Assembly: GCA_029260495.1 (NCBI GenBank)
Contig: JAJDDD010000019.1
Span: 1-64,000, forward strand
Direction: 5' to 3'
Length of the DNA stretch: 64,000 bases
Origin: Phycisphaerales bacterium
Lineage (GTDB): Bacteria; Planctomycetota; Phycisphaerae; Phycisphaerales; UBA1924
The translations under genes and the position numbers were made by a program. The notes beneath the pieces are model-generated. The model did not search any database, had not been told where the DNA came from, and worked only from the letters and a program-made list of their open reading frames with translations. Positions 1 to 64,000 of the stretch are shown here, one piece after another. Every line of letters starts with the position of its first letter. Position 1 is the stretch's first letter.

Positions 1-83
1 TGCGCAATCCCGGCGCCGTAGAGAGTGTCGCCGACGATTGGGCAACCCAGACCGTCGGGAGCCGGAGCGTCAAGGCGGCGCTA
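1..83 (-). pseudogene. Fragment of a second RluA-type pseudouridine synthase gene
   Basis: Bases 1-60 match bases 738-797 of the intact RluA-type gene downstream at 55 of 60 positions, in the same orientation. Read on the minus strand they encode the family's C-terminal motif around PIVGDTLYGAG. Homology stops at about base 60, and an in-frame stop (TAG) lies at 81-83, so this copy has no N-terminal or catalytic part in the window. The rest of its C-terminus would lie beyond the left edge. It is probably a remnant of a partial duplication or a 5'-truncated paralogue. Confidence 0.6.
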
Positions 84-93
84 AGCCGCGGGA

Positions 94-131
94 GAGGATT
101 TGGATCGTTGCATGATCGATTTCAAATCCTC
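94..131. repeat. Perfect 9-bp inverted repeat (hairpin)
   Basis: GAGGATTTG at 94-102 is repeated in inverted form as CAAATCCTC at 123-131, with a 20-nt loop that holds a further ATCG/CGAT pairing. It lies just past the point where the truncated RluA-like copy loses homology and before the small orphan gene. It could be a terminator without a T-run, or the end of a small inserted element. No function is proven. Confidence 0.45.
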
Positions 132-217
132 CCACCCCGATCTACGGTCATGCCCTACAAGTCAAGTGTATATCGGGCTCTGTTGTTGGCGCTTTGGACG
201 ACATATCATGGCGCCTG

Positions 218-532
218 ATGGATGTGCCCCATGAAATATCAACACTGGTCGATGGATGGTGCGAGCGCCGGGCGCTTCGCCCACTACGAATCCTGCTGCC
301 ATATTGGCCGCCGTTAAACGGATTTACAGATGAATGGCAGCAGGTTTGGGCCGCGATGAGACATATTCGAGCGATGTGCCGTGGGGAACTCGCGCTGCAT
401 GGCGAGAGTGAACAGGTTGGCATGATCATTGCCGAGCTATCGCAACGGCTATTCGACAACGAGACGCCGCAAGACATTGAAGAACTCGCCGAGCGCCTCA
501 CTGCTGCAATTTTCCGTGATTACTCAGCATAA
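218..532 (+). CDS. Hypothetical small protein
   Basis: A 104-residue protein that I do not recognise. It is acidic towards the C-terminus, looks alpha-helical, and has no signal peptide or membrane segment. A hydrophobic stretch with LRILLPYWPPLNGF (residues about 20-35) is the most distinctive part. The ATG at 218 is chosen; a TTG at 194 in the same frame would add eight residues. The gene lies alone between a truncated and an intact copy of an RluA-type gene, so it may have come in with the rearrangement. Codon use suggests a real gene, but nothing shows its role. Confidence 0.5.
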   Translation: MDVPHEISTLVDGWCERRALRPLRILLPYWPPLNGFTDEWQQVWAAMRHIRAMCRGELALHGESEQVGMIIAELSQRLFDNETPQDIEELAERLTAAIFRDYSA

Positions 533-643
533 CCCGTGAGAACAACGATGGAGAAAAATGATTTTTTGAGCGGTTGTGCCTGTGCCAACTGCAATAGCCA
601 CTGTGTATGCACGCCGCGCAGTGGATGAGCGTGTTCTCAATTT

Positions 644-1318
644 CTAGAACGGCGCTGCGATTTGAAATGAACGCGCCGCCGGAGCCCCCGGCTCGCGAAA
701 AGCAAGAAAGCAGGCGCCCAGCATCATGCGCGAAGCCTGCGCAATCCCGGCGCCGTAAAGAGTGTCGCCGACGATCGGGCAGCCCAGGCCATCGGGAGGC
801 GACGCGGCGCACGCAATGCGAAGCTGATGGGTTCTGCCTGTCGTTGGAGTCAACTCCAAGCGGGTGTAATGAGCAGGGAGGTTGGCGCCCTTCTCGATAA
901 CGCGCCAACGAGTGACAGCCAGCTTGCCGCGCTCGGGATCGAGAATCTGATGGGGGCGGTTGTCAACATCAAGGCGTTGTTTGAGCTCGATGACGCCTTC
1001 TTGTGCGCGCGGGGCGCCCTGCACCAGCGCGACGTAGCGCTTTTCGACTTTGCGCTCCTGAAACTGAATGGAAAGATCGCGGTGGGCCTCAGCATCGAGG
1101 GCGGCGACCATTAATCCAGAAGTCTCCATATCAAGACGATGGCAGATGATGGGACCCGTCGCGTCAGGGAACATGGCGCGCAAACGCGCTTCAACACAAT
1201 CGCGTTTATCTGGTCCCTTGCCGGGAACGCTGAGCAGGCCCGCGGGCTTATCTATGACAACGCAGCGATCAAGTGCAGCGATGATTGTGAGCAGCCCATC
1301 TGGCGCGGTGGACATCAT
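644..1318 (-). CDS. RluA-family pseudouridine synthase
   Basis: A 224-residue enzyme expected to convert specific uridines in rRNA or tRNA to pseudouridine. It shows the DKPAG motif near residue 24, the catalytic HRLDxxTSG motif at about 60-68 (the Asp is the nucleophile in this family), and the C-terminal GRTHQLRI and PIVGDTLYG motifs. The S4 domain found in many RluA/RluD members is absent, so it is closer to the short RluA/RluE-like forms; the target base cannot be told. The start is set at the paired ATGs at 1313-1318, ten bases after the queF stop, which suggests cotranscription with queF. Confidence 0.85.
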   Translation of the reverse strand: MMSTAPDGLLTIIAALDRCVVIDKPAGLLSVPGKGPDKRDCVEARLRAMFPDATGPIICHRLDMETSGLMVAALDAEAHRDLSIQFQERKVEKRYVALVQGAPRAQEGVIELKQRLDVDNRPHQILDPERGKLAVTRWRVIEKGANLPAHYTRLELTPTTGRTHQLRIACAASPPDGLGCPIVGDTLYGAGIAQASRMMLGACFLAFREPGAPAARSFQIAAPF

Positions 1319-1328
1319 CACAAAAAGA

Positions 1329-1718
1329 TCACAAGCGCGGCGCGAGGTAGATCGCGGGAACATCGCCAGCGGTCGCGGTGATGGTTGAACGAATGCCCCC
1401 TCGGCCGCGCCAGTCGGTGATGAGCTGGAGCCAGGTTGGCTTCATCAGGCCAGCGAGATCATCGCGGATGCGGTTGGTGACCGCTTCGTAATAGATGCCC
1501 TCATTGCGGAAGGATTGGTAGTAGAGCTTGAGAGACTTGAGCTCCACACACAGGCCCGATGCGTCCGCGGGCGCCGGCTGATAGCGCAGCGTGACGGCGC
1601 CGAAGTCGGGGTGGCCTGTCACGGGACAGACACTGGTGAACTCCTCAGCGACGTGCTCGATGGTGTAGGGCGAGCTCGAGGGATTCGGGAATGCTTCAAG
1701 AAGAGATGCGTCGGGCAT
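1329..1718 (-). CDS. queF: NADPH-dependent 7-cyano-7-deazaguanine (preQ0) reductase
   Basis: QueF reduces the nitrile of preQ0 to the amine of preQ1 in the queuosine tRNA-modification pathway. The 129-residue protein is the short, single-domain type. Cys31 in SVCPVTGHPD is the nucleophile that forms the thioimide and Asp38 the acid/base residue. The family motif E(L)KSLK at 59-64 binds NADPH and is followed by the substrate-binding FRNEGIYYE. The start at MPDAS is chosen because family members begin just before LLExFPNP; longer starts would read into the rpsI terminator region. The RluA-type gene follows ten bases downstream, so two RNA-modification genes form one unit. Confidence 0.93.
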   Translation of the reverse strand: MPDASLLEAFPNPSSSPYTIEHVAEEFTSVCPVTGHPDFGAVTLRYQPAPADASGLCVELKSLKLYYQSFRNEGIYYEAVTNRIRDDLAGLMKPTWLQLITDWRGRGGIRSTITATAGDVPAIYLAPRL

Positions 1719-1761
1719 GGGCGTCAGGATAGCGGCGTTGGGGAGATGGCAGGAGCGCATT

Positions 1762-1794
1762 GAAAAAGCCGCCCGTTTTTTGACGGACGGCTTG
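1762..1794 (-). terminator. Rho-independent terminator after rpsI
   Basis: On the minus strand AAGCCGTCCGT pairs with ACGGGCGGCTT across a short A-rich loop and is followed by TTT. It lies between the rpsI stop and queF, so it should end the rplM-rpsI transcript. Confidence 0.8.
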
Positions 1795-1850
1795 AAGTTC
1801 ATGCTCACATCCCGACGCTGAAAAACGCCCGGCGCGGGTGAGTTGTTGGA

Positions 1851-2396
1851 TTAACGCTTCGAGAACTGGAAGCGCTTGCGGGCGCCGGCCATACCTGGCT
1901 TCTTGCGTTCGACCTGGCGATCGTCTCGGGTGAGGTAGCCATGATCGCGAAGGGTGCTTTCGTGGACAGGATCGTATTTCTTGAGGGCCCGGGCGATGCC
2001 GAGCTTGATCGCGCCAGCCTGTCCCATGAAACCGCCGCCGTCGACGCGGAGGGAGACATCCATCTTGCCGAACGTGTTGGTGGCCTTAAGAGGAGCGACG
2101 ACATCATCGCGATCGCGGGCTTCGGAGAAGTATTCGTCGATGGTCTTGCGTTTTTTGCCGTTGATGATGATTTCAAACTTGCCGGCGCCGGGCTTAATGC
2201 GAACACGCGCGACTGCAGTCTTGCGTCGACCGGTGCCCCACCACCAGCCGTGCGGATCCGGGGGTAGAGCCTGGGCGAGCGGCTTTTCGATTGCAGCGGG
2301 AGCGGCGCTGGGGAAGGTGACGCTCTCACCAAGTGCGGCGCCGGCTGAAGCTCCGGCTGAGTCGGGGGCGTTGTTCGTATCGTTGAGTTCTGGCAT
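1851..2396 (-). CDS. rpsI: 30S ribosomal protein S9
   Basis: S9 binds the head of the small subunit, and its basic C-terminal tail reaches the P-site tRNA. The conserved core starts at about residue 53 (GTGRRKTAVARV) and includes GGGFMGQAGAIKLGIARAL. It ends in the canonical KKPGMAGARKRFQFSKR-type tail, whose terminal Lys-Arg contacts tRNA. The protein is 181 residues against about 130 in E. coli; the excess is an N-terminal, Ala/Pro-rich, acidic extension of about 50 residues. It follows rplM by 29 bases in the usual L13-S9 order and shares its promoter. Confidence 0.96.
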   Translation of the reverse strand: MPELNDTNNAPDSAGASAGAALGESVTFPSAAPAAIEKPLAQALPPDPHGWWWGTGRRKTAVARVRIKPGAGKFEIIINGKKRKTIDEYFSEARDRDDVVAPLKATNTFGKMDVSLRVDGGGFMGQAGAIKLGIARALKKYDPVHESTLRDHGYLTRDDRQVERKKPGMAGARKRFQFSKR

Positions 2397-2425
2397 GGTG
2401 CTGATTCTGCCTCTGTGTGAGTTGT

Positions 2426-2866
2426 TCAGGCGCTCGCGAGCTTCATGGATTGGGGATTCTGAGCTTGATGGGGATGATCGGGGCCGGCGTAGACCTTGAG
2501 CTTCTTGAGCATCTGCCTGCCGAGCCTGTTCTTGGGAAGCATCCTGCGGATGGCTTCCTCGACGACGAACTCGGGCTTGCGCTTGATGAGGCTTTCGTAG
2601 GACTCTGCCTTGAGGCCGCCGGGATAGCCGGAGAAGCTGGTCTTCATCTTCTGCTGAGCTTTGGCGCCGGTGAGGACGATTTTCTCAGCATTGGTGATGA
2701 CGACGAAATCACCGGTGTCAACATGAGGTGTGTACTCAGGGCGGTGCTTGCCCATGAGGACGACCGCGACCTGAACAGCCATCCGGCCGAGGCGCTGGCC
2801 TTCGGCGTCGACATGGCGCCAGGTCTGGGAGACTTCGTTGGCTTTGGCGAAGTAAGTTTGTCGCAT
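2426..2866 (-). CDS. rplM: 50S ribosomal protein L13
   Basis: L13 is an early-assembly large-subunit protein. The 146-residue product shows the family core: the VDAEGQxLGRMA motif near residue 20, GKHRPEYTPHVDTGD near 40, then TGAKAxxKMxxSFSGYPGG and the RMLPKNRLGRQMLKKLKVY motif. The start MRQTYF gives the usual length. A longer frame upstream exists, but it runs through the structured leader and is not needed. A good promoter lies about 250 bases upstream and the transcript continues into rpsI. Confidence 0.96.
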   Translation of the reverse strand: MRQTYFAKANEVSQTWRHVDAEGQRLGRMAVQVAVVLMGKHRPEYTPHVDTGDFVVITNAEKIVLTGAKAQQKMKTSFSGYPGGLKAESYESLIKRKPEFVVEEAIRRMLPKNRLGRQMLKKLKVYAGPDHPHQAQNPQSMKLASA

Positions 2867-2887
2867 TGTGGCAGCGCTTTCGTTTGG

Positions 2888-3112
2888 TTCAGGTGATGGT
2901 GGCCACCTGAAGAACTCAACACATGAACAGCCGTTCCCGCCTGTTGCCAATCCTGGCAGCCGCGAGAGACGGACCTCGAAGAAGTGGTCCGGGCCCGAGA
3001 CTGGCTGGCTTTGGATCGCGGGAAGCGATCCGGGGCGAGGCCGATGACGAGCCGAACTGGATGGTCTTGCTGCGTAGAAACCAGCCCCCACCGGGCGTGG
3101 CGACGCAGCGAG
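2888..3112 (-). promoter_or_regulatory. Long structured leader of the rplM-rpsI transcript
   Basis: The region from the predicted transcription start (about 3112) to the rplM start is about 245 bases with no credible gene. It holds three hairpins: a 7-bp stem at 3069-3075/3103-3109 at the very 5' end, a perfect 7-bp stem with a 5-nt loop at 3013-3031, and an 8-bp stem with an 8-nt loop at 2888-2911. L13 represses its own operon in E. coli, so a leader that binds L13 is a reasonable inference. Nothing in the sequence proves it. Confidence 0.5.
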
Positions 3113-3118
3113 CCAAAA

Positions 3119-3146
3119 AGGATAGCGAGAGGGGGCGGGGTGTCAA
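3119..3146 (-). promoter_or_regulatory. Sigma-70 type promoter for rplM-rpsI
   Basis: On the minus strand a perfect TTGACA (3141-3146) is separated by 16 bases from TATCCT (3119-3124). This is the only near-consensus promoter seen upstream of the ribosomal unit. Confidence 0.75.
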
Positions 3147-3329
3147 ACGGGGGCGAGTCTGAGTCAGGACTTATGAGTCGGCGCCAAGGCACGCTTTTGG
3201 CAGTTTTTGGGACGGAAGGGAAGTCAGCCTGGGATTGGGTCGATGCCTATCTGGAGCGCGGAAAGGCGGCCTGGGGCGGCTTGATGGGGATTATCCAGCC
3301 GCTGCGTCGGGCCCATCGGGAGGAAATGG

Positions 3330-4616
3330 ATGCTTCGAGTTCCAATCAAGATGGCCAAGCCCGGGATGAAGCTCGCGGCGGCGGTTCATCATCCACATCG
3401 GCCTGACCAGGTGCTCTTGCGCATTGGGTTTGAGCTTGATGAGAAGGCGATCGAGCGGCTGAGCGATATGGCCGTCGCGGAACTCTGGATCCATCACCCA
3501 CAGCTTGCTTTCGTCTCGCGCTATATCAATCCTCATGCGCTCACGTGCCAGGCGAAGCTCGGCGCGATGGTCACACAGCTCTTCGACTCACTGGAAATGA
3601 CGAAACACTTGCAGCTTGAATATCCGGTCTATCGATCGATGGTTCGGAATCTCCTGGACAAGCTGATCGAAGATCCCAAGGCGGCGCTCTTTATTCAGGA
3701 GATCAACGCGGTCAGCCAGCCTCTCATGAGGCATTCGGTGAATGTCGCGGTGCTGGCGATGTTGATGGGCCTGAAACTCGACAGCTATCTCGTTGATCAA
3801 CGGCGACGCCTGCCCGCGAATCGGGCAAAGTGTGTTGAGAATCTTGGCATCGCTGGCGTGTTTCACGACATGGGCATGCTGCAGTTATCACGTGAGGCGC
3901 GCGAGCGCTGGCGCGAGGAGCATGATGAGCGCAACGAAGAGTGGCGCTCTCATGTGCAGCTGGGACATGAAATGGTGCAGGGAGTTCTCGAACCCAGCGC
4001 CGGATCAGCGGTGTTGCACCACCATCAAAGATGGGATGGGTCCGGCTTCCCCGAGGTAGATTCAGAAGACGGACCGCACGGACTCGCCGGTGAAAAAATC
4101 CATGTGTACTCGAGGATTCTCGCGACGGCAGATGTCTTTGACCGCGCCCGACGCGAAGGAAATGAGCGCCTGAAAGCGACGTCGGCGCCTCAGGAAGAAC
4201 GCCCCGCAGCCCCAAATGTCATCGCGCTCTCGCGTGTGCTGGCGCCGGAGGTTTCGCGCCGGCTGGATCCAGTGACGATCCGCGCTCTCCTGCACATTGC
4301 TCCAGCGTATCCACCCGGAACAGTGGTGACGCTGAGCGATGGCTCACACGGAGCTGTGTGCGAATGGCATCCGCTGGAGCCCTGCCGGCCGACCGTTCAA
4401 ATGGTGGGCGATGACTTTGAAAAAAATCTGACGGCGCCCGACAACGAGCGGTTCGACGAAGAGCCCGACTGTATGGACCTGCGCCGACGAACAGAGCTTG
4501 AGATCGTCGAGACGGAAGGCTGGGACGTGCGGAACTTCAACTTCTATGCTGAAGATGAAACGACGTTTGCGCTCACACACATGCAGCCGGAAAGCCAGAC
4601 CGAAAAGGCAGCGTAG
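3330..4616 (+). CDS. HD-GYP-type phosphohydrolase (probable cyclic-di-GMP phosphodiesterase)
   Basis: A 428-residue cytoplasmic protein. The first 100 residues resemble the DUF3391-like N-terminal region of many HD-GYP proteins. The metal site is visible as His135, the HD pair His179-Asp180 in FHDMGM, His208/His213 in SHVQLGHE, the HH of HHHQRWDGSGFP (about 229-241) and the Asp of ATADVFD. The GYP signature reads GFP, a common variant. The last 130 residues are a poorly conserved extension. The start ATG has GGAGG seven bases upstream. Its output would be hydrolysis of the second messenger c-di-GMP; partners are unknown. Confidence 0.8.
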   Translation: MLRVPIKMAKPGMKLAAAVHHPHRPDQVLLRIGFELDEKAIERLSDMAVAELWIHHPQLAFVSRYINPHALTCQAKLGAMVTQLFDSLEMTKHLQLEYPVYRSMVRNLLDKLIEDPKAALFIQEINAVSQPLMRHSVNVAVLAMLMGLKLDSYLVDQRRRLPANRAKCVENLGIAGVFHDMGMLQLSREARERWREEHDERNEEWRSHVQLGHEMVQGVLEPSAGSAVLHHHQRWDGSGFPEVDSEDGPHGLAGEKIHVYSRILATADVFDRARREGNERLKATSAPQEERPAAPNVIALSRVLAPEVSRRLDPVTIRALLHIAPAYPPGTVVTLSDGSHGAVCEWHPLEPCRPTVQMVGDDFEKNLTAPDNERFDEEPDCMDLRRRTELEIVETEGWDVRNFNFYAEDETTFALTHMQPESQTEKAA

Positions 4617-4641
4617 AGCCGGCCAACGCAACTCACACGCG

Positions 4642-6357
4642 TCAGAAGCACGATCCCCATTGGCCGAGCATCAGCGCAAGGTCCGGCGCACCAACCAAAC
4701 CATCGCCGGAAAGATCGCCTGCGCAAGATGGCGCACATAGGCCCCACTGACCAAGCAGGAGCGCCATGTCCTGGGCGCCAACAAAGCCGTCAAAGGAAAC
4801 ATCCGCAGCACAGTTGCGAGCAACGGTGAGGATTCGGTTCTTCTGAATGTTCGTATGCGTGGTGACACCGCCGTCCGGCCAGCGGATGGTGAGCTCATCA
4901 ACAACAGTCGCTGCATCCAAACCAAAGTGAGCTTCAGCGGGCTCCTGGCCAATAAAACTCATGCCGGCGGTGATCAGACGGGTCATCGTGCCCGCGCCAA
5001 TGCGAACTTCGACGGTGGCGCCGATCGCGTGTGTGTTAATGTTCGCCTGGCGCGGCCGCACAGTCAGAAATCCGGGCTCGGGGCCGGGCTGCGCGGGTTG
5101 ACACTTGAGCAGGCGGAGCGGGCCGTTGGTGTTGACGGTCTGCGCAAGGTCAAGATCCCCGTCTCGATCAATGTCTATCGCGATGAGTGAACTGCCCGCA
5201 TCTATGTATGTAAACCCCGCTTTGGCGGATGCGTTTTCGTAAGCAAGCGGGACTTCACTCGAACAATGGAAGAGCTTTATGGTTTCATTAGGCTCCGCGG
5301 GAAACTCGACACTATTGCTTTCGCCGAGATCAGGAAGACCATCGCGATCCGCGTCGAAGAAGGTCGTCCCCCAACCAAAACCACCATTCTCTACACCGAG
5401 GCTCTGGGCGATTTCGGTGAACGCAAGCGTTTGGCCAACGGTTTGATTGCGAAAAAAGACGTTGTGCTGTTGCTGACTGTCGAAAATGCGATAAAGGTTG
5501 GTGACGTATAGATCAAAATCGCCGTCGTTGTCACAATCGCCGATCGCAACACCCATTTCATTGAATGCGGTGTCGACGCCTGCTTGCGCAGCCTGGTCGA
5601 TAAAAGTGTTATCACTCTGATTGATATAGAGATTATTGGCGGCAAAATCATGGGCAATGAAGATGTCGATGAATCCGTCAGCGTTGAAGTCGTGCATGAC
5701 GGGTTGCCACGGGCTCCCCGGCGCCCCAAGACCCGCAGCGATGGTGATGTCGGTGAACGTCCCGTCGCCGTCACTCAGAAAAAGACTCAGGCCGCGATCC
5801 CACTGCGCCAGACAGATATCAAGATGCCCATCTTTATTGATATCGCCGGCGCAGAGCCCGCCGTTGTGCGTCGAGACATCTCCAGCGAGGTCTGCGAAGA
5901 GTCCCGCAGCGACGGTGACATCGACAAACTGAGCTGGCGCCGTTTGCTGATAGAGGATGAGCGTCGTGTCGAGATTCACAAACTCTTCGCCCTGATCGTC
6001 GCGGGCGACGAGAAGGTCGAGATCGCCGTCATTGTCGTAGTCGAGCCAGAGCGCGGAACGCGAGTTTTCGACGGAAGCGACGCCAACGGCGCTGGCGATC
6101 TCCTCGAAAACGCCGCCGCCAAGATTCCGGTAAAGCTGATCGGGAAATCCGAGCCCGTTGGGGACGAAAAGATCAATATCGCCATCGTTGTCAAAATCAC
6201 TCGCTGCGACGCCGCCGCCGAGCCCGCCCGCCATGTGATACGGCTGGATCCCTGCTGCGACACCCACATCAACAAAGACCACGTCCAGGCCAGCGGCATG
6301 CGCAAGTCCGGCCACGGCGAAGACAGCAGCACAGCCGCAAATGAGACAGTTTGTCAT
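4642..6357 (-). CDS. Secreted FG-GAP/VCBS repeat protein with UnbV/ASPIC domain and dockerin-like tail
   Basis: A 571-residue exported protein related to the CRTAC1/UnbV group. The start at 6357 gives a clear signal peptide ending near AHA at about residue 22. Multiple FG-GAP-like repeats with D-x-D-x-D-G-D-x-D calcium loops (DFDNDGDIDLF, DYDNDGDLDLL, DCDNDGDFDLY, DIDRDGDLDLA) would build a beta-propeller. An UnbV region follows (IGATVEVRIGAG ... LTIRWPDG). The last 50 residues are two EF-hand-like units ending in LMLGQWGSCF. It faces the HD-GYP gene tail-to-tail. Confidence 0.85.
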   Translation of the reverse strand: MTNCLICGCAAVFAVAGLAHAAGLDVVFVDVGVAAGIQPYHMAGGLGGGVAASDFDNDGDIDLFVPNGLGFPDQLYRNLGGGVFEEIASAVGVASVENSRSALWLDYDNDGDLDLLVARDDQGEEFVNLDTTLILYQQTAPAQFVDVTVAAGLFADLAGDVSTHNGGLCAGDINKDGHLDICLAQWDRGLSLFLSDGDGTFTDITIAAGLGAPGSPWQPVMHDFNADGFIDIFIAHDFAANNLYINQSDNTFIDQAAQAGVDTAFNEMGVAIGDCDNDGDFDLYVTNLYRIFDSQQQHNVFFRNQTVGQTLAFTEIAQSLGVENGGFGWGTTFFDADRDGLPDLGESNSVEFPAEPNETIKLFHCSSEVPLAYENASAKAGFTYIDAGSSLIAIDIDRDGDLDLAQTVNTNGPLRLLKCQPAQPGPEPGFLTVRPRQANINTHAIGATVEVRIGAGTMTRLITAGMSFIGQEPAEAHFGLDAATVVDELTIRWPDGGVTTHTNIQKNRILTVARNCAADVSFDGFVGAQDMALLLGQWGLCAPSCAGDLSGDGLVGAPDLALMLGQWGSCF

Positions 6358-6463
6358 GGCGCCGCGAGTCACGATCGAACCATTGTGACATACGAATGGA
6401 AAGGCGCAAACCTTTTTCTTCCAAGACAACACGTTCTTCACAGTCAACAGTCAAAAAGCGCTG

Positions 6464-8389
6464 TCACGCTGGGTGGTTCTCGTCCTCACGGAGAGATTTA
6501 GCGATCGAAATCTCGTGCATTCGGACGCTCGCTTCATCGAGAGCCTGCTTGGCGCTGTGAAAATCTTCGGGATCGACGCTGCGCCAGTCGCTTTGGGCCC
6601 GGGTAATGATGTCATCCAGATAGGCGATACGTTTCTCAAGATCGGCCCGATAGTCGGGATCAAGGTCGGCGCTCAGGCGATCGAGCTGAGCGCGAATCCA
6701 CTTCACATCGAGTTGGGTGTTGGCGATGAGATCGACGATGCGATGGCGCGTCATATCTTCGCGCGCGTGGGTGAGGGATTCCGTCTCCATGCGTTCGACT
6801 TCATCGCGCGTCAGCCCGTGCGCCGGGACGACCTGCAGCGAGGCTCGTTTTCCGCTGCGCTTTTCGACGGCGCTGACGGAGAGCACGCCGTTGGCGTCAA
6901 CGAGAAACTCGACTTCGAGTTGGGGAATGCCTGCGGGCATGGGGGGGAGCCCCGCAAGGTGGAAGACCGCGAGTGATCTGCAATCTTCAACCATCTCGCG
7001 CTCGCCCTGCAGTATGTGAAGTTTGATCGAGGTTTGATTGTCAACGCTGGTGGAAAATGTCTCAGCAGCCCGCGCGGGAGCGGATTGATTGCGAACAATG
7101 ATCTTCGCGACTGCCCCCCCTGCTGTCTCAATACCCAGGCTCAGCGGAATGACATCCATCAGAAGTCTGGAGCGGTCGTCGCCCGACAGAATCGAAGCTT
7201 GCGCCGCAGCGCCCAGCGCAACGACAAGATCAGGATCAAGCGCTGTATAAGGCGCGACGCTGAAAAACTCACCAACGCGCCTGCGCACCAGCGGAATGCG
7301 CGTCGAGCCGCCAACCATGATGACGCGATCAATGTCTGAAGCTTCAAGCTTCGAATCTCGCAACGCGCGCCGGCAGGAAACAAGGGCTTGGTCAATCCAT
7401 GGCGCGAGCAATGCATCAAGCTCATCACGCGTGATTGTGCGCTCAAAGAATCGGCCGGCGCCAAGATCTATGCGCACATGCGCAGACTCTTCTGCTGAGA
7501 GTGTAATTTTGATCGATTCAGAGAACTCACGAATCGCCTGTCGAATAGAAGCGGTCAGGTCCAGAACATCGCGATCGAGCGAAATGTCGAACTGCTGACT
7601 TATTTCAGTCGCGAGCAGGCGAAAAAGCATGTGATCGACATCATCACCCCCAAGGTGTGTGTCGCCGGCGGTGGAAAGCACCTGGAAAAAGTCGGCGCCC
7701 GCGGGCGAGTTGTCATCCTCTTCTGCCGGTGTGATCGCGAGAATAGAAATATCAAACGTCCCGCCCCCAAGATCGAAGACTGCGATGGTTTGCGGCGCAC
7801 TGGCGCCCGCGCCGATTCCGTACGCAAGCGCCGCTGCGGTTGGTTCATTGACAATGCGAACGACTTCAAGTCCGGCGAGGCGCCCCGCGTCGCGCGTCGC
7901 TTGGCGCTGGGCGTCGTCGAAGTACGCGGGGACGGTGATGACGGCGCGCTGGACCGGCGTCCCAAGCGCTGCTTCAGCTTTTCTTTTCAGCTCGCGGAGA
8001 ATTTCCGCGGAAACTTCCTGCGGCGTGATAATGCGCTCGCCAACACGGATTCTGGCGGTTTCATGGGCGCCTTCGACAATTTCATAGGAAAGAAATGGCT
8101 GATCGCTCGCCGCGTCGCGGGCGCTTCTGCCCATCAGTCGCTTGACGCTCGCGATGGTGCGATCCGGGAACTCGACGGCGCGCAAGCGGGCGTCGACGCC
8201 GACCGCTTCGACAGTGTCGCCGGCGGATGAATATCGCACGACGGAAGGGACAAGTGGTCCGGCGTCTTCATCGAGAATGTAGGGGCCGCGCTCATCGAAG
8301 CAGGCGACAACAGAGTTCGTGGTGCCGAGATCAATCCCGACAATTGGGCCGGCGCTTGATTGGGTTGTGGATTGGCTATCGCGAGACAT
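6464..8389 (-). CDS. Hsp70 family chaperone (DnaK/HscA-like)
   Basis: A 641-residue Hsp70 with all ATPase motifs: phosphate-1 VGIDLGTTNS near residue 17, phosphate-2 VFDLGGGTFD near 205, the adenosine motif IMVGGSTRIPLVR near 350, and the NEPTAAALAYG connect region. The substrate-binding beta domain (DVIPLSLGIETAGG) and a helical lid follow. It lacks the acidic EEVD-like C-terminus and has no grpE, dnaJ or isc genes beside it. It is therefore probably a specialised paralogue rather than the main DnaK. HscA is possible, but its usual Fe-S cluster neighbours are absent. Confidence 0.88.
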   Translation of the reverse strand: MSRDSQSTTQSSAGPIVGIDLGTTNSVVACFDERGPYILDEDAGPLVPSVVRYSSAGDTVEAVGVDARLRAVEFPDRTIASVKRLMGRSARDAASDQPFLSYEIVEGAHETARIRVGERIITPQEVSAEILRELKRKAEAALGTPVQRAVITVPAYFDDAQRQATRDAGRLAGLEVVRIVNEPTAAALAYGIGAGASAPQTIAVFDLGGGTFDISILAITPAEEDDNSPAGADFFQVLSTAGDTHLGGDDVDHMLFRLLATEISQQFDISLDRDVLDLTASIRQAIREFSESIKITLSAEESAHVRIDLGAGRFFERTITRDELDALLAPWIDQALVSCRRALRDSKLEASDIDRVIMVGGSTRIPLVRRRVGEFFSVAPYTALDPDLVVALGAAAQASILSGDDRSRLLMDVIPLSLGIETAGGAVAKIIVRNQSAPARAAETFSTSVDNQTSIKLHILQGEREMVEDCRSLAVFHLAGLPPMPAGIPQLEVEFLVDANGVLSVSAVEKRSGKRASLQVVPAHGLTRDEVERMETESLTHAREDMTRHRIVDLIANTQLDVKWIRAQLDRLSADLDPDYRADLEKRIAYLDDIITRAQSDWRSVDPEDFHSAKQALDEASVRMHEISIAKSLREDENHPA

Positions 8390-8472
8390 ATCGCGTGTAG
8401 CGTATTCGTGTTGCCAGCCGTTGTCCTTGTTTGTGCGCGCGAAAAGAGGCTATTTACACTGATCCGCGAGAA

Positions 8473-9663
8473 TCACTCTCCCGGACCAGCGATGACGCGC
8501 GTTTCCGGGTGGAAGGCGGACCAAGAGTAGTAGAATGTTTGCGCGGTTTGGGCGCCATCCGGGGCGCTGAGAACTTCGACGCCGTTCTCGCCTGTTCGGA
8601 GGACAATGTCTCCGATCGCTGTGCGAATCGTGCGTTGTTCACCGATCGCGCTGGCGGTGACGAAGATGGCTTCGTCACCCGCGAGAATGCCGACGCCGAG
8701 CGTCTTTTTCGCTTTGAGCGCCGTTCCGATGCCGCGCACGGGAACGAGGAGATCGTCGCGCTCGAAGTAGCTCTTGTAGGCAGCCATGCCATAGGGTTTG
8801 TCGTGGCCGGTGTCGATGCTGACGACCTTGCCCTTGGGGTAGTCAAACTGGAAGCGTTCGAAGGGGATGACGCGAATGGGCAGATGCTCAAGCACGGTTC
8901 CAGCGTGCGGCCCGGAGACAGCCCGCATGCCAAGCTGACTCCAGAGCGCGAGATCGGTGCGGTCGTACATGAGAACATTGGAGTTGTAGAGGGCGCCGGA
9001 GACGCCGAGTTCGATGGTCTTCTGAGCGGGGTGGCCGTGCCCGTCGGTGTATTTAAGAGTGCGCGAAACGAGCGTGGCGGAGTCGCAGAGCGGGCAATAA
9101 GTGGCCGCGACGGGCTTGCCGCCGACGGTCATGTTGACGATTTCATGAAAGTTGAGGATGCGGAACGGCGCTGCGACGACCTCATCGCCAACCTGGACAA
9201 CGATAACGCGATCCTCGGGGCTGAGCCAGTCGATTCCCGCAGCGTCCTCAAGCTTGGGGTCGGTCAGGGAAGGGATGGCGTCGCGCGGAAGCAGGGCGTG
9301 GATTTCATCAAGGGGGATGAGCGCGTTCGTCACGTCGTACTCAGCTTCGACATCGACGGAGCCCGGCCTGCGGACCTGTTTGAAGGTGTTTTCATCGGGT
9401 CTGGCGTGCGCAGGATCGCGGTGGTTGTCCGCGTCAGCAGTTTTCTTGTGCGCATCATCCTGGTCTTGGTGCGCATGATCTGAACTGTTTTGCGCACCAG
9501 CGTGGTCGCTCGGCTCTGCGGAGGCGAGCTCGACGTTGGCGCCCGTGACAGACTGGACGATGGACTGGCAGGCGGGGCAGAAGCCGGTGGAGCCCGCGAT
9601 GGCGATGTAGGCAGCCATGCCCAGAGGGATGGAGGCGATCATAAGTGAGCGTTTCATGGACAT
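8473..9663 (-). CDS. Secreted DUF3179 domain protein
   Basis: A 396-residue protein with an N-terminal hydrophobic segment (about residues 5-24) followed by a CPAC pair at 29-32, then a low-complexity region rich in His and Asp (about 50-90). The rest matches DUF3179, including the hallmark CPLCDS at 190-195, an LWSQLGMRAVSG region and the closing FYYSWSAFHPET. The family's function is unknown; the cysteines suggest metal or redox chemistry. The ATG at 9663 has AAGGA ten bases upstream. It is transcribed divergently from the amidohydrolase at 9850. Confidence 0.8.
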   Translation of the reverse strand: MSMKRSLMIASIPLGMAAYIAIAGSTGFCPACQSIVQSVTGANVELASAEPSDHAGAQNSSDHAHQDQDDAHKKTADADNHRDPAHARPDENTFKQVRRPGSVDVEAEYDVTNALIPLDEIHALLPRDAIPSLTDPKLEDAAGIDWLSPEDRVIVVQVGDEVVAAPFRILNFHEIVNMTVGGKPVAATYCPLCDSATLVSRTLKYTDGHGHPAQKTIELGVSGALYNSNVLMYDRTDLALWSQLGMRAVSGPHAGTVLEHLPIRVIPFERFQFDYPKGKVVSIDTGHDKPYGMAAYKSYFERDDLLVPVRGIGTALKAKKTLGVGILAGDEAIFVTASAIGEQRTIRTAIGDIVLRTGENGVEVLSAPDGAQTAQTFYYSWSAFHPETRVIAGPGE

Positions 9664-9849
9664 GGGAGGCATTTCCTTTGAGAGGCAGGTCACACTGAGG
9701 ATATCGGCGGCGCCCCGTCCTGTCGCGCCTGCTCCTGGATATGAACCAGCGGGGGGACGGAATTCTTGCATTGAATTTGGGCAGGGGCGCGGGGGTTCGC
9801 GGCCGCTGGGTAGGATGGCGGGACACATCCATCATCCTGGAGGCTGGCC

Positions 9850-11178
9850 ATGCTTGGAGTTTTTCGGCGTTTTGTGTTTGGAGTTGCTGTTTTTTCGTTG
9901 ATCGCGCCGGCTGCGCTGGCTGAGGCAGGGGAACAGTGGTCGGTGCTTCATGTCGGGAGGTTGCTCGCGGTTCCGGGGGAGGCGCCGATTGAGCGGGCGA
10001 CGGTGGTGGTGAAGGATGGGCGGATCGCGGAGGTGCTGGGCGGGTATGCAGCGCCTGGCGAGCTTGCTGGCGCGCGGGAGGCGACGATCACGCTGATCGA
10101 CCTGACCGAAGCGTTCGTGACGCCGGGGTTTATTGATTGCCATACGCATATCACGATGGAGATGAGTCCGAAGATTCGGATGGAGTGGGTGCAGCTTTCG
10201 GAGGCGGACTGGGCGCTGCGGGGTGCGGCGTACGCGAAGCGGACGTTGGAAGCGGGGTTTACGACGATTCGGAATGTGGGGTCGAATGAGCGGGCGGCGT
10301 TTGCGCTGCGCGATGCGATTGAAGCGGGACATGTGCCGGGGCCGCGGATTTTGTGCGCCGGGCATTCGATTACGCCCACGGGCGGGCATGGGGATACGCA
10401 CGGGTATCGGGAGGATTTGTTTGAGCTGCCCACGGCGTTTCAGGGCGTTGCGGATGGTGTTGATGGATGCAGAAAAGCGGTGCGGGCCCAGGTGAAGCGC
10501 GGGGCGGATGTCATCAAGATCACGGCGACGGGGGGCGTTTTGAGCGCGACGAATGCGGGAACAGAGCAACAGTTTTTTGATGATGAGCTGGAAGCGATTG
10601 TGGAGACGGCGCACCTGCTGGGGCGCACGGTGGCGGCACATGCGCACGGGACGGCGGGAATCAACGCGGCGCTGCGAGCAGGGGTGGACTCCATTGAGCA
10701 CGGGAGCTTGCTTGATGAGGAATCGATCAGCCTGTTCAAGAAGACTGGGGCGTATCTGGTGCCGACGCTGATGGCGGGGGAGGTTGTGGTGGCGGTGGCG
10801 ACGAACTTTCCGGATGAGTTTCCGGCGGCGGTGCGGGAGAAGGCGCTGATGATCGGTCCGGCGATGATGAAGTCGCTGGGAAATGCGCATCGTGAGGGTG
10901 TGCGGATCGCTTTCGGGACGGATTCGGGGGTGAGCGCGCATGGTGATAACGCGCGGGAGTTTGAGCTGATGGTCGAGGCGGGGATGAGCGAGATGGATGC
11001 GATCCATGCGGCGACGATCAACGCGGCGAAGCTGTGCGGGATTGAGGATGAGGTCGGGACGATCGAGGTTGGAAAGGCTGCGGATCTGGTTGCGGTACAG
11101 GGGGATCCGCTCAAGGACATTGGCGCCTTGAAAGAGGTGATGTTTGTGATGCGCGGTGGCGAGGTGGTGAAGAAGTGA
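9850..11178 (+). CDS. Secreted amidohydrolase, imidazolonepropionase-like
   Basis: A 442-residue metal-dependent hydrolase with a signal peptide ending near ALAEA (about residue 25). Metal ligands of the amidohydrolase superfamily are all visible: H98/H100 in DCHTH, the bridging Lys223 in VIKITATGG (likely carboxylated), H264/H266 in AAHAHG, H284 in SIEHG and Asp357 in FGTDSG. This arrangement matches the imidazolonepropionase/Xaa-Pro dipeptidase branch that cleaves cyclic amides or dipeptides; the substrate is unknown. It is probably periplasmic. Confidence 0.87.
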   Translation: MLGVFRRFVFGVAVFSLIAPAALAEAGEQWSVLHVGRLLAVPGEAPIERATVVVKDGRIAEVLGGYAAPGELAGAREATITLIDLTEAFVTPGFIDCHTHITMEMSPKIRMEWVQLSEADWALRGAAYAKRTLEAGFTTIRNVGSNERAAFALRDAIEAGHVPGPRILCAGHSITPTGGHGDTHGYREDLFELPTAFQGVADGVDGCRKAVRAQVKRGADVIKITATGGVLSATNAGTEQQFFDDELEAIVETAHLLGRTVAAHAHGTAGINAALRAGVDSIEHGSLLDEESISLFKKTGAYLVPTLMAGEVVVAVATNFPDEFPAAVREKALMIGPAMMKSLGNAHREGVRIAFGTDSGVSAHGDNAREFELMVEAGMSEMDAIHAATINAAKLCGIEDEVGTIEVGKAADLVAVQGDPLKDIGALKEVMFVMRGGEVVKK

Positions 11179-11315
11179 ATGAGGCGAGCGGGGCGAAGAG
11201 CCCGGCGCTTGCATGAAATGATGGAACCTGCAGCGCAAATGCAGATAGAAGGGACGGCTGGCCGATGGAGATTTCAGTTTGATGTGCGAACGTTGGAATC
11301 TCCAGGTTGAGGTTG

Positions 11316-12092
11316 ATGGACAGCATGAATGAGAGGCGGATTACCCGGCGAGCGATTCTTGAGGCGGGGCTGCGCGCGGGGGCGATGGCGTCGGCGGGGT
11401 TGTTCCTGACGGGTTGCGCATCGGGGCGGCGGCGGACGGCGCTGCCTGATCCTCAGTGGCCGGCGTCGGAGGATGGCGTTTCGGGGAGAGGTGATTTATC
11501 GAAATACGAGCCGGTGCGGCCGGCGAGTCCGTCGTGGTCTTCGCGTTCGGAGGTCAATCGGACGCCGGCGTCGATTCCGTCGCCGATGGTTCGGCCGCGG
11601 AGCCAGTGGGCGGGGGCCAGACCGATTCCTTCGCGGATGGATCGGATGACGCCGGTGCGGCGGATAACTGTACACCACGATGGGATGGAGCCGGTGGAGC
11701 TGCGCACGGTGCGCGACGTGGCGGCGCGGCTGGATCACATTCGCTCGGCGCATCAGAACGGTCGGGGTTGGGGAGACATTGGGTATCACTATGTGATCGA
11801 TCCCTTGGGCGGGGCGTGGGAGGGGCGGCCGCTGGCGTGGCAGGGGGCGCATGTTGCGGATCAGAATGCGGGGAATGTTGGGATCTTAACGCTCGGCAAT
11901 TTTGAGGTTCAGCGACCGACGGAGGCGCAGTTGGCGGCGTTGTATGCGTTTTTGAAGTCTCAGATGCGTGTGTATCGGGTTCCTGCGCGGCGAGTGCATA
12001 CGCATCGGGAGCTCGCGCCGACCGCGTGCCCGGGGCGGAACCTTCAGCCTTACATGGTGCGTGCGCGCGGGATTGGCGGGGTGTTGGTGTAG
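11316..12092 (+). CDS. Lipoprotein N-acetylmuramoyl-L-alanine amidase (Amidase_2/PGRP fold)
   Basis: A 258-residue exported enzyme expected to cut the amide bond between muramic acid and the stem peptide. The N-terminus has RRITRRA followed by a hydrophobic run and a lipobox LTGC (Cys34), so a Tat-exported lipoprotein is likely. A Pro/Arg-rich linker follows. The amidase domain shows zinc ligands in ITVHHDG, THREL and the final TACPG, plus the GDIGYHYVIDPLGGAWEGRP core. The ATG at 11316 has GAGG just upstream; an ATG at 11325 is an alternative. Confidence 0.86.
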   Translation: MDSMNERRITRRAILEAGLRAGAMASAGLFLTGCASGRRRTALPDPQWPASEDGVSGRGDLSKYEPVRPASPSWSSRSEVNRTPASIPSPMVRPRSQWAGARPIPSRMDRMTPVRRITVHHDGMEPVELRTVRDVAARLDHIRSAHQNGRGWGDIGYHYVIDPLGGAWEGRPLAWQGAHVADQNAGNVGILTLGNFEVQRPTEAQLAALYAFLKSQMRVYRVPARRVHTHRELAPTACPGRNLQPYMVRARGIGGVLV

Positions 12093-12204
12093 GTGTAGGT
12101 TTGACGGGCTGGGGGGTGGCTGCTGGGGGGCAAGGGCAGACGATTCGAATTGGTTGTCGATTTTTCGGTGGCGTGGGCTGCGCGGGTGGGCGTAGTGTCT
12201 GTGC

Positions 12205-13287
12205 ATGAACGTGCGATGCGCAGAAATGAGGGGGCTTCCGACTGAGGCGGAGATGCACCGGGCTCTGGTTGAGCGGGACGGTTCATTCGAGGGTGTGTTT
12301 TTTGCGTGCGTGCGGACGACGGGGATATTTTGCAGGCCGACGTGTCATGCGCGCAAGCCGAAGCCGGGAAATGTTGAGTTTGTGAGGACGGCGACGGAGG
12401 CGCTGCACGCTGGGTATCGACCTTGCAAGGTGTGTGATCCTTTGGGGAACGACCCGGAGCGACCGAAGTGGGCGCAGGCGCTTCTTGACGGGATGGCGGA
12501 ACGGCCGGGGGAGCGTGTGAGTGATGCGACGTTGCGGGCGCGCGGTTTGGAGCCGGCGGCGGTGCGCCGGTATTTCAAGAAGCACTTTGGCGTGACGTTT
12601 CACGCATTTTCGCGTTCATGGAGATTGGGTCAGGCGATGAAAGAGCTGCACAGCGGGGCGGCGGTGGGTTCGACAGCTCTGAAAAGTGGGTACAACTCAG
12701 AGAGCGGGTTTCGGGAGGCGTTTGGGCGGCTGTTTGGGGAAGCGCCGGGGGCAGCGCGCGGGGATGAGAGTTTGAGCGCGCAGTGGTTGGAGTCGCCACT
12801 TGGGCCGATGATTGCGATTGCGTCGGCGCGGGGGATTGCGCTGTTGGAGTTTGTTGACCGGCGCGCGCTTGAGCGAGAGATTGGTGATATTCGTCGGCAC
12901 TTTAAACGTGCGGTGGCGCTGCGAGAAAATGAGCATATTTCGCAGATTCGTGAAGAGATTGTGGAGTACTTTGAGAAGCAGCGGACAGAGTTTGGCGTGG
13001 CGCTGGATGCGCCGGCGAGCGAGTTTCAGCAGCGCGTGTGGGGACGGATTCGGGAGATTCCGCATGGCGAGTACACGTCATACGGCACAATTGCGACGGA
13101 GATTGGAAGGGCGGGAGCGTCGCGCGCGGTGGGGCGGGCGACGGGGGAGAATCGGATAGCGATTGTGATTCCGTGTCATCGTGTGCTGCGCAGCGACGGG
13201 GGGATGTCGGGGTATGGCGGGGGCGTGTGGAGGAAGAAGAAGCTGCTGGAACTTGAAGGTGTGGGTGTATTGGCTGGGCAGCGATGA
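12205..13287 (+). CDS. ada: Bifunctional Ada: methyl-phosphotriester sensor and O6-methylguanine-DNA methyltransferase
   Basis: A 360-residue adaptive-response protein. The N-terminal zinc domain has the four cysteines C43, C47, C74 and C77 (FCRPTCHAR ... CKVC); the first accepts methyl groups from phosphotriesters. An AraC-type helix-turn-helix region follows (about 85-180). The C-terminal Ogt domain carries the acceptor Cys324 in IPCHRV and the GGVWRKKKLLELE helix. It therefore repairs alkylated DNA and regulates transcription when methylated. The stop overlaps the start of the next gene by ATGA, so the two are translated together. Confidence 0.94.
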   Translation: MNVRCAEMRGLPTEAEMHRALVERDGSFEGVFFACVRTTGIFCRPTCHARKPKPGNVEFVRTATEALHAGYRPCKVCDPLGNDPERPKWAQALLDGMAERPGERVSDATLRARGLEPAAVRRYFKKHFGVTFHAFSRSWRLGQAMKELHSGAAVGSTALKSGYNSESGFREAFGRLFGEAPGAARGDESLSAQWLESPLGPMIAIASARGIALLEFVDRRALEREIGDIRRHFKRAVALRENEHISQIREEIVEYFEKQRTEFGVALDAPASEFQQRVWGRIREIPHGEYTSYGTIATEIGRAGASRAVGRATGENRIAIVIPCHRVLRSDGGMSGYGGGVWRKKKLLELEGVGVLAGQR

Positions 13288-14228
13288 ACATTGTGAGTGA
13301 ACGGGAGGGTTTTGTGGTTCACGATTTGAAAGCTGATGATGTTGATGCGCGAAGCGGGGAAGAGGGTGAGTACATCCTTGGGACGGAGCAGCAGGAAGTT
13401 GAGCGGCTGCGCTTTCAGCACAAGGTGTGGGTGGAGCAGGCGTATGCGTTGTGGCGGCGGGCGGGGATTGGGGCGGACGACAGGGTTCTTGATCTTGGGT
13501 GTGGTCCCGGGTTTACGTCTATGGAGCTTGCGAACATTGTTGGACCCGGCGGGCGGGTGATTGCGCGGGATAAGAGTGAGAGGTTTTTGGTGTTTCTGAA
13601 GGAGAACTGCGAACGCCAATCATGCGCTCAGATTGAGTTGAGTTTGGGTTCGGTTGAGGACATTGAACTTCCGGCGGGGAGTCTTGATGCAGCGTATGCG
13701 CGGTGGCTCTTGAGCTGGGTGGAAGATGCGGGGGCGGTGGTGGAGCGTGTGGCGCAGTGTTTGAGGCCGGGTGGTGTGCTTGTGTTGCAGGAGTATTTGG
13801 ATTGGGGGGCGATGAGGCTGGCGCCGCGACATGGATTTTTTGATCGGGCGGTGGCGGCGTGTTTGCAGAGTTTCAAGGATGGAGGGGCGACGATCGACAT
13901 TGGGGAGCGTGTGCCGGAGTTTGCGGCGGGTTGTGATTTAGAGGTCGAGTATTTTGCGCCGGTGGCGCGAGCGGGCGGTCCGGGCTCGATGGAGTGGCGC
14001 TGGGTGGAGCAGTTTTTGCTGGAGTATCTTCCCAAGCTGGCTGAGCGGGGGCTGATTGGATGTGATGAGGTTGAAGAGTTTGGCGGGAAATTGGCGGAGT
14101 GCGCGCAAGGCGGCGCGGCGCAGTGTTGTGCGCCGGTGTTGGTGGATGTGGTGTTGAGGAAGCTGCTGCCTTGCGGGAGTCAGCCCCAGTCGCCGAGCAG
14201 GAGCGCGAGGTCGCCGGAGTTGACCTGA
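13284..14228 (+). CDS. Class I SAM-dependent methyltransferase
   Basis: A 314-residue soluble protein with the SAM-binding motif VLDLGCGPG at 68-76, the acidic post-motif I region near GRVIARDKS, and LRPGGVLVLQEY as motif III. It resembles UbiE/Methyltransf_11-type enzymes acting on small molecules; the substrate is not evident. It overlaps ada by four bases (ATGA), which hints at a shared role under alkylation stress, though only position supports that. The last 16 codons overlap the 3' end of the opposing beta-propeller gene. Confidence 0.83.
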   Translation: MNIVSEREGFVVHDLKADDVDARSGEEGEYILGTEQQEVERLRFQHKVWVEQAYALWRRAGIGADDRVLDLGCGPGFTSMELANIVGPGGRVIARDKSERFLVFLKENCERQSCAQIELSLGSVEDIELPAGSLDAAYARWLLSWVEDAGAVVERVAQCLRPGGVLVLQEYLDWGAMRLAPRHGFFDRAVAACLQSFKDGGATIDIGERVPEFAAGCDLEVEYFAPVARAGGPGSMEWRWVEQFLLEYLPKLAERGLIGCDEVEEFGGKLAECAQGGAAQCCAPVLVDVVLRKLLPCGSQPQSPSRSARSPELT

Positions 14229-15526
14229 CCGTCGTTGTTGAGATCTGCTTCGGGGAACGCTGTGTCCCAGGCGCCGAGGAGGAGCGCCATATCGCCGGAG
14301 TTGACTTCGCCGTCGGCGTTGATGTCTGCGGCGCGGATGGGAGTGGTGATGGGGCAGCCGGTGTAGGCGGCGATGTTTTCGGCGTTGTTTGGTCCGGCGG
14401 CAGTGAAGTCGCCGGCGACGGCGAGTTGGGGTGAGGCGGGGTCGCCGAAGGGTGCGAGCGCTGCGACGGAAGTGTCGACGCCTTGATCGACGGGGAACCA
14501 GTTGGCGCCGTCATAACGAGCGATGCGGGAGGCGGTGACATTGTTCCCGACGTGGAGGAACTCGCCTCCGACGAAGAGGGAGGGGCCGTTGTCGTTGTAG
14601 AGGGCGAGCGCGCGGACGCGGGCGCCAGTGTCTGTGACTCCGGCGCCGAGCGGAGTCCATGAGGCGCCGTCCCATTGGGCGATTCTGTTGACGGACGTTG
14701 AGCCGGCGAGTGTAAAGACGCCGCCTGCGAAGAGGCGCTGGCCGGCGCCGAGGTCTGCGGCGAGAAGGGTGTGGACTTCATCATTAAGACCCGGACCAAG
14801 GGCTGACCAGGTGGCGCCATCCCATGCGGCGATGTTTGAGGCTGGGGAAGCGTCGGCAGAGTTGAAGTCGCCGGCGGCGATCAGGCGACCGTTGAAGACG
14901 GCGAGATCGAAGACAGCGCCTGCGGTTGGGCCAACGCCGGCGTTGAGGGGCGCCCAGTTGGCGCCGTCGTAGCGCGCGATGTGTTTGGCGGGGAGGGAAT
15001 CGATCGTTGTGAAGGCGCCGGCGGCGTAGAGGTGATCGCCGGAGCCGTCGTTGAAGACAGCGAGCGCGAAGACGGAGCCGTTAAAGGCGCCGATCGAAGA
15101 CCATGCGGCGCCGTCCCAGCGCGCGAGGCGTTGAGCGATGACGGCTCCGGCGGCGGTGAAGGAGCCTGCGGCGTAGAGTTGTTCGCCGGCGCCGTCGTCG
15201 AAGAGGGCGAGGTCGAGGACGGTGTTGTTCATGCCGGCGCCAAGGGGGGTCCAGTTGGCGCCGTCGAAGCGGGCGATTTTGCTAGCTGAAACAGAGTTGA
15301 TGGTTGTGAAAAATCCTCCTGCGTAGAGGACGTTTTCGTTTGCTTCGGTTCGGCCGATCAAAGCGCGGATAACGCCGTTGGCGCCTGGGCTGGCGATGGG
15401 GCTATTCCAAGTTGGCGTACAGGATTGGGCGGGCGTGGGGACGGCGATGAAGAGCGGCGCCAGCGAAATGATGCCGCAGAGCAATAGGCGAGGCCGGGAA
15501 CGCGCGACACGGGGATGGGCCTGCAT
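14180..15526 (-). CDS. Secreted seven-repeat beta-propeller protein with dockerin-like tail
   Basis: A 448-residue exported protein with a signal peptide ending near PAQS (about residue 34). It contains seven repeats of about 50 residues with the core L-Y-A-G-G-x-F-T ... I-A-R-x-D-G-A-x-W-x-x-L-G-x-G, suggesting a seven-bladed propeller. The tail has two EF-hand-like units (DINADGEVNSGD, DLNNDGQVNSGD) and stops directly after LLGDWG. No catalytic site is recognised; surface binding is likely. It overlaps the methyltransferase gene tail-to-tail by 49 bases. Confidence 0.78.
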   Translation of the reverse strand: MQAHPRVARSRPRLLLCGIISLAPLFIAVPTPAQSCTPTWNSPIASPGANGVIRALIGRTEANENVLYAGGFFTTINSVSASKIARFDGANWTPLGAGMNNTVLDLALFDDGAGEQLYAAGSFTAAGAVIAQRLARWDGAAWSSIGAFNGSVFALAVFNDGSGDHLYAAGAFTTIDSLPAKHIARYDGANWAPLNAGVGPTAGAVFDLAVFNGRLIAAGDFNSADASPASNIAAWDGATWSALGPGLNDEVHTLLAADLGAGQRLFAGGVFTLAGSTSVNRIAQWDGASWTPLGAGVTDTGARVRALALYNDNGPSLFVGGEFLHVGNNVTASRIARYDGANWFPVDQGVDTSVAALAPFGDPASPQLAVAGDFTAAGPNNAENIAAYTGCPITTPIRAADINADGEVNSGDMALLLGAWDTAFPEADLNNDGQVNSGDLALLLGDWG

Positions 15527-15722
15527 GGCAATATCCTCAGCGTGGAGATGGGAGTTCTTCGTTGGCTGGGAGTATAAGAAGAGATTGTCAAACGAAGCTA
15601 CTTGGCAGGAATCAGGTCGTACGGGGTGATTCGGGGGTTGTTTGGCAACCGGGGGACGCTTCGGGCATACAAGGGGCTGGGTTGCAGAGGATCGGGTGTC
15701 TTTCCGGGGTGGATCAGGGAGT

Positions 15723-16703
15723 ATGGGCGTGATGTCAGGTGGTCAGGTTGTTCGGGCGATGAGTGTGTGGCTGTGCGCGCTGGTTGTGATGGCGGGCGGG
15801 GGGATGGCGCAGGAGGTTGCAGAGCAAGGACAGTTTGATTTTTCGCCGAAGCTGGAAGCGGGTGTTGTGACGCGGTACGAGCATCGTCTGCGGATGTCGC
15901 AGGGACATCGGGTGCAGTATGCGGGCGAGCAGCAGTTGAAGGCGTGGGTGTTGCGCGATGTTGTGTTTGAGGTGCTCCGTGAGGGAGAAGGTGATGAGCC
16001 GGCGCTGGTGGCTTTAAGTTTTGAGAAATTGCAGGTGCGCGTGGAGGCGCCAAGCGGGGATGTGTTTTCGTTTGATTCAAGAACGCCGATCGCATTTCAA
16101 GAGGAAGGCGAGCGTGCGGAGGCGATGCGGCGGGCGGCGCAGACATCTGTCGTCCTTGCGGTGACTGAGCGGGGCGAGGTGGCTTCCGTGACGGGGGGCG
16201 ATGAGTTTGCGCGAGTTTTTGCAGAGCTGCCAAAGGCTGCGGGGCTGGAGTTTTTGTTTTCTGAGGATGCGATTCGGGAGATTGCAGAACGAGTGTGGGG
16301 GGCGGCGCTGGCTGGGTCGGCGCCTGCGGTGGGAGAATCATGGGTGAGGCGTGAGCGGGTGGCGGTGGGTGGTCGGGCGCCGGTGAGGGTGACGCTGGCT
16401 TATGAGGTCGAGCAGGTTGAAGATGGGGTGGCGGTGGTTCAGGGGATCGCGACGTTTGACGCGCAGGAGCTTGAGCCGCTTATCGGCGGTACGGAGGCAC
16501 GGGTGGTGTCTGAGGCGATGGACGCGGCGATGGTGTGGGGGCTTAGGGCGGGGAGGCTGGATCGATTTGAGACGTCGCAGGCGCGGGTGATTTCGCAGGG
16601 AAGCAAGGATCTTGAGATTCTGGTGACGCTGACAACGGAGGTCGTGATGCAGCGGCGCGATGAGATTGAACTTGAGGCGCCCCCGGAGGGTGACGAAGAG
16701 TAA
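15723..16703 (+). CDS. Secreted hypothetical protein
   Basis: A 326-residue protein with a signal peptide (hydrophobic stretch SVWLCALVVMAGGG, cleavage after GMAQ). The mature part is predicted beta-rich and acidic, with no catalytic motif that I recognise. Its layout, with a long middle region describing a scaled response and a VGESW turn before a second beta domain, recalls secreted DUF6263-type proteins, but this is only resemblance. ATGs at 15723 and 15732 are both possible; AGGGAG is better placed for 15732. The phosphatase-like gene follows about 80 bases downstream. Confidence 0.6.
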   Translation: MGVMSGGQVVRAMSVWLCALVVMAGGGMAQEVAEQGQFDFSPKLEAGVVTRYEHRLRMSQGHRVQYAGEQQLKAWVLRDVVFEVLREGEGDEPALVALSFEKLQVRVEAPSGDVFSFDSRTPIAFQEEGERAEAMRRAAQTSVVLAVTERGEVASVTGGDEFARVFAELPKAAGLEFLFSEDAIREIAERVWGAALAGSAPAVGESWVRRERVAVGGRAPVRVTLAYEVEQVEDGVAVVQGIATFDAQELEPLIGGTEARVVSEAMDAAMVWGLRAGRLDRFETSQARVISQGSKDLEILVTLTTEVVMQRRDEIELEAPPEGDEE

Positions 16704-16780
16704 GATTGTGAGTTATGAGCGAAACGGCTGAAGCCCTGGTGGGCGATGGCTTTGGATCAAGACGAAAGACTGGAGGAGTG

Positions 16781-17929
16781 ATGGTGAAGTCAGTATTTGG
16801 ACTGACGTTTGTGTTCGCTGCGGTTGTGAGCATGTTCCTTGCGGGCGTTGCTCGGGCCGAGGGCGAACCGATTCAGTGTGAGTTTCCCGCGGCTGACCGT
16901 GTGGTTGTGATATCGACAGTCGGCGGACACATGAATGACTTTCGGGAGCTGATGCGCTATTTCAATCTGATTGATGAGAATGATGATTGGGTTGGCGGGG
17001 AAACGAATCTGGTGCAGCTGGGCAACTTGTATGGGCCTGGCGAGGCGCTGGATGAGGCGGTCCATCTTTTGATGAAGCTGGAGAAGCAGGCGCAGGAAGC
17101 GGGCGGGGCGGTTCATGTGCTGCACGGGAAGTCTGAAGACATGCTCTTGCGCGGGAATATTTCGCGGCTGAACGTGGGGGGCGCTTCGCTGTATCGGAAG
17201 TACGCGTCGGATGATGCGGAAGAGAAAAGGGCACAGTTAATTGAAGATTTGATGCGGCGGTTTGATGAGTTTGCTGCGACGCCTTTGGCGCAATCGAAGA
17301 TTCGCGGGGACGACCCGGATCGGAGAGAACGGCGACTTGCGTATGCGCGCAGCAACTTTGAGAGGCAGATGGAATATCAAGTCCAGCCTGGCGCTGCGGA
17401 ATATTTGGAGATGATCGGTCCGGGGACGGAGATGGGAGACTGGCTGCGCTCACGGAACACGGTGATTCGCATTGGGGATGTTGTGTATTCGTATGGCGGC
17501 GTTTCGATGGAGTATGCGGAGAGGCCGCTTGCGGAGATTAATGCGCAGTTTCGTGACGAGATAAAGGATTACGAAAATCTTTGGATTGGCCCCAGGATTG
17601 ACAAGCAAGGGCCTTTGTACTGGGGCGATTTGTCGCGTCTACGAGAAGCGGACACTCGTGAACAAACCGAGTGGATCAGCTATCAACTTGGCGTGCGGGC
17701 GCAGGTGGTGGGACACTCGCCGAAAGCGTGGCCGGTGGCAAAGCATCGCGTCTACCACGTTGACAGTTTGCTGGGAAATACGGGAGGGGCGCCTCCGGCG
17801 GGGCTTGAGATTGCCGGCGGCAGATTCATCGTGCATTCCATGGGCGAGGTGGTGGACCACGGCGAGGCGCCGCCCCTTCCTGATGAGGCGCCGAAACGTC
17901 CGGGTGTGATTGAGATTCCGGAGGAATAG
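16781..17929 (+). CDS. Secreted metallophosphatase-like protein lacking the metal ligands
   Basis: A 382-residue protein with a signal peptide (about residues 1-26). The fold pattern is that of the calcineurin-like, Shewanella-like (SLP) phosphatases: a VVVIS strand, a FNLID ... WVGGETNLVQLGN segment, a long VHLLMKLEKQAQEAGG helix, then VHVLHG, and VVGHS near residue 310. The metal motifs are altered: the usual GDxHG reads STVGGH (45-50), GDxxDRG reads GNLYGPG (81-87), and GNHE reads GKSED (116-120). It is probably a pseudoenzyme. The ATG at 16781 follows GGAGGAG. Confidence 0.7.
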   Translation: MVKSVFGLTFVFAAVVSMFLAGVARAEGEPIQCEFPAADRVVVISTVGGHMNDFRELMRYFNLIDENDDWVGGETNLVQLGNLYGPGEALDEAVHLLMKLEKQAQEAGGAVHVLHGKSEDMLLRGNISRLNVGGASLYRKYASDDAEEKRAQLIEDLMRRFDEFAATPLAQSKIRGDDPDRRERRLAYARSNFERQMEYQVQPGAAEYLEMIGPGTEMGDWLRSRNTVIRIGDVVYSYGGVSMEYAERPLAEINAQFRDEIKDYENLWIGPRIDKQGPLYWGDLSRLREADTREQTEWISYQLGVRAQVVGHSPKAWPVAKHRVYHVDSLLGNTGGAPPAGLEIAGGRFIVHSMGEVVDHGEAPPLPDEAPKRPGVIEIPEE

Positions 17930-17973
17930 CCTGCGGGCAGGTTGTGCAGCTATTTATTCTGTGGATGAAGTAA

Positions 17974-18004
17974 GGCCCTCGGCATGAGCCGGGGGCTTTT
18001 TTTG
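17974..18004 (+). terminator. Rho-independent terminator
   Basis: A GC-rich hairpin (GGCCCTCGG paired with CCGGGGGC across a short loop) is followed by a run of seven T. It lies about 45 bases after the phosphatase-like gene and should end that transcript. Confidence 0.85.
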
Positions 18005-18206
18005 TGGGCGCGGTCCAGCGGGAAAATGCGAGTGGTTGAACTTTTCACCGGCTTATTGAAGAAGCGGGCTCGACAAGATGAGCGAGCGGGCGTTGGGGGG
18101 CTTTTCTGGCGTGGCACGGGCTTCGCATGGCTTGCTTGCGTGGGGCGGCGGCGCCTCGGGTTCCGGGGCGTTTGCGAGAAAACCGATGCTGAAGGAGATG
18201 CGAGTT

Positions 18207-19748
18207 ATGAAAAGGGTGAGAAGAGCAATGAGAGTATTGATGTTGATTCTTGCGGTGGTGATTGCAGAGACGAGCGTGAGCGCAGGTGTGACGCCTGCAG
18301 ATTCGCCGCCGCGATGCGCGACGTACAGGCTTGATTCGACACAGAGCGCTATTGAGTTTGAGTTGTTCATTGGGACGAGTTCTTCGCCGCTGCACGGTCA
18401 TATCACGCTGGGTCTGCGTGATCGGAGCGTGCCTGTGCCTGCGATTGCAGGGTTGGTGGGTGTATCGGTCGGGGAGACGAAGCTGGTGGCTTCGAACTTT
18501 TCGCCGGACTCCAATGCGCTGGGCGAGCCGATCATTTTGACAGAAGATCCGAGCGCCTTTTCGGGTGGATCGTGGAACACGCTGACTGGGGCGGTTGTAA
18601 TTTCACTTTCGCTGTCGACGTTTGATGGCCCGCTGCCTGTGCCGATGCCGATCTTGCTGACTGGAACGCTGGACAACTCTGGGCACTTATCGCTTTCGGG
18701 TGAGAACGGGATGATTCCGGACGCGACGGTTCGGTTGACGATTGAAGCGGATGAGTTTCAATGTCGGCGCGAGACGTTTTTCTCGACGGAAGTGGGACTG
18801 ACCGCGACGAGTTCGACGCCGACGCCGTTTTACCCGGTGAGTGACGGCGATCTGCTGAGCAATAATCGCTGTCGGGTGTTGACGAATCAGCAACTGTTGG
18901 CTGCGTTTCACTTCAAGCCGGTGTTTCCGGATTTGGGTCTGGACGCGGTGACGATTGCGCAGCTGGGGCCTGTGCTTTTTTCGACGGAGGCGAGCTATGT
19001 GGATGTGACCAGCATTTCGCATGGGGATTTGTTGTCAAGTGATGGGGAGATTGTGCGCACGAACGCGGAGTTGATCGCTGCCTATTGGCCGATTCCGGTG
19101 GCAACGGATGTGGGGCTGGATGCGGTGCATTTTGGTCCATTCCCGACGGCGATTCAGAATGGCGGAATCTTCTTCAGCGTCGAGACAGATTTCTGGTCTG
19201 AGCAGCTCAAGACGATGATCGGCCACGGAGATATTTTGTCAGAGTCGGGAATTATTTTGATTCGCAATGCTGGTCTGGTGGCGCCGTTCTTCCCGTTGTG
19301 CGGACCGATTCCGTGTCAGTTCGACTTTGGACTTGATGCGCTGTACATCCATCCGGATGGAGAGATTTGGTTCTCGGTGGAGACGGGATTCCCGAGCGCG
19401 AACTTCGGGTTTATCTCGGATGGAGATATTCTTTCTAGTAACGGGAGCATTGTTTCGCGGAATCTGGATCTGTTGTTTGGGCCGGGCGCGTGCAATCCTG
19501 CGGAGGACTTGGGCAACTTTGGTTTGGATGCGCTGGATCGATCGGTGTGTGTGCGATGCCACCTGTCGTGCGGAGCGGACCTGGATGGCGATGGGTTTGT
19601 TGGGTCTTCGGATCTTGCTCAGGTCTTGGGAGCCTGGGGAATTATTTGCATTCTGCCATGTGCTGAAGATTTGAATGGCGACGGGATCGTGGGCTCAGCG
19701 GACAGTGCGTTTTTGCTGGGATCATGGGGGCCCTGCTTCCCTGATTGA
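18207..19748 (+). CDS. Secreted protein with four copies of a novel repeat and a dockerin-like tail
   Basis: A 513-residue exported protein. The start at 18207 has AAGGAG nine bases upstream and gives a signal peptide ending near SVSA. The first 190 residues are a beta-rich domain of unknown type. Four repeats of about 60 residues follow, each with F-S-x-E near its start, a G-D-x-L-S turn, a conserved N-x-x-L and G-L-D-A at its end. The tail has two EF-hand-like units (DLDGDGFVGSSD, DLNGDGIVGSAD) ending in LLGSWGPCFPD. No enzyme motif is seen. Confidence 0.75.
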   Translation: MKRVRRAMRVLMLILAVVIAETSVSAGVTPADSPPRCATYRLDSTQSAIEFELFIGTSSSPLHGHITLGLRDRSVPVPAIAGLVGVSVGETKLVASNFSPDSNALGEPIILTEDPSAFSGGSWNTLTGAVVISLSLSTFDGPLPVPMPILLTGTLDNSGHLSLSGENGMIPDATVRLTIEADEFQCRRETFFSTEVGLTATSSTPTPFYPVSDGDLLSNNRCRVLTNQQLLAAFHFKPVFPDLGLDAVTIAQLGPVLFSTEASYVDVTSISHGDLLSSDGEIVRTNAELIAAYWPIPVATDVGLDAVHFGPFPTAIQNGGIFFSVETDFWSEQLKTMIGHGDILSESGIILIRNAGLVAPFFPLCGPIPCQFDFGLDALYIHPDGEIWFSVETGFPSANFGFISDGDILSSNGSIVSRNLDLLFGPGACNPAEDLGNFGLDALDRSVCVRCHLSCGADLDGDGFVGSSDLAQVLGAWGIICILPCAEDLNGDGIVGSADSAFLLGSWGPCFPD

Positions 19749-19792
19749 TTAACGCTGATTGATCGCATTGTTTGAAGAGTCGATCTGAAAAC

Positions 19793-19828
19793 GGCGCGGG
19801 CGCGTGATGATGCGCTCGTGCCTTTTTT
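19793..19828 (+). terminator. Rho-independent terminator
   Basis: GGCGCGGGCGC (19793-19803) pairs with GCGCTCGTGCC (19812-19822), using G-U pairs, and is followed by six T. It lies 45 bases after the repeat-protein gene. Confidence 0.8.
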
Positions 19829-20109
19829 GTGGGGAAGAACGCGGGCTGCGCGTCCTGATCGCTGCTTCTGCTCCGACGGGGTGTGATTCAGTGAAAGAGG
19901 CAATCTCTCGGGGAATGCCCCGGGGTTTCCGACGGTGTGAGCAGGAAGTCTGTTGCTGTACAGTGTATTTCTGAGAAGGCGACTGGTGGCTGTCGCGGAG
20001 CCTGTCACGCTGGGCGCCGGCGGGTTTTGGCTATTTTGTGACACAGTGCTTATTTTACAGTGTAGATATAACGCTGAAGTTGTTTTGACAATGTGGGGAG
20101 TTTTGTGTC
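19829..20109 (+). promoter_or_regulatory. AT-rich upstream region with repeated ACAGTGTA
   Basis: No gene is visible between the terminator and the next start. The octamer ACAGTGTA occurs at 19960-19967 and 20057-20064, with a partial copy ACAGTG at 20043-20048. The last 70 bases are clearly more AT-rich (a TATAAC lies near 20068) and should contain the promoter of the 652-residue secreted protein. The repeats could be an operator; no known regulator site is recognised. Confidence 0.35.
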
Positions 20110-22068
20110 ATGGCGATTGTTTGTTGTCGATTTTCACGACAGGAGCAGCGGGTTGAGCAGATCGCGCGACTGGTCGTCGTCTGTCTCGTCGTCGCAGTTG
20201 TGTGCGGTGGAGATGCGCTCGCTCGGACGGTCGCTGTGCGGGATCGGAGTGAAATTCGCCTGCTCAGCGCGGCAGATGGACAAGTTGTTCTAGCGCAGAG
20301 CACTCATGATGCGCACAGAGCGCATCGAGCGTCGGGAGGCGCGACGGCCCAGGTTGCCCTGGAGCCGGCGAGGAATGGATTGGATATCGAGTTGACGTTT
20401 GCGAACGAAGCGGGAGAAGGAGGAGACCTGGGACGAGCGGTCATTGGGCCGATCTACCTGGGGAGTGAGCTGCGCGTGCGCGACTATCAGTTGGATGGTC
20501 GATTGCGCGACGTTGAAGATGTGCGCGCGGATGTGGGGCATGGGTGGCCATACCCAGCGAAGCTGTATTCGCCGGTCATGACAGTTGAATCTGATGATGT
20601 GGCTGTGTCGGTGAGCCTGTTGTATCCGGTGTTGGAATACAAGCATGATGTTAAGTTTGTGCTTCGAGAGATGGAGGCGGGAGTCGGAGTGTGGTTCATC
20701 GATGTGTATTTAAGTCCACGGTCGTCGGATGCGCGTATGGCGTATGTGAGTGAGTTGGCGGAGGGCGAGACGAGAACATATCGGATGGCGGTGCGGGCGA
20801 CGAGCGATCGTGAGCGATGGATGGAGACGTTGACGCCATATCGGGAATATTTTCGAGGGCTGTATGGCGGTGTGAGCTATGAGCGAGATCCGCGACCGGT
20901 GCTGGGAATGTTGCTGACGCAGGAGGATCGGCTGAGCGATGAAAATCCGTACGGATTTTCGAATCAGGCGTTGCGTCCGGATGTGCATGGGTGGGGCGGC
21001 TGGGCGGACAAAATTGTGCAACTGGGTGAATCATGGGAGCGTGTACTTGTGTTCACGCCGACGGGAATCTTTCGTCATCAACGCCAGCTCAATTTTCCGT
21101 TTCTTTTTACGAGTCACTGGTTGGATGGCGACAAATATGGGCACGCGATGGGGGATGGGGTGAAAGAGCTTTCGCGCGTGCCGGGCGCGGAGTTGACGCT
21201 GGGGATGTGGTGGGGGCGATGTTTACAGGTGATGGATGGATGGGACGTTTCAACAAATGGACAGGCGCCGGCGGGCGGCGGGAATGATGAGCGGAAGATG
21301 GGCAACGCTGTCGACGCCATTGATCCGAATGCGCCGGACACAGGCCACGGGTCGTATGGGTGGGAGAGGCTGAGCCTTGAGAGCGCCGAGCACATTGGGG
21401 CGGCGTTTCAAGAGGTTGATCTCGCGGTGGAAGCTGGAGCAACGCTGATTGGTCTGGATGCGATGGTGCATTCCTACATGCCGGTCTGGGATCAGTATTG
21501 GTGGGTGCATGTGATGAAGACTCGGCATGCAGGTGTGAAGTTTTGCACGGAGGGTCGGCGCACTGACATCATGCATACGCTCGCACCGATGTTTTTCATG
21601 GCATATGAAGCGGATGGAGCGGGGATGTTGAGTGAAGTGTTTCATCGCGTGCAGGAGCCGCATTATTTGGCGGATTTTTTGCTGCCTGGACACGAAACGT
21701 GGGCAGGTTTGGTTTTTTCTCGGTACGAGTTGTGGGCGGGGCGCGAGCTTGCGGGTGGTGAGTTTGAGCGTGAGATGAGTCGAGTTTCGGATCTTGGATA
21801 TGTCCCGACGCCACTGACATCGGTGGAGCGGGAGCGGCCTTTAAATGCGGTTGCGAGTTGGCATTTTTCGGTGCCTGATGATCTTGCGCTCGCGCCGGAT
21901 CCATGCCCGGGGGATGTCAACGGGGATGGCCGGGTGAATGGTCAGGACTTGGCGACGTTGTTGGCGAGTTGGCGCACGAGCGATCCGGCGCGGGATTTGA
22001 CGCGAGATGGGGTTGTGGACGCGCATGATCTTGGCAGTTTGCTGGCTTCGTGGTCGGGGTGTTCATAA
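20110..22068 (+). CDS. Large secreted protein of unknown family, enzyme-like, with dockerin-like tail
   Basis: A 652-residue protein with a long N-terminal export signal (hydrophobic RLVVVCLVVAVVCGG at about 20-34). Residues 40-240 look beta-rich; residues about 250-590 alternate beta and alpha and are rich in Trp, Tyr, His and Asp (GWGGWADK, SHWLDGDKYGH, DQYWWVHV), as in TIM-barrel glycosidases. I cannot assign it to a known family. The tail carries two EF-hand-like units (DVNGDGRVNGQD, DLTRDGVVDAHD) ending in LLASWSGCS. GGGGAG lies nine bases before the ATG. Carbohydrate processing outside the cell is a guess. Confidence 0.65.
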   Translation: MAIVCCRFSRQEQRVEQIARLVVVCLVVAVVCGGDALARTVAVRDRSEIRLLSAADGQVVLAQSTHDAHRAHRASGGATAQVALEPARNGLDIELTFANEAGEGGDLGRAVIGPIYLGSELRVRDYQLDGRLRDVEDVRADVGHGWPYPAKLYSPVMTVESDDVAVSVSLLYPVLEYKHDVKFVLREMEAGVGVWFIDVYLSPRSSDARMAYVSELAEGETRTYRMAVRATSDRERWMETLTPYREYFRGLYGGVSYERDPRPVLGMLLTQEDRLSDENPYGFSNQALRPDVHGWGGWADKIVQLGESWERVLVFTPTGIFRHQRQLNFPFLFTSHWLDGDKYGHAMGDGVKELSRVPGAELTLGMWWGRCLQVMDGWDVSTNGQAPAGGGNDERKMGNAVDAIDPNAPDTGHGSYGWERLSLESAEHIGAAFQEVDLAVEAGATLIGLDAMVHSYMPVWDQYWWVHVMKTRHAGVKFCTEGRRTDIMHTLAPMFFMAYEADGAGMLSEVFHRVQEPHYLADFLLPGHETWAGLVFSRYELWAGRELAGGEFEREMSRVSDLGYVPTPLTSVERERPLNAVASWHFSVPDDLALAPDPCPGDVNGDGRVNGQDLATLLASWRTSDPARDLTRDGVVDAHDLGSLLASWSGCS

Positions 22069-22212
22069 CGGTGATTGCGTCTGTGGCGCTTCGGCGCTGG
22101 TGTGGATGGGCTGCTGGCGACGTGCGCACAGTGCGTGGCGAGCTTCGGGGGAAACCTCAAAAAACTGAAAATTAGTTTCTCTTGCGTGGATCAACGTTTG
22201 CGCGCGGATAGT

Positions 22213-22310
22213 GCAGCGCATGGGCTGACGCTGCGCGCATGGATGGGGGCGGGGGCCCAAAGGGTGAGGGCTTGCGCTGGTTGTCAGCGGGGAGCGAGTG
22301 AACCCTTTTT
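22213..22310 (+). terminator. Tandem hairpins before the phage-like cassette (terminator or attenuator)
   Basis: GCAGCG (22213-22218) pairs with CGCTGC (22229-22234). Then AAAGGGT (22259-22265) pairs with ACCCTTT (22302-22308), enclosing a small CGCTG/CAGCG stem and running into two more T. The second structure ends 15 bases before the portal start. It may terminate upstream transcription or regulate the cassette. The rest of 22069-22212 shows nothing recognisable. Confidence 0.4.
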
Positions 22311-22325
22311 CAATGTGAGGGCGCC

Positions 22326-23831
22326 ATGGGATTCAAGCTTGAGGCATTTGGAAGCATTGGGCTTGATGAGGCGCTGCTGCGAGCGTTGATTGAAAGACAT
22401 GAACGAGAGTCGGCGGCAGCGTTTGACTTGTTCTGGTCGTACTACCGAAATGAGATGACGGCGCACCGGTCAGTTTCTGCGGGGGGAGTGGTGACCGCGA
22501 GGAGACTTGCGCAGGAGGCGGGGTTGCCAGCTCGCCTTCGTGGCAGGAAGAATGCGCAGGGGGATGATCGAGCAAGCGCAGCGCGGGAGCGTGTGATTGA
22601 GAATGACATCGCGTGGCGGATACACGCGATGGTTGACTTCATGTTTGGGCGTCCGGTGCGCATTCGGAGCATGGCTGAGCGTGACGATCGGCGGGAAGAG
22701 ATTGAGCGCGTGCTTGACGCGGTGTTTGAGGCGTCCGGCGGGATTTCGCTGCTGCAGGACATGGGGCTGCTTGGGAATGTGCATGGGCATGTGGATTTGT
22801 TGGTGCGGGCGGATGGGTTGTTTGCGAAGGCGGCCCGGGGGCGCGGTGAATCGAGCGCGGGGCGAGCGGCGGAGTTGGCGCCTTTGGTTCGGGTGGAGTT
22901 GATCGAGGCGCCTCGCGCGATTCCGTTGTTGTCGGCGGGAGATTTTCGCCAGATCGAGGCAATGGTGGTGCGCTTTGTGCGTGAATCACGGAGCGCCCGG
23001 GCGGAAGGCTCCCTGGACTTGAGCGGACGCCATTGGACGCACAGCCGCGATGTTGAGGAAGTGATTGAAATTCACTCAGCGGCGCACCGCCAACTTTATG
23101 TGAATGAGGAGCTGGTTGGAGAGATTGCGAATCCGCTGGACGAGCTGCCGATTGCGCATGTGCAGAACATTCATCAGCCGTTTCGTTATGAGGGTCTGAG
23201 CGAGGTTGAGCCGCTGATCCCATTGCAGAATGAGTTGAATACGCGGCTGAGTGATCGTGCGAATCGCGTGACGTTGCAGTCATTCAAAATGTACTTGGCG
23301 AAGGGTCTTGAAGGCGTTGGGGTCGCGGGCGGGGCTGCGGCAGTGATTGGGCCGGGGCAGGTGTGGTGTACGGACAATGCGGATGCGAGCATTGAAGCGT
23401 TTGGTGGGGATGGGGCGTCGCCGAGCGAAGAGTCGCACATTGAAGAGATTCGGCAGGCGATGGACAAGGCGTCGGCGGTGACGCCTCTGGCGGCGGGTGT
23501 TTTGCCGGCGCGGATTGGTCAGCTTTCGAGCGCGAATGCGCTGCGCATCACGCTGATGGGGTTGCTGTCGAAGACATCGCGGAAGCAGATTTCGTATGGG
23601 CGCGGGCTTGCGGAAGTTTCGCGGCTGATTCTGAAGGCGATGGACGGCGCGGGTGTATTTCGGACGAGTCCGGAGGAACGGCGCGTGCGCGTTGAATGGC
23701 CTGATCCGTTGCCGCAGATGGAGCAGGAGCGCCTTGATGCAGCGGTGACGAAGCGAGAGTTGGGCGTGCCGGGCGAGCGCGTATTGGATGATCTGGGACT
23801 GGCGCCGACGGCGGATGTGGGGGTGTCCTGA
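22326..23831 (+). CDS. Phage portal-like protein
   Basis: A 501-residue protein resembling SPP1 gp6-type portals: an N-terminal helical region, a mixed wing domain (DIAWRIHAMVDFMFGRPVRI near 100, LVRVELIEAPRAIPL near 200), a stem region with LIPLQNELNTRLSDRANR near 300, and a crown-like C-terminus with ITLMGLLSKTSRKQ. Portals form the dodecameric DNA entry ring of a capsid. It is followed by a capsid gene, which supports the call. No terminase precedes it; the upstream gene is a secreted host protein. Codon use matches the flanking chromosome. Confidence 0.75.
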   Translation: MGFKLEAFGSIGLDEALLRALIERHERESAAAFDLFWSYYRNEMTAHRSVSAGGVVTARRLAQEAGLPARLRGRKNAQGDDRASAARERVIENDIAWRIHAMVDFMFGRPVRIRSMAERDDRREEIERVLDAVFEASGGISLLQDMGLLGNVHGHVDLLVRADGLFAKAARGRGESSAGRAAELAPLVRVELIEAPRAIPLLSAGDFRQIEAMVVRFVRESRSARAEGSLDLSGRHWTHSRDVEEVIEIHSAAHRQLYVNEELVGEIANPLDELPIAHVQNIHQPFRYEGLSEVEPLIPLQNELNTRLSDRANRVTLQSFKMYLAKGLEGVGVAGGAAAVIGPGQVWCTDNADASIEAFGGDGASPSEESHIEEIRQAMDKASAVTPLAAGVLPARIGQLSSANALRITLMGLLSKTSRKQISYGRGLAEVSRLILKAMDGAGVFRTSPEERRVRVEWPDPLPQMEQERLDAAVTKRELGVPGERVLDDLGLAPTADVGVS

Positions 23832-23926
23832 GAAAGGGGTTGAGCAACAGGGGGAGGAAGCATTGGGACGGACAAGAGCTCGATTAGACAGTGCGCGGGT
23901 GAGGCAAGAGAAAGGATGTGGATGCG

Positions 23927-24415
23927 ATGACAGTGAAAGGTGAGATGGGATCGAAGCTGAAAAGCAAAGAGTTTCATAGTGGCGGACCTGTCGCGGCGGC
24001 GGTGCGCGAGCAGGGTGATGATTCGCGCGAGCGACTGCTTGACGCAAAGGTTTGCGAGCTGGAGGAGGCGCTTTCCGCATCACAGACCGCGATCACAAAG
24101 GCTGAGCAGGCGCGAGAGATTGATGTGGCGCTGCTTCGGGCTGGGGTGGTTGATCTTGAGACAGCGAGGTTGGTGATTGAACAGGAGCTGCGTTCGAGCG
24201 CGGAGGGAGGCATCGGGCAGGCGATTGAGCGTGTGCGCGAGCGGAAGCGGTTTTTGTTTATGCCAGCGGCGACGGGGCTGTCGAGTGTGGCTACTGCGAT
24301 GAGCCCGGCGCTGCGCCCCAGTGACTCGACGCTGGTTGAAGCGGCGAAGCGCGCATCGCAGGCGGGAGACAGGGGCAGCTTGCTTGATTACCTGCGCTTG
24401 AAGCGGAAGGGGTGA
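23927..24415 (+). CDS. Hypothetical protein in scaffold position
   Basis: A 162-residue, charged, mainly helical protein with a coiled-coil-like stretch at about 30-110 (LLDAKVCELEEALSASQTAI ... ). It lies between portal and capsid, where tailed phages encode the scaffold or head-maturation protease. No Ser/His/Asp protease signature is seen, so scaffold is the better guess. The ATG at 23927 has AAAGGA ten bases upstream; a GTG at 23918 is less well placed. Confidence 0.55.
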   Translation: MTVKGEMGSKLKSKEFHSGGPVAAAVREQGDDSRERLLDAKVCELEEALSASQTAITKAEQAREIDVALLRAGVVDLETARLVIEQELRSSAEGGIGQAIERVRERKRFLFMPAATGLSSVATAMSPALRPSDSTLVEAAKRASQAGDRGSLLDYLRLKRKG

Positions 24416-24487
24416 GGCGCGGGCGAGGGTGAGAGCGGCGTTAATGAACAAAGAGACAAACCTGAGAACGAATGAGGAACAGAACAG

Positions 24488-25663
24488 ATGACATTTACAG
24501 GCAAGGCGACCTATTCAGCGGGAGCGGGGCTTCCGGAGATTGCAGAGGATGTGAGCGACATCATTGGGATCGTAAGCCCTTTTGAGACGCCGCTTCTTGC
24601 GCATCTTGGCGATCCAAGACGGGCGGCGATGGGAACGGTGCATGAGTGGGTTGAAGACTCCCTGCTGTCGAACACAGATGCGATCAATCAGACGGTGTTT
24701 ACGCCGGACGAGACGAGCGAGACCAGTGTGACGGTTGATAACGGCTCGGTGTTTCAGGTGGGCGATCAGATTCGTGTGGATGGCTCGAAGGAGGTGATGT
24801 TCGTCACGGCGATTGCTTTGGACACGCTGACTGTTGTGCGTGGGTATGGCGCGACGACGCCGGAGATGCTTGCAGACAATCAAGCGCTGACGGTAATTGG
24901 AAATGCGGCGCTGGAGGGGTCTGACAAGCCTGAGACGAAGTTTACGAATCGTGTGCGCAAACAGAACTACACGCAGATTTTCACTGCGGGCGTGGAGGTG
25001 AGCGGATCGCAGCTTGCGGCGCAGTCAATTGGGATTGACGACGAGTTGGACTTTCAGATGCAGGAGCGGCTGCGTGAGTTGCTTCGCGATTTGGAAAACT
25101 CGGTGATTAACGGCGTGGCGCCGACTGCGAACCAGCAGGGAAGTGATACGGTTCGGCGAACGATGGCGGGGATGATGGGATTGATTCAATCAAATCAGTT
25201 TGTGCCGAATTTTGGCCCGATGCCGCCGGGCGCGGGGTTTGATGAGAATTTGCTGAATGAGCCGCTGTTGAACGCTGCAATCCGTGAGATCTGGAACAAC
25301 TCAAGCGGAGTCGTGGACACGATCGTTGTGAATGGCGGGCAGAAGCGGCAGATCAACGGCTTCATTGGCGATACGCGGGCGTATTCACCGAGCGACACGA
25401 ACTTCGTGGACCAGGTGTCAACGTACGCGAGCGATTTTGGTGTGGCGCGGGTTGTCTTGAGTCGTTGGGTTCCGGAAGACGCGGTGCTGCTGCTTGATTC
25501 TTCGCGTGTGGATGTGCTGCCGCTCGCGGGACGGAGCTTCCACTTCAAGCGTTTGTCGTCGACGGGCGACAGCGAGGTCGGGCAGGTGATTGGTGAGTAC
25601 ACGCTGGAGTTTCGCAACGAGCAGGCGCACGGGGCGCTGACCGGACTGGCGATGCCTGCGTGA
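24488..25663 (+). CDS. Major capsid protein, SU10/DUF5309-like
   Basis: A 391-residue protein that resembles the DUF5309 capsid family (HK97-fold, phage SU10 type). Signs are the N-terminal ISPFETPLLAHLG-type segment, HEWVEDSL near residue 55, a small beta insertion (residues 75-125), VRKQNYTQIFTAGVEVSGSQ near 160, and the closing VGQVIGEYTLEFRNEQAHG, typical of the end of these capsids. GAGG lies ten bases before the ATG. The reading frame is intact over full length, so the protein is probably still made. Confidence 0.82.
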   Translation: MTFTGKATYSAGAGLPEIAEDVSDIIGIVSPFETPLLAHLGDPRRAAMGTVHEWVEDSLLSNTDAINQTVFTPDETSETSVTVDNGSVFQVGDQIRVDGSKEVMFVTAIALDTLTVVRGYGATTPEMLADNQALTVIGNAALEGSDKPETKFTNRVRKQNYTQIFTAGVEVSGSQLAAQSIGIDDELDFQMQERLRELLRDLENSVINGVAPTANQQGSDTVRRTMAGMMGLIQSNQFVPNFGPMPPGAGFDENLLNEPLLNAAIREIWNNSSGVVDTIVVNGGQKRQINGFIGDTRAYSPSDTNFVDQVSTYASDFGVARVVLSRWVPEDAVLLLDSSRVDVLPLAGRSFHFKRLSSTGDSEVGQVIGEYTLEFRNEQAHGALTGLAMPA

Positions 25664-25791
25664 TATTTCTTTGGGGAGGTTTGGGGTTGGGCGACACGAA
25701 CCATCTTCTCCCGTGCACTCGTCGGCGGCGCAGCGTGCGTCGTCGACGGGTTTTGGTCGGACGCGAGTTGTTGAGTTGAGAGGAGCATTGG

Positions 25792-26430
25792 ATGTCATTT
25801 GCGAAAGATCGAGACCTGCTGGTGTATGAGCCGTTGCTGTTTCGTGATGTGGCGTGGAGCGGGCAGCGCTTGCACGAGAGCGGCGGCGTGACGGTGGCGG
25901 GGACATCGCTGCTGGTGGTGGGGGCAGACTTTGTAAGCGCCGGGATTGATGCGGGACATGTTGCGGTTGTCGATGGGTTGGCGCTGGAGATTGTGAGCCG
26001 GCAGACGACGACGCAGCTGGAAGTTTCATTGTTGCGCGCGAAGCGTGATGGCGCGAATCTGCCTCCGCCGGCGGTGACGAACGGGACGATGACGGTGTGT
26101 TCGTTCGGGCCGCAGCTTGAGATGGCGCATGAGCAGTTGTTGCGCTGCGCTGGGATAGAGCTGTCGGATGCAGGCGCGACGCCTGGCGAGATGGACATTA
26201 CGAATAGCGCTGATTTGATAGGGGTTGAGGCGCTGGGGGCGCTGCACTTGATTTTCGCTGCTGCGAGCGCGATGGCGGGGCCGAACTCGTTGCTTTGGAC
26301 GAAGGCGAAGATGTATCGAAAGCGATTTGCAGCCCATCGGGATCGGGCGATGGTGGAAGTTGATCTGAATGGCGACGGGTCGCCGGACGCGATCCGGCGA
26401 TTCAACACGCTGCAGTTTGTGAGGGGGTGA
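25792..26430 (+). CDS. Hypothetical phage-cassette protein (neck or connector position)
   Basis: A 212-residue protein with no recognised domain. The middle is beta-rich (VTVAGTSLLVVGADF ... ); residues about 110-180 are helical (QLEMAHEQLLRCAGIEL, LGALHLIFAAASAMAG). The C-terminus holds DLNGDGSPD, a calcium-loop-like motif. Position directly after the capsid gene fits a head-completion or adaptor protein, but this is inferred only from order. GGAG precedes the ATG. The 128-base gap before it holds no gene. Confidence 0.55.
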   Translation: MSFAKDRDLLVYEPLLFRDVAWSGQRLHESGGVTVAGTSLLVVGADFVSAGIDAGHVAVVDGLALEIVSRQTTTQLEVSLLRAKRDGANLPPPAVTNGTMTVCSFGPQLEMAHEQLLRCAGIELSDAGATPGEMDITNSADLIGVEALGALHLIFAAASAMAGPNSLLWTKAKMYRKRFAAHRDRAMVEVDLNGDGSPDAIRRFNTLQFVRG

Positions 26431-26433
26431 AGC

Positions 26434-26859
26434 ATGCTGTGGCTCGATCCGGAAGAGGTGACTCTAACGACGCCTGGCGGTGTGATTGCGCTGGCTGGTG
26501 TAACGGCGGTCGCGGTGGATCGGCGGACGACGCGATCGGCGATTGAGTGGTCTGATGATGGGCCGCACGTTGTGTTTGCGGATGCAGCGGAGCAGCGAAC
26601 GACGATTCGAGTTGTTCGGCGCATTGATGTAGGGGAAACGGGGATCGCTTCTCAGGTGGCGCCTGGATTGGCTGCGACTTTGAGTGTGCGCGTGGCGCCG
26701 GCGCGGTCGGATGTTGGGGGAAGGAGCGTGACGAGTGAGGTGGTGGTGCTGAGCGCAGAGCATGATCTGAGCGCGAAGAGCGGGATTGAGCAGACGATTG
26801 TCATGGTGGCGGTGAGTTCGGATGGCGGAATGGATCCGATTACGGAAGTGGAGTTGTAG
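26434..26859 (+). CDS. Hypothetical phage-cassette protein
   Basis: A 141-residue, strongly beta-predicted protein that starts three bases after the previous stop. It contains VVFADAAEQRTTIRVVRRI near residue 48, a pattern of alternating hydrophobic strands like tail-tube or stopper proteins. No family is assigned. The tight spacing on both sides shows that it belongs to the cassette operon. Confidence 0.5.
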   Translation: MLWLDPEEVTLTTPGGVIALAGVTAVAVDRRTTRSAIEWSDDGPHVVFADAAEQRTTIRVVRRIDVGETGIASQVAPGLAATLSVRVAPARSDVGGRSVTSEVVVLSAEHDLSAKSGIEQTIVMVAVSSDGGMDPITEVEL

Positions 26860-26860
26860 C

Positions 26861-27244
26861 ATGGCGAGCACGTTTGCAGGGTTAGCGCTCTATAACTCCG
26901 GGCCGCACCGGTTTGTGATTCGTTCGGTGGGGCGGTTGTTTCTGCCTGCGTTTGTGATTGATGAGCTGCAAACGGACACCGCGGTGTTTGGGCCGCGCGA
27001 GCTGGCGATTATTCAGACGGGTCGACTTGTCGCGACGACGGATGCAGCGTTGTGGTCACAGGTGGATTTGATCCGGCAGCACGCGGAGGCGGCGCTCACT
27101 GGCGATCTTGTGGAGGGATCGGGGCGCACATGGATGGATATGACATTGTTGCGTTTTCAGCCTGATGATCGGGTTGATCGCGGGCGGGACGTCAGCCTGG
27201 GATATCGAGCGGATTACATTGAGCTTAATAATCCGCCGTCGTAA
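26861..27244 (+). CDS. Hypothetical phage-cassette protein
   Basis: A 127-residue protein whose ATG lies two bases after the previous stop codon begins its spacer, so the two genes are translationally linked. The sequence is mixed alpha/beta, with LYNSGPHRFVIRS at the start and a C-terminal YRADYIELNN. No domain is recognised. A minor structural or adaptor role is possible from its place in the cassette. Confidence 0.5.
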   Translation: MASTFAGLALYNSGPHRFVIRSVGRLFLPAFVIDELQTDTAVFGPRELAIIQTGRLVATTDAALWSQVDLIRQHAEAALTGDLVEGSGRTWMDMTLLRFQPDDRVDRGRDVSLGYRADYIELNNPPS

Positions 27245-27253
27245 TGGTTTGTC

Positions 27254-27553
27254 ATGGAGATCGTCATGCTTGAGGCGGAGTTGGTCGCGCCACTGACGCA
27301 GTTTGGAATGGCGGGGTTGATCGCGTGGATGTGGCTGACGGAGCGGCGACAGGCTGCGACGCGCGAGCGGCAACTGGCTGAGGCGCATGAGCGGCTGATG
27401 GAGCAGCGGGTGCAGCTTGAGCAGCTCATTCAGGTGGTGCAGGAGACGACGCGGGCGGCGACGACGCTGGAGCAGGGTCAGCGGCGGCTGATCGAATGGC
27501 TTGAGCGCGGGATGGCTGCGCCGGAAGGATCGGCGGCGCGTCGGGTTGGCTAG
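27254..27553 (+). CDS. Small membrane protein with coiled coil, holin- or anchor-like
   Basis: A 99-residue protein with one membrane segment (about residues 9-28, LVAPLTQFGMAGLIAWMWL) followed by a long charged helix with heptad character (ERQLAEAHERLMEQRVQLEQ and onwards). Small proteins of this shape occur as phage holins or spanin-like proteins, but no clear family match is visible. GGAG is better spaced for the second ATG (27266). It is the last gene of the cassette; murJ follows 67 bases later. Confidence 0.5.
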   Translation: MEIVMLEAELVAPLTQFGMAGLIAWMWLTERRQAATRERQLAEAHERLMEQRVQLEQLIQVVQETTRAATTLEQGQRRLIEWLERGMAAPEGSAARRVG

Positions 27554-27620
27554 AGCATCCGGCGATGCAGAGATTCAGTGGTCATGTTGTTGTTGGGGGC
27601 AGAGAGCCGACAATGGCAGC

Positions 27621-29297
27621 GTGAGCGAGAGGCCAACCATTATTGACACAGAGCGGGAGACAACTGCCGAGAGCGGCGGGAATGCTGCGGACGGGAGTGG
27701 AGCGTTCGTCTCAGCGGCGCGGGTTGTTGCGGGGGCGACGTTGGCGAGCCGGGTGGTGGGGCTGGCGCGGGATGCGGTGTGTGCTCGCGTTTTTGGAGCG
27801 GGGGGCGTGTGGTCAGCGTTTGCGTTTGCGTTTTTGCTGCCGAACCTCTTTCGGAGGTTGTTTGGCGAGGGAGCGTTGTCGGCGGCGTTTCTGCCTGAGT
27901 ATGCGAGGCTGCTGAAGCGCGATCCTGAGCTGGCGGCGCGGTTTGCGACGACGGTTGTGGGCGCGGTGGCGGCCGGGCTGACCGTGATCGCGGGGCTGGG
28001 GGAGCTTGCGTTGCTCGCGGCGTGGAAGCTGGAGTTGGTGGAGCCGGGGGGCGAGCTTGCGCTGAAGCTGGCGATGGTGATGCTGCCCTTTATGCCGATC
28101 GTGTGCGTGACGGCGCTGGTGGGGAGCCGGCTGCAAACGCATCGCGTGTTTTTTCCGACGGCGGCGGCGCCGATTATTTTGAATGTGTTCATCATTGCGG
28201 CGGCGAGCGCCTGGTCATTTGGGTTTGGGGCGGGGGATGAGACGACGATCTTTGCAGTCGCGGCGTCGGTGGTGGCGGCTGGATTCGTTCAACTTGTGTG
28301 GTCGCTTGGCGCTTTGCGCGGGAAAGCGGAGTGGCGTGGCTGGAGGGGGGATGTGCGCGAGCCCTGCCGGCGCGTGCTTGGGCGGATGGCGCCGGTGGTG
28401 ATTGGGCTTGGCGCGCTGCAGATCAATGCGCTGCTTGATGGATTGATTGCGTATTGGCCGGAGCTTGCGGGGCCGGAGCTCACGGCGCCGGTGGTTGGGC
28501 GGGTGGCGTATCCGATGGATGAATCTTCGACGGCGGTGTTGTTCTTTGCGCAGCGGTTGTATCACTTTCCGTTGGGTGTTTTCGGGATTGCGCTGGCGAC
28601 GGCGATCTTCCCTGCGCTGGCGCGGACGGCGGATGACGAGGCGAAGTTCGGCGGGACGCTGAGGCGCGGAATTCGACTGGGGCTTTTCATCGGGTTGCCG
28701 GCGTCGGCAGGATTGCTGCTGGTGCGGGAGGAGCTGGCGGGGTTTGTGCTTTATGGCGGGGAGTTTGATCGGGCGGATGTGGGTCGTGTGAGCGCGACTC
28801 TGGCGGGGTACGGCGCGGCGGTGTGGGCGTACATGCTAAACCACACGTTGACGCGGGCGTTCTATGCGCGTGATGAAATGCGCACGCCGATGCGAATCGC
28901 GCTATTCTTCGTGGCGTTGAATCTGGCGCTGAACCTGGTGCTGATCTGGCCGCTGCGCGAAGCGGGGTTGGCGTGGTCGACGGCGATCTGCGCTGTGGGG
29001 CAGACTGTGGCGCTTTCACTCGCGCTCAAGAGGACGCTCGGACTTTATGTGTTTGGAGGAGACGTTTGGAGAAGCATTTGGCGGTCGGTGATCGCGACTG
29101 TCGCGATGAGTGGTGCGATTGTGCTTGGGCTTTGGGGAGCGCGGGAGCTTGGCGCGACGGAGGCGCAGACATGGGCGGGATATGCGCTTCGGCTGGGCGC
29201 GATCGCAGGAGCTGGGGCGGCGATCTACACGGGGCTTTCACTGGCGATGAGACGAGCTGAGCTGCGCTGGCTGGTTGAGCGGGGTGCGGATGCGTAG
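27621..29297 (+). CDS. murJ: Lipid II flippase MurJ
   Basis: A 558-residue polytopic membrane protein (about 14 segments) that moves lipid II across the inner membrane for peptidoglycan synthesis. Family features include the N-terminal ASRVVGLARDAVCARVFG stretch, the FLLPNLFRRLFGEGALSAAFLPEY motif near residue 70, and AQRLYHFPLGVFGIALATAIFPALAR near 310. The GTG at 27621 is chosen because it is followed directly by conserved length; the open frame upstream runs back into the phage-like cassette. The N-terminal 40 residues are polar and variable. Confidence 0.92.
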   Translation: MSERPTIIDTERETTAESGGNAADGSGAFVSAARVVAGATLASRVVGLARDAVCARVFGAGGVWSAFAFAFLLPNLFRRLFGEGALSAAFLPEYARLLKRDPELAARFATTVVGAVAAGLTVIAGLGELALLAAWKLELVEPGGELALKLAMVMLPFMPIVCVTALVGSRLQTHRVFFPTAAAPIILNVFIIAAASAWSFGFGAGDETTIFAVAASVVAAGFVQLVWSLGALRGKAEWRGWRGDVREPCRRVLGRMAPVVIGLGALQINALLDGLIAYWPELAGPELTAPVVGRVAYPMDESSTAVLFFAQRLYHFPLGVFGIALATAIFPALARTADDEAKFGGTLRRGIRLGLFIGLPASAGLLLVREELAGFVLYGGEFDRADVGRVSATLAGYGAAVWAYMLNHTLTRAFYARDEMRTPMRIALFFVALNLALNLVLIWPLREAGLAWSTAICAVGQTVALSLALKRTLGLYVFGGDVWRSIWRSVIATVAMSGAIVLGLWGARELGATEAQTWAGYALRLGAIAGAGAAIYTGLSLAMRRAELRWLVERGADA

Positions 29298-29556
29298 AGG
29301 GGGGGAGGTTGGAATCTCAGGTGATTTTCGCCCCCTCGACACCGCCCCGAACAGGCGGAAGAGCGGAATCGAAGGAAGGCGGGCTGGGAGTCTCTAAACT
29401 GGTCGTCCTGCTCGTCCGATATGGGCGATGTGAGTCAATACGCAGGGCGCGCGGCTCAGCACGAAGGCGAAGTCGCCGACGGTTGTTCAGATTGAAGATG
29501 GAAGTGCAAACTCGATTGGTTTGTCAACAGCACACAGCTTGAGAACAGGGAAAGAC

Positions 29557-32253
29557 ATGCTTCACGCGAGACAGGCGAAGATCACTGCGTTCCGAGTCAC
29601 CCCGTCGCTGCCGGAGGCTCTGGCTCCACTGCTGACGATTGCCCACAACTTATGGTGGACGTGGCATCCGGAGGCGGCGTCGCTGTTTCGTCGGTTGGAT
29701 CGTGATCTGTGGCGGACAACGGATCACAACCCGGTCGCGCTGCTCGGGCGGATCGATCAACACAAACTCGAGAAGGCGGCGAAGGATCAGAGCTACTTGC
29801 ATGCGCTCGGGCATGTCGCGGCGCGATTGGAATCGCACGCGGAACGGGCGTCGTGGTTTCAGCAGCAACATGCTGCGCTGGCGGAGATGGCGAAGAAGTC
29901 AGATGACCCTGAAGCCTTTGGTGTGGCGTACTTCTCTGCAGAGTTTGGGCTGACCGAATGTTTGCAGATTTATTCCGGCGGTTTGGGTGTGCTCGCGGGA
30001 GATCATTTGAAGTCCGCCAGTGAGCTTGGCATTCCGCTGACGGGTGTCGGCTTGCTTTATCGCTGTGGGTATTTCCATCAGTATCTGAATGCGGACGGGT
30101 GGCAGCAGGAGGCGTACCCGGACATTGATTATGCGAATCAGCCGGTGCACCGGGTTGTCGACCCCAAGACGCACGATCAGATGTGCGTGGAGGTTGAGCT
30201 TCCCGGGCGCACGGTGAAGGTGGGCGTGTGGCGATGTGATGTTGGGCGCGTGCCGCTGTATTTGCTCGACACAAACATGCCTGAGAATAGTCTTGAGGAT
30301 CGGAATATCACGCGGAATCTGTATGGTGGCGATGTCGAGACACGGATTAAGCAGGAGATTATTCTGGGCATTGGCGGGATGCGCGCGCTTACGAAGCTAA
30401 ACATCTGCCCGACTGTTTTTCATATGAATGAAGGGCACTCCGCGTTCCTGGCGCTTGAGCGGATTCGAACACTGCGAGCAGAGCACAATGTGAGCTTTGA
30501 TGAAGCGCGCGAGGCGGCGGCGGCGCAGCATTTGTTCACAACGCACACGCCGGTGCCTGCGGGGATTGATCGTTTCTCGCCGGACCTGGTCAAGAAATAT
30601 CTGAACGACATGCTGCCGGAGCTTGGGCTGTCTCCGGAGGGGCTGTTGGCGCTGGGTCGGGAGAATGTGTTTGATCAGAACGAGTTCTTCTCGATGGCGG
30701 TGCTGGCGCTGCGGACATCCCGACATTGCAACGGCGTTTCGCGGCTGCACGGTGAGGTGAGCCGGTCGATGTGGGGGAATATCTGGCCTGGAGTTCCGGC
30801 GGAGGAAATTCCGATCGGGCATGTGACCAACGGCGTGCATGCGCGAACCTGGATTTCACCGGAGATGGCGCGGCTCTTTGATCAGTATCTGGGCACGGAA
30901 TGGCTTGAAAACCCAAGTGATCCCGAAGCGTGGAGCGACATCGAGCAGATTCCCTCCGATGAGCTCTGGGATGTGCATCAGGAGCAACGCGAACGGCTGA
31001 CGCAGTGGTGCCGGCGGCAGATTCGCAAGCAGCTCACCATGCGGGGCGTGGGGCGCGAAGAGATTGAACACTCCGCTGGCGCGCTGGATCCGAATACGTT
31101 CACGATTGGATTTGCCCGGCGGTTTGCGACGTACAAACGAGCGACGCTTCTTTTGCGCGATAAGGAGCGGCTGCGCGCGCTGCTCACCAATCCGGAGCGC
31201 CCGGTGCAGATTTTGATCGCGGGCAAGTCGCATCCCGCTGACGGGGGCGGGAAGGAGTTGATCCGGGACATTGTGAAATACGCCAAGAAGGATGGCGGCG
31301 CTTCCCGCGTTGTTTTCCTTGAAGATTACAACATGAACATTGCGCGGCGATTGCTGCGCGGGTGCGATATTTGGCTGAATACCCCCAAGCGCGGGCTTGA
31401 GGCGTCGGGCACAAGCGGAATGAAGGCCGCGATGAACGGCGTTATCAATGTCTCCATACTCGATGGATGGTGGGATGAGGCTTATGAAAATGACCTTGGC
31501 TTTGCGATTGGTCGCGGTGAATCCTACGAAGGGCACAGCTCTGAAGATTATCAGGATGAAGTTGAAAGCCGGGCGCTGTATGACCTTCTGGAAAATCAGA
31601 TTCTACCGGAGTTTTATGATCGGGACCGCTCGGGAACGCCGCGCCTGTGGGTGAAGCGGATGAAGCGCTGTATTGAAACACTCACGGCGATGTTCAACAC
31701 CAATCGGATGGTTGCGCAGTACACGAGGCAGTATTACATGCCGACGCATGAGCATGGCGTGAAGCTGGCGGAGAACTCACTACAGCGGGCTCGCAGTTTG
31801 ACAGCCAAGATTGAGCGCTATCGTGCCCATTGGGGCGAGGTTGGGTTTGAGTCGGTCACGACGCCGATTGGTGTGACGGCGCCCGTCGGAACTCAGACTC
31901 CGGTGACGGCGACGATTCATCTTGGCGACTTGTCGCCGGATGAGGTGTCGGTTGAGGTTCTTCACGGCGAGGTGACGAGTCTTGGCGATCTTGTCAATCT
32001 GCATCGTGCGCCGATGACTCATGAGAAGGATTTGGGAGCGGGCAGGCATCAGTTTGGTTGTGAGTTTGTGGCGTCCGGATCGGGGCGGCGCGGATTTGCG
32101 GCGCGCGTCCTGCCTCGCGATGAAAATCTGGTGCATCCGTATTTGCCGGGTTTGATCACCTGGTACGCGGATGAGTCAGTCGCCAGCGAAAGCGCCGGCG
32201 GGCAGGAGGATGAGGAAGAAAATCACGCACCGGCGCAACATGCGCTGACGTAA
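29557..32253 (+). CDS. glgP: Alpha-glucan (glycogen/maltodextrin) phosphorylase
   Basis: An 898-residue GT35 enzyme that releases glucose 1-phosphate from alpha-1,4-glucans. It begins with the DUF3417 region typical of the non-classical glycogen phosphorylases (LLTIAHNLWWTWHPEA near residue 25). The PLP lysine is Lys623 in ASGTSGMKAAMNG; other motifs are AYFSAEFGL, GVGLLYRCGYFHQ, FHMNEGHSAF, and IAGKSHPAD. The ATG at 29557 follows GGGAAAG. The 260-base gap after murJ shows no gene and should contain its promoter. Confidence 0.93.
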   Translation: MLHARQAKITAFRVTPSLPEALAPLLTIAHNLWWTWHPEAASLFRRLDRDLWRTTDHNPVALLGRIDQHKLEKAAKDQSYLHALGHVAARLESHAERASWFQQQHAALAEMAKKSDDPEAFGVAYFSAEFGLTECLQIYSGGLGVLAGDHLKSASELGIPLTGVGLLYRCGYFHQYLNADGWQQEAYPDIDYANQPVHRVVDPKTHDQMCVEVELPGRTVKVGVWRCDVGRVPLYLLDTNMPENSLEDRNITRNLYGGDVETRIKQEIILGIGGMRALTKLNICPTVFHMNEGHSAFLALERIRTLRAEHNVSFDEAREAAAAQHLFTTHTPVPAGIDRFSPDLVKKYLNDMLPELGLSPEGLLALGRENVFDQNEFFSMAVLALRTSRHCNGVSRLHGEVSRSMWGNIWPGVPAEEIPIGHVTNGVHARTWISPEMARLFDQYLGTEWLENPSDPEAWSDIEQIPSDELWDVHQEQRERLTQWCRRQIRKQLTMRGVGREEIEHSAGALDPNTFTIGFARRFATYKRATLLLRDKERLRALLTNPERPVQILIAGKSHPADGGGKELIRDIVKYAKKDGGASRVVFLEDYNMNIARRLLRGCDIWLNTPKRGLEASGTSGMKAAMNGVINVSILDGWWDEAYENDLGFAIGRGESYEGHSSEDYQDEVESRALYDLLENQILPEFYDRDRSGTPRLWVKRMKRCIETLTAMFNTNRMVAQYTRQYYMPTHEHGVKLAENSLQRARSLTAKIERYRAHWGEVGFESVTTPIGVTAPVGTQTPVTATIHLGDLSPDEVSVEVLHGEVTSLGDLVNLHRAPMTHEKDLGAGRHQFGCEFVASGSGRRGFAARVLPRDENLVHPYLPGLITWYADESVASESAGGQEDEEENHAPAQHALT

Positions 32254-32292
32254 AGAGTCGAGGCGGGAGCCGTCGTTCGCTACGATGCTGCG

Positions 32293-32757
32293 ATGGCTTC
32301 GCTTGCGCATGTTGAGCTCTATACAGACGGCGCGTGTTCCGGGAATCCCGGGCCGGGCGGGTGGGCGTATGTTCTTAAGCATCCCGTTTCGGGTTTGGCG
32401 CGCGAGGACTCCGGCGCCGAGCGGCTCACGACCAATAACAGGATGGAGCTGACCGCGGTTGTCGAGGGGCTTAACGCGATCAAGACTCGCAGCCGGGTGG
32501 ATGTCTATTCCGACAGCAAATATGTGCTCAATGGGCTGGAGTCCTGGATGGACAACTGGAAGCGCAACGGCTGGAAGACATCAGCGAAGAAGCCGGTGAA
32601 GAATCAGGATTTGTGGCTTATGCTGGATGAGCTGCGCAGCCGGCATGAGCTGACCTATCACTGGGTGCGCGGTCATTCGGATCATCCGGAAAATGAGCGC
32701 TGCGATGTGCTGGCGGTCGCGGCCCGCGAACAGCTGGCTGAGGAGAAAACGGACTAG
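32293..32757 (+). CDS. rnhA: Ribonuclease HI
   Basis: A 154-residue enzyme that degrades RNA in RNA-DNA hybrids. The catalytic acids are visible: Asp in YTDGACSGNPGPGG (residue 12), Glu in NNRMELTAV (about 53), Asp in YSDSKYV (about 76), and the late Asp of NERCDVLA. The KRNGWKT basic segment and the WVRGHSDHPENE loop are also present. Length and motif spacing are standard for E. coli-type RNase HI. Confidence 0.96.
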   Translation: MASLAHVELYTDGACSGNPGPGGWAYVLKHPVSGLAREDSGAERLTTNNRMELTAVVEGLNAIKTRSRVDVYSDSKYVLNGLESWMDNWKRNGWKTSAKKPVKNQDLWLMLDELRSRHELTYHWVRGHSDHPENERCDVLAVAAREQLAEEKTD

Positions 32758-32764
32758 TTTTCTC
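32743..32764. terminator. Perfect 8-bp inverted repeat over the rnhA stop
   Basis: GAGAAAAC (32743-32750) pairs with GTTTTCTC (32757-32764) with a 6-nt loop, and the rnhA stop codon sits inside it. The T-rich right arm is reminiscent of a weak terminator. The 100 bases that follow before the next gene show nothing else. Confidence 0.45.
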
Positions 32765-32871
32765 GGACAAAGACAGGCTGAGCGGCGCATTCAGCGCCTC
32801 TTGCCGGCACAAGCCAACCCGCACTCCCCATCCGGTGACCAAGGCGGGCGGAAGGGTCGATTCCTCGATTC

Positions 32872-33240
32872 ATGAAGCGCAAGAAGTCACCGGTCCGAAT
32901 AGGGTTCACGCTGTTGAGTCTTTGCATCGCAGCATGGCAGGCGCCAACGCTGATCGAAATGCTCCAGGAGCGCGGGCTGTTCGGGGGGACAACGGAGTCC
33001 GAGATTGAGGAAGCGCTGCAACCGACGTCGCCACGACAGAAAGCGGGCCAGACGCGAGGCATGATCGTTATCACACCCGACAGCGCCATGAACGATTCCG
33101 ACCAGGCGATCCTGATCGAACGCGCAAGAGCGTCGGCGCCAATCAACTTTGAACGCACGCCGGCGGATCGTGAAGATCAGACAACAGCCGTCGTAGACGC
33201 GGCTGAAGAACTCAGCGATATTCTCGAAGGCGGGGACTGA
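32872..33240 (+). CDS. Hypothetical protein with N-terminal membrane anchor or signal
   Basis: A 122-residue protein with a basic start (KRKKSPVR) and one hydrophobic segment (about residues 10-24). The remainder is acidic and looks disordered, with MIVITPDSAM near residue 65. There is no recognised family. It converges on thyX, and a 7-bp hairpin between the two stops may end both transcripts. Confidence 0.5.
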   Translation: MKRKKSPVRIGFTLLSLCIAAWQAPTLIEMLQERGLFGGTTESEIEEALQPTSPRQKAGQTRGMIVITPDSAMNDSDQAILIERARASAPINFERTPADREDQTTAVVDAAEELSDILEGGD

Positions 33241-33244
33241 TTCA

Positions 33245-33268
33245 GAGGAGCTACACGAATCGCTCCTC
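33245..33268. terminator. Hairpin between convergent genes
   Basis: GAGGAGC (33245-33251) pairs with GCTCCTC (33262-33268) across a 10-nt loop, in the short gap between the hypothetical gene and the end of thyX. There is no T-run on either side, so termination efficiency is uncertain. Confidence 0.4.
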
Positions 33269-33272
33269 CCCA

Positions 33273-34250
33273 CTACTCGCGCAAAGCGCCAGCGCCAACT
33301 CCATCCAGCCCCAGCGACTTGCGCTTCGCCTGCCATTCCGCTTGTTCGCGTTTGTTGGTTGTGTGGATGTCCTTTGAGCCTGTGCGGATCGCTTCAATTT
33401 CCAGCTGCGTCAGGCGGGTTGCGTTCATCTCGTAATCACGGAAGGCTTCCACTGTCACCGGGACGAGGGGCTCGATCAGTGCGCACATGGCGCGGGCGTA
33501 GTCCTGAATCTCAAGCTGGGCGTGGGCGTCCATGCGCAGGGACAAGAACCGCAGCGTGTTGTGCAGGTCGCACTTCCAGTACCACTCCGTGTACAAACTC
33601 GCGGGCAGGCCGACGCGGGAGAGTTCGCGCGTGACGCCGCGCTCGATGAGGTTGGTGTACTTTCCGTACAAAGACTCCGCTTCATCGAGGTAGGCTAGGA
33701 AATCCTCAGCGGCGCCGACGTCAATCAGCTCATCCCCGCCCTGCTTGTTGGTTTGTGATTGGGCCCGCACGCCGTCAACTGTTGGCCGGTAGAAGCGGTC
33801 AGGCATGATGGAATAGCGGGCGGAGTATTCGTTGACGTTGGCGGTGCGATGTCTGATCCACTGGCGGGCGACGAAGATGGGCATGGCGCAGTGAAACTTG
33901 AACTCGACCATCTCGAAGGGCGTGGTGTGGCGATGGCGCAGGAGATACCGGATGAGCCCGCGATCTTCGCTGACGCGCTTGGTGCCGGCGCCATATGAGA
34001 CGCGGGCCGCCTGCACGATCGCGAGGTCAGCGGTTGAGCCTTCGGGGACGAGCCGGGGCATGACATCGACCAGGGCGACGAAGCCATGATCGTGAACGCG
34101 GACTTCATGACGGCTGGCGCCAGCCATGATGTCGACGAGGGGCGTTTCGGGCTCGATACGCTTGATTTCGATCTGTGTGGTCGGGCTTGGGTGCGAACCG
34201 GATCCTGCCGGCGTCGCGCTCCGGGCGCCCTCCGTGGCGGTCGTGCTCAT
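33273..34250 (-). CDS. thyX: Flavin-dependent thymidylate synthase
   Basis: ThyX makes dTMP from dUMP using FAD, NADPH and methylene-tetrahydrofolate. The signature RHRTANVNEYSARY at 133-146 matches the RHRxxSxNExSxRY motif, with Ala in place of the first Ser. Other conserved parts are ARVSYGAGTK near 82 and the C-terminal RFLSLRMDAHAQLEIQDYARAM helix. At 325 residues it is longer than usual (about 220-260) because of a Ser/Thr-rich N-terminus and an extra C-terminal segment. The ATG at 34250 is the best start; upstream codons run through the regulatory region. Confidence 0.93.
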   Translation of the reverse strand: MSTTATEGARSATPAGSGSHPSPTTQIEIKRIEPETPLVDIMAGASRHEVRVHDHGFVALVDVMPRLVPEGSTADLAIVQAARVSYGAGTKRVSEDRGLIRYLLRHRHTTPFEMVEFKFHCAMPIFVARQWIRHRTANVNEYSARYSIMPDRFYRPTVDGVRAQSQTNKQGGDELIDVGAAEDFLAYLDEAESLYGKYTNLIERGVTRELSRVGLPASLYTEWYWKCDLHNTLRFLSLRMDAHAQLEIQDYARAMCALIEPLVPVTVEAFRDYEMNATRLTQLEIEAIRTGSKDIHTTNKREQAEWQAKRKSLGLDGVGAGALRE

Positions 34251-34290
34251 GTGGGCAGTGTCCTTGATCTGCGACGCTGTTTCAGCATAG

Positions 34291-34377
34291 ATGTCAGAGA
34301 ATGTCAGATTTTTACGCACACACGACAGCTTTCGACATGAAACAACAGATATTGTCAGCAGGCGACAGGCGCTGACA
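34291..34377. promoter_or_regulatory. Repeated TGTCAG sites between thyX and a divergent gene
   Basis: The 190-base divergent region holds two direct TGTCAG copies ten bases apart (34292-34297 and 34302-34307) and an inverted pair TGTCAGC-N11-GCTGACA at 34353-34377. The direct copies lie close to where thyX transcription should start, and the palindrome lies upstream of the GTG of the plus-strand gene. A regulator binding both is plausible but not identified. Confidence 0.4.
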
Positions 34378-34439
34378 GAAGGCAACCGGGGCGGCACAAT
34401 CTGCGTAGTTAGGCCTGTGATGGGGCTTCGGAGGTTGGT

Positions 34440-35405
34440 GTGAGCGAACGAGAGAAGGAAACCTACGAGCTGGCGCCGGCGGAGGAGTTGTCTGAGGCTG
34501 CGACCAAAGCCCAGCGAACCGCGCTCAAGCCAGCTGTGGTTGATCGCGATCTGCCCTGCCAGAAATGCGGATACAACCTGCGTGGCGTGCCGGCGCCGGG
34601 CGTATGTCCTGAGTGCGGGCGCCCAATTGGCCGGGTGGCGCCCGCTGGCGAATACAAGCCGTTGCCTCCTGATGACATGCTGGTGCGGGCGCCGATCCCT
34701 TTTATTCGACTGCTGCGACTTGGACTCGCGGGGATGCTCTTCAGTGTCGCCGCTGCGGTGGCGTTGGCGATCGGCACAGGCGCCGGGGCGGACCTCGAAT
34801 CCTGGCTCCTGCTCGCGACGGCTGGGTGGTTGGTGTCAGTGGCGCTTGTGTGCCGGCGGCGACCGGACCAATCAGGGCGCGAGCGTCCGCGCAACGATGT
34901 TGTGTGGCTGCGCGCCGCGGGCGTTGGCACGCAGGCGTGCTGGTTTGCGGGAGTTGTCGTAGACATGTCGGGGGCGTCGGGCGTCGCAAACATTCTTTCC
35001 ATCATCGCATTCGTTGGGCTCGTGCCGACGGCGTGGTGGATTGGTGAGATTGCAGACTGGGCGAAGGACCCCGATACGCGCCGGCTGATCCGATTCTCAG
35101 TGGGATGGTTCGTTGTGTTCGGTGTTCTCTCGGGCATGGGCGTGACAGTTCGCCTGCCATTGGGATTGCCGAGTCTTTCGCTGCTTCTCTTCGGGATTGA
35201 TCTCGTCGTGGTGTCGGTGTTCTTATCGATGCTGGCTTCGCTGTGGGCCTTGGCGCGCGTCGTGGGAGAAGCCGGGTGGGCAGTGCGCACTGCGAAGCTC
35301 AACATCGCACGGCGGAAGGAGCTGCGCGACACGACCAATGCAGAGCGAAAAGAAGCTCAACAGCAGCGAATTGTGGAAGAACCGTTCGGCGGCCCCGTGC
35401 CTTGA
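34440..35405 (+). CDS. Zinc-ribbon membrane protein
   Basis: A 321-residue protein with a short zinc ribbon at about 40-61 (CQKCGYNLRG ... CPECGRP), a form often seen in planctomycete proteins. Six or seven hydrophobic segments follow between about 85 and 285. The C-terminus is charged. There is no catalytic motif; a sensing or scaffold role in the membrane is possible. The start is GTG with GGAGG just upstream. A similar ribbon occurs at the C-terminus of the protein at 56865. Confidence 0.65.
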   Translation: MSEREKETYELAPAEELSEAATKAQRTALKPAVVDRDLPCQKCGYNLRGVPAPGVCPECGRPIGRVAPAGEYKPLPPDDMLVRAPIPFIRLLRLGLAGMLFSVAAAVALAIGTGAGADLESWLLLATAGWLVSVALVCRRRPDQSGRERPRNDVVWLRAAGVGTQACWFAGVVVDMSGASGVANILSIIAFVGLVPTAWWIGEIADWAKDPDTRRLIRFSVGWFVVFGVLSGMGVTVRLPLGLPSLSLLLFGIDLVVVSVFLSMLASLWALARVVGEAGWAVRTAKLNIARRKELRDTTNAERKEAQQQRIVEEPFGGPVP

Positions 35406-35446
35406 GTTTCTTGTTGACGAACAGCAAGCGGGAAAAGGACGCTGTC

Positions 35447-36379
35447 TTAAGTTTGTCCGTGGATTCCTGACGACAACTCGCCCGACGAGATTCCGTAGGC
35501 GATCAGTTTGGTCACCAGTCTTGCTGCGACATCTTCGTTGACGCTTGTTGATTCCATCGGTGCGGTTTCGACAACATCTGCGCCGACGAGCAGTGTCTTG
35601 GGGTTGTTGGAGATGGCCTGTCGCAGCCAGGCGAGCGTCTCCCACCACCCCAACCCGCCGGGCTCGGGCGTGCCTGTGCCCGGGCACAGGTGAACCTCGA
35701 GGGCATCGACATCCAGCGTCACATAGAGCGGCCCTTCGAGCGCATCAATCCTTGCGCTGAGGGCGCTTTGCGCTGAAGAATCCTGAAAGAGTTCCTGCGC
35801 GTGGAATGTTTCCAGGCGATCGCACGCAACGGCGCGCTCGTGCTCTTCACGCTCTTCAGAACGCACGCCAACACTCATCACGCGTGCGCCAAGCTCCAGC
35901 ACACGGGCCATCGCGCTTGCATGAGAACAGGGAGATCCTTCGTACGAATCTCGCAGGTCTGCATGCGCATCGATATGCAAGACCGTCAGAGTGTGTGGCG
36001 CGATCCCGTTGGCTTCACAGCATGCGCGCACGAGCGGAGGCGTGACGCTGTGATCTCCACCGACGCCGATCACCAGCCGGCCTGGGGCGTGAAACTGATG
36101 TGCTTGTTCCTGGACACGCGAGAGATAGGCGTGCGCGAGTTCACCCGGAGTGGGGACAACAGGATCAACGCTCATCATCGCGACAGCGCTGAAATCTACA
36201 CCTGTTTCAGCATCCCACAGCTCGATTTGCGTAGACGCCCGCCAAATGGCCTGCGGCGCTCGGGATGTTCCTCGGCCGTAGGAAACCGAGCCCTCCCATG
36301 GTAGTGGCAACAGCACAACATGTGAGTTTTCAAGTGAAGCCTCTGGCAAACCAAGGAAGAAGGGCGTCACATTTGGCAT
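35447..36379 (-). CDS. speB: Ureohydrolase, agmatinase-like
   Basis: A 310-residue arginase/agmatinase family enzyme. The binuclear manganese ligands are present: His in GGDHSV, the HIDAHADLRD block, and Asp-x-Asp in VTLDVDALE, followed by PGTGTPEPGG. It should hydrolyse agmatine (to putrescine and urea) or an aminopropyl derivative of it. The gene starts 28 bases after the DHS-like gene in a polyamine operon, which favours agmatinase over arginase. The motif after DVD reads ALEV instead of the usual xLDP, but that residue is not a metal ligand. Confidence 0.85.
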   Translation of the reverse strand: MPNVTPFFLGLPEASLENSHVVLLPLPWEGSVSYGRGTSRAPQAIWRASTQIELWDAETGVDFSAVAMMSVDPVVPTPGELAHAYLSRVQEQAHQFHAPGRLVIGVGGDHSVTPPLVRACCEANGIAPHTLTVLHIDAHADLRDSYEGSPCSHASAMARVLELGARVMSVGVRSEEREEHERAVACDRLETFHAQELFQDSSAQSALSARIDALEGPLYVTLDVDALEVHLCPGTGTPEPGGLGWWETLAWLRQAISNNPKTLLVGADVVETAPMESTSVNEDVAARLVTKLIAYGISSGELSSGIHGQT

Positions 36380-36407
36380 ATCGCTACTCGAGGCATGGTC
36401 GAACCAC

Positions 36408-37481
36408 TCAGGCGATGACCTGATCCAATGTGCGCGACAGCCGACGCGCCGTGCGACTTTCCCAGTTCCGCTGGTGGCGTCCGTAGCCAACGATCAACGG
36501 CGCAGCGAGAGTTGCCTCCGCGAAGACCATCTGCTCAAACGTTGTGTCCACCTTGCCCCAGCTGCAGGCCTCTTTCAATGTTGATCCGCTGAGGGCGCCA
36601 TCGCGAGCGTCCGCGACTGTCACCTGGATCGCGTATTTGTGCATTGGAACAGCGTCGCCAAGGATGTCTGCCGCGACAACAACATCTTGCGCAAAGTTCT
36701 TCGGCACGCCGCCGCCGATCATGAACAGTCCCGATTCGCCGCAGCTCATCTTGAGTCTGGTTAGCTCATGAAAATCACGGACGGAATCGATTGTGATGGC
36801 CGGCGCGCCGTTGCGCGAGGCTTGGTGCGCCACCAAGCCGAAGCCCGCTGAACAATCGCTGAAGGCTGGGCAAAAGATTGGCACATCGCGTCGGTAGCAC
36901 TCCCAGACGATGCCCGATTCCTCTGAAGGCCGCTGCTCATCGAGATAGCGTCCCATTTGTGCGATGAACTGTCGCGACGAATACGCGCCGGGTTCAAGGG
37001 CGTCTGCGATCTGCGTGATGGTGTCATCGCAGGTTCGAAGATCTGCTTCGGAGATGAGCGTGTCATATATGCGATCTATGCCCAGCTCTCGCAGACGCTG
37101 ATCGTGCATGCCGCTGGTGAGCTCTGCGGAGGCTTTGTAGTGCCGGAATCCCAATGACTCGAAAAAATCCTGATCAACAATATTGGCGCCTGTTGAGACG
37201 ATCACGTCCACCATATTTGATCGAATCATCTCCACAAACACGCGTTTCAACCCCGCACTGATGAGCGAGCCTGCGAGGCAGAGCACGATCATGCACGATT
37301 TATCCGAAATCATTTGATCGTAGATCTGTGAAGCCCGGGCAAGATCGCGCGCAGTAAACGCCATATGGCTCATCTGCTCGATGAGCGGACGAACATCCAA
37401 CGTTGTGATGTCAATGTGCTCGATCGGCTCGCTCAAATAACTCAACGCGTCCGCGTGCGTCGCGTGTCCCTGCCCACTCAT
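36408..37481 (-). CDS. Deoxyhypusine synthase-like protein
   Basis: A 357-residue member of the DHS family, which in eukaryotes and archaea transfers an aminobutyl group from spermidine to translation factor eIF5A. Conserved parts include VSTGANIVDQDFFE (NAD region), MIGGGVPKNFAQ, and the active-site lysine in CSWGKV near residue 310. Bacteria lack eIF5A; bacterial DHS-like enzymes have been linked to homospermidine formation. Its ATG overlaps the speD stop (ATGA), so the two are translated together. Confidence 0.85.
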   Translation of the reverse strand: MSGQGHATHADALSYLSEPIEHIDITTLDVRPLIEQMSHMAFTARDLARASQIYDQMISDKSCMIVLCLAGSLISAGLKRVFVEMIRSNMVDVIVSTGANIVDQDFFESLGFRHYKASAELTSGMHDQRLRELGIDRIYDTLISEADLRTCDDTITQIADALEPGAYSSRQFIAQMGRYLDEQRPSEESGIVWECYRRDVPIFCPAFSDCSAGFGLVAHQASRNGAPAITIDSVRDFHELTRLKMSCGESGLFMIGGGVPKNFAQDVVVAADILGDAVPMHKYAIQVTVADARDGALSGSTLKEACSWGKVDTTFEQMVFAEATLAAPLIVGYGRHQRNWESRTARRLSRTLDQVIA

Positions 37482-37897
37482 AGTGTGCCCCCCGCGCACA
37501 TCGCGGCGCCGTTCGCTGCGATGGGAGCCTCTGCGGTGAGGCTGGGGGCGATGATGAATCGGGGAACCTCTTTCACCGTGACGGCCCCGAGATCAAGCTG
37601 CTCACGAATCAGCGCAAGGACATCCCATGGATCAGTGCTGCCGCATGTAAAAATGTCCATCGCAATCTGTCGCATATCTGCATAGCAGTGCGCCGAACAA
37701 TGGCTCTCATCGAGCAATACGAACGCGGTGAATCCAGGTGGTGAGTTATGGCCAAAGCGGTATCTGACCTGCGAAAGCACGTTCGCGCCAGCGCCTCGCG
37801 CAGCGGTTGCCATCGCCTCCAGCACGCGCCCATCATCCAAACAGGTGTCTAATGGGACGTCGCGACAATCTATCAGTAAATGTGTGCCCGTTGCCAA
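37478..37897 (-). CDS. speD: S-adenosylmethionine decarboxylase proenzyme
   Basis: A 139-residue SpeD that makes decarboxylated SAM, the aminopropyl donor of spermidine synthesis. The self-cleavage site is the Ser in DESHCSAHC (about residues 62-70), which becomes the pyruvoyl cofactor; the downstream MDIFTCGSTDP matches the family's VDxFTCG. The start is TTG at 37897, supported by GGAGG nine bases upstream; an overlapping ATG is out of frame. It heads the operon speD, DHS-like, speB. The C-terminal 25 residues extend past the usual end. Confidence 0.85.
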   Translation of the reverse strand: MATGTHLLIDCRDVPLDTCLDDGRVLEAMATAARGAGANVLSQVRYRFGHNSPPGFTAFVLLDESHCSAHCYADMRQIAMDIFTCGSTDPWDVLALIREQLDLGAVTVKEVPRFIIAPSLTAEAPIAANGAAMCAGGTL

Positions 37898-37942
37898 CGC
37901 ATAAAACCTCCAAGATGGAGTGGTGTGGAGATGACAGACCGC

Positions 37943-38213
37943 CGTTCCGGCTCAGTCGAACCGAGGACGATACGCTTCACCAATCCTCAATGCAAGGCCC
38001 TGGAAGTGGATCCAAAACAGCATCGGCTGCGGCCTCCTTTCGCCATCCGGACCCGACCCAGAGAAACCCGGCGGCACGAAACTGACCCTGACCTGCACAG
38101 GCTGGGAGACATTTCCGCAAGACAACCCCACCTTCACAAGAGAAGCGGGGCTCGCCGGCTGGGAGTATTTACTGAAGGAGAGTCTCAAGAAGTTCCTTGA
38201 GCCTGACGCCTGA
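37943..38213 (+). pseudogene. Remnant of an SRPBCC/AHSA1-like gene
   Basis: Reading to the stop at 38211-38213 in one plus frame gives a convincing C-terminal segment with GGTKLTLTCTGWE and a closing GWEYLLKESLKKFLE, which resembles the end of AHSA1/START-like (SRPBCC) proteins. That frame has a stop at about 37929-37931 and no start codon before the conserved part, and the N-terminal half of the family is missing. It lies between speD and tRNA-Ser and is probably a decayed gene. The family assignment is from memory of the motif only. Confidence 0.4.
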
Positions 38214-38259
38214 GAAGGCGCGGCTCACTCGCCGTGACGGATATTCTTGCGTTAAAAAG

Positions 38260-38346
38260 CGGTGGGGGCGGGATTCGAACCCGCGAGACCCTGACGGGTC
38301 TACCGGTTTTCAAGACCGGCGCGTTCAGCCGCTCCGCCACCCCACC
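38260..38346 (-). tRNA. tRNA-Ser (anticodon UGA)
   Basis: On the minus strand an 87-nt cloverleaf is clear: the acceptor stem GGTGGGG pairs with CCCCACC and is followed by discriminator G; the D-arm follows GGCGGAGCGGC; the anticodon stem CCGGT/ACCGG encloses CTTGAAA with anticodon TGA; a long variable arm is present, as in type II tRNAs; and the T-arm holds GGTTCGAATCC. The CCA end is not encoded. Confidence 0.96.
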
Positions 38347-38623
38347 GACTCAGTTATGCACGCCTGGCGCCGCTGCTCATCCTTCACCCGCCTCCGCGTG
38401 TCTCAAAGGCGGATTTCAGCGTCACAAGGAGCGAACGGAACACACTTTGCCCAGTTTACACAGGTCGCTGGGAGCGTGCCGCAGGCTGTTTTCACGCGCC
38501 GGCATGGCGTCAGATATGTTTCTTGTATTATGTTGCTTTCTGAGCCAGCGCCATCGTGCCTGCCTATCGCTGGTCCGAACGTTCGACAGCGAGATTCCAC
38601 CGCTCTTTTTCCAAGGATTCAAC

Positions 38624-41002
38624 GTGAAGTTATTTGGTCGAATCATGCTCGGCATCGGTGGTGGGTTTGAAGTTCTGTGGGGGCTTCTCGTCCTGGCGAC
38701 ACAAGTCATTAATCAGTCTCAAGGCCCAGGAGCTTTTGGCGCCTTTCTCATCCTGCTCATGGGCTTGGCGGCGGTTCTGGGTTGTATACGCGGCGAGTTG
38801 GGAATAACAGAGCGCATAAGCCTGATGCTTGTGAACGGCATTGGAGCTTTGATATTTTTGATCGGAAGCATTGCCGTGCTTGCATCATTGAACTCCTCAA
38901 ATGTCCCGAGTCCACTCCCCGCAAGCATTCGGCCACTTGTCGGAGGAGTTCTCTTGCTTGTGGTTGGGCTTGGGCCGCTGACAGTTTTTATTGGCGCGCC
39001 GTTCCTGCCTCGTCGTGATTGGAAGCGCAAAAAGAAGGACATGACCGATGAAGAACGCGATCAGCGAAAACGCGAACGCATGATCTCGCTCGGCGTCGGC
39101 CTGCCGATCCTGCTTTTAAGCTTGCCCATGGCGCTCGTCGCGCTTGGGCGTGGGGGCAACATCAACCCCACGACCCCAAACTCAACCAACACAACATCCC
39201 CGGCCAACTGGTCCGGACCCACCGGCCCATCACAGACATTTAAAGAACTCAACTTCAAATGGACAGCGCCGGATGATTCATGGATATTCCTGGATCCACA
39301 AAAATTTAATCCGGAAGCACAAGTATTTGCGAAACGTAGCCATCCGGATATCGCCGCACTCATCATAATCGAAAAAGTTGGCCTTCGAGTTCAGCTGACG
39401 ACAGAGGGCTTGCGGGAAATCGCGATTGCAAACGCCAAGAGCTCCTCTACGAACGTCGTTGAGCTGAACACTTCGACTCTGACCGTTGACGGCGTCGAGG
39501 GCGTCACTGCGACCTATCGCGGGACGATAGCGGGGCGCCGATTCCACTATATAAATTGGCTTACTTCTTATAATGGATTTGCTGTTCAGGTTCTCAGCTT
39601 CGGTCAAGAACAAGACGCTGCCGCAGCCAATCGAGTGTGGAGTCAGGTTCTGGCTGGATTTCACTTCATCGATCCCGACCTCATTGCCTACGGTGATTCA
39701 TCGCCGGCAGAGGACTTCCGTTCGGAACGATATGGATTCGAGATAAATCTGGCTGACCAGGGATGGCGCACGTCCAAATTCTTTTCAGACATGATCCCCC
39801 ATGCAGAGTTTGTCGCAGAGCCTCCCACGCTCGTTGGCGGCCTGGTTGTGCGGGCTGTGCGAATCGATGAACACACTCTCTCACTGGACGAGGTCGCCCG
39901 CGCGATGATGTCGATCATCAATTTTTCCTATCCGAATGATCCTGACATCACATCGATAGAAACCATTGAATCAGACGATCGAACAATACAGCGAATCCAT
40001 GCATTGCTCGACGGCTCTCCAGGGCTCGACTACGAGCATATCCACGACATCACACTCAACGATGGGTGCGCCATCATGCTCCAGGGGATGTGGCCGAAAG
40101 GAGACGCTGAACAAAAGGAAATTGTTCTGGCGGCGCTTCAGCAGGTCATGCTGTTCGAATCAATGCCTCTACCCACCGATATCGTCGCACAGCTAGAGCC
40201 CCACCAACTCAGTCGCCGTGCAACATTCTTCAATACGCTAGGCCTGGCCGCCTTCGAAAGAAATGAGTTCAGCCGCGCTGCAGTTCTGTTTGAGGAAGCG
40301 TCGCAAGCAGACCCTTCTTATGTCACACACCTCGTCAATCAATTAAAAGCTCTCAACCAACTCAGCCGATACGCCGACGGCGTCGCTGCAATTCGAGCGA
40401 CCAACAACCGCTTCGACGCTGTTGAGTCTGTCGTCGCATGGGATGCCTACATGCGCTGGCGGTCGGACGATTCAGATGGCGCTGTCGCAACCTGGCGTCG
40501 CCTCTTCGCCACCGGATATCAAAACGACGAAGATGTCGAACTCTTCGCCGATGCCCTTATTTCCCTTGGGCGTCCCGATGAAGCCATCGTGGTCATCGAC
40601 AACCACGCCGCGAATCCCAATCTTGACGGCCTCGTGCTTTCTCGTGTCTACGCTCTTGAAGAGATCGGCCAAATCAACGAGGGACTCACTGTCCTGGAGC
40701 CGTCACTCGACGCCCCCGTCAATATTGTGCTCGCTGATCGGTATGTCCAACTTGCATATAACCACGAGTTGCATGAGCAGGCCATCGCAGGGGCCGAGCG
40801 CGTTGAAGCGAACGGCCGTCCGACATTGGACACATTCAATCGCAAGGGCCTTGCTCAGCTCGCACTTGATCAGCTTGAAGAAGCCAAGGCGTCTTTCGAA
40901 AAAGCGCTCGCGCTCAAGCCCGGCGACCAAACCCTCCGAGGCAATCTTGAATATACCCAAGAGCTAATCGATCAAAAGCAAGAAACCAAGAATCCATTTT
41001 AA
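38624..41002 (+). CDS. Membrane protein with a C-terminal TPR region
   Basis: A 792-residue protein. Four or five hydrophobic segments fill the first 200 residues, followed by a Pro/Thr/Asn-rich linker. Two related alpha/beta modules follow (about 210-350 and 360-510, each with a DDSWIFL- or DQGWRTS-type strand and a sensor-like fold), then helical TPR-like repeats from about 520 to the end (for example LAQLALDQLEEAKASFEKAL). The GTG at 38624 has AAGGA six bases upstream; the open frame before it runs through tRNA-Ser and is not coding. Function is unknown. Confidence 0.65.
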   Translation: MKLFGRIMLGIGGGFEVLWGLLVLATQVINQSQGPGAFGAFLILLMGLAAVLGCIRGELGITERISLMLVNGIGALIFLIGSIAVLASLNSSNVPSPLPASIRPLVGGVLLLVVGLGPLTVFIGAPFLPRRDWKRKKKDMTDEERDQRKRERMISLGVGLPILLLSLPMALVALGRGGNINPTTPNSTNTTSPANWSGPTGPSQTFKELNFKWTAPDDSWIFLDPQKFNPEAQVFAKRSHPDIAALIIIEKVGLRVQLTTEGLREIAIANAKSSSTNVVELNTSTLTVDGVEGVTATYRGTIAGRRFHYINWLTSYNGFAVQVLSFGQEQDAAAANRVWSQVLAGFHFIDPDLIAYGDSSPAEDFRSERYGFEINLADQGWRTSKFFSDMIPHAEFVAEPPTLVGGLVVRAVRIDEHTLSLDEVARAMMSIINFSYPNDPDITSIETIESDDRTIQRIHALLDGSPGLDYEHIHDITLNDGCAIMLQGMWPKGDAEQKEIVLAALQQVMLFESMPLPTDIVAQLEPHQLSRRATFFNTLGLAAFERNEFSRAAVLFEEASQADPSYVTHLVNQLKALNQLSRYADGVAAIRATNNRFDAVESVVAWDAYMRWRSDDSDGAVATWRRLFATGYQNDEDVELFADALISLGRPDEAIVVIDNHAANPNLDGLVLSRVYALEEIGQINEGLTVLEPSLDAPVNIVLADRYVQLAYNHELHEQAIAGAERVEANGRPTLDTFNRKGLAQLALDQLEEAKASFEKALALKPGDQTLRGNLEYTQELIDQKQETKNPF

Positions 41003-41057
41003 ACCTAATTTGGATACACGCCGCGCCTCATCCTGCGCTGTTGATGGCTTCACAGTT

Positions 41058-42125
41058 CTAACGTCCCGTCGCCAGCTGCGCCGCCAGATTGTCAAACACA
41101 AGCCCAATGTTCACATTCGCGCGGAGTTGCCGCTCCGCGCTCGCGATGAGTTCAATTTCTCGCAGCGCCGGCGCCTGTTCTGCACTCGCCAGCCGTCTTC
41201 TGGCCCGGCCGGCGAGCAATCGGAACAGGTGCGCTGCCCCTGCTTTGTTTGCAGCGTCTTTGCTCGCATTGTCATGTGAATCCACCCAGGCTTTGGCCCA
41301 GTCATCCACCAGTTTCGCCATCGTCGCGCCCAGCGTCGCTGCAAACCGCCCCTGCTCAGTGCGCTCCAGCATCGGCGCCAGCTCGCGCCACCATTGGGTC
41401 AGGCCCGTTTCAATCACCATCGCCGCCCGCCCCGGCGAGCCTTCCGCCAACAACAGCGCCAGTTCCATCTCCTCCTCACCAACCGGTCCATCCAGAGCGC
41501 TCGACCATTCAGAAAACCACGCACGCATTGCTTCATCATCAAGCGCGTCGAACGGCACGCGCTGGCATCGACTCCGAATAGTTGGCAGCAGCCGATCCAC
41601 CAGCGAAGTCACCAGAATGATCACCGTCCCGGCTGGCGGCTCCTCCAGCGTCTTGAGCATCGCGTTCTGTGTTTCGAGGTTCAGAAGCTCCGCTTCATCA
41701 ACAATGAACACCTTCTTCGCCAGCGCCCCTTCTGATGGCGCGCTCGCAGCCCGTGACGCCGGCGCCAGCAGATGTTCTTCGATCACCTGCTTCGGAATTG
41801 AAATCAGCTTGCGCTCGCGCGTCGCTCGATCATCCGAATACCGCGCCAGCTCTTTAGTAATCACCCGCAAGTCAGGATGAGTCCCCGCTTGAATGAGCCC
41901 TCTGGTTTCGCTTCCCTGATCGACCGTGATCGCACCGTCGGGTTCGGCGCGCGTCGTGCCATCCAGAAGCGCCGCCGCGAGGGCGAGCGCCGTTGTGCGT
42001 TTCCCGACCCCGTCGGCGCCGTGAAATATCCACGCGTGATGGATTCGCCCCGTCACCAGCGCCCGCGCGAAAATCCGCTGCGCTCCTTCCTGACCCAGAA
42101 TGTGTTGGAATACCTCGTGCCGCAT
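41058..42125 (-). CDS. holB: DNA polymerase III subunit delta prime
   Basis: A 355-residue clamp-loader subunit. It begins with the typical FQHILGQ; a Walker A motif GADGVGKRT lies near residue 37; the FIVDEAELLNLETQNAMLKTLEEPP segment is Walker B and sensor region, followed by SRCQRV (the SRC motif). The C-terminal 140 residues are the collar domain, less conserved. The ATG at 42125 gives the standard N-terminus. From this gene to about 54.3 kb the plus strand is C-rich whatever the coding direction. Confidence 0.9.
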   Translation of the reverse strand: MRHEVFQHILGQEGAQRIFARALVTGRIHHAWIFHGADGVGKRTTALALAAALLDGTTRAEPDGAITVDQGSETRGLIQAGTHPDLRVITKELARYSDDRATRERKLISIPKQVIEEHLLAPASRAASAPSEGALAKKVFIVDEAELLNLETQNAMLKTLEEPPAGTVIILVTSLVDRLLPTIRSRCQRVPFDALDDEAMRAWFSEWSSALDGPVGEEEMELALLLAEGSPGRAAMVIETGLTQWWRELAPMLERTEQGRFAATLGATMAKLVDDWAKAWVDSHDNASKDAANKAGAAHLFRLLAGRARRRLASAEQAPALREIELIASAERQLRANVNIGLVFDNLAAQLATGR

Positions 42126-42239
42126 CAGGCTCACGAGTGTGAGCCCGCCCACTGCCTGACGCAAGCGAACGACAAAAAGAACCCAGCTTTTTCGCGACTT
42201 AACTTGTCCCCGCCCGACAGGCGCCTGACAATCCATCCC

Positions 42240-42893
42240 GTGAATACTTCAGAAACTTTCCAGGACGGCCCCCCCCTCGCGCACGCCATCTCCTTCCTCC
42301 GCGCCGAGCGCGCCGGGGAGTTGGCCTTCGCTGGACACGTTCGCCCCATCAAGTTCGTCCTCGACAACGAGAGCGGGCGGATCGTCGCCCCCATGATGGT
42401 CGCCGCCGCTGACGATCCCCACCCCGTCCTCTTTCTCCCCGAGGAGAGCCTCGACGCGATGCAGCTCATCCTCAGCCCCGAACCCATGGATGGCGAAACC
42501 CACGCCGCCGCCGACCGCTGGCGCATTCATCATGGCAGGGAAGAAGACATCAGATGGATGAGCTGCTACATCGACAGCGCCAAGTGGGGACCGATGGTCT
42601 ATGACGGCGACGCGCTCATGCTCTCCAATCCACTTGCGGATTACGAACCCGCCGCCTGCAAGAAAATGAACCAAGACAGATCATTGCTCACGCAGCTGTG
42701 CGAGCGAGGCGCCGGAGTGGCTGTCGCTGATCCCGTCTGCGTGGCGCTCGATCCCGAGGGGTTGCACGTTCGTGCGCGCTTTGGCGTCGTGCGCATTCCG
42801 TTCGCTGAACCTGCGCAAGATGCTGAACACGCCGCCAGGCTCATTGATGAGCTTATCCGCGAAGCGCAGGCCGCCGGCGGATGCGAATCATGA
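42240..42893 (+). CDS. Hypothetical protein, possible FMN-binding split-barrel fold
   Basis: A 217-residue soluble protein with no clear family assignment. The strand pattern at residues 25-65 (LAFAGHVRPIKFVLDNESGR ... ) and the late VRARFGVVRIPFAEPAQDAE recall pyridoxamine-oxidase-like or DUF2470-like proteins, but no cofactor motif is secure. The start is GTG at 42240; the longer frame upstream overlaps divergent holB and is not used. Its stop overlaps the next gene by ATGA, linking it to the amidohydrolase. Confidence 0.55.
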   Translation: MNTSETFQDGPPLAHAISFLRAERAGELAFAGHVRPIKFVLDNESGRIVAPMMVAAADDPHPVLFLPEESLDAMQLILSPEPMDGETHAAADRWRIHHGREEDIRWMSCYIDSAKWGPMVYDGDALMLSNPLADYEPAACKKMNQDRSLLTQLCERGAGVAVADPVCVALDPEGLHVRARFGVVRIPFAEPAQDAEHAARLIDELIREAQAAGGCES

Positions 42894-44248
42894 CCGCCCC
42901 CGACCCGGAGCTCGCCAACCTGCGCGACGCCCACGTGCATCTCTACCTTCATGGCGCCGAGCTCTCCATGCTCGATCTCTCCGCCTGCCAAAGCAAGAAC
43001 GAATGCCTGGAGCGCATCGCAGTATTCTCAGCAAACAAAGGTCCAAATGAATGGGTGCGCAGCGCCAAAGCTCGCGTCGAAGGCTGGCGCAAGCCCCTCT
43101 GGCCCACGGCAGCCGAGCTGAACGATGCAGCAGGCGGACGTCCCTGTGTTATTCGATCGTTCGATCAGCACGCCGCGATCGCCAGCAGTCACGCCCTTAC
43201 TCTCGCGGGGATCACCAGCGCCACACCCGACCCGCCACGAGGGATCATCGCGCGCGATCCATCAACAGGCGAGCCCACCGGCCTACTCCTCGAAGAAGCC
43301 TGGGCCATCCTCAAGCACGCTATTCCTGCGCCGACCCGCGCCCAGCGCAAAGAGAGGCTGCGCGTCGCTGCTACAGATCTCGCTGCGCGCGGCTATGTCG
43401 AAGTTCATGACATGCTGAGTGAAGAATGGATGTTCGAGCTTCTGGCTGAACTTGCCGATGAAGACGATCTTCCTCTGCGTGTCTGGCTCTATGCGCCCAT
43501 GGACGCGATCGTCGATCTGCTCGCCCGCGAAGAAGAATGCGCCCGCCCCAATGTTCACCTCGCCGGCGCCAAGCTCTTCACCGACGGCACGCTCAACTCC
43601 CGCACCGCCAACATGCTCTTCCCGTATGCCCACCCGCTTCCCGACGCCCCCACTGGCAAGGCGCTCATGTCGCAGGGCGAAATCGAAAAAGCCGTGCGCA
43701 TCTGCGATGAGCTTGGCGTTCCCGCTGCAATGCACGCGATCGGCGACGCCGCCGTCCGCAACTGCCTGAACGCGATCGAAAGAACGGCGCCAACCGTGCA
43801 GGGCTTTCGCATCGAGCATTGCCAGTTCATCGACGAAGCGGATATCCCCCGCTTCGCGCAGCTGAGCGTCATCGCCAGCCCCCAGCCCTGCCATTTACTC
43901 ACGGATATCGAAGCCCTCCGCCGTCTGACGCCTGATCGTCTTGATCGAGCCTTCCCGCTGCGCGAACTTGCAGACTCCATCACGTCAGACGGTTGGGAAA
44001 TCGACGACCTCCTCTGGCTCGGCACAGACACGCCCGTCGTCGATCCCCGCCCCGAAGACAACATCCAGGCAGCCGTCGAGCGCCGTCGCGCCGACATGCC
44101 AACCGATCAGGCAATCGCGCCCGCGCAAGCGCTCACCCGCGATGAAACCATCCGCTGCATGCGCGCCCCCGACTTCAACGACATCGAACTCGATGTTCAA
44201 GTGAATGAAGAGGGCGCCAGCCGCTCCGCCTCGCCGGAGAAGTCGTGA
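42890..44248 (+). CDS. Amidohydrolase 3 (YtcJ-like) family protein
   Basis: A 452-residue metal-dependent hydrolase. The first metal pair is in LRDAHVHLYLHG near residue 15; GAKLFTDGTLNSR near 225 supplies the lysine region; MHAIGDAAV and FRIEHCQF give later His ligands; LGTDTPVV holds the final Asp. It is shorter than typical YtcJ proteins (about 530-550), mostly at the N-terminus, and lacks a signal peptide. It is linked by ATGA to the gene before and by an overlapping stop/start to the dehydrogenase after it, so the three form one operon. Confidence 0.8.
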   Translation: MTAPDPELANLRDAHVHLYLHGAELSMLDLSACQSKNECLERIAVFSANKGPNEWVRSAKARVEGWRKPLWPTAAELNDAAGGRPCVIRSFDQHAAIASSHALTLAGITSATPDPPRGIIARDPSTGEPTGLLLEEAWAILKHAIPAPTRAQRKERLRVAATDLAARGYVEVHDMLSEEWMFELLAELADEDDLPLRVWLYAPMDAIVDLLAREEECARPNVHLAGAKLFTDGTLNSRTANMLFPYAHPLPDAPTGKALMSQGEIEKAVRICDELGVPAAMHAIGDAAVRNCLNAIERTAPTVQGFRIEHCQFIDEADIPRFAQLSVIASPQPCHLLTDIEALRRLTPDRLDRAFPLRELADSITSDGWEIDDLLWLGTDTPVVDPRPEDNIQAAVERRRADMPTDQAIAPAQALTRDETIRCMRAPDFNDIELDVQVNEEGASRSASPEKS

Positions 44249-45216
44249 TGCCCAAGGTCGTTGTCACGCGCGTCACGCCCGGCGACTACTCATCCCTCGA
44301 CGCCGAAGTCATCGTCGGCCCGGAAGAAGGGTTTCTCGATCAAGACCGCCTGCGCGCCTTTGTCGCTGAGCATGCCCCCTTCGACGCACTCGTCTCCATG
44401 TTTCACGACCAGATCAACGACGACCTGCTCGACGCTGCTGGGGGCTCCCTCCGCACCGTCTGCAACTTCGCGGTGGGATATGAAAACATAGATGTCGCCG
44501 CCTGCGCCAAGCGCGGCGTCATCGTCTGCAACACCCCGGACGCTGTCACCGAAGGAACAGCGGATCTGGCGTGGGCTTTGCTGCTCGGCGCCGCCCGCCG
44601 ACTCACCGAAGCGGGGAAATACGTCCGCTCACCTGAATATCCACGTCGCGGGCCGCTGGGCATGGATGAGTTTCTCGGCCTCTCCATCGCAGGCAAAACG
44701 CTGCTGATCGTCGGCGCCGGCCGCATCGGACGCGCCGTCGCTCTCCGCTCGATCGGCTGGGGCATGCGCGTCCTCTATATCGCCCGCTCGCGCCATCTGG
44801 AGATGGAGTTCGCCCCGATCAACGCCCAGCGTGTCGATCTCGATGACGGACTCGCCCAGGCGGACTTCGTCAGCCTCCACACTCCGCTCACCACCGACAC
44901 CAGGCATCTCATCAACGCCCGCCGGCTCGCTCTGATGAAGGACCGCGCCGTGCTCATTAACACCGCCCGCGGGCCGATCGTTGAAGAAGCCGCACTCGTC
45001 GCCGCGCTCCGTGAGAAGCGGATTTTCGCCGCCGGCCTCGATGTATTCGAGAATGAGCCCAACCTCGCTCCCGGCCTCTCAGACCTCGACAACGCCGTCC
45101 TCACACCCCACATCGGCTCCGCCTCGGAAACCAGCCGGAAGCTGATGGCGACCACGGTCTGCGCCAATATCGCCGCCGTCCTCAACGGACAGACCCCGCC
45201 CAACGTCGTGAGATAG
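44248..45216 (+). CDS. D-isomer-specific 2-hydroxyacid dehydrogenase (glyoxylate/hydroxypyruvate reductase-like)
   Basis: A 322-residue NAD(P)-dependent enzyme. The nucleotide-binding motif LLIVGAGRIGRAVA is near residue 153. Active-site residues are visible as Arg in NTARGPIVEE (about 236), Glu in DVFENEP (about 265), and His in LTPHIGSA (about 283). It reduces a 2-keto acid such as glyoxylate or hydroxypyruvate; the exact substrate cannot be read. The ATG at 44248 overlaps the previous stop (TGATG). Confidence 0.88.
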   Translation: MPKVVVTRVTPGDYSSLDAEVIVGPEEGFLDQDRLRAFVAEHAPFDALVSMFHDQINDDLLDAAGGSLRTVCNFAVGYENIDVAACAKRGVIVCNTPDAVTEGTADLAWALLLGAARRLTEAGKYVRSPEYPRRGPLGMDEFLGLSIAGKTLLIVGAGRIGRAVALRSIGWGMRVLYIARSRHLEMEFAPINAQRVDLDDGLAQADFVSLHTPLTTDTRHLINARRLALMKDRAVLINTARGPIVEEAALVAALREKRIFAAGLDVFENEPNLAPGLSDLDNAVLTPHIGSASETSRKLMATTVCANIAAVLNGQTPPNVVR

Positions 45217-45366
45217 GCACAATCTTCACGGAAGTCGCTTCGTACGCGACTCCCCATGTGCTCACCCTATTTCGACCGTCGCGCCGATGATTCCCTTAGA
45301 TCGCTGCTGCGCGGAGGCCGGCCGTCGCCCCTCTGCGCCGCGGCCTGTCAGCGGGAGACCAAATCA

Positions 45367-46224
45367 GTGCGCACCACCATCCCTTTCGCCCTCGCCTCAG
45401 CTTCCACATGGGTGATCGCCGCCCTTCCCGCCGCTGCGGGCGAACTCTCCGTTCTCAGCGAGGATCGCACCGTCACCGCACACGCCATGGCCGGCACATG
45501 CCCCTTCGCCTGTGATGAGCAGGAACTTTCCGCCACCGCGCCCCCAGGCGCCTTTTTTGACACCTCGCGCACTGCAGAAGCCGTCGTTATCAGCGGCGGC
45601 TCGCCCGCAGGCTCCAGCGCCGAAGGCTTCGCCGGGCAAACCTCAACCATCTCTGCATACACGCTTCAAGCCGCCGGCGAAGTGACCGCCATATGCTCCG
45701 CCTTCCCCAGCCCGGAGGACGGACCGCCCGCAACGGCTGACAGCGAATCGCGCTACATCATCAACTTCTCCATCGCGACGAGTTGCTCCTTCCGCCTCAG
45801 CGCAAACCTTCACGTTGATGAAATCTTCGACGACGCAAGCGCCCAGGCGACCGTCGATCTCGCCAGCGCCTCGCGCAGCAGTGTGTTTTATCACGTCACG
45901 GCTGACGGATTTCTCGCGCCCGCCGCCGACATCAAAGAAGTCATCACCGGATCACTCCCTCCCGGCCAGTACACACTCTCCGTCTCTGCCGCCGCCATGG
46001 CCCTCCCCGTCAGCCCCAACGACAACAACGCCCGCGCCACCTTCGATGTTCTCCTCTCTTTCTGCCCGGCAGATCTCAACGGCGACGGCGTCGTCAACGC
46101 CGCCGACCTCAACCAGGTGCTCGGCGCCTGGGGGTCAGGCGATTCCTTCAGCGATCTCAACGGCGACGGAAAAGTCAACGCGATCGACCTCGCCGCCCTC
46201 CTTGGTTCGTGGGGAGCATGCTGA
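45367..46224 (+). CDS. Secreted protein of unknown function with dockerin-like tail
   Basis: A 285-residue exported protein. The GTG at 45367 gives a signal peptide ending near PAAAG (residue 20). The central 200 residues are beta-rich and Ser/Ala-rich with several Cys, and show no catalytic motif. The last 50 residues carry two EF-hand-like loops (DLNGDGVVNAAD and DLNGDGKVNAID) and end in LLGSWGAC. The 150-base upstream gap has no obvious gene. Confidence 0.65.
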   Translation: MRTTIPFALASASTWVIAALPAAAGELSVLSEDRTVTAHAMAGTCPFACDEQELSATAPPGAFFDTSRTAEAVVISGGSPAGSSAEGFAGQTSTISAYTLQAAGEVTAICSAFPSPEDGPPATADSESRYIINFSIATSCSFRLSANLHVDEIFDDASAQATVDLASASRSSVFYHVTADGFLAPAADIKEVITGSLPPGQYTLSVSAAAMALPVSPNDNNARATFDVLLSFCPADLNGDGVVNAADLNQVLGAWGSGDSFSDLNGDGKVNAIDLAALLGSWGAC

Positions 46225-46263
46225 CCTGCGCGACCTGGCTGCAACGCGATACGCTTACCCCCT

Positions 46264-47223
46264 GTGATCGGCCTGTTCCTCATCCTCGCGCTCGGCCTGG
46301 TGATCGCATTCGCACTCACCGCGACCTTCATCATTTGGCGCCTGTGCCATCCCCCGCGCCGCACCTACGCCGCCGCCGCCGCCCGCTCGCTCTCCGGTGA
46401 TCCCAGCGAACTCGACTCCCCGCTCGTCTTCACCGAGTGGACCTTCCGCACGCCAGCTGAACAATGCCAGCCCCTCAGCAAGCACGATCTCCCGGTCTGG
46501 GACATCGAAGGCAGCGACAGCGCAGCGCCCGCGATCTTCCTCACTCCCGGCTGGGGCGATTCGCGCGTCGGCGCCCTCGCCCGCGCGCCCCATCTCGCCC
46601 CCCACTGCTCCCGCCTCTACGCCTGGGATCCACCCGGACAAGGCGAAGCGCCCTGCGTCAGCTCGCTCGGCACACACGAAGCACACGCCCTGCGCGCACT
46701 CATCGAAACCGCTCGCGACGCCGGCGCGCTCAGGAATGGCTACTTCCTGCTCGGATGGTCGCTCGGCGCCGGCGTCAGCATCAGCGCCGCCAGTGCGCTC
46801 AACGATGACCCACAGCTGCTCGGGGTCATCGCAGAAGCCCCCTACCGGCGCGCACAAACCCCCGCACGCAACGTCATGCGCCTCGCGGGCTACCCCTGGA
46901 ACGGCGTCGGCCCCCTCGCCTTCGCGCTCCTCGGCCTGCGTTTCGGCATCGGCCCCTCGTGGCGCGCCTTCGACCGCGCCCACCTCGCAAAACGTCTGCG
47001 CGCCCCTCTCCTTGTCATTCACGGCGAAGCGGACGACGTCTGCCCCATCGCTGACGGCAGAGACATCGCCCAGGCAGCCCCCGACGGCGCACTACTCACC
47101 ATCGAAGGTGGCGCCCACTCGGATCTGTGGACAAACCCCGACTGTTTTCAACAGGTTGTGGATGCTGCAAACGCATTCATCACGAAAGACGCACTATCGA
47201 AGCTGCCGAATGCTTCTCCATAA
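46264..47223 (+). CDS. Membrane-anchored alpha/beta hydrolase
   Basis: A 319-residue serine hydrolase with an N-terminal membrane segment (about residues 2-25). The core shows LTPGWGDSR (oxyanion strand, near 93), the nucleophile elbow GWSLGAG (Ser about 167), Asp in VIHGEADDVCP (about 265), and His in EGGAHSDLW (about 288). Substrate is unknown. It starts at GTG 46264 and converges on fahA with a 17-base gap. Confidence 0.8.
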   Translation: MIGLFLILALGLVIAFALTATFIIWRLCHPPRRTYAAAAARSLSGDPSELDSPLVFTEWTFRTPAEQCQPLSKHDLPVWDIEGSDSAAPAIFLTPGWGDSRVGALARAPHLAPHCSRLYAWDPPGQGEAPCVSSLGTHEAHALRALIETARDAGALRNGYFLLGWSLGAGVSISAASALNDDPQLLGVIAEAPYRRAQTPARNVMRLAGYPWNGVGPLAFALLGLRFGIGPSWRAFDRAHLAKRLRAPLLVIHGEADDVCPIADGRDIAQAAPDGALLTIEGGAHSDLWTNPDCFQQVVDAANAFITKDALSKLPNASP

Positions 47224-47241
47224 ACTGTGCGCCCGAATGAC

Positions 47242-48561
47242 TCACTCCGCCGGAGTCACAATCCCCCGACACTCGCCAAAACCAATCCGCGTCGCGCCCG
47301 CCCGCTCGCACCAGCCGCGCATCACCAGCTCATCGCCGTCAGCCAGAAACTTCCGCTCTTCACGCGTCGGCAGCGTGATCGGATTCGTCCCGCGCCAGGT
47401 CAACTCAAGCAGGCATCCCCGCGCGCTCTCCTCAGGACCGGAAACTGTCCCCGACGCGAGCAAATCGCCAACCCGAAGATTGCACCCCGTCGAGGTGTGA
47501 TGCGCCGCCATCTGCGTAATCGTCCAGAACATATCCCGGAAGCTTCCCCGGCTCACAATGTGCGGCGCCGTCCCCACTGTGCGCATCTGTGCGCTCGCGA
47601 TCCCCACCTCAAGCTGAATGTCATACGCATCTTCATCCGCCCCCTTCAGATACTCCAAAAGCGGCGGATCATCCGCGCCCCGCGTCGTGTGCTTCACCTG
47701 AAAAGGCGCCAGCGCCTCCAGCGTCACCACCCACGGGCTTACACTCGTCGCAAAGTTCTTCGCATTAAATGGTCCGAGCGGCACGTACTCCCACTTCTGA
47801 ATGTCCCGCGCTGACCAGTCATTCACAATCACCATCCCGAAGATGTGCTTCTTCGCCGCTTCTACACTGACCCGCGCTCCCAGCGAGTTCTCAACACCAA
47901 TAAAGAATCCCATCTCCAGTTCGTAATCGAGCAGCCGGCATGGTCCGAAGGTCGGCGCCGCGTCATCCGCCTTGGTCTGCCCCATCGGCCGGCGCACCTC
48001 CTCCCCCGAAACAACAATCGAGCTCGCCCGCCCGTGATACCCCACCGGCAGATGCTTGTAGTTGGGCAAAAGAGGCTCGCCATCAGGCCGAAACATCTTC
48101 CCAACATTCGTCGCGTGATAGGCGGACGCGTAAAAGTCCGTGTAATCGCCGATGCGCATCGGAAGCTGCATCGCAATTTTACCCTGCTCAACAAGCGCTG
48201 TGTCTCGCACCGCTGCATCATCGCGCAAGGTCGATGTGTCTGTGCGCAGAAGCTCGCTCACTCGCCCCCGCACCGCCGACCACGCCTCGGGCCCGGCTTC
48301 CACAAAATCATTCAATGAATCCCGCGCAAACACATTCACATGCTCAACGGGCGTCCCCGCAAAGAGCCCCGCCTCCCAGCACGCCGAGAGATCAAGCGCC
48401 GAGTCGCCGATCGCAACCCCAACGCACGCAAGCTCTCCATCTGTGCGCCGCGTGAAGACGCCGAACGGCAGATTCTGAATCGGAAAATCACCATGCCCCC
48501 GAGCTGATTCAACCCAGCTCTCAAGCGATGGATCATTGGTTGGGTTTTCGCGTGTATTCAT
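47242..48561 (-). CDS. fahA: Fumarylacetoacetase
   Basis: A 439-residue enzyme for the last step of tyrosine breakdown, cleaving fumarylacetoacetate to fumarate and acetoacetate. The FAH N-terminal domain is followed by the catalytic domain with DFYASAYHATNVGKMFRP near residue 125, LPVGYHGRASS near 160, ELEMGFFIG (metal-binding Glu), and VNDWSARDIQKWEY with the metal Asp. ATGA overlap with the upstream gene shows cotranscription. The other tyrosine-pathway genes are not in the window. Confidence 0.94.
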   Translation of the reverse strand: MNTRENPTNDPSLESWVESARGHGDFPIQNLPFGVFTRRTDGELACVGVAIGDSALDLSACWEAGLFAGTPVEHVNVFARDSLNDFVEAGPEAWSAVRGRVSELLRTDTSTLRDDAAVRDTALVEQGKIAMQLPMRIGDYTDFYASAYHATNVGKMFRPDGEPLLPNYKHLPVGYHGRASSIVVSGEEVRRPMGQTKADDAAPTFGPCRLLDYELEMGFFIGVENSLGARVSVEAAKKHIFGMVIVNDWSARDIQKWEYVPLGPFNAKNFATSVSPWVVTLEALAPFQVKHTTRGADDPPLLEYLKGADEDAYDIQLEVGIASAQMRTVGTAPHIVSRGSFRDMFWTITQMAAHHTSTGCNLRVGDLLASGTVSGPEESARGCLLELTWRGTNPITLPTREERKFLADGDELVMRGWCERAGATRIGFGECRGIVTPAE

Positions 48562-49550
48562 TCGTTTGAAAGCATCCCCAGCGCTTGAAGGTCTTCAACA
48601 GGCTCTGCAAATGAGCACGAGCCATACGAAATTACAAATGTCTCCCGAGCCCGCGCCAGCTGTTCGTTCGTCAGCCGCCGTTCACCCACCGTGACGCCCG
48701 AATCATCAAACTGAAACTTCTTCACATCCGTCTCGCTCAGCACCGCCTGAATTTCCTCCGCATCGATCAGCGCCGTGTGCGCCAGCGCCGCTGCCAGAAA
48801 CACATTGAAAAACCCGTGCATCGTCGCCCGAGGAGCATCCGGCTCATACGCCAGCGCATGCTCCGCCCGAATCGGATGGTGCAGCCCCGCCGTCGCTTTG
48901 AAAGGCACACCCCCCGCTGCGCACGCCAAAATAAACCGCGCCACATCCGAAACCCGCGGAATCAACTCCGGCGTCACACCACCCGTTCGAATCTTCGCTC
49001 GTCCCGGCGACCCCGCCAGCGCCGCGATCAAACCGCGCGGATCCTCCGCCCACGGCAACTCAAAATACGCTGTCAACTCCTCAGGCAACTTGCGCAAAAT
49101 CCCTTCAAGCTTCCCTGTCGTCGTCGCGCGAAGCTCAATCGTGTCAACCACCGCGCCCCCACCTTCGCCACCTTCGCCCTCAGCCTCCGCGCCTGAATCG
49201 TCCCCGCCGTCCGCCAACTCCAGCAGGGAAGGCGCATGCTGATCATTAAACTCCGCAATCGCTCCAAGATCTCCCGCAAAATCCTCCCCCACCAGCGCGC
49301 TGATCAACCACGGCTCGTCGTCATGTTCCCACAACGATTCAGCCGCCTGAGCAAACTCCACCAGCCGCCCCGCAGGCACAATGAACCGCGCCAGCATCCA
49401 TTCATCTGCGCTCGCCCGCTGAGACCCATACTCGCGCGCCGCCGCCTCCATATCGAGATTCGCCGGCGGAAAAAGCCCCGCGTAATCGACAATCCCCTCC
49501 AGCAGCATCTCAAGACTCTTCTTCACGCAGCACGCATCCTCATTAGTCAC
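48558..49550 (-). CDS. Hypothetical protein translationally coupled to fumarylacetoacetase
   Basis: A 330-residue soluble protein that I do not assign. It starts with a conserved-looking GIVDYAGLFPPANLDM near residue 20. It has an acidic Gly/Glu-rich insert (about 113-135), and then a region with KIRTGGVTPELIPRVSDVARFI and FKATAGLHHPI that looks like a TIM-barrel or aldolase-type active site (Lys, Arg, His present). Stop and fahA start overlap (ATGA). A role in aromatic amino acid breakdown is inferred from that coupling. Confidence 0.65.
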   Translation of the reverse strand: MTNEDACCVKKSLEMLLEGIVDYAGLFPPANLDMEAAAREYGSQRASADEWMLARFIVPAGRLVEFAQAAESLWEHDDEPWLISALVGEDFAGDLGAIAEFNDQHAPSLLELADGGDDSGAEAEGEGGEGGGAVVDTIELRATTTGKLEGILRKLPEELTAYFELPWAEDPRGLIAALAGSPGRAKIRTGGVTPELIPRVSDVARFILACAAGGVPFKATAGLHHPIRAEHALAYEPDAPRATMHGFFNVFLAAALAHTALIDAEEIQAVLSETDVKKFQFDDSGVTVGERRLTNEQLARARETFVISYGSCSFAEPVEDLQALGMLSNE

Positions 49551-49621
49551 GAAACAAGGCCCGAAAGCCTACGCGATCCGCCGCCCCGGTGCATCGCGCC
49601 CGCCAACTCCAGCCCGCCCCT

Positions 49622-50524
49622 TCAATCACGCTCAATCGTCCAGGTGTGCGCCGGCCCATTGCGCCGCTCGGATACAAGCCACGACTCAAACCAATAGCTG
49701 CGAAACCGCTGATCCCCGAACTGTTCGTAATGCGCCATGAGTTGTTTTCTCACTTGAGCTTCGGTTCCCGCCATCCCCAGCTCCTCGCGCCCATGCCGGA
49801 TCGTCTCCGTGTCAATCGCCAAATGCCCATATCGCCCGAGCAGCATCATGATGTTCGCCGCCGCATAAGGCCCGACCCCCGGCAGCCCGCGCAGCTTCTT
49901 CTCAACCTCCTCATCCGACCTCGCCTCATCCTCAAACCACGCCTCCTCAACTTCCCCCGACCGAAACAGCTTCGCCAGCTCAATCAGCCGCTGATCCCGA
50001 TACCCCACCCCGCACCGCGAGCGCAGCGTCGCCGCCCGCCTTCGCCCAAGCTGCCCCGCCGTCGGAAACGCAGGATTAATCACCTCACACAACCGCTGAT
50101 TCATCTTCATCGTGCCCGGCCACGTCACATTGCAGCTCGTCACCGTCTTCACAACATCCTCAAACAACGTCGGACTGCGAAAGAGCCGCCCCTTCCCCGA
50201 TCTTCTCCACCGCGGATCCGCCCGATGAAACGCCGCCAGCGATTCCTCATCCAATCGCAACATGCGCGCAATCTTCCGCTTCGCTTCCTCGCGCTCCCCG
50301 CGTGAAAGCGCCCGATCCGCACGCACATCAAGCTTCCCCCCGCGCTTGCCCCCCGCCTGAGCAATCGTCAGCGAAGCAATTCCATCCTCAAGATTCAAAG
50401 ACCGCCCCAGCCTCCGCGACACTCCATCCCACCGGTTCGGCGCCAGCAGAAAATACCCGTACGAACACACATCCCGCGTCAGCAAATAATCCCCCGGCGG
50501 CGTGATCGAAAGCCGGCTTCCCAT
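49622..50524 (-). CDS. HhH-GPD DNA glycosylase (AlkA/OGG-like)
   Basis: A 300-residue base-excision repair enzyme. The helix-hairpin-helix motif LRGLPGVGPYAAANIMMLLGRYG lies near residue 205 and the catalytic Asp in LAIDTETIRH about 18 residues later. The N-terminal beta domain fits AlkA or OGG1-type glycosylases (YLLTRDVCSYGYFLLAPNRW). No catalytic Lys is seen in the HhH, which favours a monofunctional AlkA-like enzyme. It begins 14 bases after the amidotransferase-like gene, so the two are cotranscribed. Confidence 0.82.
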   Translation of the reverse strand: MGSRLSITPPGDYLLTRDVCSYGYFLLAPNRWDGVSRRLGRSLNLEDGIASLTIAQAGGKRGGKLDVRADRALSRGEREEAKRKIARMLRLDEESLAAFHRADPRWRRSGKGRLFRSPTLFEDVVKTVTSCNVTWPGTMKMNQRLCEVINPAFPTAGQLGRRRAATLRSRCGVGYRDQRLIELAKLFRSGEVEEAWFEDEARSDEEVEKKLRGLPGVGPYAAANIMMLLGRYGHLAIDTETIRHGREELGMAGTEAQVRKQLMAHYEQFGDQRFRSYWFESWLVSERRNGPAHTWTIERD

Positions 50525-50538
50525 CAGAGGAGCGCCCG

Positions 50539-51252
50539 CTACACCGTCTGCGCCGGCGTGAAGAGATACGTCGCCAGGTTCAGGCACAGCCGATCCGCAA
50601 GCCGCGCAAAGTTCGAATAGTGCTTTTCAACCTGCTGTCCGAAGGTCACTTCCGTGTCGCTTGCTTTCCCCCCGCTGACCTTCATGATCTCATGCGCCAT
50701 GATTCGATCCGCTTCAAAATGATATTGAAACCCATACGTCCGCAGCCCCACGCGAAACGCCTGCACCGCGCACCGCTCAGACGTCACCAGCCCGACCGCG
50801 CCCTCAGGCAGTTTCTTCACCTCATCCTGATGATGACAAAACTGCTGTGATCGCCACACGATTCCCGCCAGCATCGCCTCCGTCTGCCCCGCCGGCGTGA
50901 TCTCCACCTCACAGAAACCACGCTCCGGCGTGGACATCCGCCCAACGTCCCCGCCCAGCGCCGCTGCGACCAACTGATGCCCCAGGCACAGCCCGATCAC
51001 CGGCAGCTGCGCCTCATGGGCGCGCTTTAAAAACTCCATCTCCAAAAGCATCCAGTCCGGACGCTCCGCCAGATCAGCCACCGACGCCGGCCCGCCCAGC
51101 GACACCACGCCCTCGACATTGTCAAGATCCGCCGGCACACGATCCCCCCGATCCAGCCGGCGCACATCCAGCTTGAACCCCGTGTCCCGCAATGTCAGCC
51201 CAAGCCGACCCGGTCGGCACGATTCATGATGTTGAAAAACGATAATCGCCAT
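50539..51252 (-). CDS. Class I glutamine amidotransferase-like protein
   Basis: A 237-residue GATase1 protein. The nucleophilic Cys is in GLCLGHQL (about residue 95) and the catalytic His in YGFQYHFEAD (about 181), with a Glu two residues later, so the triad looks complete. It resembles stand-alone GuaA-like amidotransferases whose partners are unknown. The ATG at 51252 is chosen; it lies next to the divergent PIN-like gene. Confidence 0.82.
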   Translation of the reverse strand: MAIIVFQHHESCRPGRLGLTLRDTGFKLDVRRLDRGDRVPADLDNVEGVVSLGGPASVADLAERPDWMLLEMEFLKRAHEAQLPVIGLCLGHQLVAAALGGDVGRMSTPERGFCEVEITPAGQTEAMLAGIVWRSQQFCHHQDEVKKLPEGAVGLVTSERCAVQAFRVGLRTYGFQYHFEADRIMAHEIMKVSGGKASDTEVTFGQQVEKHYSNFARLADRLCLNLATYLFTPAQTV

Positions 51253-51311
51253 GCAGAATAGGATACCGTGTCGAACCCCCACACCGCCAAACTCTGCCGG
51301 AGGATAATTTC

Positions 51312-52328
51312 GTGTCAAGTATCCTCACGCCTCCACGGGTCTTTCTCGACACCTGGCTCCTCTCAGATATGTTGCGAGTTCAAGAGGGAGATGACCTGCC
51401 TAACGACTACGACGGCTCCCTCGCAAGGGCGTGCCGGTATCTACACAAATGGCTGCAGTCAGGTGCAATAACGGCTGTCTTCTGCGAGTTCTTGATCGGC
51501 GAATGGATTCAACATCGTGACGACAATCGCGCGTTCCAATATGCGAAGATTTTGGACTCTGCACACCACCTTCTTGAATTCCCGCCCGGGCCTTGTGGTA
51601 TTGTGCTCGCAGAAGCACTCAACGAATGCGGCCGGATGCATCCCGAGCTTGGACTTCCGCAATTCGAAATTTTGCGGTATCCCTGTCCAGGATGCGATGA
51701 TTCGCTACTGAACTTCTTTGCGCTGCACCATCCTAGTTCGAAGAACCACACGCATGATGCGCTGGACAAGCAATACCCCCCGGCGCCTCCTCCGAACTCC
51801 TCGGTAGAACGAAAGGTTAAATGTTATCTATATGCCAAGAGCCAGAATCCGGAGCTTTTGGAGCAGGGTGTTGATGGTGACGAAATAGCTTTCAATGTAA
51901 CGAAGAAAACACAGGCTGAAGTATCCTCTACCTCAGAACTGTTTGGTAAAGCATTTATTAAAAACTGGATATTAGACGCTCTTCAACTCGACGCTGTGCT
52001 ACACAGCGCGTGCCCTGGCAAAAACCCCAAGAATATTGTCGATCAAATCGATCTACAATGCTGCCCAGGGACGCTCTTGTACTACCACCAATACAACAAA
52101 TACGTTCGCGCAAATGAGAAATACAACAAACAGAAAAACCATACAGACTTTGTTGATCAAGCCTACATTCCAGGCCTCGCCTACTGCGATTTTGCCACTG
52201 TTGACAAGCGTGTTCGAGAATTTATTAGACAAGCACAGCGGGACTTGAATGTCTCCAAGCCGGTTGTTTTCAACGATATTCAGGAACTCGTGAAGTGTAT
52301 TGCTCCGCGAATCGGCGAAGAAGGCTGA
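51312..52328 (+). CDS. PIN-like domain protein, AT-rich orphan
   Basis: A 338-residue protein with features of a PIN nuclease: VFLDTWLLSDM at residues 10-20 (first Asp), CEFLIGEW near 59 (Glu), and FVDQAYIPGLAYCDFATVDKRV near 280-300 (the two late Asp in the usual xxCDxxxTxDxR pattern). Between them is a helical insert of about 200 residues. The gene is clearly AT-richer than its neighbours (a 60-base stretch at 52081-52140 has 22 G+C). GGAGG precedes the GTG start. No antitoxin gene lies beside it. Confidence 0.6.
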   Translation: MSSILTPPRVFLDTWLLSDMLRVQEGDDLPNDYDGSLARACRYLHKWLQSGAITAVFCEFLIGEWIQHRDDNRAFQYAKILDSAHHLLEFPPGPCGIVLAEALNECGRMHPELGLPQFEILRYPCPGCDDSLLNFFALHHPSSKNHTHDALDKQYPPAPPPNSSVERKVKCYLYAKSQNPELLEQGVDGDEIAFNVTKKTQAEVSSTSELFGKAFIKNWILDALQLDAVLHSACPGKNPKNIVDQIDLQCCPGTLLYYHQYNKYVRANEKYNKQKNHTDFVDQAYIPGLAYCDFATVDKRVREFIRQAQRDLNVSKPVVFNDIQELVKCIAPRIGEEG

Positions 52329-52427
52329 CTGGATTAGTTTCTCAGCGCGTCCACCCTCACGCGCACCATCCGCCGACACCCTACACTCACGACGCATTCC
52401 CACCCCCGGACCCACGGGAGCCCCACG

Positions 52428-54632
52428 ATGCCCGTCAACGCAGGCGGCGGCTGGGCCGCCATCCTTTACACACTCAAACAATCACGCCGCGCCGGCGGCT
52501 ACCTCCGCATGTACCGCGCCCTCCGCTCGCGCAACGCCTGCAAAACCTGCGCGCTCGGCATGGGCGGCCAGCTCGGCGGAATGGTCAACGAACAAAAACG
52601 CTTCCCCGAAGTCTGCAAAAAATCCGTACAGGCCATGGCCGCCGACATGGCCGGCGCCATCCGCGATGATTTTTTCTCTGACTTCCCTATCGAAAAACTC
52701 AAGCGCCTCACCCCGCGCGAGCTTGAACACGCCGGCCGCATCACCAAACCCCTCCTCCTCGCGCCGGGCGCCAATCGCTACATCGAAATCACATGGGAAG
52801 ACGCACTCGCCCGCATCGCTGACAAACTCCGCGAAATAGCGCCCGATAAGTCCTTCTTCTACTTCTCCGGGCGCTCCAGCAACGAAGCCGGCTTCCTGCT
52901 GCAACTCTTCGCCCGCCTGTACGGCACCAACAACGTCAACAACTGCTCCTACTACTGCCATCAGGCCTCCGGCGTCGGGCTGACTGCCGTCACCGGCTCC
53001 AGCACCGCGACCGTCACACTCGAAGACCTCGACCATTGCGATCTCATCTTCCTCGTCGGCGCCAACCCCGCCTCCAACCATCCCCGCTTCATGCGCAACC
53101 TGATGGACCTGCGCCGTCGCGGCGGCTCGATCGTCGTCATCAACCCGCTTAAGGAGGTTGGCCTCGTCCGCTTCAAAGTTCCCTCCGATGTCCGCAGTCT
53201 CTTCTTTGGCACAAACATCGCCAGCGAATACATCCAGCCCAACATCGGTGCCGATATCCCCCTGCTCTTCGCCATCGCCAAGCGCATTGAAGAGATCGGC
53301 GCGACCGATCCCATATTCCTGCGCGATTGTGCCCAGGGCGCTGATGAGTTTCTCGAATATCTCCGCGCCCTCAACTGGGAAGAGCTTGTCGCCCAATCAG
53401 GCGTGCCCCGCGAAACAGTCAACCGCGTCGCCCAGCTCTACGCAGAATCAAAGAACACTATTTTTTGCTGGGCCATGGGTCTCACCCATCACACCCACGG
53501 CGTCGAGAACATCCAGGCGATCGCCAACCTCGCCATGCTCCGAGGCATGCTCGGCAGACCCGGCGCCGGCCTTCTCCCGCTGCGCGGCCACTCCAACGTT
53601 CAGGGCATCGGCTCCGTCGGCGTCACGCCCAAACTCAAGGACGCCATCTTTGAAAAACTCGAATCTGAGTTCAACCTCGCGCTCCCCACAACCCCCGGCA
53701 TGGACACGCTCGCCTGCATCCGCCGCGCCGATGAAGGCGCCGTTCGCTTCGCGCTCTGTCTCGGCGGCAACCTCTACGGCTCAAACCCCGACGCTGGCTT
53801 CGCAAAACGCGCCATGAACAAAATCGATCTCACCGTCTATCTGTCCACCACGCTCAACACCGGCCACGCCCACGGTGTCGGCGCTGAAACCATCATCCTC
53901 CCCGTCCTCGCCCGCGACGAAGAGCCACAATCCACCACGCAGGAGTCCATGTTCAACTACGTCCGCCTCAGTGACGGCGGCCCCTCGCGCTACCCCGGCC
54001 CCCGCGCCGAAGTCGAAGTCATCGCTGATATCGCAACCCGTGTTCTCAAAAACACAACCCCCATCGACTGGCGCCTGATGCGCGACCACGCCAACATCCG
54101 CGCTGCGATCAGCAAAGTTATTCCCGGATACGAAAAAATCGGCGCGATTGATGAAACCAAAGAAGAGTTTCAGATCACCGGCCGGACCTTTCATTCCCCC
54201 CGGTTCAAAACTGACTCGGGCAAAGCGAAGTTCCACACCTTCGACCCGCCGAAACATAAACCCCTGCTGGCCAATCAGCTGCGCCTGATGACCATTCGAT
54301 CCGAAGGACAGTTTAATACTGTGGTGTACGAAGAAAATGATCGGTACCGCAACCAAACTCGTCGCGATGTCATCATGATGAACATCGCGGATATTGAGCA
54401 CATGGGACTTGAAATTGGCGATCGGGTGACGATTTCAACTGATGTTGGTGAGCTAGCGGACATCATTGTGCGCGCGTTTGATGTGCCTGCGGGCAACGCT
54501 GCGATGTATTACCCCGAGGCCAACGTGCTGATTCCGCTGGCTGCGGACGAAAAATCGCGCACGCCTGCGTTTAAACACACAATTGTTCGTATAGCAAAGT
54601 CATCGGCGCTGCCGGTGATTGGCGGTTCGTGA
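52428..54632 (+). CDS. Molybdopterin-dependent oxidoreductase, formate dehydrogenase-alpha-like (YdeP type)
   Basis: A 734-residue catalytic subunit that should bind bis-molybdopterin guanine dinucleotide. It has a short N-terminal CKTCALG motif in place of a complete four-cysteine Fe-S site, which fits the stand-alone FdhF/YdeP-like group. Conserved parts include YFSGRSSNEAG near 130, NNCSYYCHQASGVG near 160, FLVGANPASNHPR near 210, and GRPGAGLLPLRGHSNVQG near 390. The C-terminal cofactor domain is complete. Base use changes sharply near codon 620. It overlaps the next gene by one base and leads to mobA. Confidence 0.88.
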   Translation: MPVNAGGGWAAILYTLKQSRRAGGYLRMYRALRSRNACKTCALGMGGQLGGMVNEQKRFPEVCKKSVQAMAADMAGAIRDDFFSDFPIEKLKRLTPRELEHAGRITKPLLLAPGANRYIEITWEDALARIADKLREIAPDKSFFYFSGRSSNEAGFLLQLFARLYGTNNVNNCSYYCHQASGVGLTAVTGSSTATVTLEDLDHCDLIFLVGANPASNHPRFMRNLMDLRRRGGSIVVINPLKEVGLVRFKVPSDVRSLFFGTNIASEYIQPNIGADIPLLFAIAKRIEEIGATDPIFLRDCAQGADEFLEYLRALNWEELVAQSGVPRETVNRVAQLYAESKNTIFCWAMGLTHHTHGVENIQAIANLAMLRGMLGRPGAGLLPLRGHSNVQGIGSVGVTPKLKDAIFEKLESEFNLALPTTPGMDTLACIRRADEGAVRFALCLGGNLYGSNPDAGFAKRAMNKIDLTVYLSTTLNTGHAHGVGAETIILPVLARDEEPQSTTQESMFNYVRLSDGGPSRYPGPRAEVEVIADIATRVLKNTTPIDWRLMRDHANIRAAISKVIPGYEKIGAIDETKEEFQITGRTFHSPRFKTDSGKAKFHTFDPPKHKPLLANQLRLMTIRSEGQFNTVVYEENDRYRNQTRRDVIMMNIADIEHMGLEIGDRVTISTDVGELADIIVRAFDVPAGNAAMYYPEANVLIPLAADEKSRTPAFKHTIVRIAKSSALPVIGGS

Positions 54633-54973
54633 TGATGAGTGTGCGGCTGACGGAAGATCATGTGCGCGTGCGCATCGGGCCGGGGGAAATGGATATTCTT
54701 GCGCGAGGGGAGGTGGCGGCGATTTCGATTGCGGCGCCGGGCGCGGATCGGCGGGGGCGCGTGTTTGTGTGTCGTTTGCGCGCACACGATGACCAGAATG
54801 GGGCGTGCGCCATGTCGGAAGAGGGTTTGGATGTTTCACTTTCGCGCGCGCAGATGGGTGAACTTGGGGGGGATTCGCACGAAAGGGTCATGTTCGAGGT
54901 CGCGGGCGCGCGCACACTGGCTGTGAGTGTGGAGAAGGATCGACACCAATTTGTGCGCGCGGGTCGCCAATGA
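54632..54973 (+). CDS. Small protein between molybdo-oxidoreductase and mobA
   Basis: A 113-residue soluble protein that starts inside the previous stop codon (TGATG) and ends inside the mobA start (ATGA). The start has a beta pattern (VRLTEDHVRVRIGPGEMDIL); the remainder is short strands with SRAQMGEL near residue 70 and no cofactor motif. The tight coupling on both sides strongly suggests a role linked to the oxidoreductase or its cofactor. It may belong to the DUF7009-type proteins, but I am not sure. Confidence 0.55.
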   Translation: MMSVRLTEDHVRVRIGPGEMDILARGEVAAISIAAPGADRRGRVFVCRLRAHDDQNGACAMSEEGLDVSLSRAQMGELGGDSHERVMFEVAGARTLAVSVEKDRHQFVRAGRQ

Positions 54974-55593
54974 GCGCACAAAGGGTGATGAAGCTTTCGC
55001 ACATTCAGCCCGTCGTTTTGGCCGGCGGAGCGTCGCGGCGGTTCGGGAGTGACAAGCTGCGCGCGCATCTGCCTGATGGATCGCTCTTAATCGATCGGCC
55101 GATCGGAGCGCTGCGGGCGGTCTTCGGCAAGCGCGTGGCGGTGGTGGGAAACTGCGCAGCGGAGGTCGCAGCGCGGGGAGATTTGCACTGGCCTGATGAG
55201 GTCTTTTCGGCAGTGAAGAGGGGCGCGGGCGCCGGGCCGATGGGGGGAATTGTGACAGCGCTCACGCGCGCGGGGGGCGATGTTTTTGTGCTGGCGGGTG
55301 ATCTTGTGAATGTGACAGAAGAAACAGTGCGGCGGATTCTTAACGCAGCAGATGAAACAAGTACAGCGGATTCACCCAGCGCGGACGGCGGAACGCTTGC
55401 CATCCTCGGCGAGACGGATCGGCTTGAGACTTGCGCGGGTGTGTATCGACACGAATCGCTGGCGATTTTACGCGAGCGCGTGGAACGTGGAGAACTGAGT
55501 TTGCATGATGCGCTGCCTGCTGAGCGGGTTGTGCGTGTGAAGATTGATGCGGAAGAGTTGCGGAATGTGAATGCGCGAGATGACCTTGATTGA
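54970..55593 (+). CDS. mobA: Molybdenum cofactor guanylyltransferase
   Basis: A 207-residue nucleotidyltransferase that joins GMP to molybdopterin to give the guanine dinucleotide form used by the oxidoreductase upstream. The GTP-binding LAGGASRRFGSDK motif lies at about 18-30, with AGAGPMGGIVTAL near 90 and VLAGDLVNV near 113 (metal Asp). The family-typical final third (LETCAGVYR) is present. It is the third gene of the molybdenum operon. Confidence 0.85.
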   Translation: MSAQRVMKLSHIQPVVLAGGASRRFGSDKLRAHLPDGSLLIDRPIGALRAVFGKRVAVVGNCAAEVAARGDLHWPDEVFSAVKRGAGAGPMGGIVTALTRAGGDVFVLAGDLVNVTEETVRRILNAADETSTADSPSADGGTLAILGETDRLETCAGVYRHESLAILRERVERGELSLHDALPAERVVRVKIDAEELRNVNARDDLD

Positions 55594-55745
55594 CTGACGT
55601 GGTATGTTCATTCCACAGGACAGTGCGTTGCTGCATTCTCCTGCACTAATACAATATTTGAAACAAACTAATACATGCCCATATGACTCGTCACAATGAA
55701 TGATAATTACACATGACATGATCAACGGGATCACGCGGATTCGAA

Positions 55746-56768
55746 ATGTCTATAACTATACGGAATATTAAGCTGCTCTGGAGTCGATCGGCCGGCCGCT
55801 GTTCTGCACCTGATTGCCGAAAAGACTTGACGCCCAATATTAACCGCAGTGGAAACTTTATTCTCGGGGAAATGGCTCACGTCATTGGACGTAGGCCTGG
55901 ATCGGCAAGAAATGATCCGAATGTCAGCGCTGACAATTCCTATGACAACTTGATTCTTCTGTGTAAAGATTGTCATACAAAAATTGACACGCCATCCGCG
56001 GACTATCCACCCGAGATGCTATTAAAATGGAAAACCGATTGGGAATCCGAAGTCAATAAAAAGCTATTGCCAGATATATCAACCACCATTGATAGTTCTT
56101 TAGATAGTCGCATGTGGACGTTCTTTAATTTTAACATGCTTCTGGGTATGTACAATACACATTGTAAAGAGCGATTGCTAAGCGGAAGCATTGACGATCT
56201 TCGATATAAGGAAATTATAGATAATCGCGGACTTCCGAAGACAGGCCCCATATCTCCGACTCAAGCGCGAACTCTGTTTGAAACATGGGATCAAAATACA
56301 GGATGGAGACTTCAATCGCATTTCTCTTGCATGACTGAGGAGCTTTTACGATTTTTTCCGCCATTGGATATTGATCGCGTTTGGGGTATTCGATTAATGC
56401 GCGCCCATTTATTTCCGAGTGCGTTCGTGTTCATGAATCGACGGTGCTATTTCAAATCGTCCGGCGTCAACTCTGGCGGGAGGTATCGAGACGTTCGAGC
56501 GCGGGCGGGCGGCATTGAGATTCGATTTCAAATCGACACCTGGAACATATATAGTAACTCATCCTTAACGCTACACTTTGCCGGAGCAACTCGCATCGCA
56601 TCTCTTCTGTGGATTCGTAGCGTCGAAAAACCAGTAAATGAGAAGAACTTGAAGCTGGTCGTAACCGCTACCCCCATTGCCTTGGGAAGTGGCTTCCACC
56701 CTTCAGAGGATCGAACTCCCGATATCGCACATCAACGCGCATGGGCCGAGGATGAAGATAACTGCTGA
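55746..56768 (+). CDS. HNH endonuclease domain protein with unknown C-terminal domain
   Basis: A 340-residue protein. Residues 1-100 form an HNH domain like those at the N-terminus of defence nucleases: LWSRSAGRCSAPDC (zinc Cys pair), AHVIGRRPGSARND (first His), SYDNLILLCKDCHTKID (Asn, Cys pair and final His). The other 240 residues have no recognised family and contain ETWDQNTGWRLQSHFSC and a final beta-rich part. It is AT-rich (22 of 60 G+C at 56101-56160), in contrast to its neighbours, so it was probably acquired. No cyclase or partner lies nearby. Confidence 0.7.
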   Translation: MSITIRNIKLLWSRSAGRCSAPDCRKDLTPNINRSGNFILGEMAHVIGRRPGSARNDPNVSADNSYDNLILLCKDCHTKIDTPSADYPPEMLLKWKTDWESEVNKKLLPDISTTIDSSLDSRMWTFFNFNMLLGMYNTHCKERLLSGSIDDLRYKEIIDNRGLPKTGPISPTQARTLFETWDQNTGWRLQSHFSCMTEELLRFFPPLDIDRVWGIRLMRAHLFPSAFVFMNRRCYFKSSGVNSGGRYRDVRARAGGIEIRFQIDTWNIYSNSSLTLHFAGATRIASLLWIRSVEKPVNEKNLKLVVTATPIALGSGFHPSEDRTPDIAHQRAWAEDEDNC

Positions 56769-56864
56769 TACTTAATGATCTTCGATATTCTGATTCTGCC
56801 CTGAGCCACGATAAGAAAGCTGTATATCGCTTAAATCTCGATTCGAATTTGTGAGCATAAAACT

Positions 56865-57608
56865 CTACATGGGGACATTCAAACCCTTGTTCCAGCCACA
56901 TTCGGGGCAGCCGGGGGCTGGGTTGTTGGTGAGATCGTAGTCGCATTCGGGGCAGTGTTTTTGCGCGACACGGATTTCGTGGAAGGGCTGGCGCAGGAGT
57001 TCGGGGAACCAGCGGAGGGAGCGGATGAGGGCGATGAATGTGATGAGCGCGATGAGGTTGTGGATGTATCCGGTGAAAATGGTTGTGCGTGTGACGCCTT
57101 CGCCTTGCGCGAGGAGGGAGAGGAGTTTGGGTTCGAAGCGGGTTGAGCCCCATGCTGCGAGTTGTTGTTGTGATTTGACGTATTCAGCGCGAGCCCAATC
57201 GCGCTCGGCTGGTGTGAGACTTCCGATCAGTTCAACCCAAAGTCGGTGGTCGTAGATTTTCTGCGTTGGCGCCCATATACCAGCTTTGTAATGAGAATAA
57301 CGACCGTGAATGATGCAAACTCGTGTCACTCGAAATGGGTTTGAGCCCCATGTTTGGGCAACTCGCTCTCTAGCCTTGATCTGATCGGGGCCAATCGAAA
57401 CGAGCGCCCCCTTGTCACGGATAATGAAGCATTTAAATTGGAATGCGGGATGCCGAGTTCGGCGCTCTCGGAGTGCATGCGAGAGAACTGTTTCCGATCG
57501 CGGAATAAACTTTGCAAGGTAGTAGGTGTGCGCGAAGAAGGCGCCGCTAAATGCGAAGCTGAGCCAGATGGCGCGGCGGCGTTGTTTTCTTTGCACGGGT
57601 GAGAGCAT
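56865..57608 (-). CDS. Membrane protein with C-terminal zinc ribbon
   Basis: A 247-residue protein with hydrophobic segments near the N-terminus (about 14-32) and at about 175-195, an extracytoplasmic or cytoplasmic middle domain with no known motif, and a zinc ribbon at the end (CPECDYDLTNNPAPGCPECGWN). The same ribbon type opens the protein at 34440. Function is unknown; ribbons of this kind are common in planctomycete membrane proteins. Confidence 0.6.
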   Translation of the reverse strand: MLSPVQRKQRRRAIWLSFAFSGAFFAHTYYLAKFIPRSETVLSHALRERRTRHPAFQFKCFIIRDKGALVSIGPDQIKARERVAQTWGSNPFRVTRVCIIHGRYSHYKAGIWAPTQKIYDHRLWVELIGSLTPAERDWARAEYVKSQQQLAAWGSTRFEPKLLSLLAQGEGVTRTTIFTGYIHNLIALITFIALIRSLRWFPELLRQPFHEIRVAQKHCPECDYDLTNNPAPGCPECGWNKGLNVPM

Positions 57609-57713
57609 GATGGATCGCCCAGTTTGACATCGCCTGTGCGATTGAGACCCTGACGACGATACGCAGGGGGCGGATGATCGGTTGCGTGAAGCTTGGGCGA
57701 TATGGCGACGCCC

Positions 57714-57737
57714 CCCCTTTGAAATTGAAAAAAGGGG
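57714..57737 (-). terminator. Hairpin after the aldehyde dehydrogenase gene
   Basis: CCCCTTT (57714-57720) pairs with AAAGGGG (57731-57737), immediately after the dehydrogenase stop on the minus strand. There is no T-run after it on that strand, so it may be a factor-assisted terminator or a 3'-end stabiliser. Confidence 0.45.
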
Positions 57738-59198
57738 CTATGGCGCGACTTCGTTGGTGTTGAAGCAGATGTTTTTTGTTTCTGTGAAGAAGTGGAGTGC
57801 TTCTTCGCCGCCTTCGCGGCCGAGGCCGGATTGTTTCATGCCGCCGAAGGGGGTGCGGAGGTCGCGGAGGAGCCAGCAGTTGACCCAGATGACGCCGGCG
57901 TCGAGGGCGCGGGTGGTGCGGTGGGCTTTATTTAAGTTTGTTGTCCAGATGGAGGCGGCGAGGCCGTAGGGCGTTGCGTTGGCGAGTGTGATTGCTTCTT
58001 CTTCGGTGTCGAAGGGGGTGAGCGTGGCGACGGGGCCGAAGATTTCTTCTTGTTGGGTGGCGCACTGCATATCGAGGCCGGCGATGAGGGTTGGCTGGAA
58101 GAAGTAGCCGTTGGCGCAGCGATTGTTGGGGGGCTCGGCGCGGCTGCCGCCACAGAGGATTTCGCCTGACTCCTGGCGGGCGCGTGTGACGGCGGCTTCT
58201 ACTTTTTCGAGGTGGGTTTGCGAGACGAGGGCGCCTTGCTGGGTTGATTCATCGAGGGGATCGCCGACGCGGAGGGCGCGGGCGGCGCTTACGAGTTTGT
58301 CGACGACTTGTTGGTAGATGGGGCGCTCAATGAGGATGCGCGAGCCGCAGAGGCAGATTTGGCCCTGGTTGGTGAAGGCGGCGCGGAGTGTTTCGGGGAT
58401 GGCGCGGGAGAGGTCAGCGTCGGCGAAGATGATGGTGGGGTTTTTTCCGCCGAGTTCGAGAGCGACGCGTTTGAACATGGGGGCGGCGGTTTGTGCGATG
58501 CGGGCGCCGGTGGTTGTGCCGCCGGTGAAGCTGATGGTGGGGAGGCCCGGGTGTTCGACGATGGCGGCGCCCGCTGTTGCGCCTTCGCCGTGGATGATGT
58601 TGAGAACGCCGGGGGGGAGGTTTGCCTCGATGCAGAGTTCGGCGAGCGTGTGGGCGGTGACGGGTGTGATTTCAGAGGGTTTGGCGACGACGGTGCAGCC
58701 GACGGCGAGGGCGGGGGCGGACTTCCATGTGAGCAGGTAGAGGGGGAGGTTCCAGGGGGAGATGACGCCGGCGGGGCCGCGGGGGGAACGGAGTGTGACG
58801 TTGAGCGCGGCGCTGTCTGTTTGGTGGGCTTGGGAGCTGGTGTGCTCGGCGGCGGTTGCGAAGAAGCGGAGATTGGCGGCGGCGCGAGGGATATCGAGGT
58901 TGCGGGCGAGGGTGATGGGCTTGCCGGTGTCGCGGGATTCTGCCTGGGCGAGTTGTTCGCGGTTCACGTCGATGAGGTCGGCGAGGCGGAGGAGGGCGCG
59001 AGAGCGATCTGCCTGGGGGGCGGCGGACCACGCGGGGAAGGCTTGTTTGGCGGCGGCGACGGCGCGGTGGGCGTCTTCGGCGGTTGAAGCGGGTGTTTGT
59101 GCGTAGATGGCGGCGGTGGCGGGTTCAATGCAGTCGAGATAGACGCCGGCCTGGGGCGGGGCGAGTTCGCCTGCGATGAAGTTGCTGAGGCGCTGCAT
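57738..59198 (-). CDS. Aldehyde dehydrogenase, aminomuconate/hydroxymuconate-semialdehyde type
   Basis: A 486-residue NAD-dependent enzyme. Motifs include SPWNLPLYLLTWKSAPALA near 145, SFTGGTTTGARI near 224, VALELGGKNP (catalytic Glu near 247), the nucleophile in NQGQICLCGSR (near 281), and EEIFGPVATLTPF near 380. The NCWLLRDLRTPFGGMKQSGLGREGG end matches the ALDH8A1/2-aminomuconic-semialdehyde group of tryptophan (kynurenine) or catechol breakdown. It is the third gene of an operon, 17 bases after the SDR. Confidence 0.88.
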   Translation of the reverse strand: MQRLSNFIAGELAPPQAGVYLDCIEPATAAIYAQTPASTAEDAHRAVAAAKQAFPAWSAAPQADRSRALLRLADLIDVNREQLAQAESRDTGKPITLARNLDIPRAAANLRFFATAAEHTSSQAHQTDSAALNVTLRSPRGPAGVISPWNLPLYLLTWKSAPALAVGCTVVAKPSEITPVTAHTLAELCIEANLPPGVLNIIHGEGATAGAAIVEHPGLPTISFTGGTTTGARIAQTAAPMFKRVALELGGKNPTIIFADADLSRAIPETLRAAFTNQGQICLCGSRILIERPIYQQVVDKLVSAARALRVGDPLDESTQQGALVSQTHLEKVEAAVTRARQESGEILCGGSRAEPPNNRCANGYFFQPTLIAGLDMQCATQQEEIFGPVATLTPFDTEEEAITLANATPYGLAASIWTTNLNKAHRTTRALDAGVIWVNCWLLRDLRTPFGGMKQSGLGREGGEEALHFFTETKNICFNTNEVAP

Positions 59199-59215
59199 GA
59201 TTGAAGGCGAGTGTA

Positions 59216-60004
59216 TCAGAGGGAGGCGAGGCGGCCGCCGTCGACGGGGAGGTTGACGCCGGAGATGTAGGCGGCGGCGGGTGAGGCGAGGAAGGCGATG
59301 GCGGCGGCGGTTTCGGAGGCGGTTGCAAAGCGGGCGAGGGGGACGACGGCGCGCATGGCTTGGGCAGCTTCAGCTTCGGTGATGGATTGTTTTTGAGCGC
59401 GGGCTTTGAAGATGGAGGAGAGGCGATCGGTTTCGGTGAAGCCGGGGAGGATGTTGTTGACGGTGATTTGGTCGGGGCCGAGCTCGCGGGAGAGTGTTTT
59501 GGCCCACTGTGCGACGGCGCCGCGGATGGTGTTGGAGACGCCGAGGCCGGGGATGGGTTCTTTGACGCTGGTAGAGATGATGTTGATGATTCTGCCGTAG
59601 TTTTGGGCGCGCATGCCGGGGACGACGGCCTGGACGAGAATGTGATTGGCGAGGAGGTGGGCGCTGAAGGCGTTGGTGAACTCATCGAGGTTGGCGTCGA
59701 TGGCGGCGCCTCCGGGGGGGCCGCCGGTGTTGTTGATGAGGATGTGGACGGGGCCGTGGTTTGTAATGGTTGATTGGATGCCGGCGCGGACGGAGTCGAG
59801 ATCGGAATGATCTGCGATGGCGAAGGTGTGTTTTTGGTTGGCGGGCGTTGGGAGTTCTTTGGCGAGCTGGGTGAGGGCAGATTCGTTACGGGCGAGGAGG
59901 GTGATGCGGGCGCCGATTGAGGCGAGTTCGATGGCTGCGGCGCGGCCGATGCCGCGCGTGCTGCCGCAGACGACGGCGTGTTTGTTGGTGAGGTTGATAT
60001 TCAT
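59216..60004 (-). CDS. SDR family protein with altered catalytic Tyr-Lys
   Basis: A 262-residue Rossmann-fold protein. The cofactor motif is GSTRGIG near residue 14 and NNTGGPPGG (the NNAG position) near 90. The catalytic Ser region is IINIISTSVKEP, but the usual YxxxK reads SNTIR in GLGVSNTIRGAV. A known subgroup of SDRs has this change, with uncertain chemistry. The end ISGVNLPVDGG is typical. Its place between a sugar pyrophosphorylase and an aminomuconate-type dehydrogenase suggests a step in the same aromatic pathway, but that is inference. Confidence 0.82.
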   Translation of the reverse strand: MNINLTNKHAVVCGSTRGIGRAAAIELASIGARITLLARNESALTQLAKELPTPANQKHTFAIADHSDLDSVRAGIQSTITNHGPVHILINNTGGPPGGAAIDANLDEFTNAFSAHLLANHILVQAVVPGMRAQNYGRIINIISTSVKEPIPGLGVSNTIRGAVAQWAKTLSRELGPDQITVNNILPGFTETDRLSSIFKARAQKQSITEAEAAQAMRAVVPLARFATASETAAAIAFLASPAAAYISGVNLPVDGGRLASL

Positions 60005-60021
60005 GGCGGGCGGGCGGGTTT

Positions 60022-61506
60022 TCAGGGTTCGATGACGACGGTGTCGCCGGGGGCGATGTTGGTGGGGATTTTGCTGGGATTTTGGGTGAGCTGTTCTTTG
60101 AGCTGGGTCGCGGACATGGCGACGAGGGGGCTGACTTCGAGTGTGCAGTCGGGGTCGCCGGCGGGGGTGCGGGGGATGGCGACGCCGGCGATTTCGAGCC
60201 AGTGGGCGGCGCGTGCGGACTGGAGGGCCTGGCTTGTGGCGGGGGAGTCGGCGCCGTTCTTGTTTTTGATGGGCGCGAACTCTTCTTCGCGCGGCGTCTC
60301 CAGAACAATGGAGCGATGCGCGAAGGGGAGGGCGTCGAAGACGAACATTTCGAGCTTGACCGCGTTGGGAGAATCGGGCTCGATGCGCTTGCCTGTTTCA
60401 AGGTTGATGAAGGGGACTTTCTTCTGGGCGCGGTGGAAGGGGAGCGCGAAGTCGGCGTCGCCTTCATTGAGGCGGCGGATGAAATCGACGCTGATCATGT
60501 GAATGGCGGGGCTTCCAGCGTTGAATCGGAGGGCGCCATCATCGCGGCGCTGGGATGCGAGTTTGTCGGGGAGGTCTGAGTATTCGACGACGCTTGTTTT
60601 GCCATCGGCGAGGCAGAAGACGCCGACGCGCTCCTCGGGCAGGGTTTTCTCGACCATTTTGGAGGACATTTCGGCGGAGGAATCTGGCGCGGCAGCGTGA
60701 AGCCCGATGAAGACGGGGTCGATTGCTTTGATGAGGGGGTTGTCGATTTGTGTATAGGAGAGATGTTCGACGCCACGGCGGCGCATGTCTTCGAGGGCGC
60801 CGGAGCGGTGGAGGGCGCGGAGGGAGCCGCCGTGCCCATCGGGGTTGGTGGCGGGGGCGTCTTTTTGATCGAGGAGGATGGCGCCGGTTTCCATTTGGAA
60901 AGATGGCATGACGCCTTGCTGAAAGTGCATGACATGGGCGCGATCGAGGTTGAACCAGTTTTGATCTTCGAAGAAGCGGACGGTTTGCTCGTGGTTGGCG
61001 GGGCTGGTCATGATGTACCAGGGGATGATCGCGTTGTAGCGCTCACTGGCGGCGATGACCCACTCAGCGAGGAGGCGGAAGAGTGGTTTGCCGAGCGCGG
61101 GTGTTGCGGGGTAGCAGCCTTTGGGCCCGTCGTAGCCGAGGCGGGTGCCCTGGCCGCCGGCGACGGTGAAGAGTGCGATTTTTCCTTGTGCAATGAGTTC
61201 TTCGCCAGCGAGCAGGAAGGAGGCGCGGTCCCAGGGGCGCTGTGCGGATTCGCAGTCGGCGGGGTAATAGGGGGCGGGATCAAGCGTGCGCGAAGGAACG
61301 AAGGCGGGACTCCCGGAATCGGTGACGACGTACTTCTTAATCAGCGCAGGGGTTTCGTCGAGGTCAAGGGCGGCGATGCGGTCAAGCAGCGCGGCGCGTT
61401 GTCGCTCGGAGAGGTCGTCATAGAAAGTAAGCAGATGCTGCTGATTGATGTCAGCAAGACTTTGTGCGAGGGCGCGATGCTGACTTGAAGTCGTTGTGGC
61501 GGTCAT
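60022..61506 (-). CDS. UDP-N-acetylglucosamine/UDP-sugar pyrophosphorylase, eukaryotic-like (UAP1 family)
   Basis: A 494-residue UTP-dependent nucleotidyltransferase. The signature VAGGQGTRLGYDGPKGCYP lies near residue 118; NPDGHGG near 222 binds the sugar; LSYTQIDNPLIKAIDP near 256 and FNAGSPAIHMIS near 340 are also family hallmarks. Bacteria usually make UDP-GlcNAc with GlmU, so this is a eukaryote-type enzyme of the kind found in several planctomycetes. It begins 27 bases after phoU and is followed by the SDR after 17 bases. Confidence 0.88.
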   Translation of the reverse strand: MTATTTSSQHRALAQSLADINQQHLLTFYDDLSERQRAALLDRIAALDLDETPALIKKYVVTDSGSPAFVPSRTLDPAPYYPADCESAQRPWDRASFLLAGEELIAQGKIALFTVAGGQGTRLGYDGPKGCYPATPALGKPLFRLLAEWVIAASERYNAIIPWYIMTSPANHEQTVRFFEDQNWFNLDRAHVMHFQQGVMPSFQMETGAILLDQKDAPATNPDGHGGSLRALHRSGALEDMRRRGVEHLSYTQIDNPLIKAIDPVFIGLHAAAPDSSAEMSSKMVEKTLPEERVGVFCLADGKTSVVEYSDLPDKLASQRRDDGALRFNAGSPAIHMISVDFIRRLNEGDADFALPFHRAQKKVPFINLETGKRIEPDSPNAVKLEMFVFDALPFAHRSIVLETPREEEFAPIKNKNGADSPATSQALQSARAAHWLEIAGVAIPRTPAGDPDCTLEVSPLVAMSATQLKEQLTQNPSKIPTNIAPGDTVVIEP

Positions 61507-61533
61507 CGACGGTGTTTGCTCTTTGAAACGAAT

Positions 61534-62238
61534 CTATCTGGGTTGCTCAGGTGCGGTCCAGCCGGCGGAGGTGTGACGAACGATATCACCTGTGGCAGCG
61601 TAGATGGTTTGCTCAGCGATGTTGGTGCAGTGGTCGCCGACCCGTTCGAGCGAAGCGGCCATCTGATTGACGGCGAAGGCGAAATCGACTTCGACCTTGC
61701 CTTCGCGCAGTTCCTGCTGCATTTCGCGGAGAATCGCCTCCTCGAATGCGTCGATGGTGTCGTCGGAGGCGAGGACGATCTTGGCGAAGTTGGAGTCGAC
61801 CAGGTCGAAGGTCTTGTTGGCGTCGCGAACGATTGCGATGACGGAGTTTGCCATCACATGGAAGCGATCGGGCGGCGCCTGGGGCAGGCTGATGAAGGCG
61901 CCGGCGCGCTCGGCGATATTGACTGCCTCATCCGCGATGCGCTCGAGCTCGTTGTTGACCTTGACGATGGTGAGAATCCAGCGGAGCTGGTCGGGGCCGA
62001 GATTGGTGCTTGTGCGGGCGATATCGGCGAGGAGCTCGACGGCGGCGCGTTCGATATCGACATCAACCTTATCGATGATTGCGTCGTTTTCGATGACCCA
62101 TGCGGCTTTGGATTCATCGCGATCGAACACCGCTTCGACGGCGCGGTCGATCATCTGTTCGACGCGCTGGCCCTGGTTGACCATGTCGGATTTGAGGCGA
62201 GCGATTCGCTGCTTGTAGCTCTCGGCGTTGTTTGGCAT
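61534..62238 (-). CDS. phoU: Phosphate uptake regulator PhoU
   Basis: A 234-residue helical protein with two PhoU repeats, each carrying the metal-binding motif of the family: ELERIADEAVNIAERA near residue 104 and SLERVGDHCTNIAEQ near 204. PhoU restrains the phosphate transporter and signals phosphate status to the PhoR/PhoB pair. The ATG at 62238 has GAGGAG eleven bases upstream. A PhoB-type regulator and a sensor kinase lie about 700 bases away on the other strand. Confidence 0.92.
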   Translation of the reverse strand: MPNNAESYKQRIARLKSDMVNQGQRVEQMIDRAVEAVFDRDESKAAWVIENDAIIDKVDVDIERAAVELLADIARTSTNLGPDQLRWILTIVKVNNELERIADEAVNIAERAGAFISLPQAPPDRFHVMANSVIAIVRDANKTFDLVDSNFAKIVLASDDTIDAFEEAILREMQQELREGKVEVDFAFAVNQMAASLERVGDHCTNIAEQTIYAATGDIVRHTSAGWTAPEQPR

Positions 62239-62377
62239 GGTGGGGATGCTCCTCAATCGCCCGATGCGTTTTTCAAAGCTGGAATGCCTCGCCTTGATCC
62301 CCGAGCGCGGTTGTTACGCACCGGCGACACCTTGAGAAGGATACCTACTTGTTGGGACAGGGGCGATTGGATCGCTG

Positions 62378-62746
62378 CTAAAAGCCGGATGTGATCCACT
62401 CGCGCGCTTCGGGCAGCTCGCTGGGGGGAAAGAAGCGGACATTGGCCCGGGTGTAGAGCTTGGAGAGCTTGGCCATAAACCCCTCCCACTGCTCTTCGCC
62501 GACGACGCCGACCTTGATGACATCGTGCATATGCTTGAGCTCGAACTTGAGCTCATCCCAGGCGCCGTGAAGATCCCACCCGGCGAAGCCCTCCTCCATG
62601 ATGAAGAGGATACGAAGGGCGCCCCACTTCTTGAAGAGATCCTCCATGGCGGGGAGGAAGGACTGTTTGTAGTCGGCGTCGTGGAGCTTCCCGGACATCC
62701 GGACGAAGACGACATTGCCCTGCACTTTCTCAAAATCCAACGGCAT
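62378..62746 (-). CDS. SpoIIAA-like / STAS-fold protein
   Basis: A 122-residue soluble protein resembling the SpoIIAA-like (DUF3478-type) family: VQGNVVFVRMSGKLHDADY, LFIMEEGFAGWDLHGAWDELKF and VGVVGEEQWEGFMAKLSKLY. Members are small lipid-binding or regulatory STAS-like proteins of unsettled role. The ATG at 62746 has AAGGAG six bases upstream. It is transcribed away from the PhoB-type gene. Confidence 0.8.
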   Translation of the reverse strand: MPLDFEKVQGNVVFVRMSGKLHDADYKQSFLPAMEDLFKKWGALRILFIMEEGFAGWDLHGAWDELKFELKHMHDVIKVGVVGEEQWEGFMAKLSKLYTRANVRFFPPSELPEAREWITSGF

Positions 62747-62946
62747 GAATAGCTCCTTTGACAGAGGGATCGGCGCCCCCTCGGCATCCATATAGTACGT
62801 CGATGAGGCTGATTTGGATGGCTGAGGCGGATATGCGCTAACCTTCTGTAAAGACGGCGATCTGTAGGTGTGAGTGATGACCCCGCGGGCGTATCGTCAA
62901 GGGGAGGCGAGCGGGGGTTGGCTGGAGCGGAAGTCGGAGAGTGTGC

Positions 62947-63660
62947 ATGACAAGTCAGAATGTTCTGATCGTCGAGGATGAGCTGGATATTGCGAGGCTG
63001 ATTGCGTTCCATCTGGATCGCGATGGGTTGGCGTCGACTATTGCGCCAACGGGGAAGGGAGCGCTTGATGAGATGGAGCGGCGAACGCCTGATTTGGTGG
63101 TGCTGGACATCATGCTGCCGGATATTGACGGGTTGACGATCTGCCGGACGATTCGGCGGAATCAATCCTTGCAGAATGTGCCGATCATTATGGTGACTGC
63201 GAAGGGTGAGGAGTCGGACATTGTTGTGGGGCTTGAGCTCGGGGCAGATGACTATGTGACGAAGCCTTTTAGTCCGCAGGTGCTGGTGGCGCGGGTTCGT
63301 GCGGCGCTGCGGCGGCGCGAGCGAGCGAGTCTGGAGGAGAGCCATCACCTGAGCCTGCTGAACGGTGAACTTCGTATTGACGACTCCCGGCACAGTGTTG
63401 AGGTTGGCGGCGAACTGGTGACGTTGACGCTGACGGAGTATCGCTTGCTGCACTTTCTTGCCAAGCGTCCCGGCGTGGTGCGGACGCGGGATCAGATTGT
63501 GGATGCGGTGCACGGCGCGGGAACGGTGCTTTCGAGTCGGGCGGTGGATGTGCATGTGGCGGCGCTGCGGCGAAAGCTTGGCGAGTTGGGCCCGCTGGTT
63601 GAGACGGTGCGAGGCGTGGGGTACCGGCTGGCGGAATCATGGGATGTGGCGTCTTCGTGA
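62947..63660 (+). CDS. phoB: Response regulator, OmpR/PhoB family
   Basis: A 237-residue transcription regulator. The receiver has the acidic pair in IVEDELD, the phosphorylated Asp in VVLDIMLPD (about 54), the Thr in MVTAKGE, and Lys in YVTKPFSP. The winged-helix domain from about 125 on includes LTLTEYRLLHFLAKRPG and VDVHVAALRRKL ... VRGVGYRL. The neighbouring phoU favours PhoB. A GTG six bases earlier is an alternative start. The kinase gene begins 37 bases downstream. Confidence 0.9.
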   Translation: MTSQNVLIVEDELDIARLIAFHLDRDGLASTIAPTGKGALDEMERRTPDLVVLDIMLPDIDGLTICRTIRRNQSLQNVPIIMVTAKGEESDIVVGLELGADDYVTKPFSPQVLVARVRAALRRRERASLEESHHLSLLNGELRIDDSRHSVEVGGELVTLTLTEYRLLHFLAKRPGVVRTRDQIVDAVHGAGTVLSSRAVDVHVAALRRKLGELGPLVETVRGVGYRLAESWDVASS

Positions 63661-63696
63661 GCTGGCGTGCGCCGAGCGTTGAGTTGACAACGTAGA

Positions 63697-64000
63697 ATGC
63701 ACGGGATGCGGGCACGCACACGGTTTCGCACATGGTTGTTGGTTTGGCTGACGCCACTGCAGTTCGTGGTCATGGTTGTCGCTGGGCTGACGCTGACAAA
63801 CTGGCATGTGGCAGAGAGCGAGCGAAGCGTTCGGCGGAATGCAGAGCGGGTGGCGACTGAGATTGCTGGCCGTATTGCGGCTCTTCCCGGAGGCAATTTC
63901 GACATCGACGAAGATCGACAGCGTCTGGTGGAAGGGTTGGCGCTGGAGGCGTGGGCGGAGGTTATCGATCCGGATTCTGACGCGGCGCTGATCTGGCCGG
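63697..64000 (+). CDS. Sensor histidine kinase, N-terminal part (cut by window edge)
   Basis: About 101 codons are visible before the window ends. The sequence starts with a basic MRARTRFR, then a membrane segment (WLLVWLTPLQFVVMVVAGLTL), followed by a charged extracytoplasmic region. That layout and the response regulator directly upstream identify it as the partner kinase, probably PhoR-like, although the kinase domain itself is outside the window. ATGs at 63697 and 63706 are both possible. Confidence 0.75.
   Translation, partial: MHGMRARTRFRTWLLVWLTPLQFVVMVVAGLTLTNWHVAESERSVRRNAERVATEIAGRIAALPGGNFDIDEDRQRLVEGLALEAWAEVIDPDSDAALIWP

Follow-up and report, generated by a model that had tools for sequence, protein, structure and literature searches.

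Encapsulins are HK97-type shells exapted by the host, and such a shell works without a portal or terminase. Capsid-forming PICI satellites have genes for head and packaging but no complete tail, and carry a tyrosine integrase at the element. Gene transfer agents (GTAs) were defined by Kogay et al. 2022 (PMC9662315) using six features. Briefly, GTA proteins derive from tailed phages, the particles hold mostly random host DNA and the genes are endogenised, often at several loci (PMC9662315, PMC11841831). In addition, the head is too small for the system's own genes as a whole, inheritance is mostly vertical and DNA is delivered to other cells (PMC9662315).

We focused on a gene cassette in a stretch of 64,000 nucleotides, hereafter the window, from a Phycisphaerales bacterium. 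Like RcGTA and the rhodogtaviriforms of Rhodobacterales, the putative system described here combines head and packaging genes derived from tailed phages with vertical inheritance. Unlike RcGTA, it has a portal and major capsid protein (MCP) of SPP1/SU10 type, and the terminase protein TerL is usually encoded away from the head cassette. It also has ABC-ATPase/GNAT and sigma-like partners, has fewer tail genes and belongs to another phylum. The MCP family, PF17236, is common to SU10-capsid tailed phages (SU10, Pseudomonas phage tf and Sporosarcina phage Lietuvens) but, unlike these phages, the window contains no contiguous phage genome. Our reading, to which we give a probability of roughly two in three, is that the cassette encodes the head of a GTA-like particle of Phycisphaerae, mostly inherited vertically and usually split between loci.

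The head cassette

The cassette (22326-27553) comprises seven intact open reading frames (ORFs) in one direction. These encode an SPP1-type portal, a scaffold-like protein, an SU10-type MCP and four small proteins (Table 1). A preliminary description of the window had named the portal and capsid, and HMM searches with PF05133, phrog_104, PF17236 and phrog_1328 back both identities. It had also described the genes as intact, host-like in base composition and next to murJ. All seven frames are open, the GC content of the cassette (57-62%) is inside the range of the flanking 20 kb (55-66%) and murJ is downstream (TIGR01695 E 1.6e-86). The upstream neighbour encodes a protein with a dockerin domain. 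The sole tRNA detected in the window is at 38259-38346.

Table 1. Genes of the head cassette, in window coordinates.
Gene	Position	Strand	Assignment	Basis
g1	22326..23831	+	portal protein, SPP1 Gp6-like, 501 aa	PF05133 E 9.7e-19, phrog_104 E 3.6e-21, phrog_64
g2	23918..24415	+	probable scaffold, 165 aa, GTG start	PF06810 E 0.094, phrog_24130 E 0.091, both weak
g3	24488..25663	+	major capsid protein (MCP), SU10 type, 391 aa	PF17236 SU10_MCP E 3.6e-85, phrog_1328 E 2e-70
g4 (c2)	25792..26430	+	possible head-to-tail adaptor, 212 aa	position after MCP, predicted fold
g5 (c17)	26434..26859	+	tail-tube-fold protein, 141 aa	predicted fold
g6 (c8)	26861..27244	+	tail or baseplate-like protein	homologue matches
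g7 (c9)	27254..27553	+	small holin-like protein, 99 aa	phrog_2429 E 5e-4, 'involved in bacteriocin production or immunity'

The portal gene g1 is the only PF05133 match in its genome. Against PDB sequences, the portal profile had no match and the MCP profile matched three. To compare loci, we used 63 of 98 unique loci; 10 loci on viral contigs, 3 duplicates and 35 loci short of flank were excluded. A g2 homologue is found between portal and MCP in 61 of these 63 full-flank loci, and a g4 homologue in all 63; most compared loci come from the 80 nearest to the window's MCP, so such shares are biased to its kin. An NCBIfam oxidoreductase match of g2 (E 0.0014, 18 of 254 bits) is probably fortuitous.

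The AlphaFold2 model of g4 is confident (pLDDT 94.9). Foldseek searches of PDB and BFVD with this model returned nothing at E <=0.001. With VIA-align, a tailspike ranked first (Z 8.1, 72 aligned). Among the alignments over the whole length were podovirus portal-tail proteins, namely GP4 (Z 7.5, rmsd 3.4, 99 aligned) and that of SU10 (Z 6.8), with Z scores below the guide value of 8 and mixed among unrelated rows. Across 43 g4 homologues, no PHROGs family was matched by more than one. The modelled fold bears some likeness to podovirus portal-tail proteins, and g4 is possibly a head-to-tail adaptor.

The g5 model (pLDDT 94.2) is predicted to fold like a phage tail tube. The best Foldseek match was a siphophage tail tube (8gtb, E 6e-6, TM 0.67/0.72), and VIA-align gave Z 12.5 to the YSD1 major tail protein (131 aligned, rmsd 2.7). 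The fold matches also include neck and virion chains of RcGTA. The preliminary description had seen no tail genes; the predicted fold of g5 speaks against this. The ORF of g6 opens at 26822, and the likely start in Table 1 was read from homologues. One g6 homologue (L049:8442-8882) matches DNA_circ_N (PF07157 E 2.3e-4), scoring 22 bits where the cut-off is 21, as well as a baseplate hub family (phrog_184 E 6.2e-4). The window's own g4, g5 and g6 had no match up to E 1 in PHROGs and Pfam. By sequence inspection, g7 has a hydrophobic N-terminal segment followed by a coiled-coil-like stretch, presumably resembling BhlA/UviB holins.

A terminase elsewhere in the genome

The preliminary description had reported no terminase. 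This is correct for the cassette ORFs, but a TerL is encoded on contig C11 of the same genome (C11:12460-13950, phrog_2 E 9.2e-21). It is adjoined by sigma-like, ABC-ATPase/GNAT and TerS-like genes. In any possible joining of the contigs, some 37 kb or more would separate it from the MCP gene. The protein falls below Pfam cut-offs (PF17289 E 0.0054; no PF03237 match at the TerL position) and so takes its name from PHROGs and from motifs. A motif scan of 27 TerLs, including this one and otherwise drawn from related genomes, found RGGGKT in 25, DP(A/S)G in all 27 and HxxDALR in 26. We take these to be ATPase and nuclease-type motifs.

Tail genes beside TerL on C11 were considered as the missing tail module and rejected, the tail protein being too rare among genomes. 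This 780-aa protein has matches in 8 of 397 genomes and, leaving out G000, most of its length is matched only in G102 and G356. The start of C11 overlaps the end of contig C2 by 141 exact bases. In turn, C2 encodes a distantly related SU10-type MCP together with the C-terminal domain of a TerL (PF17289 E 9.6e-10). Together, these observations indicate that a distinct, prophage-like element lies upstream of the packaging module. The second MCP (C2:4076-5197) matches the MCP profile at E 2.7e-27, compared with 1.4e-207 for that of the window. It is too distant for a recent copy, so the idea that the cassette was copied in part from a prophage elsewhere finds no support here. There was no match to the PF00589 integrase on C11 or on the window's own contig, C19; the preliminary description had likewise seen no integrase. 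A complete temperate prophage, with contiguous genome, integrase and structural genes, was not found at the window.

Occurrence and gene order in Phycisphaerae

MCP matches were found in 172 of 397 Phycisphaerae genomes, with one match per genome in most. All 44 genomes of the window's family are included, G329 by a weak match only. Both MCP and TerL occur in 163 genomes, MCP only in 9, TerL only in 33 and neither in 192, with 22 weak TerL matches (E 5e-11 or worse) scored as absent. The association has an odds ratio of 105, kinship being ignored. Among the 33 TerL-only genomes, 18 TerLs have E <1e-75; the other 15 are weaker (E 1e-59 to 1e-28) and may be prophage paralogues. The MCP profile had no match in any of the 33, and matched known carriers in a separate search. 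The portal profile matched 4 of the 33. It also matched 6 of the 9 genomes with MCP only, and all 4 carriers included as controls. We count the 33 TerL-only genomes, the 9 with an MCP and no strong TerL, and the 192 with neither against a GTA-like reading.

A new protein compartment, encapsulin-like and free of DNA, had been one of the options offered initially. An HK97-type shell gene in host-like DNA would suit this. However, unlike encapsulins, the system keeps a portal (in 80 of the 81 loci whose upstream flank was long enough) and TerL (163 of the 172 MCP genomes), which makes a compartment extremely improbable. Another option, a domesticated capsid or GTA using a terminase elsewhere, gained ground, since TerL is on C11 and its relatives accompany the cassette in most carrier genomes.

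In G009 the modules are contiguous, in the order sigma, ABC/GNAT, TerL, portal, scaffold, MCP, c2, c8, c16, c10, c20, c12 and c9. G019, of the same family as G009, repeats this order as far as its contig extends. In the 45 genomes where MCP and TerL were both located on one contig, the two are separated by a median of 35 kb, with extremes of 1 kb and 1.1 Mb. Five of these genomes have a gap below 10 kb, 22 one of 10-50 kb, 15 one of 50-300 kb and 3 a larger one. For the 15 genomes of the window's family, the gap is 11-296 kb, with a median of 66 kb. Where the gap is at least 50 kb (18 of 45 genomes) the system's own genes are likely not packaged whole. In the remaining 27, a phage-sized molecule could span both loci, and this counts against the GTA-like reading.

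Many lineages lack hub and fibre-like genes yet retain portal, MCP, c2 and TerL. The hub-like c12 was absent from all 21 family genomes searched, while 8 of 38 genomes in the same search matched strongly and so served as a control. This leaves delivery without explanation and also counts against the GTA-like reading. Two further interpretations bear on these losses. In one, which we consider rather unlikely, a GTA is under reduction: hub/fibre-like and then tube-like genes would have been lost across Phycisphaerae, while portal, capsid, adaptor and terminase stay selected. What is left would be particles filled with host DNA, with a minimal tail or none, that deliver by another route. Examples are tails borrowed from resident prophages or release of protected DNA. 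With regard to tail borrowing, the packaging module of the window's own genome has a prophage-like element as its immediate neighbour. In the other, which we also think unlikely, a domesticated DNA-packaging particle serves a non-transfer role such as programmed lysis, DNA release or kin killing. The missing hub and fibre-like genes, c12 included, are consistent with this. Conversely, if no DNA were packaged, it would be difficult to account for the conservation of a TerL with ATPase and nuclease-type motifs, and the predicted tail-tube fold of g5 suggests a route for ejection.

Descent and the GTA-like reading

Trees were compared for the 17 of 21 genomes with all four genes. Of 14 splits, 12 are common to the portal and rpoB trees, and MCP and TerL each have 7 in common with rpoB. 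Mantel tests gave 0/2000 for all pairs. In the TerL tree the family is not monophyletic; in the MCP tree the order is not. Exchange is thus possible for MCP and TerL. Vertical inheritance is clear for the portal and weaker for the other two.

For 10 close pairs, dN/dS was 0.035-0.149 for MCP and 0.058-0.248 for portal; a separate calculation gave one higher MCP value (0.304 at dS 0.10). Two TerL pairs gave 0.093 and 0.113. Pairs were picked by closeness and share members; those lacking a gene were skipped and identical pairs give no value. Every tested pair was below 1, the highest value being 0.55, for the scaffold. The possibility of relaxed selection or frameshifts had been raised beforehand. 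Purifying selection in close pairs of relatives argues against it, the window's copy having no close relative and being in no pair. Broken copies do occur in a few relatives. In G053 matching is over 48 residues only, and in G066 the MCP is in pieces on opposite strands. The MCP match in G161 is shortened, with the portal about 12 kb away. Such copies would fit the decaying remains of one old prophage, scattered by rearrangement. However, the open frames of the window, the dN/dS values and the breadth of the MCP across the class make decay very improbable.

The cassette could also belong to a long-lived phage or satellite lineage, for instance a capsid-forming island with helper tails, that moves now and then. 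In isolate phages, the best broad MCP match is 29.7% identical over 94%, with others up to 32.6% over 63%; TerL reaches 27.2% over 79% and portal 27% over 40-46%. Two phage-like contigs are closer, with MCPs 58-59% identical and no portal detected. The short gaps in 27 of 45 genomes and contiguity in two favour such a lineage. So do the related MCPs on phage-like contigs, the partial match of MCP and TerL trees to rpoB and the prophage-like element with tail genes abutting the packaging module. We nonetheless judge it quite improbable. The gap exceeds 50 kb in 18 of 45 genomes, most genomes have a single match and the portal tree agrees with rpoB. Furthermore, unlike PICI satellites, loci are usually split, descent is largely vertical and, in 15 genomes, no PF00589 integrase (the tyrosine type only) was found within 20 kb of MCP or TerL.

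Hence, we favour a GTA-like particle because portal, MCP, a predicted tail-tube fold and a TerL with its motifs occur in one genome, and MCP and TerL co-occur. The contiguous order in G009 and G019 with gaps elsewhere, the dN/dS values, portal-rpoB agreement, absence of PF00589 near the loci in 15 genomes and distance from isolate phages argue likewise. Three GTA features are apparent at the gene level: tailed-phage-derived proteins (portal, MCP, TerL and tail-tube fold), endogenised genes at two loci with no PF00589 nearby, and mostly vertical inheritance. The partial MCP/TerL-rpoB match and the phage-like contigs with related MCP weigh against this reading, and purifying selection with vertical descent would also fit a non-transfer function.

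In the particle we propose, scaffold and MCP would build a procapsid on the portal. The separate module, comprising sigma-factor-like, ABC-ATPase/GNAT, TerS-like and TerL proteins, would supply a terminase that binds to the portal and pumps DNA into the head. Wherever the distance between the loci exceeds head capacity, no single packaged molecule would carry the whole system, so the cargo should be mostly host DNA. Adaptor-like g4, tube-fold g5 and hub-like g6 may form a short or simple tail that closes the portal, with release perhaps aided by holin-like g7. Sequence or predicted fold shows the main components and their co-occurrence, as well as purifying selection in relatives, largely vertical descent and the lack of a tyrosine integrase nearby. 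From these we infer assembly, headful packaging of host DNA, lysis and delivery.

Few GTAs have been studied in detail, and these are from scattered lineages, according to PMC11841831 and PMC12946183. Searching the open literature by title or abstract opening, we found no paper describing a GTA of Planctomycetota. A widespread, old and usually split system in this phylum would make the steps of domestication directly comparable, with a contiguous cluster that includes tail genes at one end of its range of forms and a minimal head cassette at the other. An MCP with a distant TerL provides a searchable marker. Such a system would also suggest a route for gene exchange in Planctomycetota, a phylum without such an agent in the literature searched.

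Head cassette and its variants

The seven genes of the cassette are intact, and its GC content falls inside the range of its flanks. A gene for a dockerin-domain protein lies on one side and murJ on the other. Predicted structures bear on two of the small genes. The AlphaFold2 model of g5 (pLDDT 94.2) matched tail tubes in both Foldseek (8gtb, E 6e-6) and VIA-align (Z 12.5). For g4 (pLDDT 94.9), Foldseek gave no match with an E-value of 0.001 or lower, and the top VIA-align row was a tailspike, at Z 8.1 over part of the model. Podovirus portal-tail proteins, e.g. GP4 and SU10, fell short of the guide value with Z 6-7.5 and stood amid unrelated rows. Hence, g4 is possibly an adaptor.

Features of the head and packaging loci, with neighbouring and related elements
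Feature	Location	Strand	Match or remark
Head cassette	22326-27553	+	seven genes
Portal, SPP1-type	in cassette 22326-27553	+	PF05133 E 9.7e-19
Scaffold-like gene	in cassette 22326-27553	+	weak matches
Major capsid protein (MCP), SU10-type	in cassette 22326-27553	+	PF17236 E 3.6e-85
Four small genes (g4-g7)	in cassette 22326-27553	+	
Protein with C-terminal dockerin domain	20110-22068		PF00404 E 1.7e-5; adjoins cassette
Large terminase (TerL) of G000, the window's genome	C11:12460-13950		phrog_2 E 9.2e-21
XRE-type t6 near packaging module	fetched regions L074-L081, L091, L257, L258, L260, L275-L277	other strand	
Prophage-like element of G000	C2:1-8998 (L246) and C11 start (L092:1-9700)		
Phage-like contigs, portal undetected	L192:5970-7124; L193:7023-8183		MCP 58-59% identical to window's MCP family
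MCP match of 48 residues	G053:C33:142102-142245		

We compared 63 loci with enough flank, a set biased to the window's kin. MCP and g4 were present in all 63, the portal in 62, the scaffold in 61 and a g7-type gene (c9 or c33) in 55. Loci were of window type (37), long with c12 (12), minimal, meaning without c17, c8 or long genes (12), or partial (2); these counts are approximate because of the kin bias and because some weak c17 matches may be spurious. Family searches put no name on c12, which we read as hub-like from its place and alignment. It was found in eight genomes but in none of 21 family genomes, nor in nine other MCP-bearing genomes, of the same search. One gene of the long lineage encodes a LamG-type lectin (PF13385 E 5.6e-20). 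Copies in three genomes are broken or rearranged: MCP is in pieces on opposite strands in G066 (L262), reduced to the short match listed for G053, and shortened in G161 (L042), with the portal ~12 kb off.

Packaging module and its distance from the cassette

G000 comprises 3.2 Mb in 22 contigs, with the window on C19 and TerL on C11. This TerL scores below Pfam terminase cut-offs; TerLs from other genomes, in 19 fetched regions, are 37-56% identical to it. Across 20 TerL regions, with G000's counted each time, an ABC-ATPase/GNAT gene occurred in 19 (often as two ORFs), a sigma-region-4-like gene in 17 and a TerS-like gene in 13 (non-adjacent in one). A motif scan of 27 TerLs found DP(A/S)G in every one, HxxDALR in 26 and RGGGKT in 25; such motifs are of the ATPase and nuclease type. 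The XRE-type gene t6, seen near the packaging module on the opposite strand in 9/20 regions of one comparison, is a candidate controller. Separately, the prophage-like element of G000 spans two contigs that share a 141-base exact overlap, and is followed directly downstream by the conserved packaging module. It contains a TerL C-terminal domain, a distant SU10-type MCP, an HK97-gp10-like gene and a tape measure.

In G000, MCP and TerL are at least ~37 kb apart whichever way the contigs join. In 45 genomes with both places given on one contig, the median gap was 35 kb: 5 genomes had <10 kb, 22 had 10-50 kb, 15 had 50-300 kb and the other 3 had 687-1108 kb. Within the window's family (15 genomes) the gap was 11-296 kb, median 66 kb. 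In a set of 15 genomes, the 20 kb to either side of MCP and of TerL contained no PF00589 integrase, the nearest being ~28 kb away. Genome G009 has the contiguous order sigma-like, ABC/GNAT, TerL, portal, scaffold, MCP, c2, c8, c16, c10, c20, c12, c9. Up to a contig edge, G019 has ABC/GNAT, TerL, portal, scaffold, MCP, c2, c8. In G086, portal, MCP, c9 and TerL adjoin one another. Hence, these arrangements indicate that the head and packaging modules belong together.

Distribution, selection and descent

MCP was matched in 172 of 397 sampled Phycisphaerae genomes, and in 44/44 of the window's family, one match being weak. With 22 weak TerL matches scored absent, 163 of the 397 had both proteins, 9 MCP only, 33 TerL only and 192 neither (odds ratio 105, kinship uncorrected). 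Of the 33 TerL-only genomes, 18 matched TerL at E below 1e-75, four had a portal and none had MCP. Hence, their head cassette was lost or is absent from the assembly, or this TerL is a prophage paralogue.

In a phylum sample, 43/294 genomes matched MCP. Nine regions from other Planctomycetota families (L247-L255) have MCPs 43-52% identical to the window's and a different cassette, whose genes the nine share; this is perhaps a sister system. Among 268 relatives from a scan of named genomes, the best 80 were titled, with two exceptions, Planctomycetota, Phycisphaerae or a group inside Phycisphaerae. The cassette also occurs in records titled Vicinamibacteraceae (L176) and Cyanobacteria (L190), probably mislabelled planctomycete bins.

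Selection was assessed by NG86 in close pairs of relatives, all excluding the window's own copy; some members recur in more than one pair, and part of the portal alignments are incomplete. dN/dS was 0.035-0.149 for MCP (10 pairs; one more gave 0.304 at low dS), 0.058-0.248 for portal (10), 0.10-0.55 for scaffold (10), 0.08-0.34 for g4 (9), 0.09-0.32 for g5 (7), 0.10-0.15 for g6 (3) and 0.085-0.333 for g7 (5). TerL gave 0.093 and 0.113.

FastTree gene trees of 17 genomes were compared with rpoB. Splits in common numbered 12/14 for portal, 7/14 for MCP and 7/14 for TerL. The family was monophyletic in the portal, MCP and rpoB trees but not that of TerL; the order was so in the portal, TerL and rpoB trees but not that of MCP. 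Mantel tests gave 0/2000 for every pair of genes. These trees point clearly to vertical descent of the portal, and less strongly to that of MCP and TerL.

Relation to phages and gene transfer agents

Isolate phages matched MCP at 29.7% identity across 94% of the protein (other matches reached 32.6%, across 63%), TerL at 27.2% over 79% and portal at ~27% over 40-46%. MCP was found at 58-59% identity in three of ten viral-contig loci; one had a long cassette, and the portal was undetected in two. The MCP of L192 and L193 is possibly a captured capsid gene.

A published definition of gene transfer agents (GTAs) has six features (PMC9662315). Three of those were found in the Phycisphaerae system, one with reservations, and the other three call for experiments. 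Hence, judged from sequence, the split head and terminase system of the Phycisphaerae is best labelled GTA-like rather than a GTA outright.
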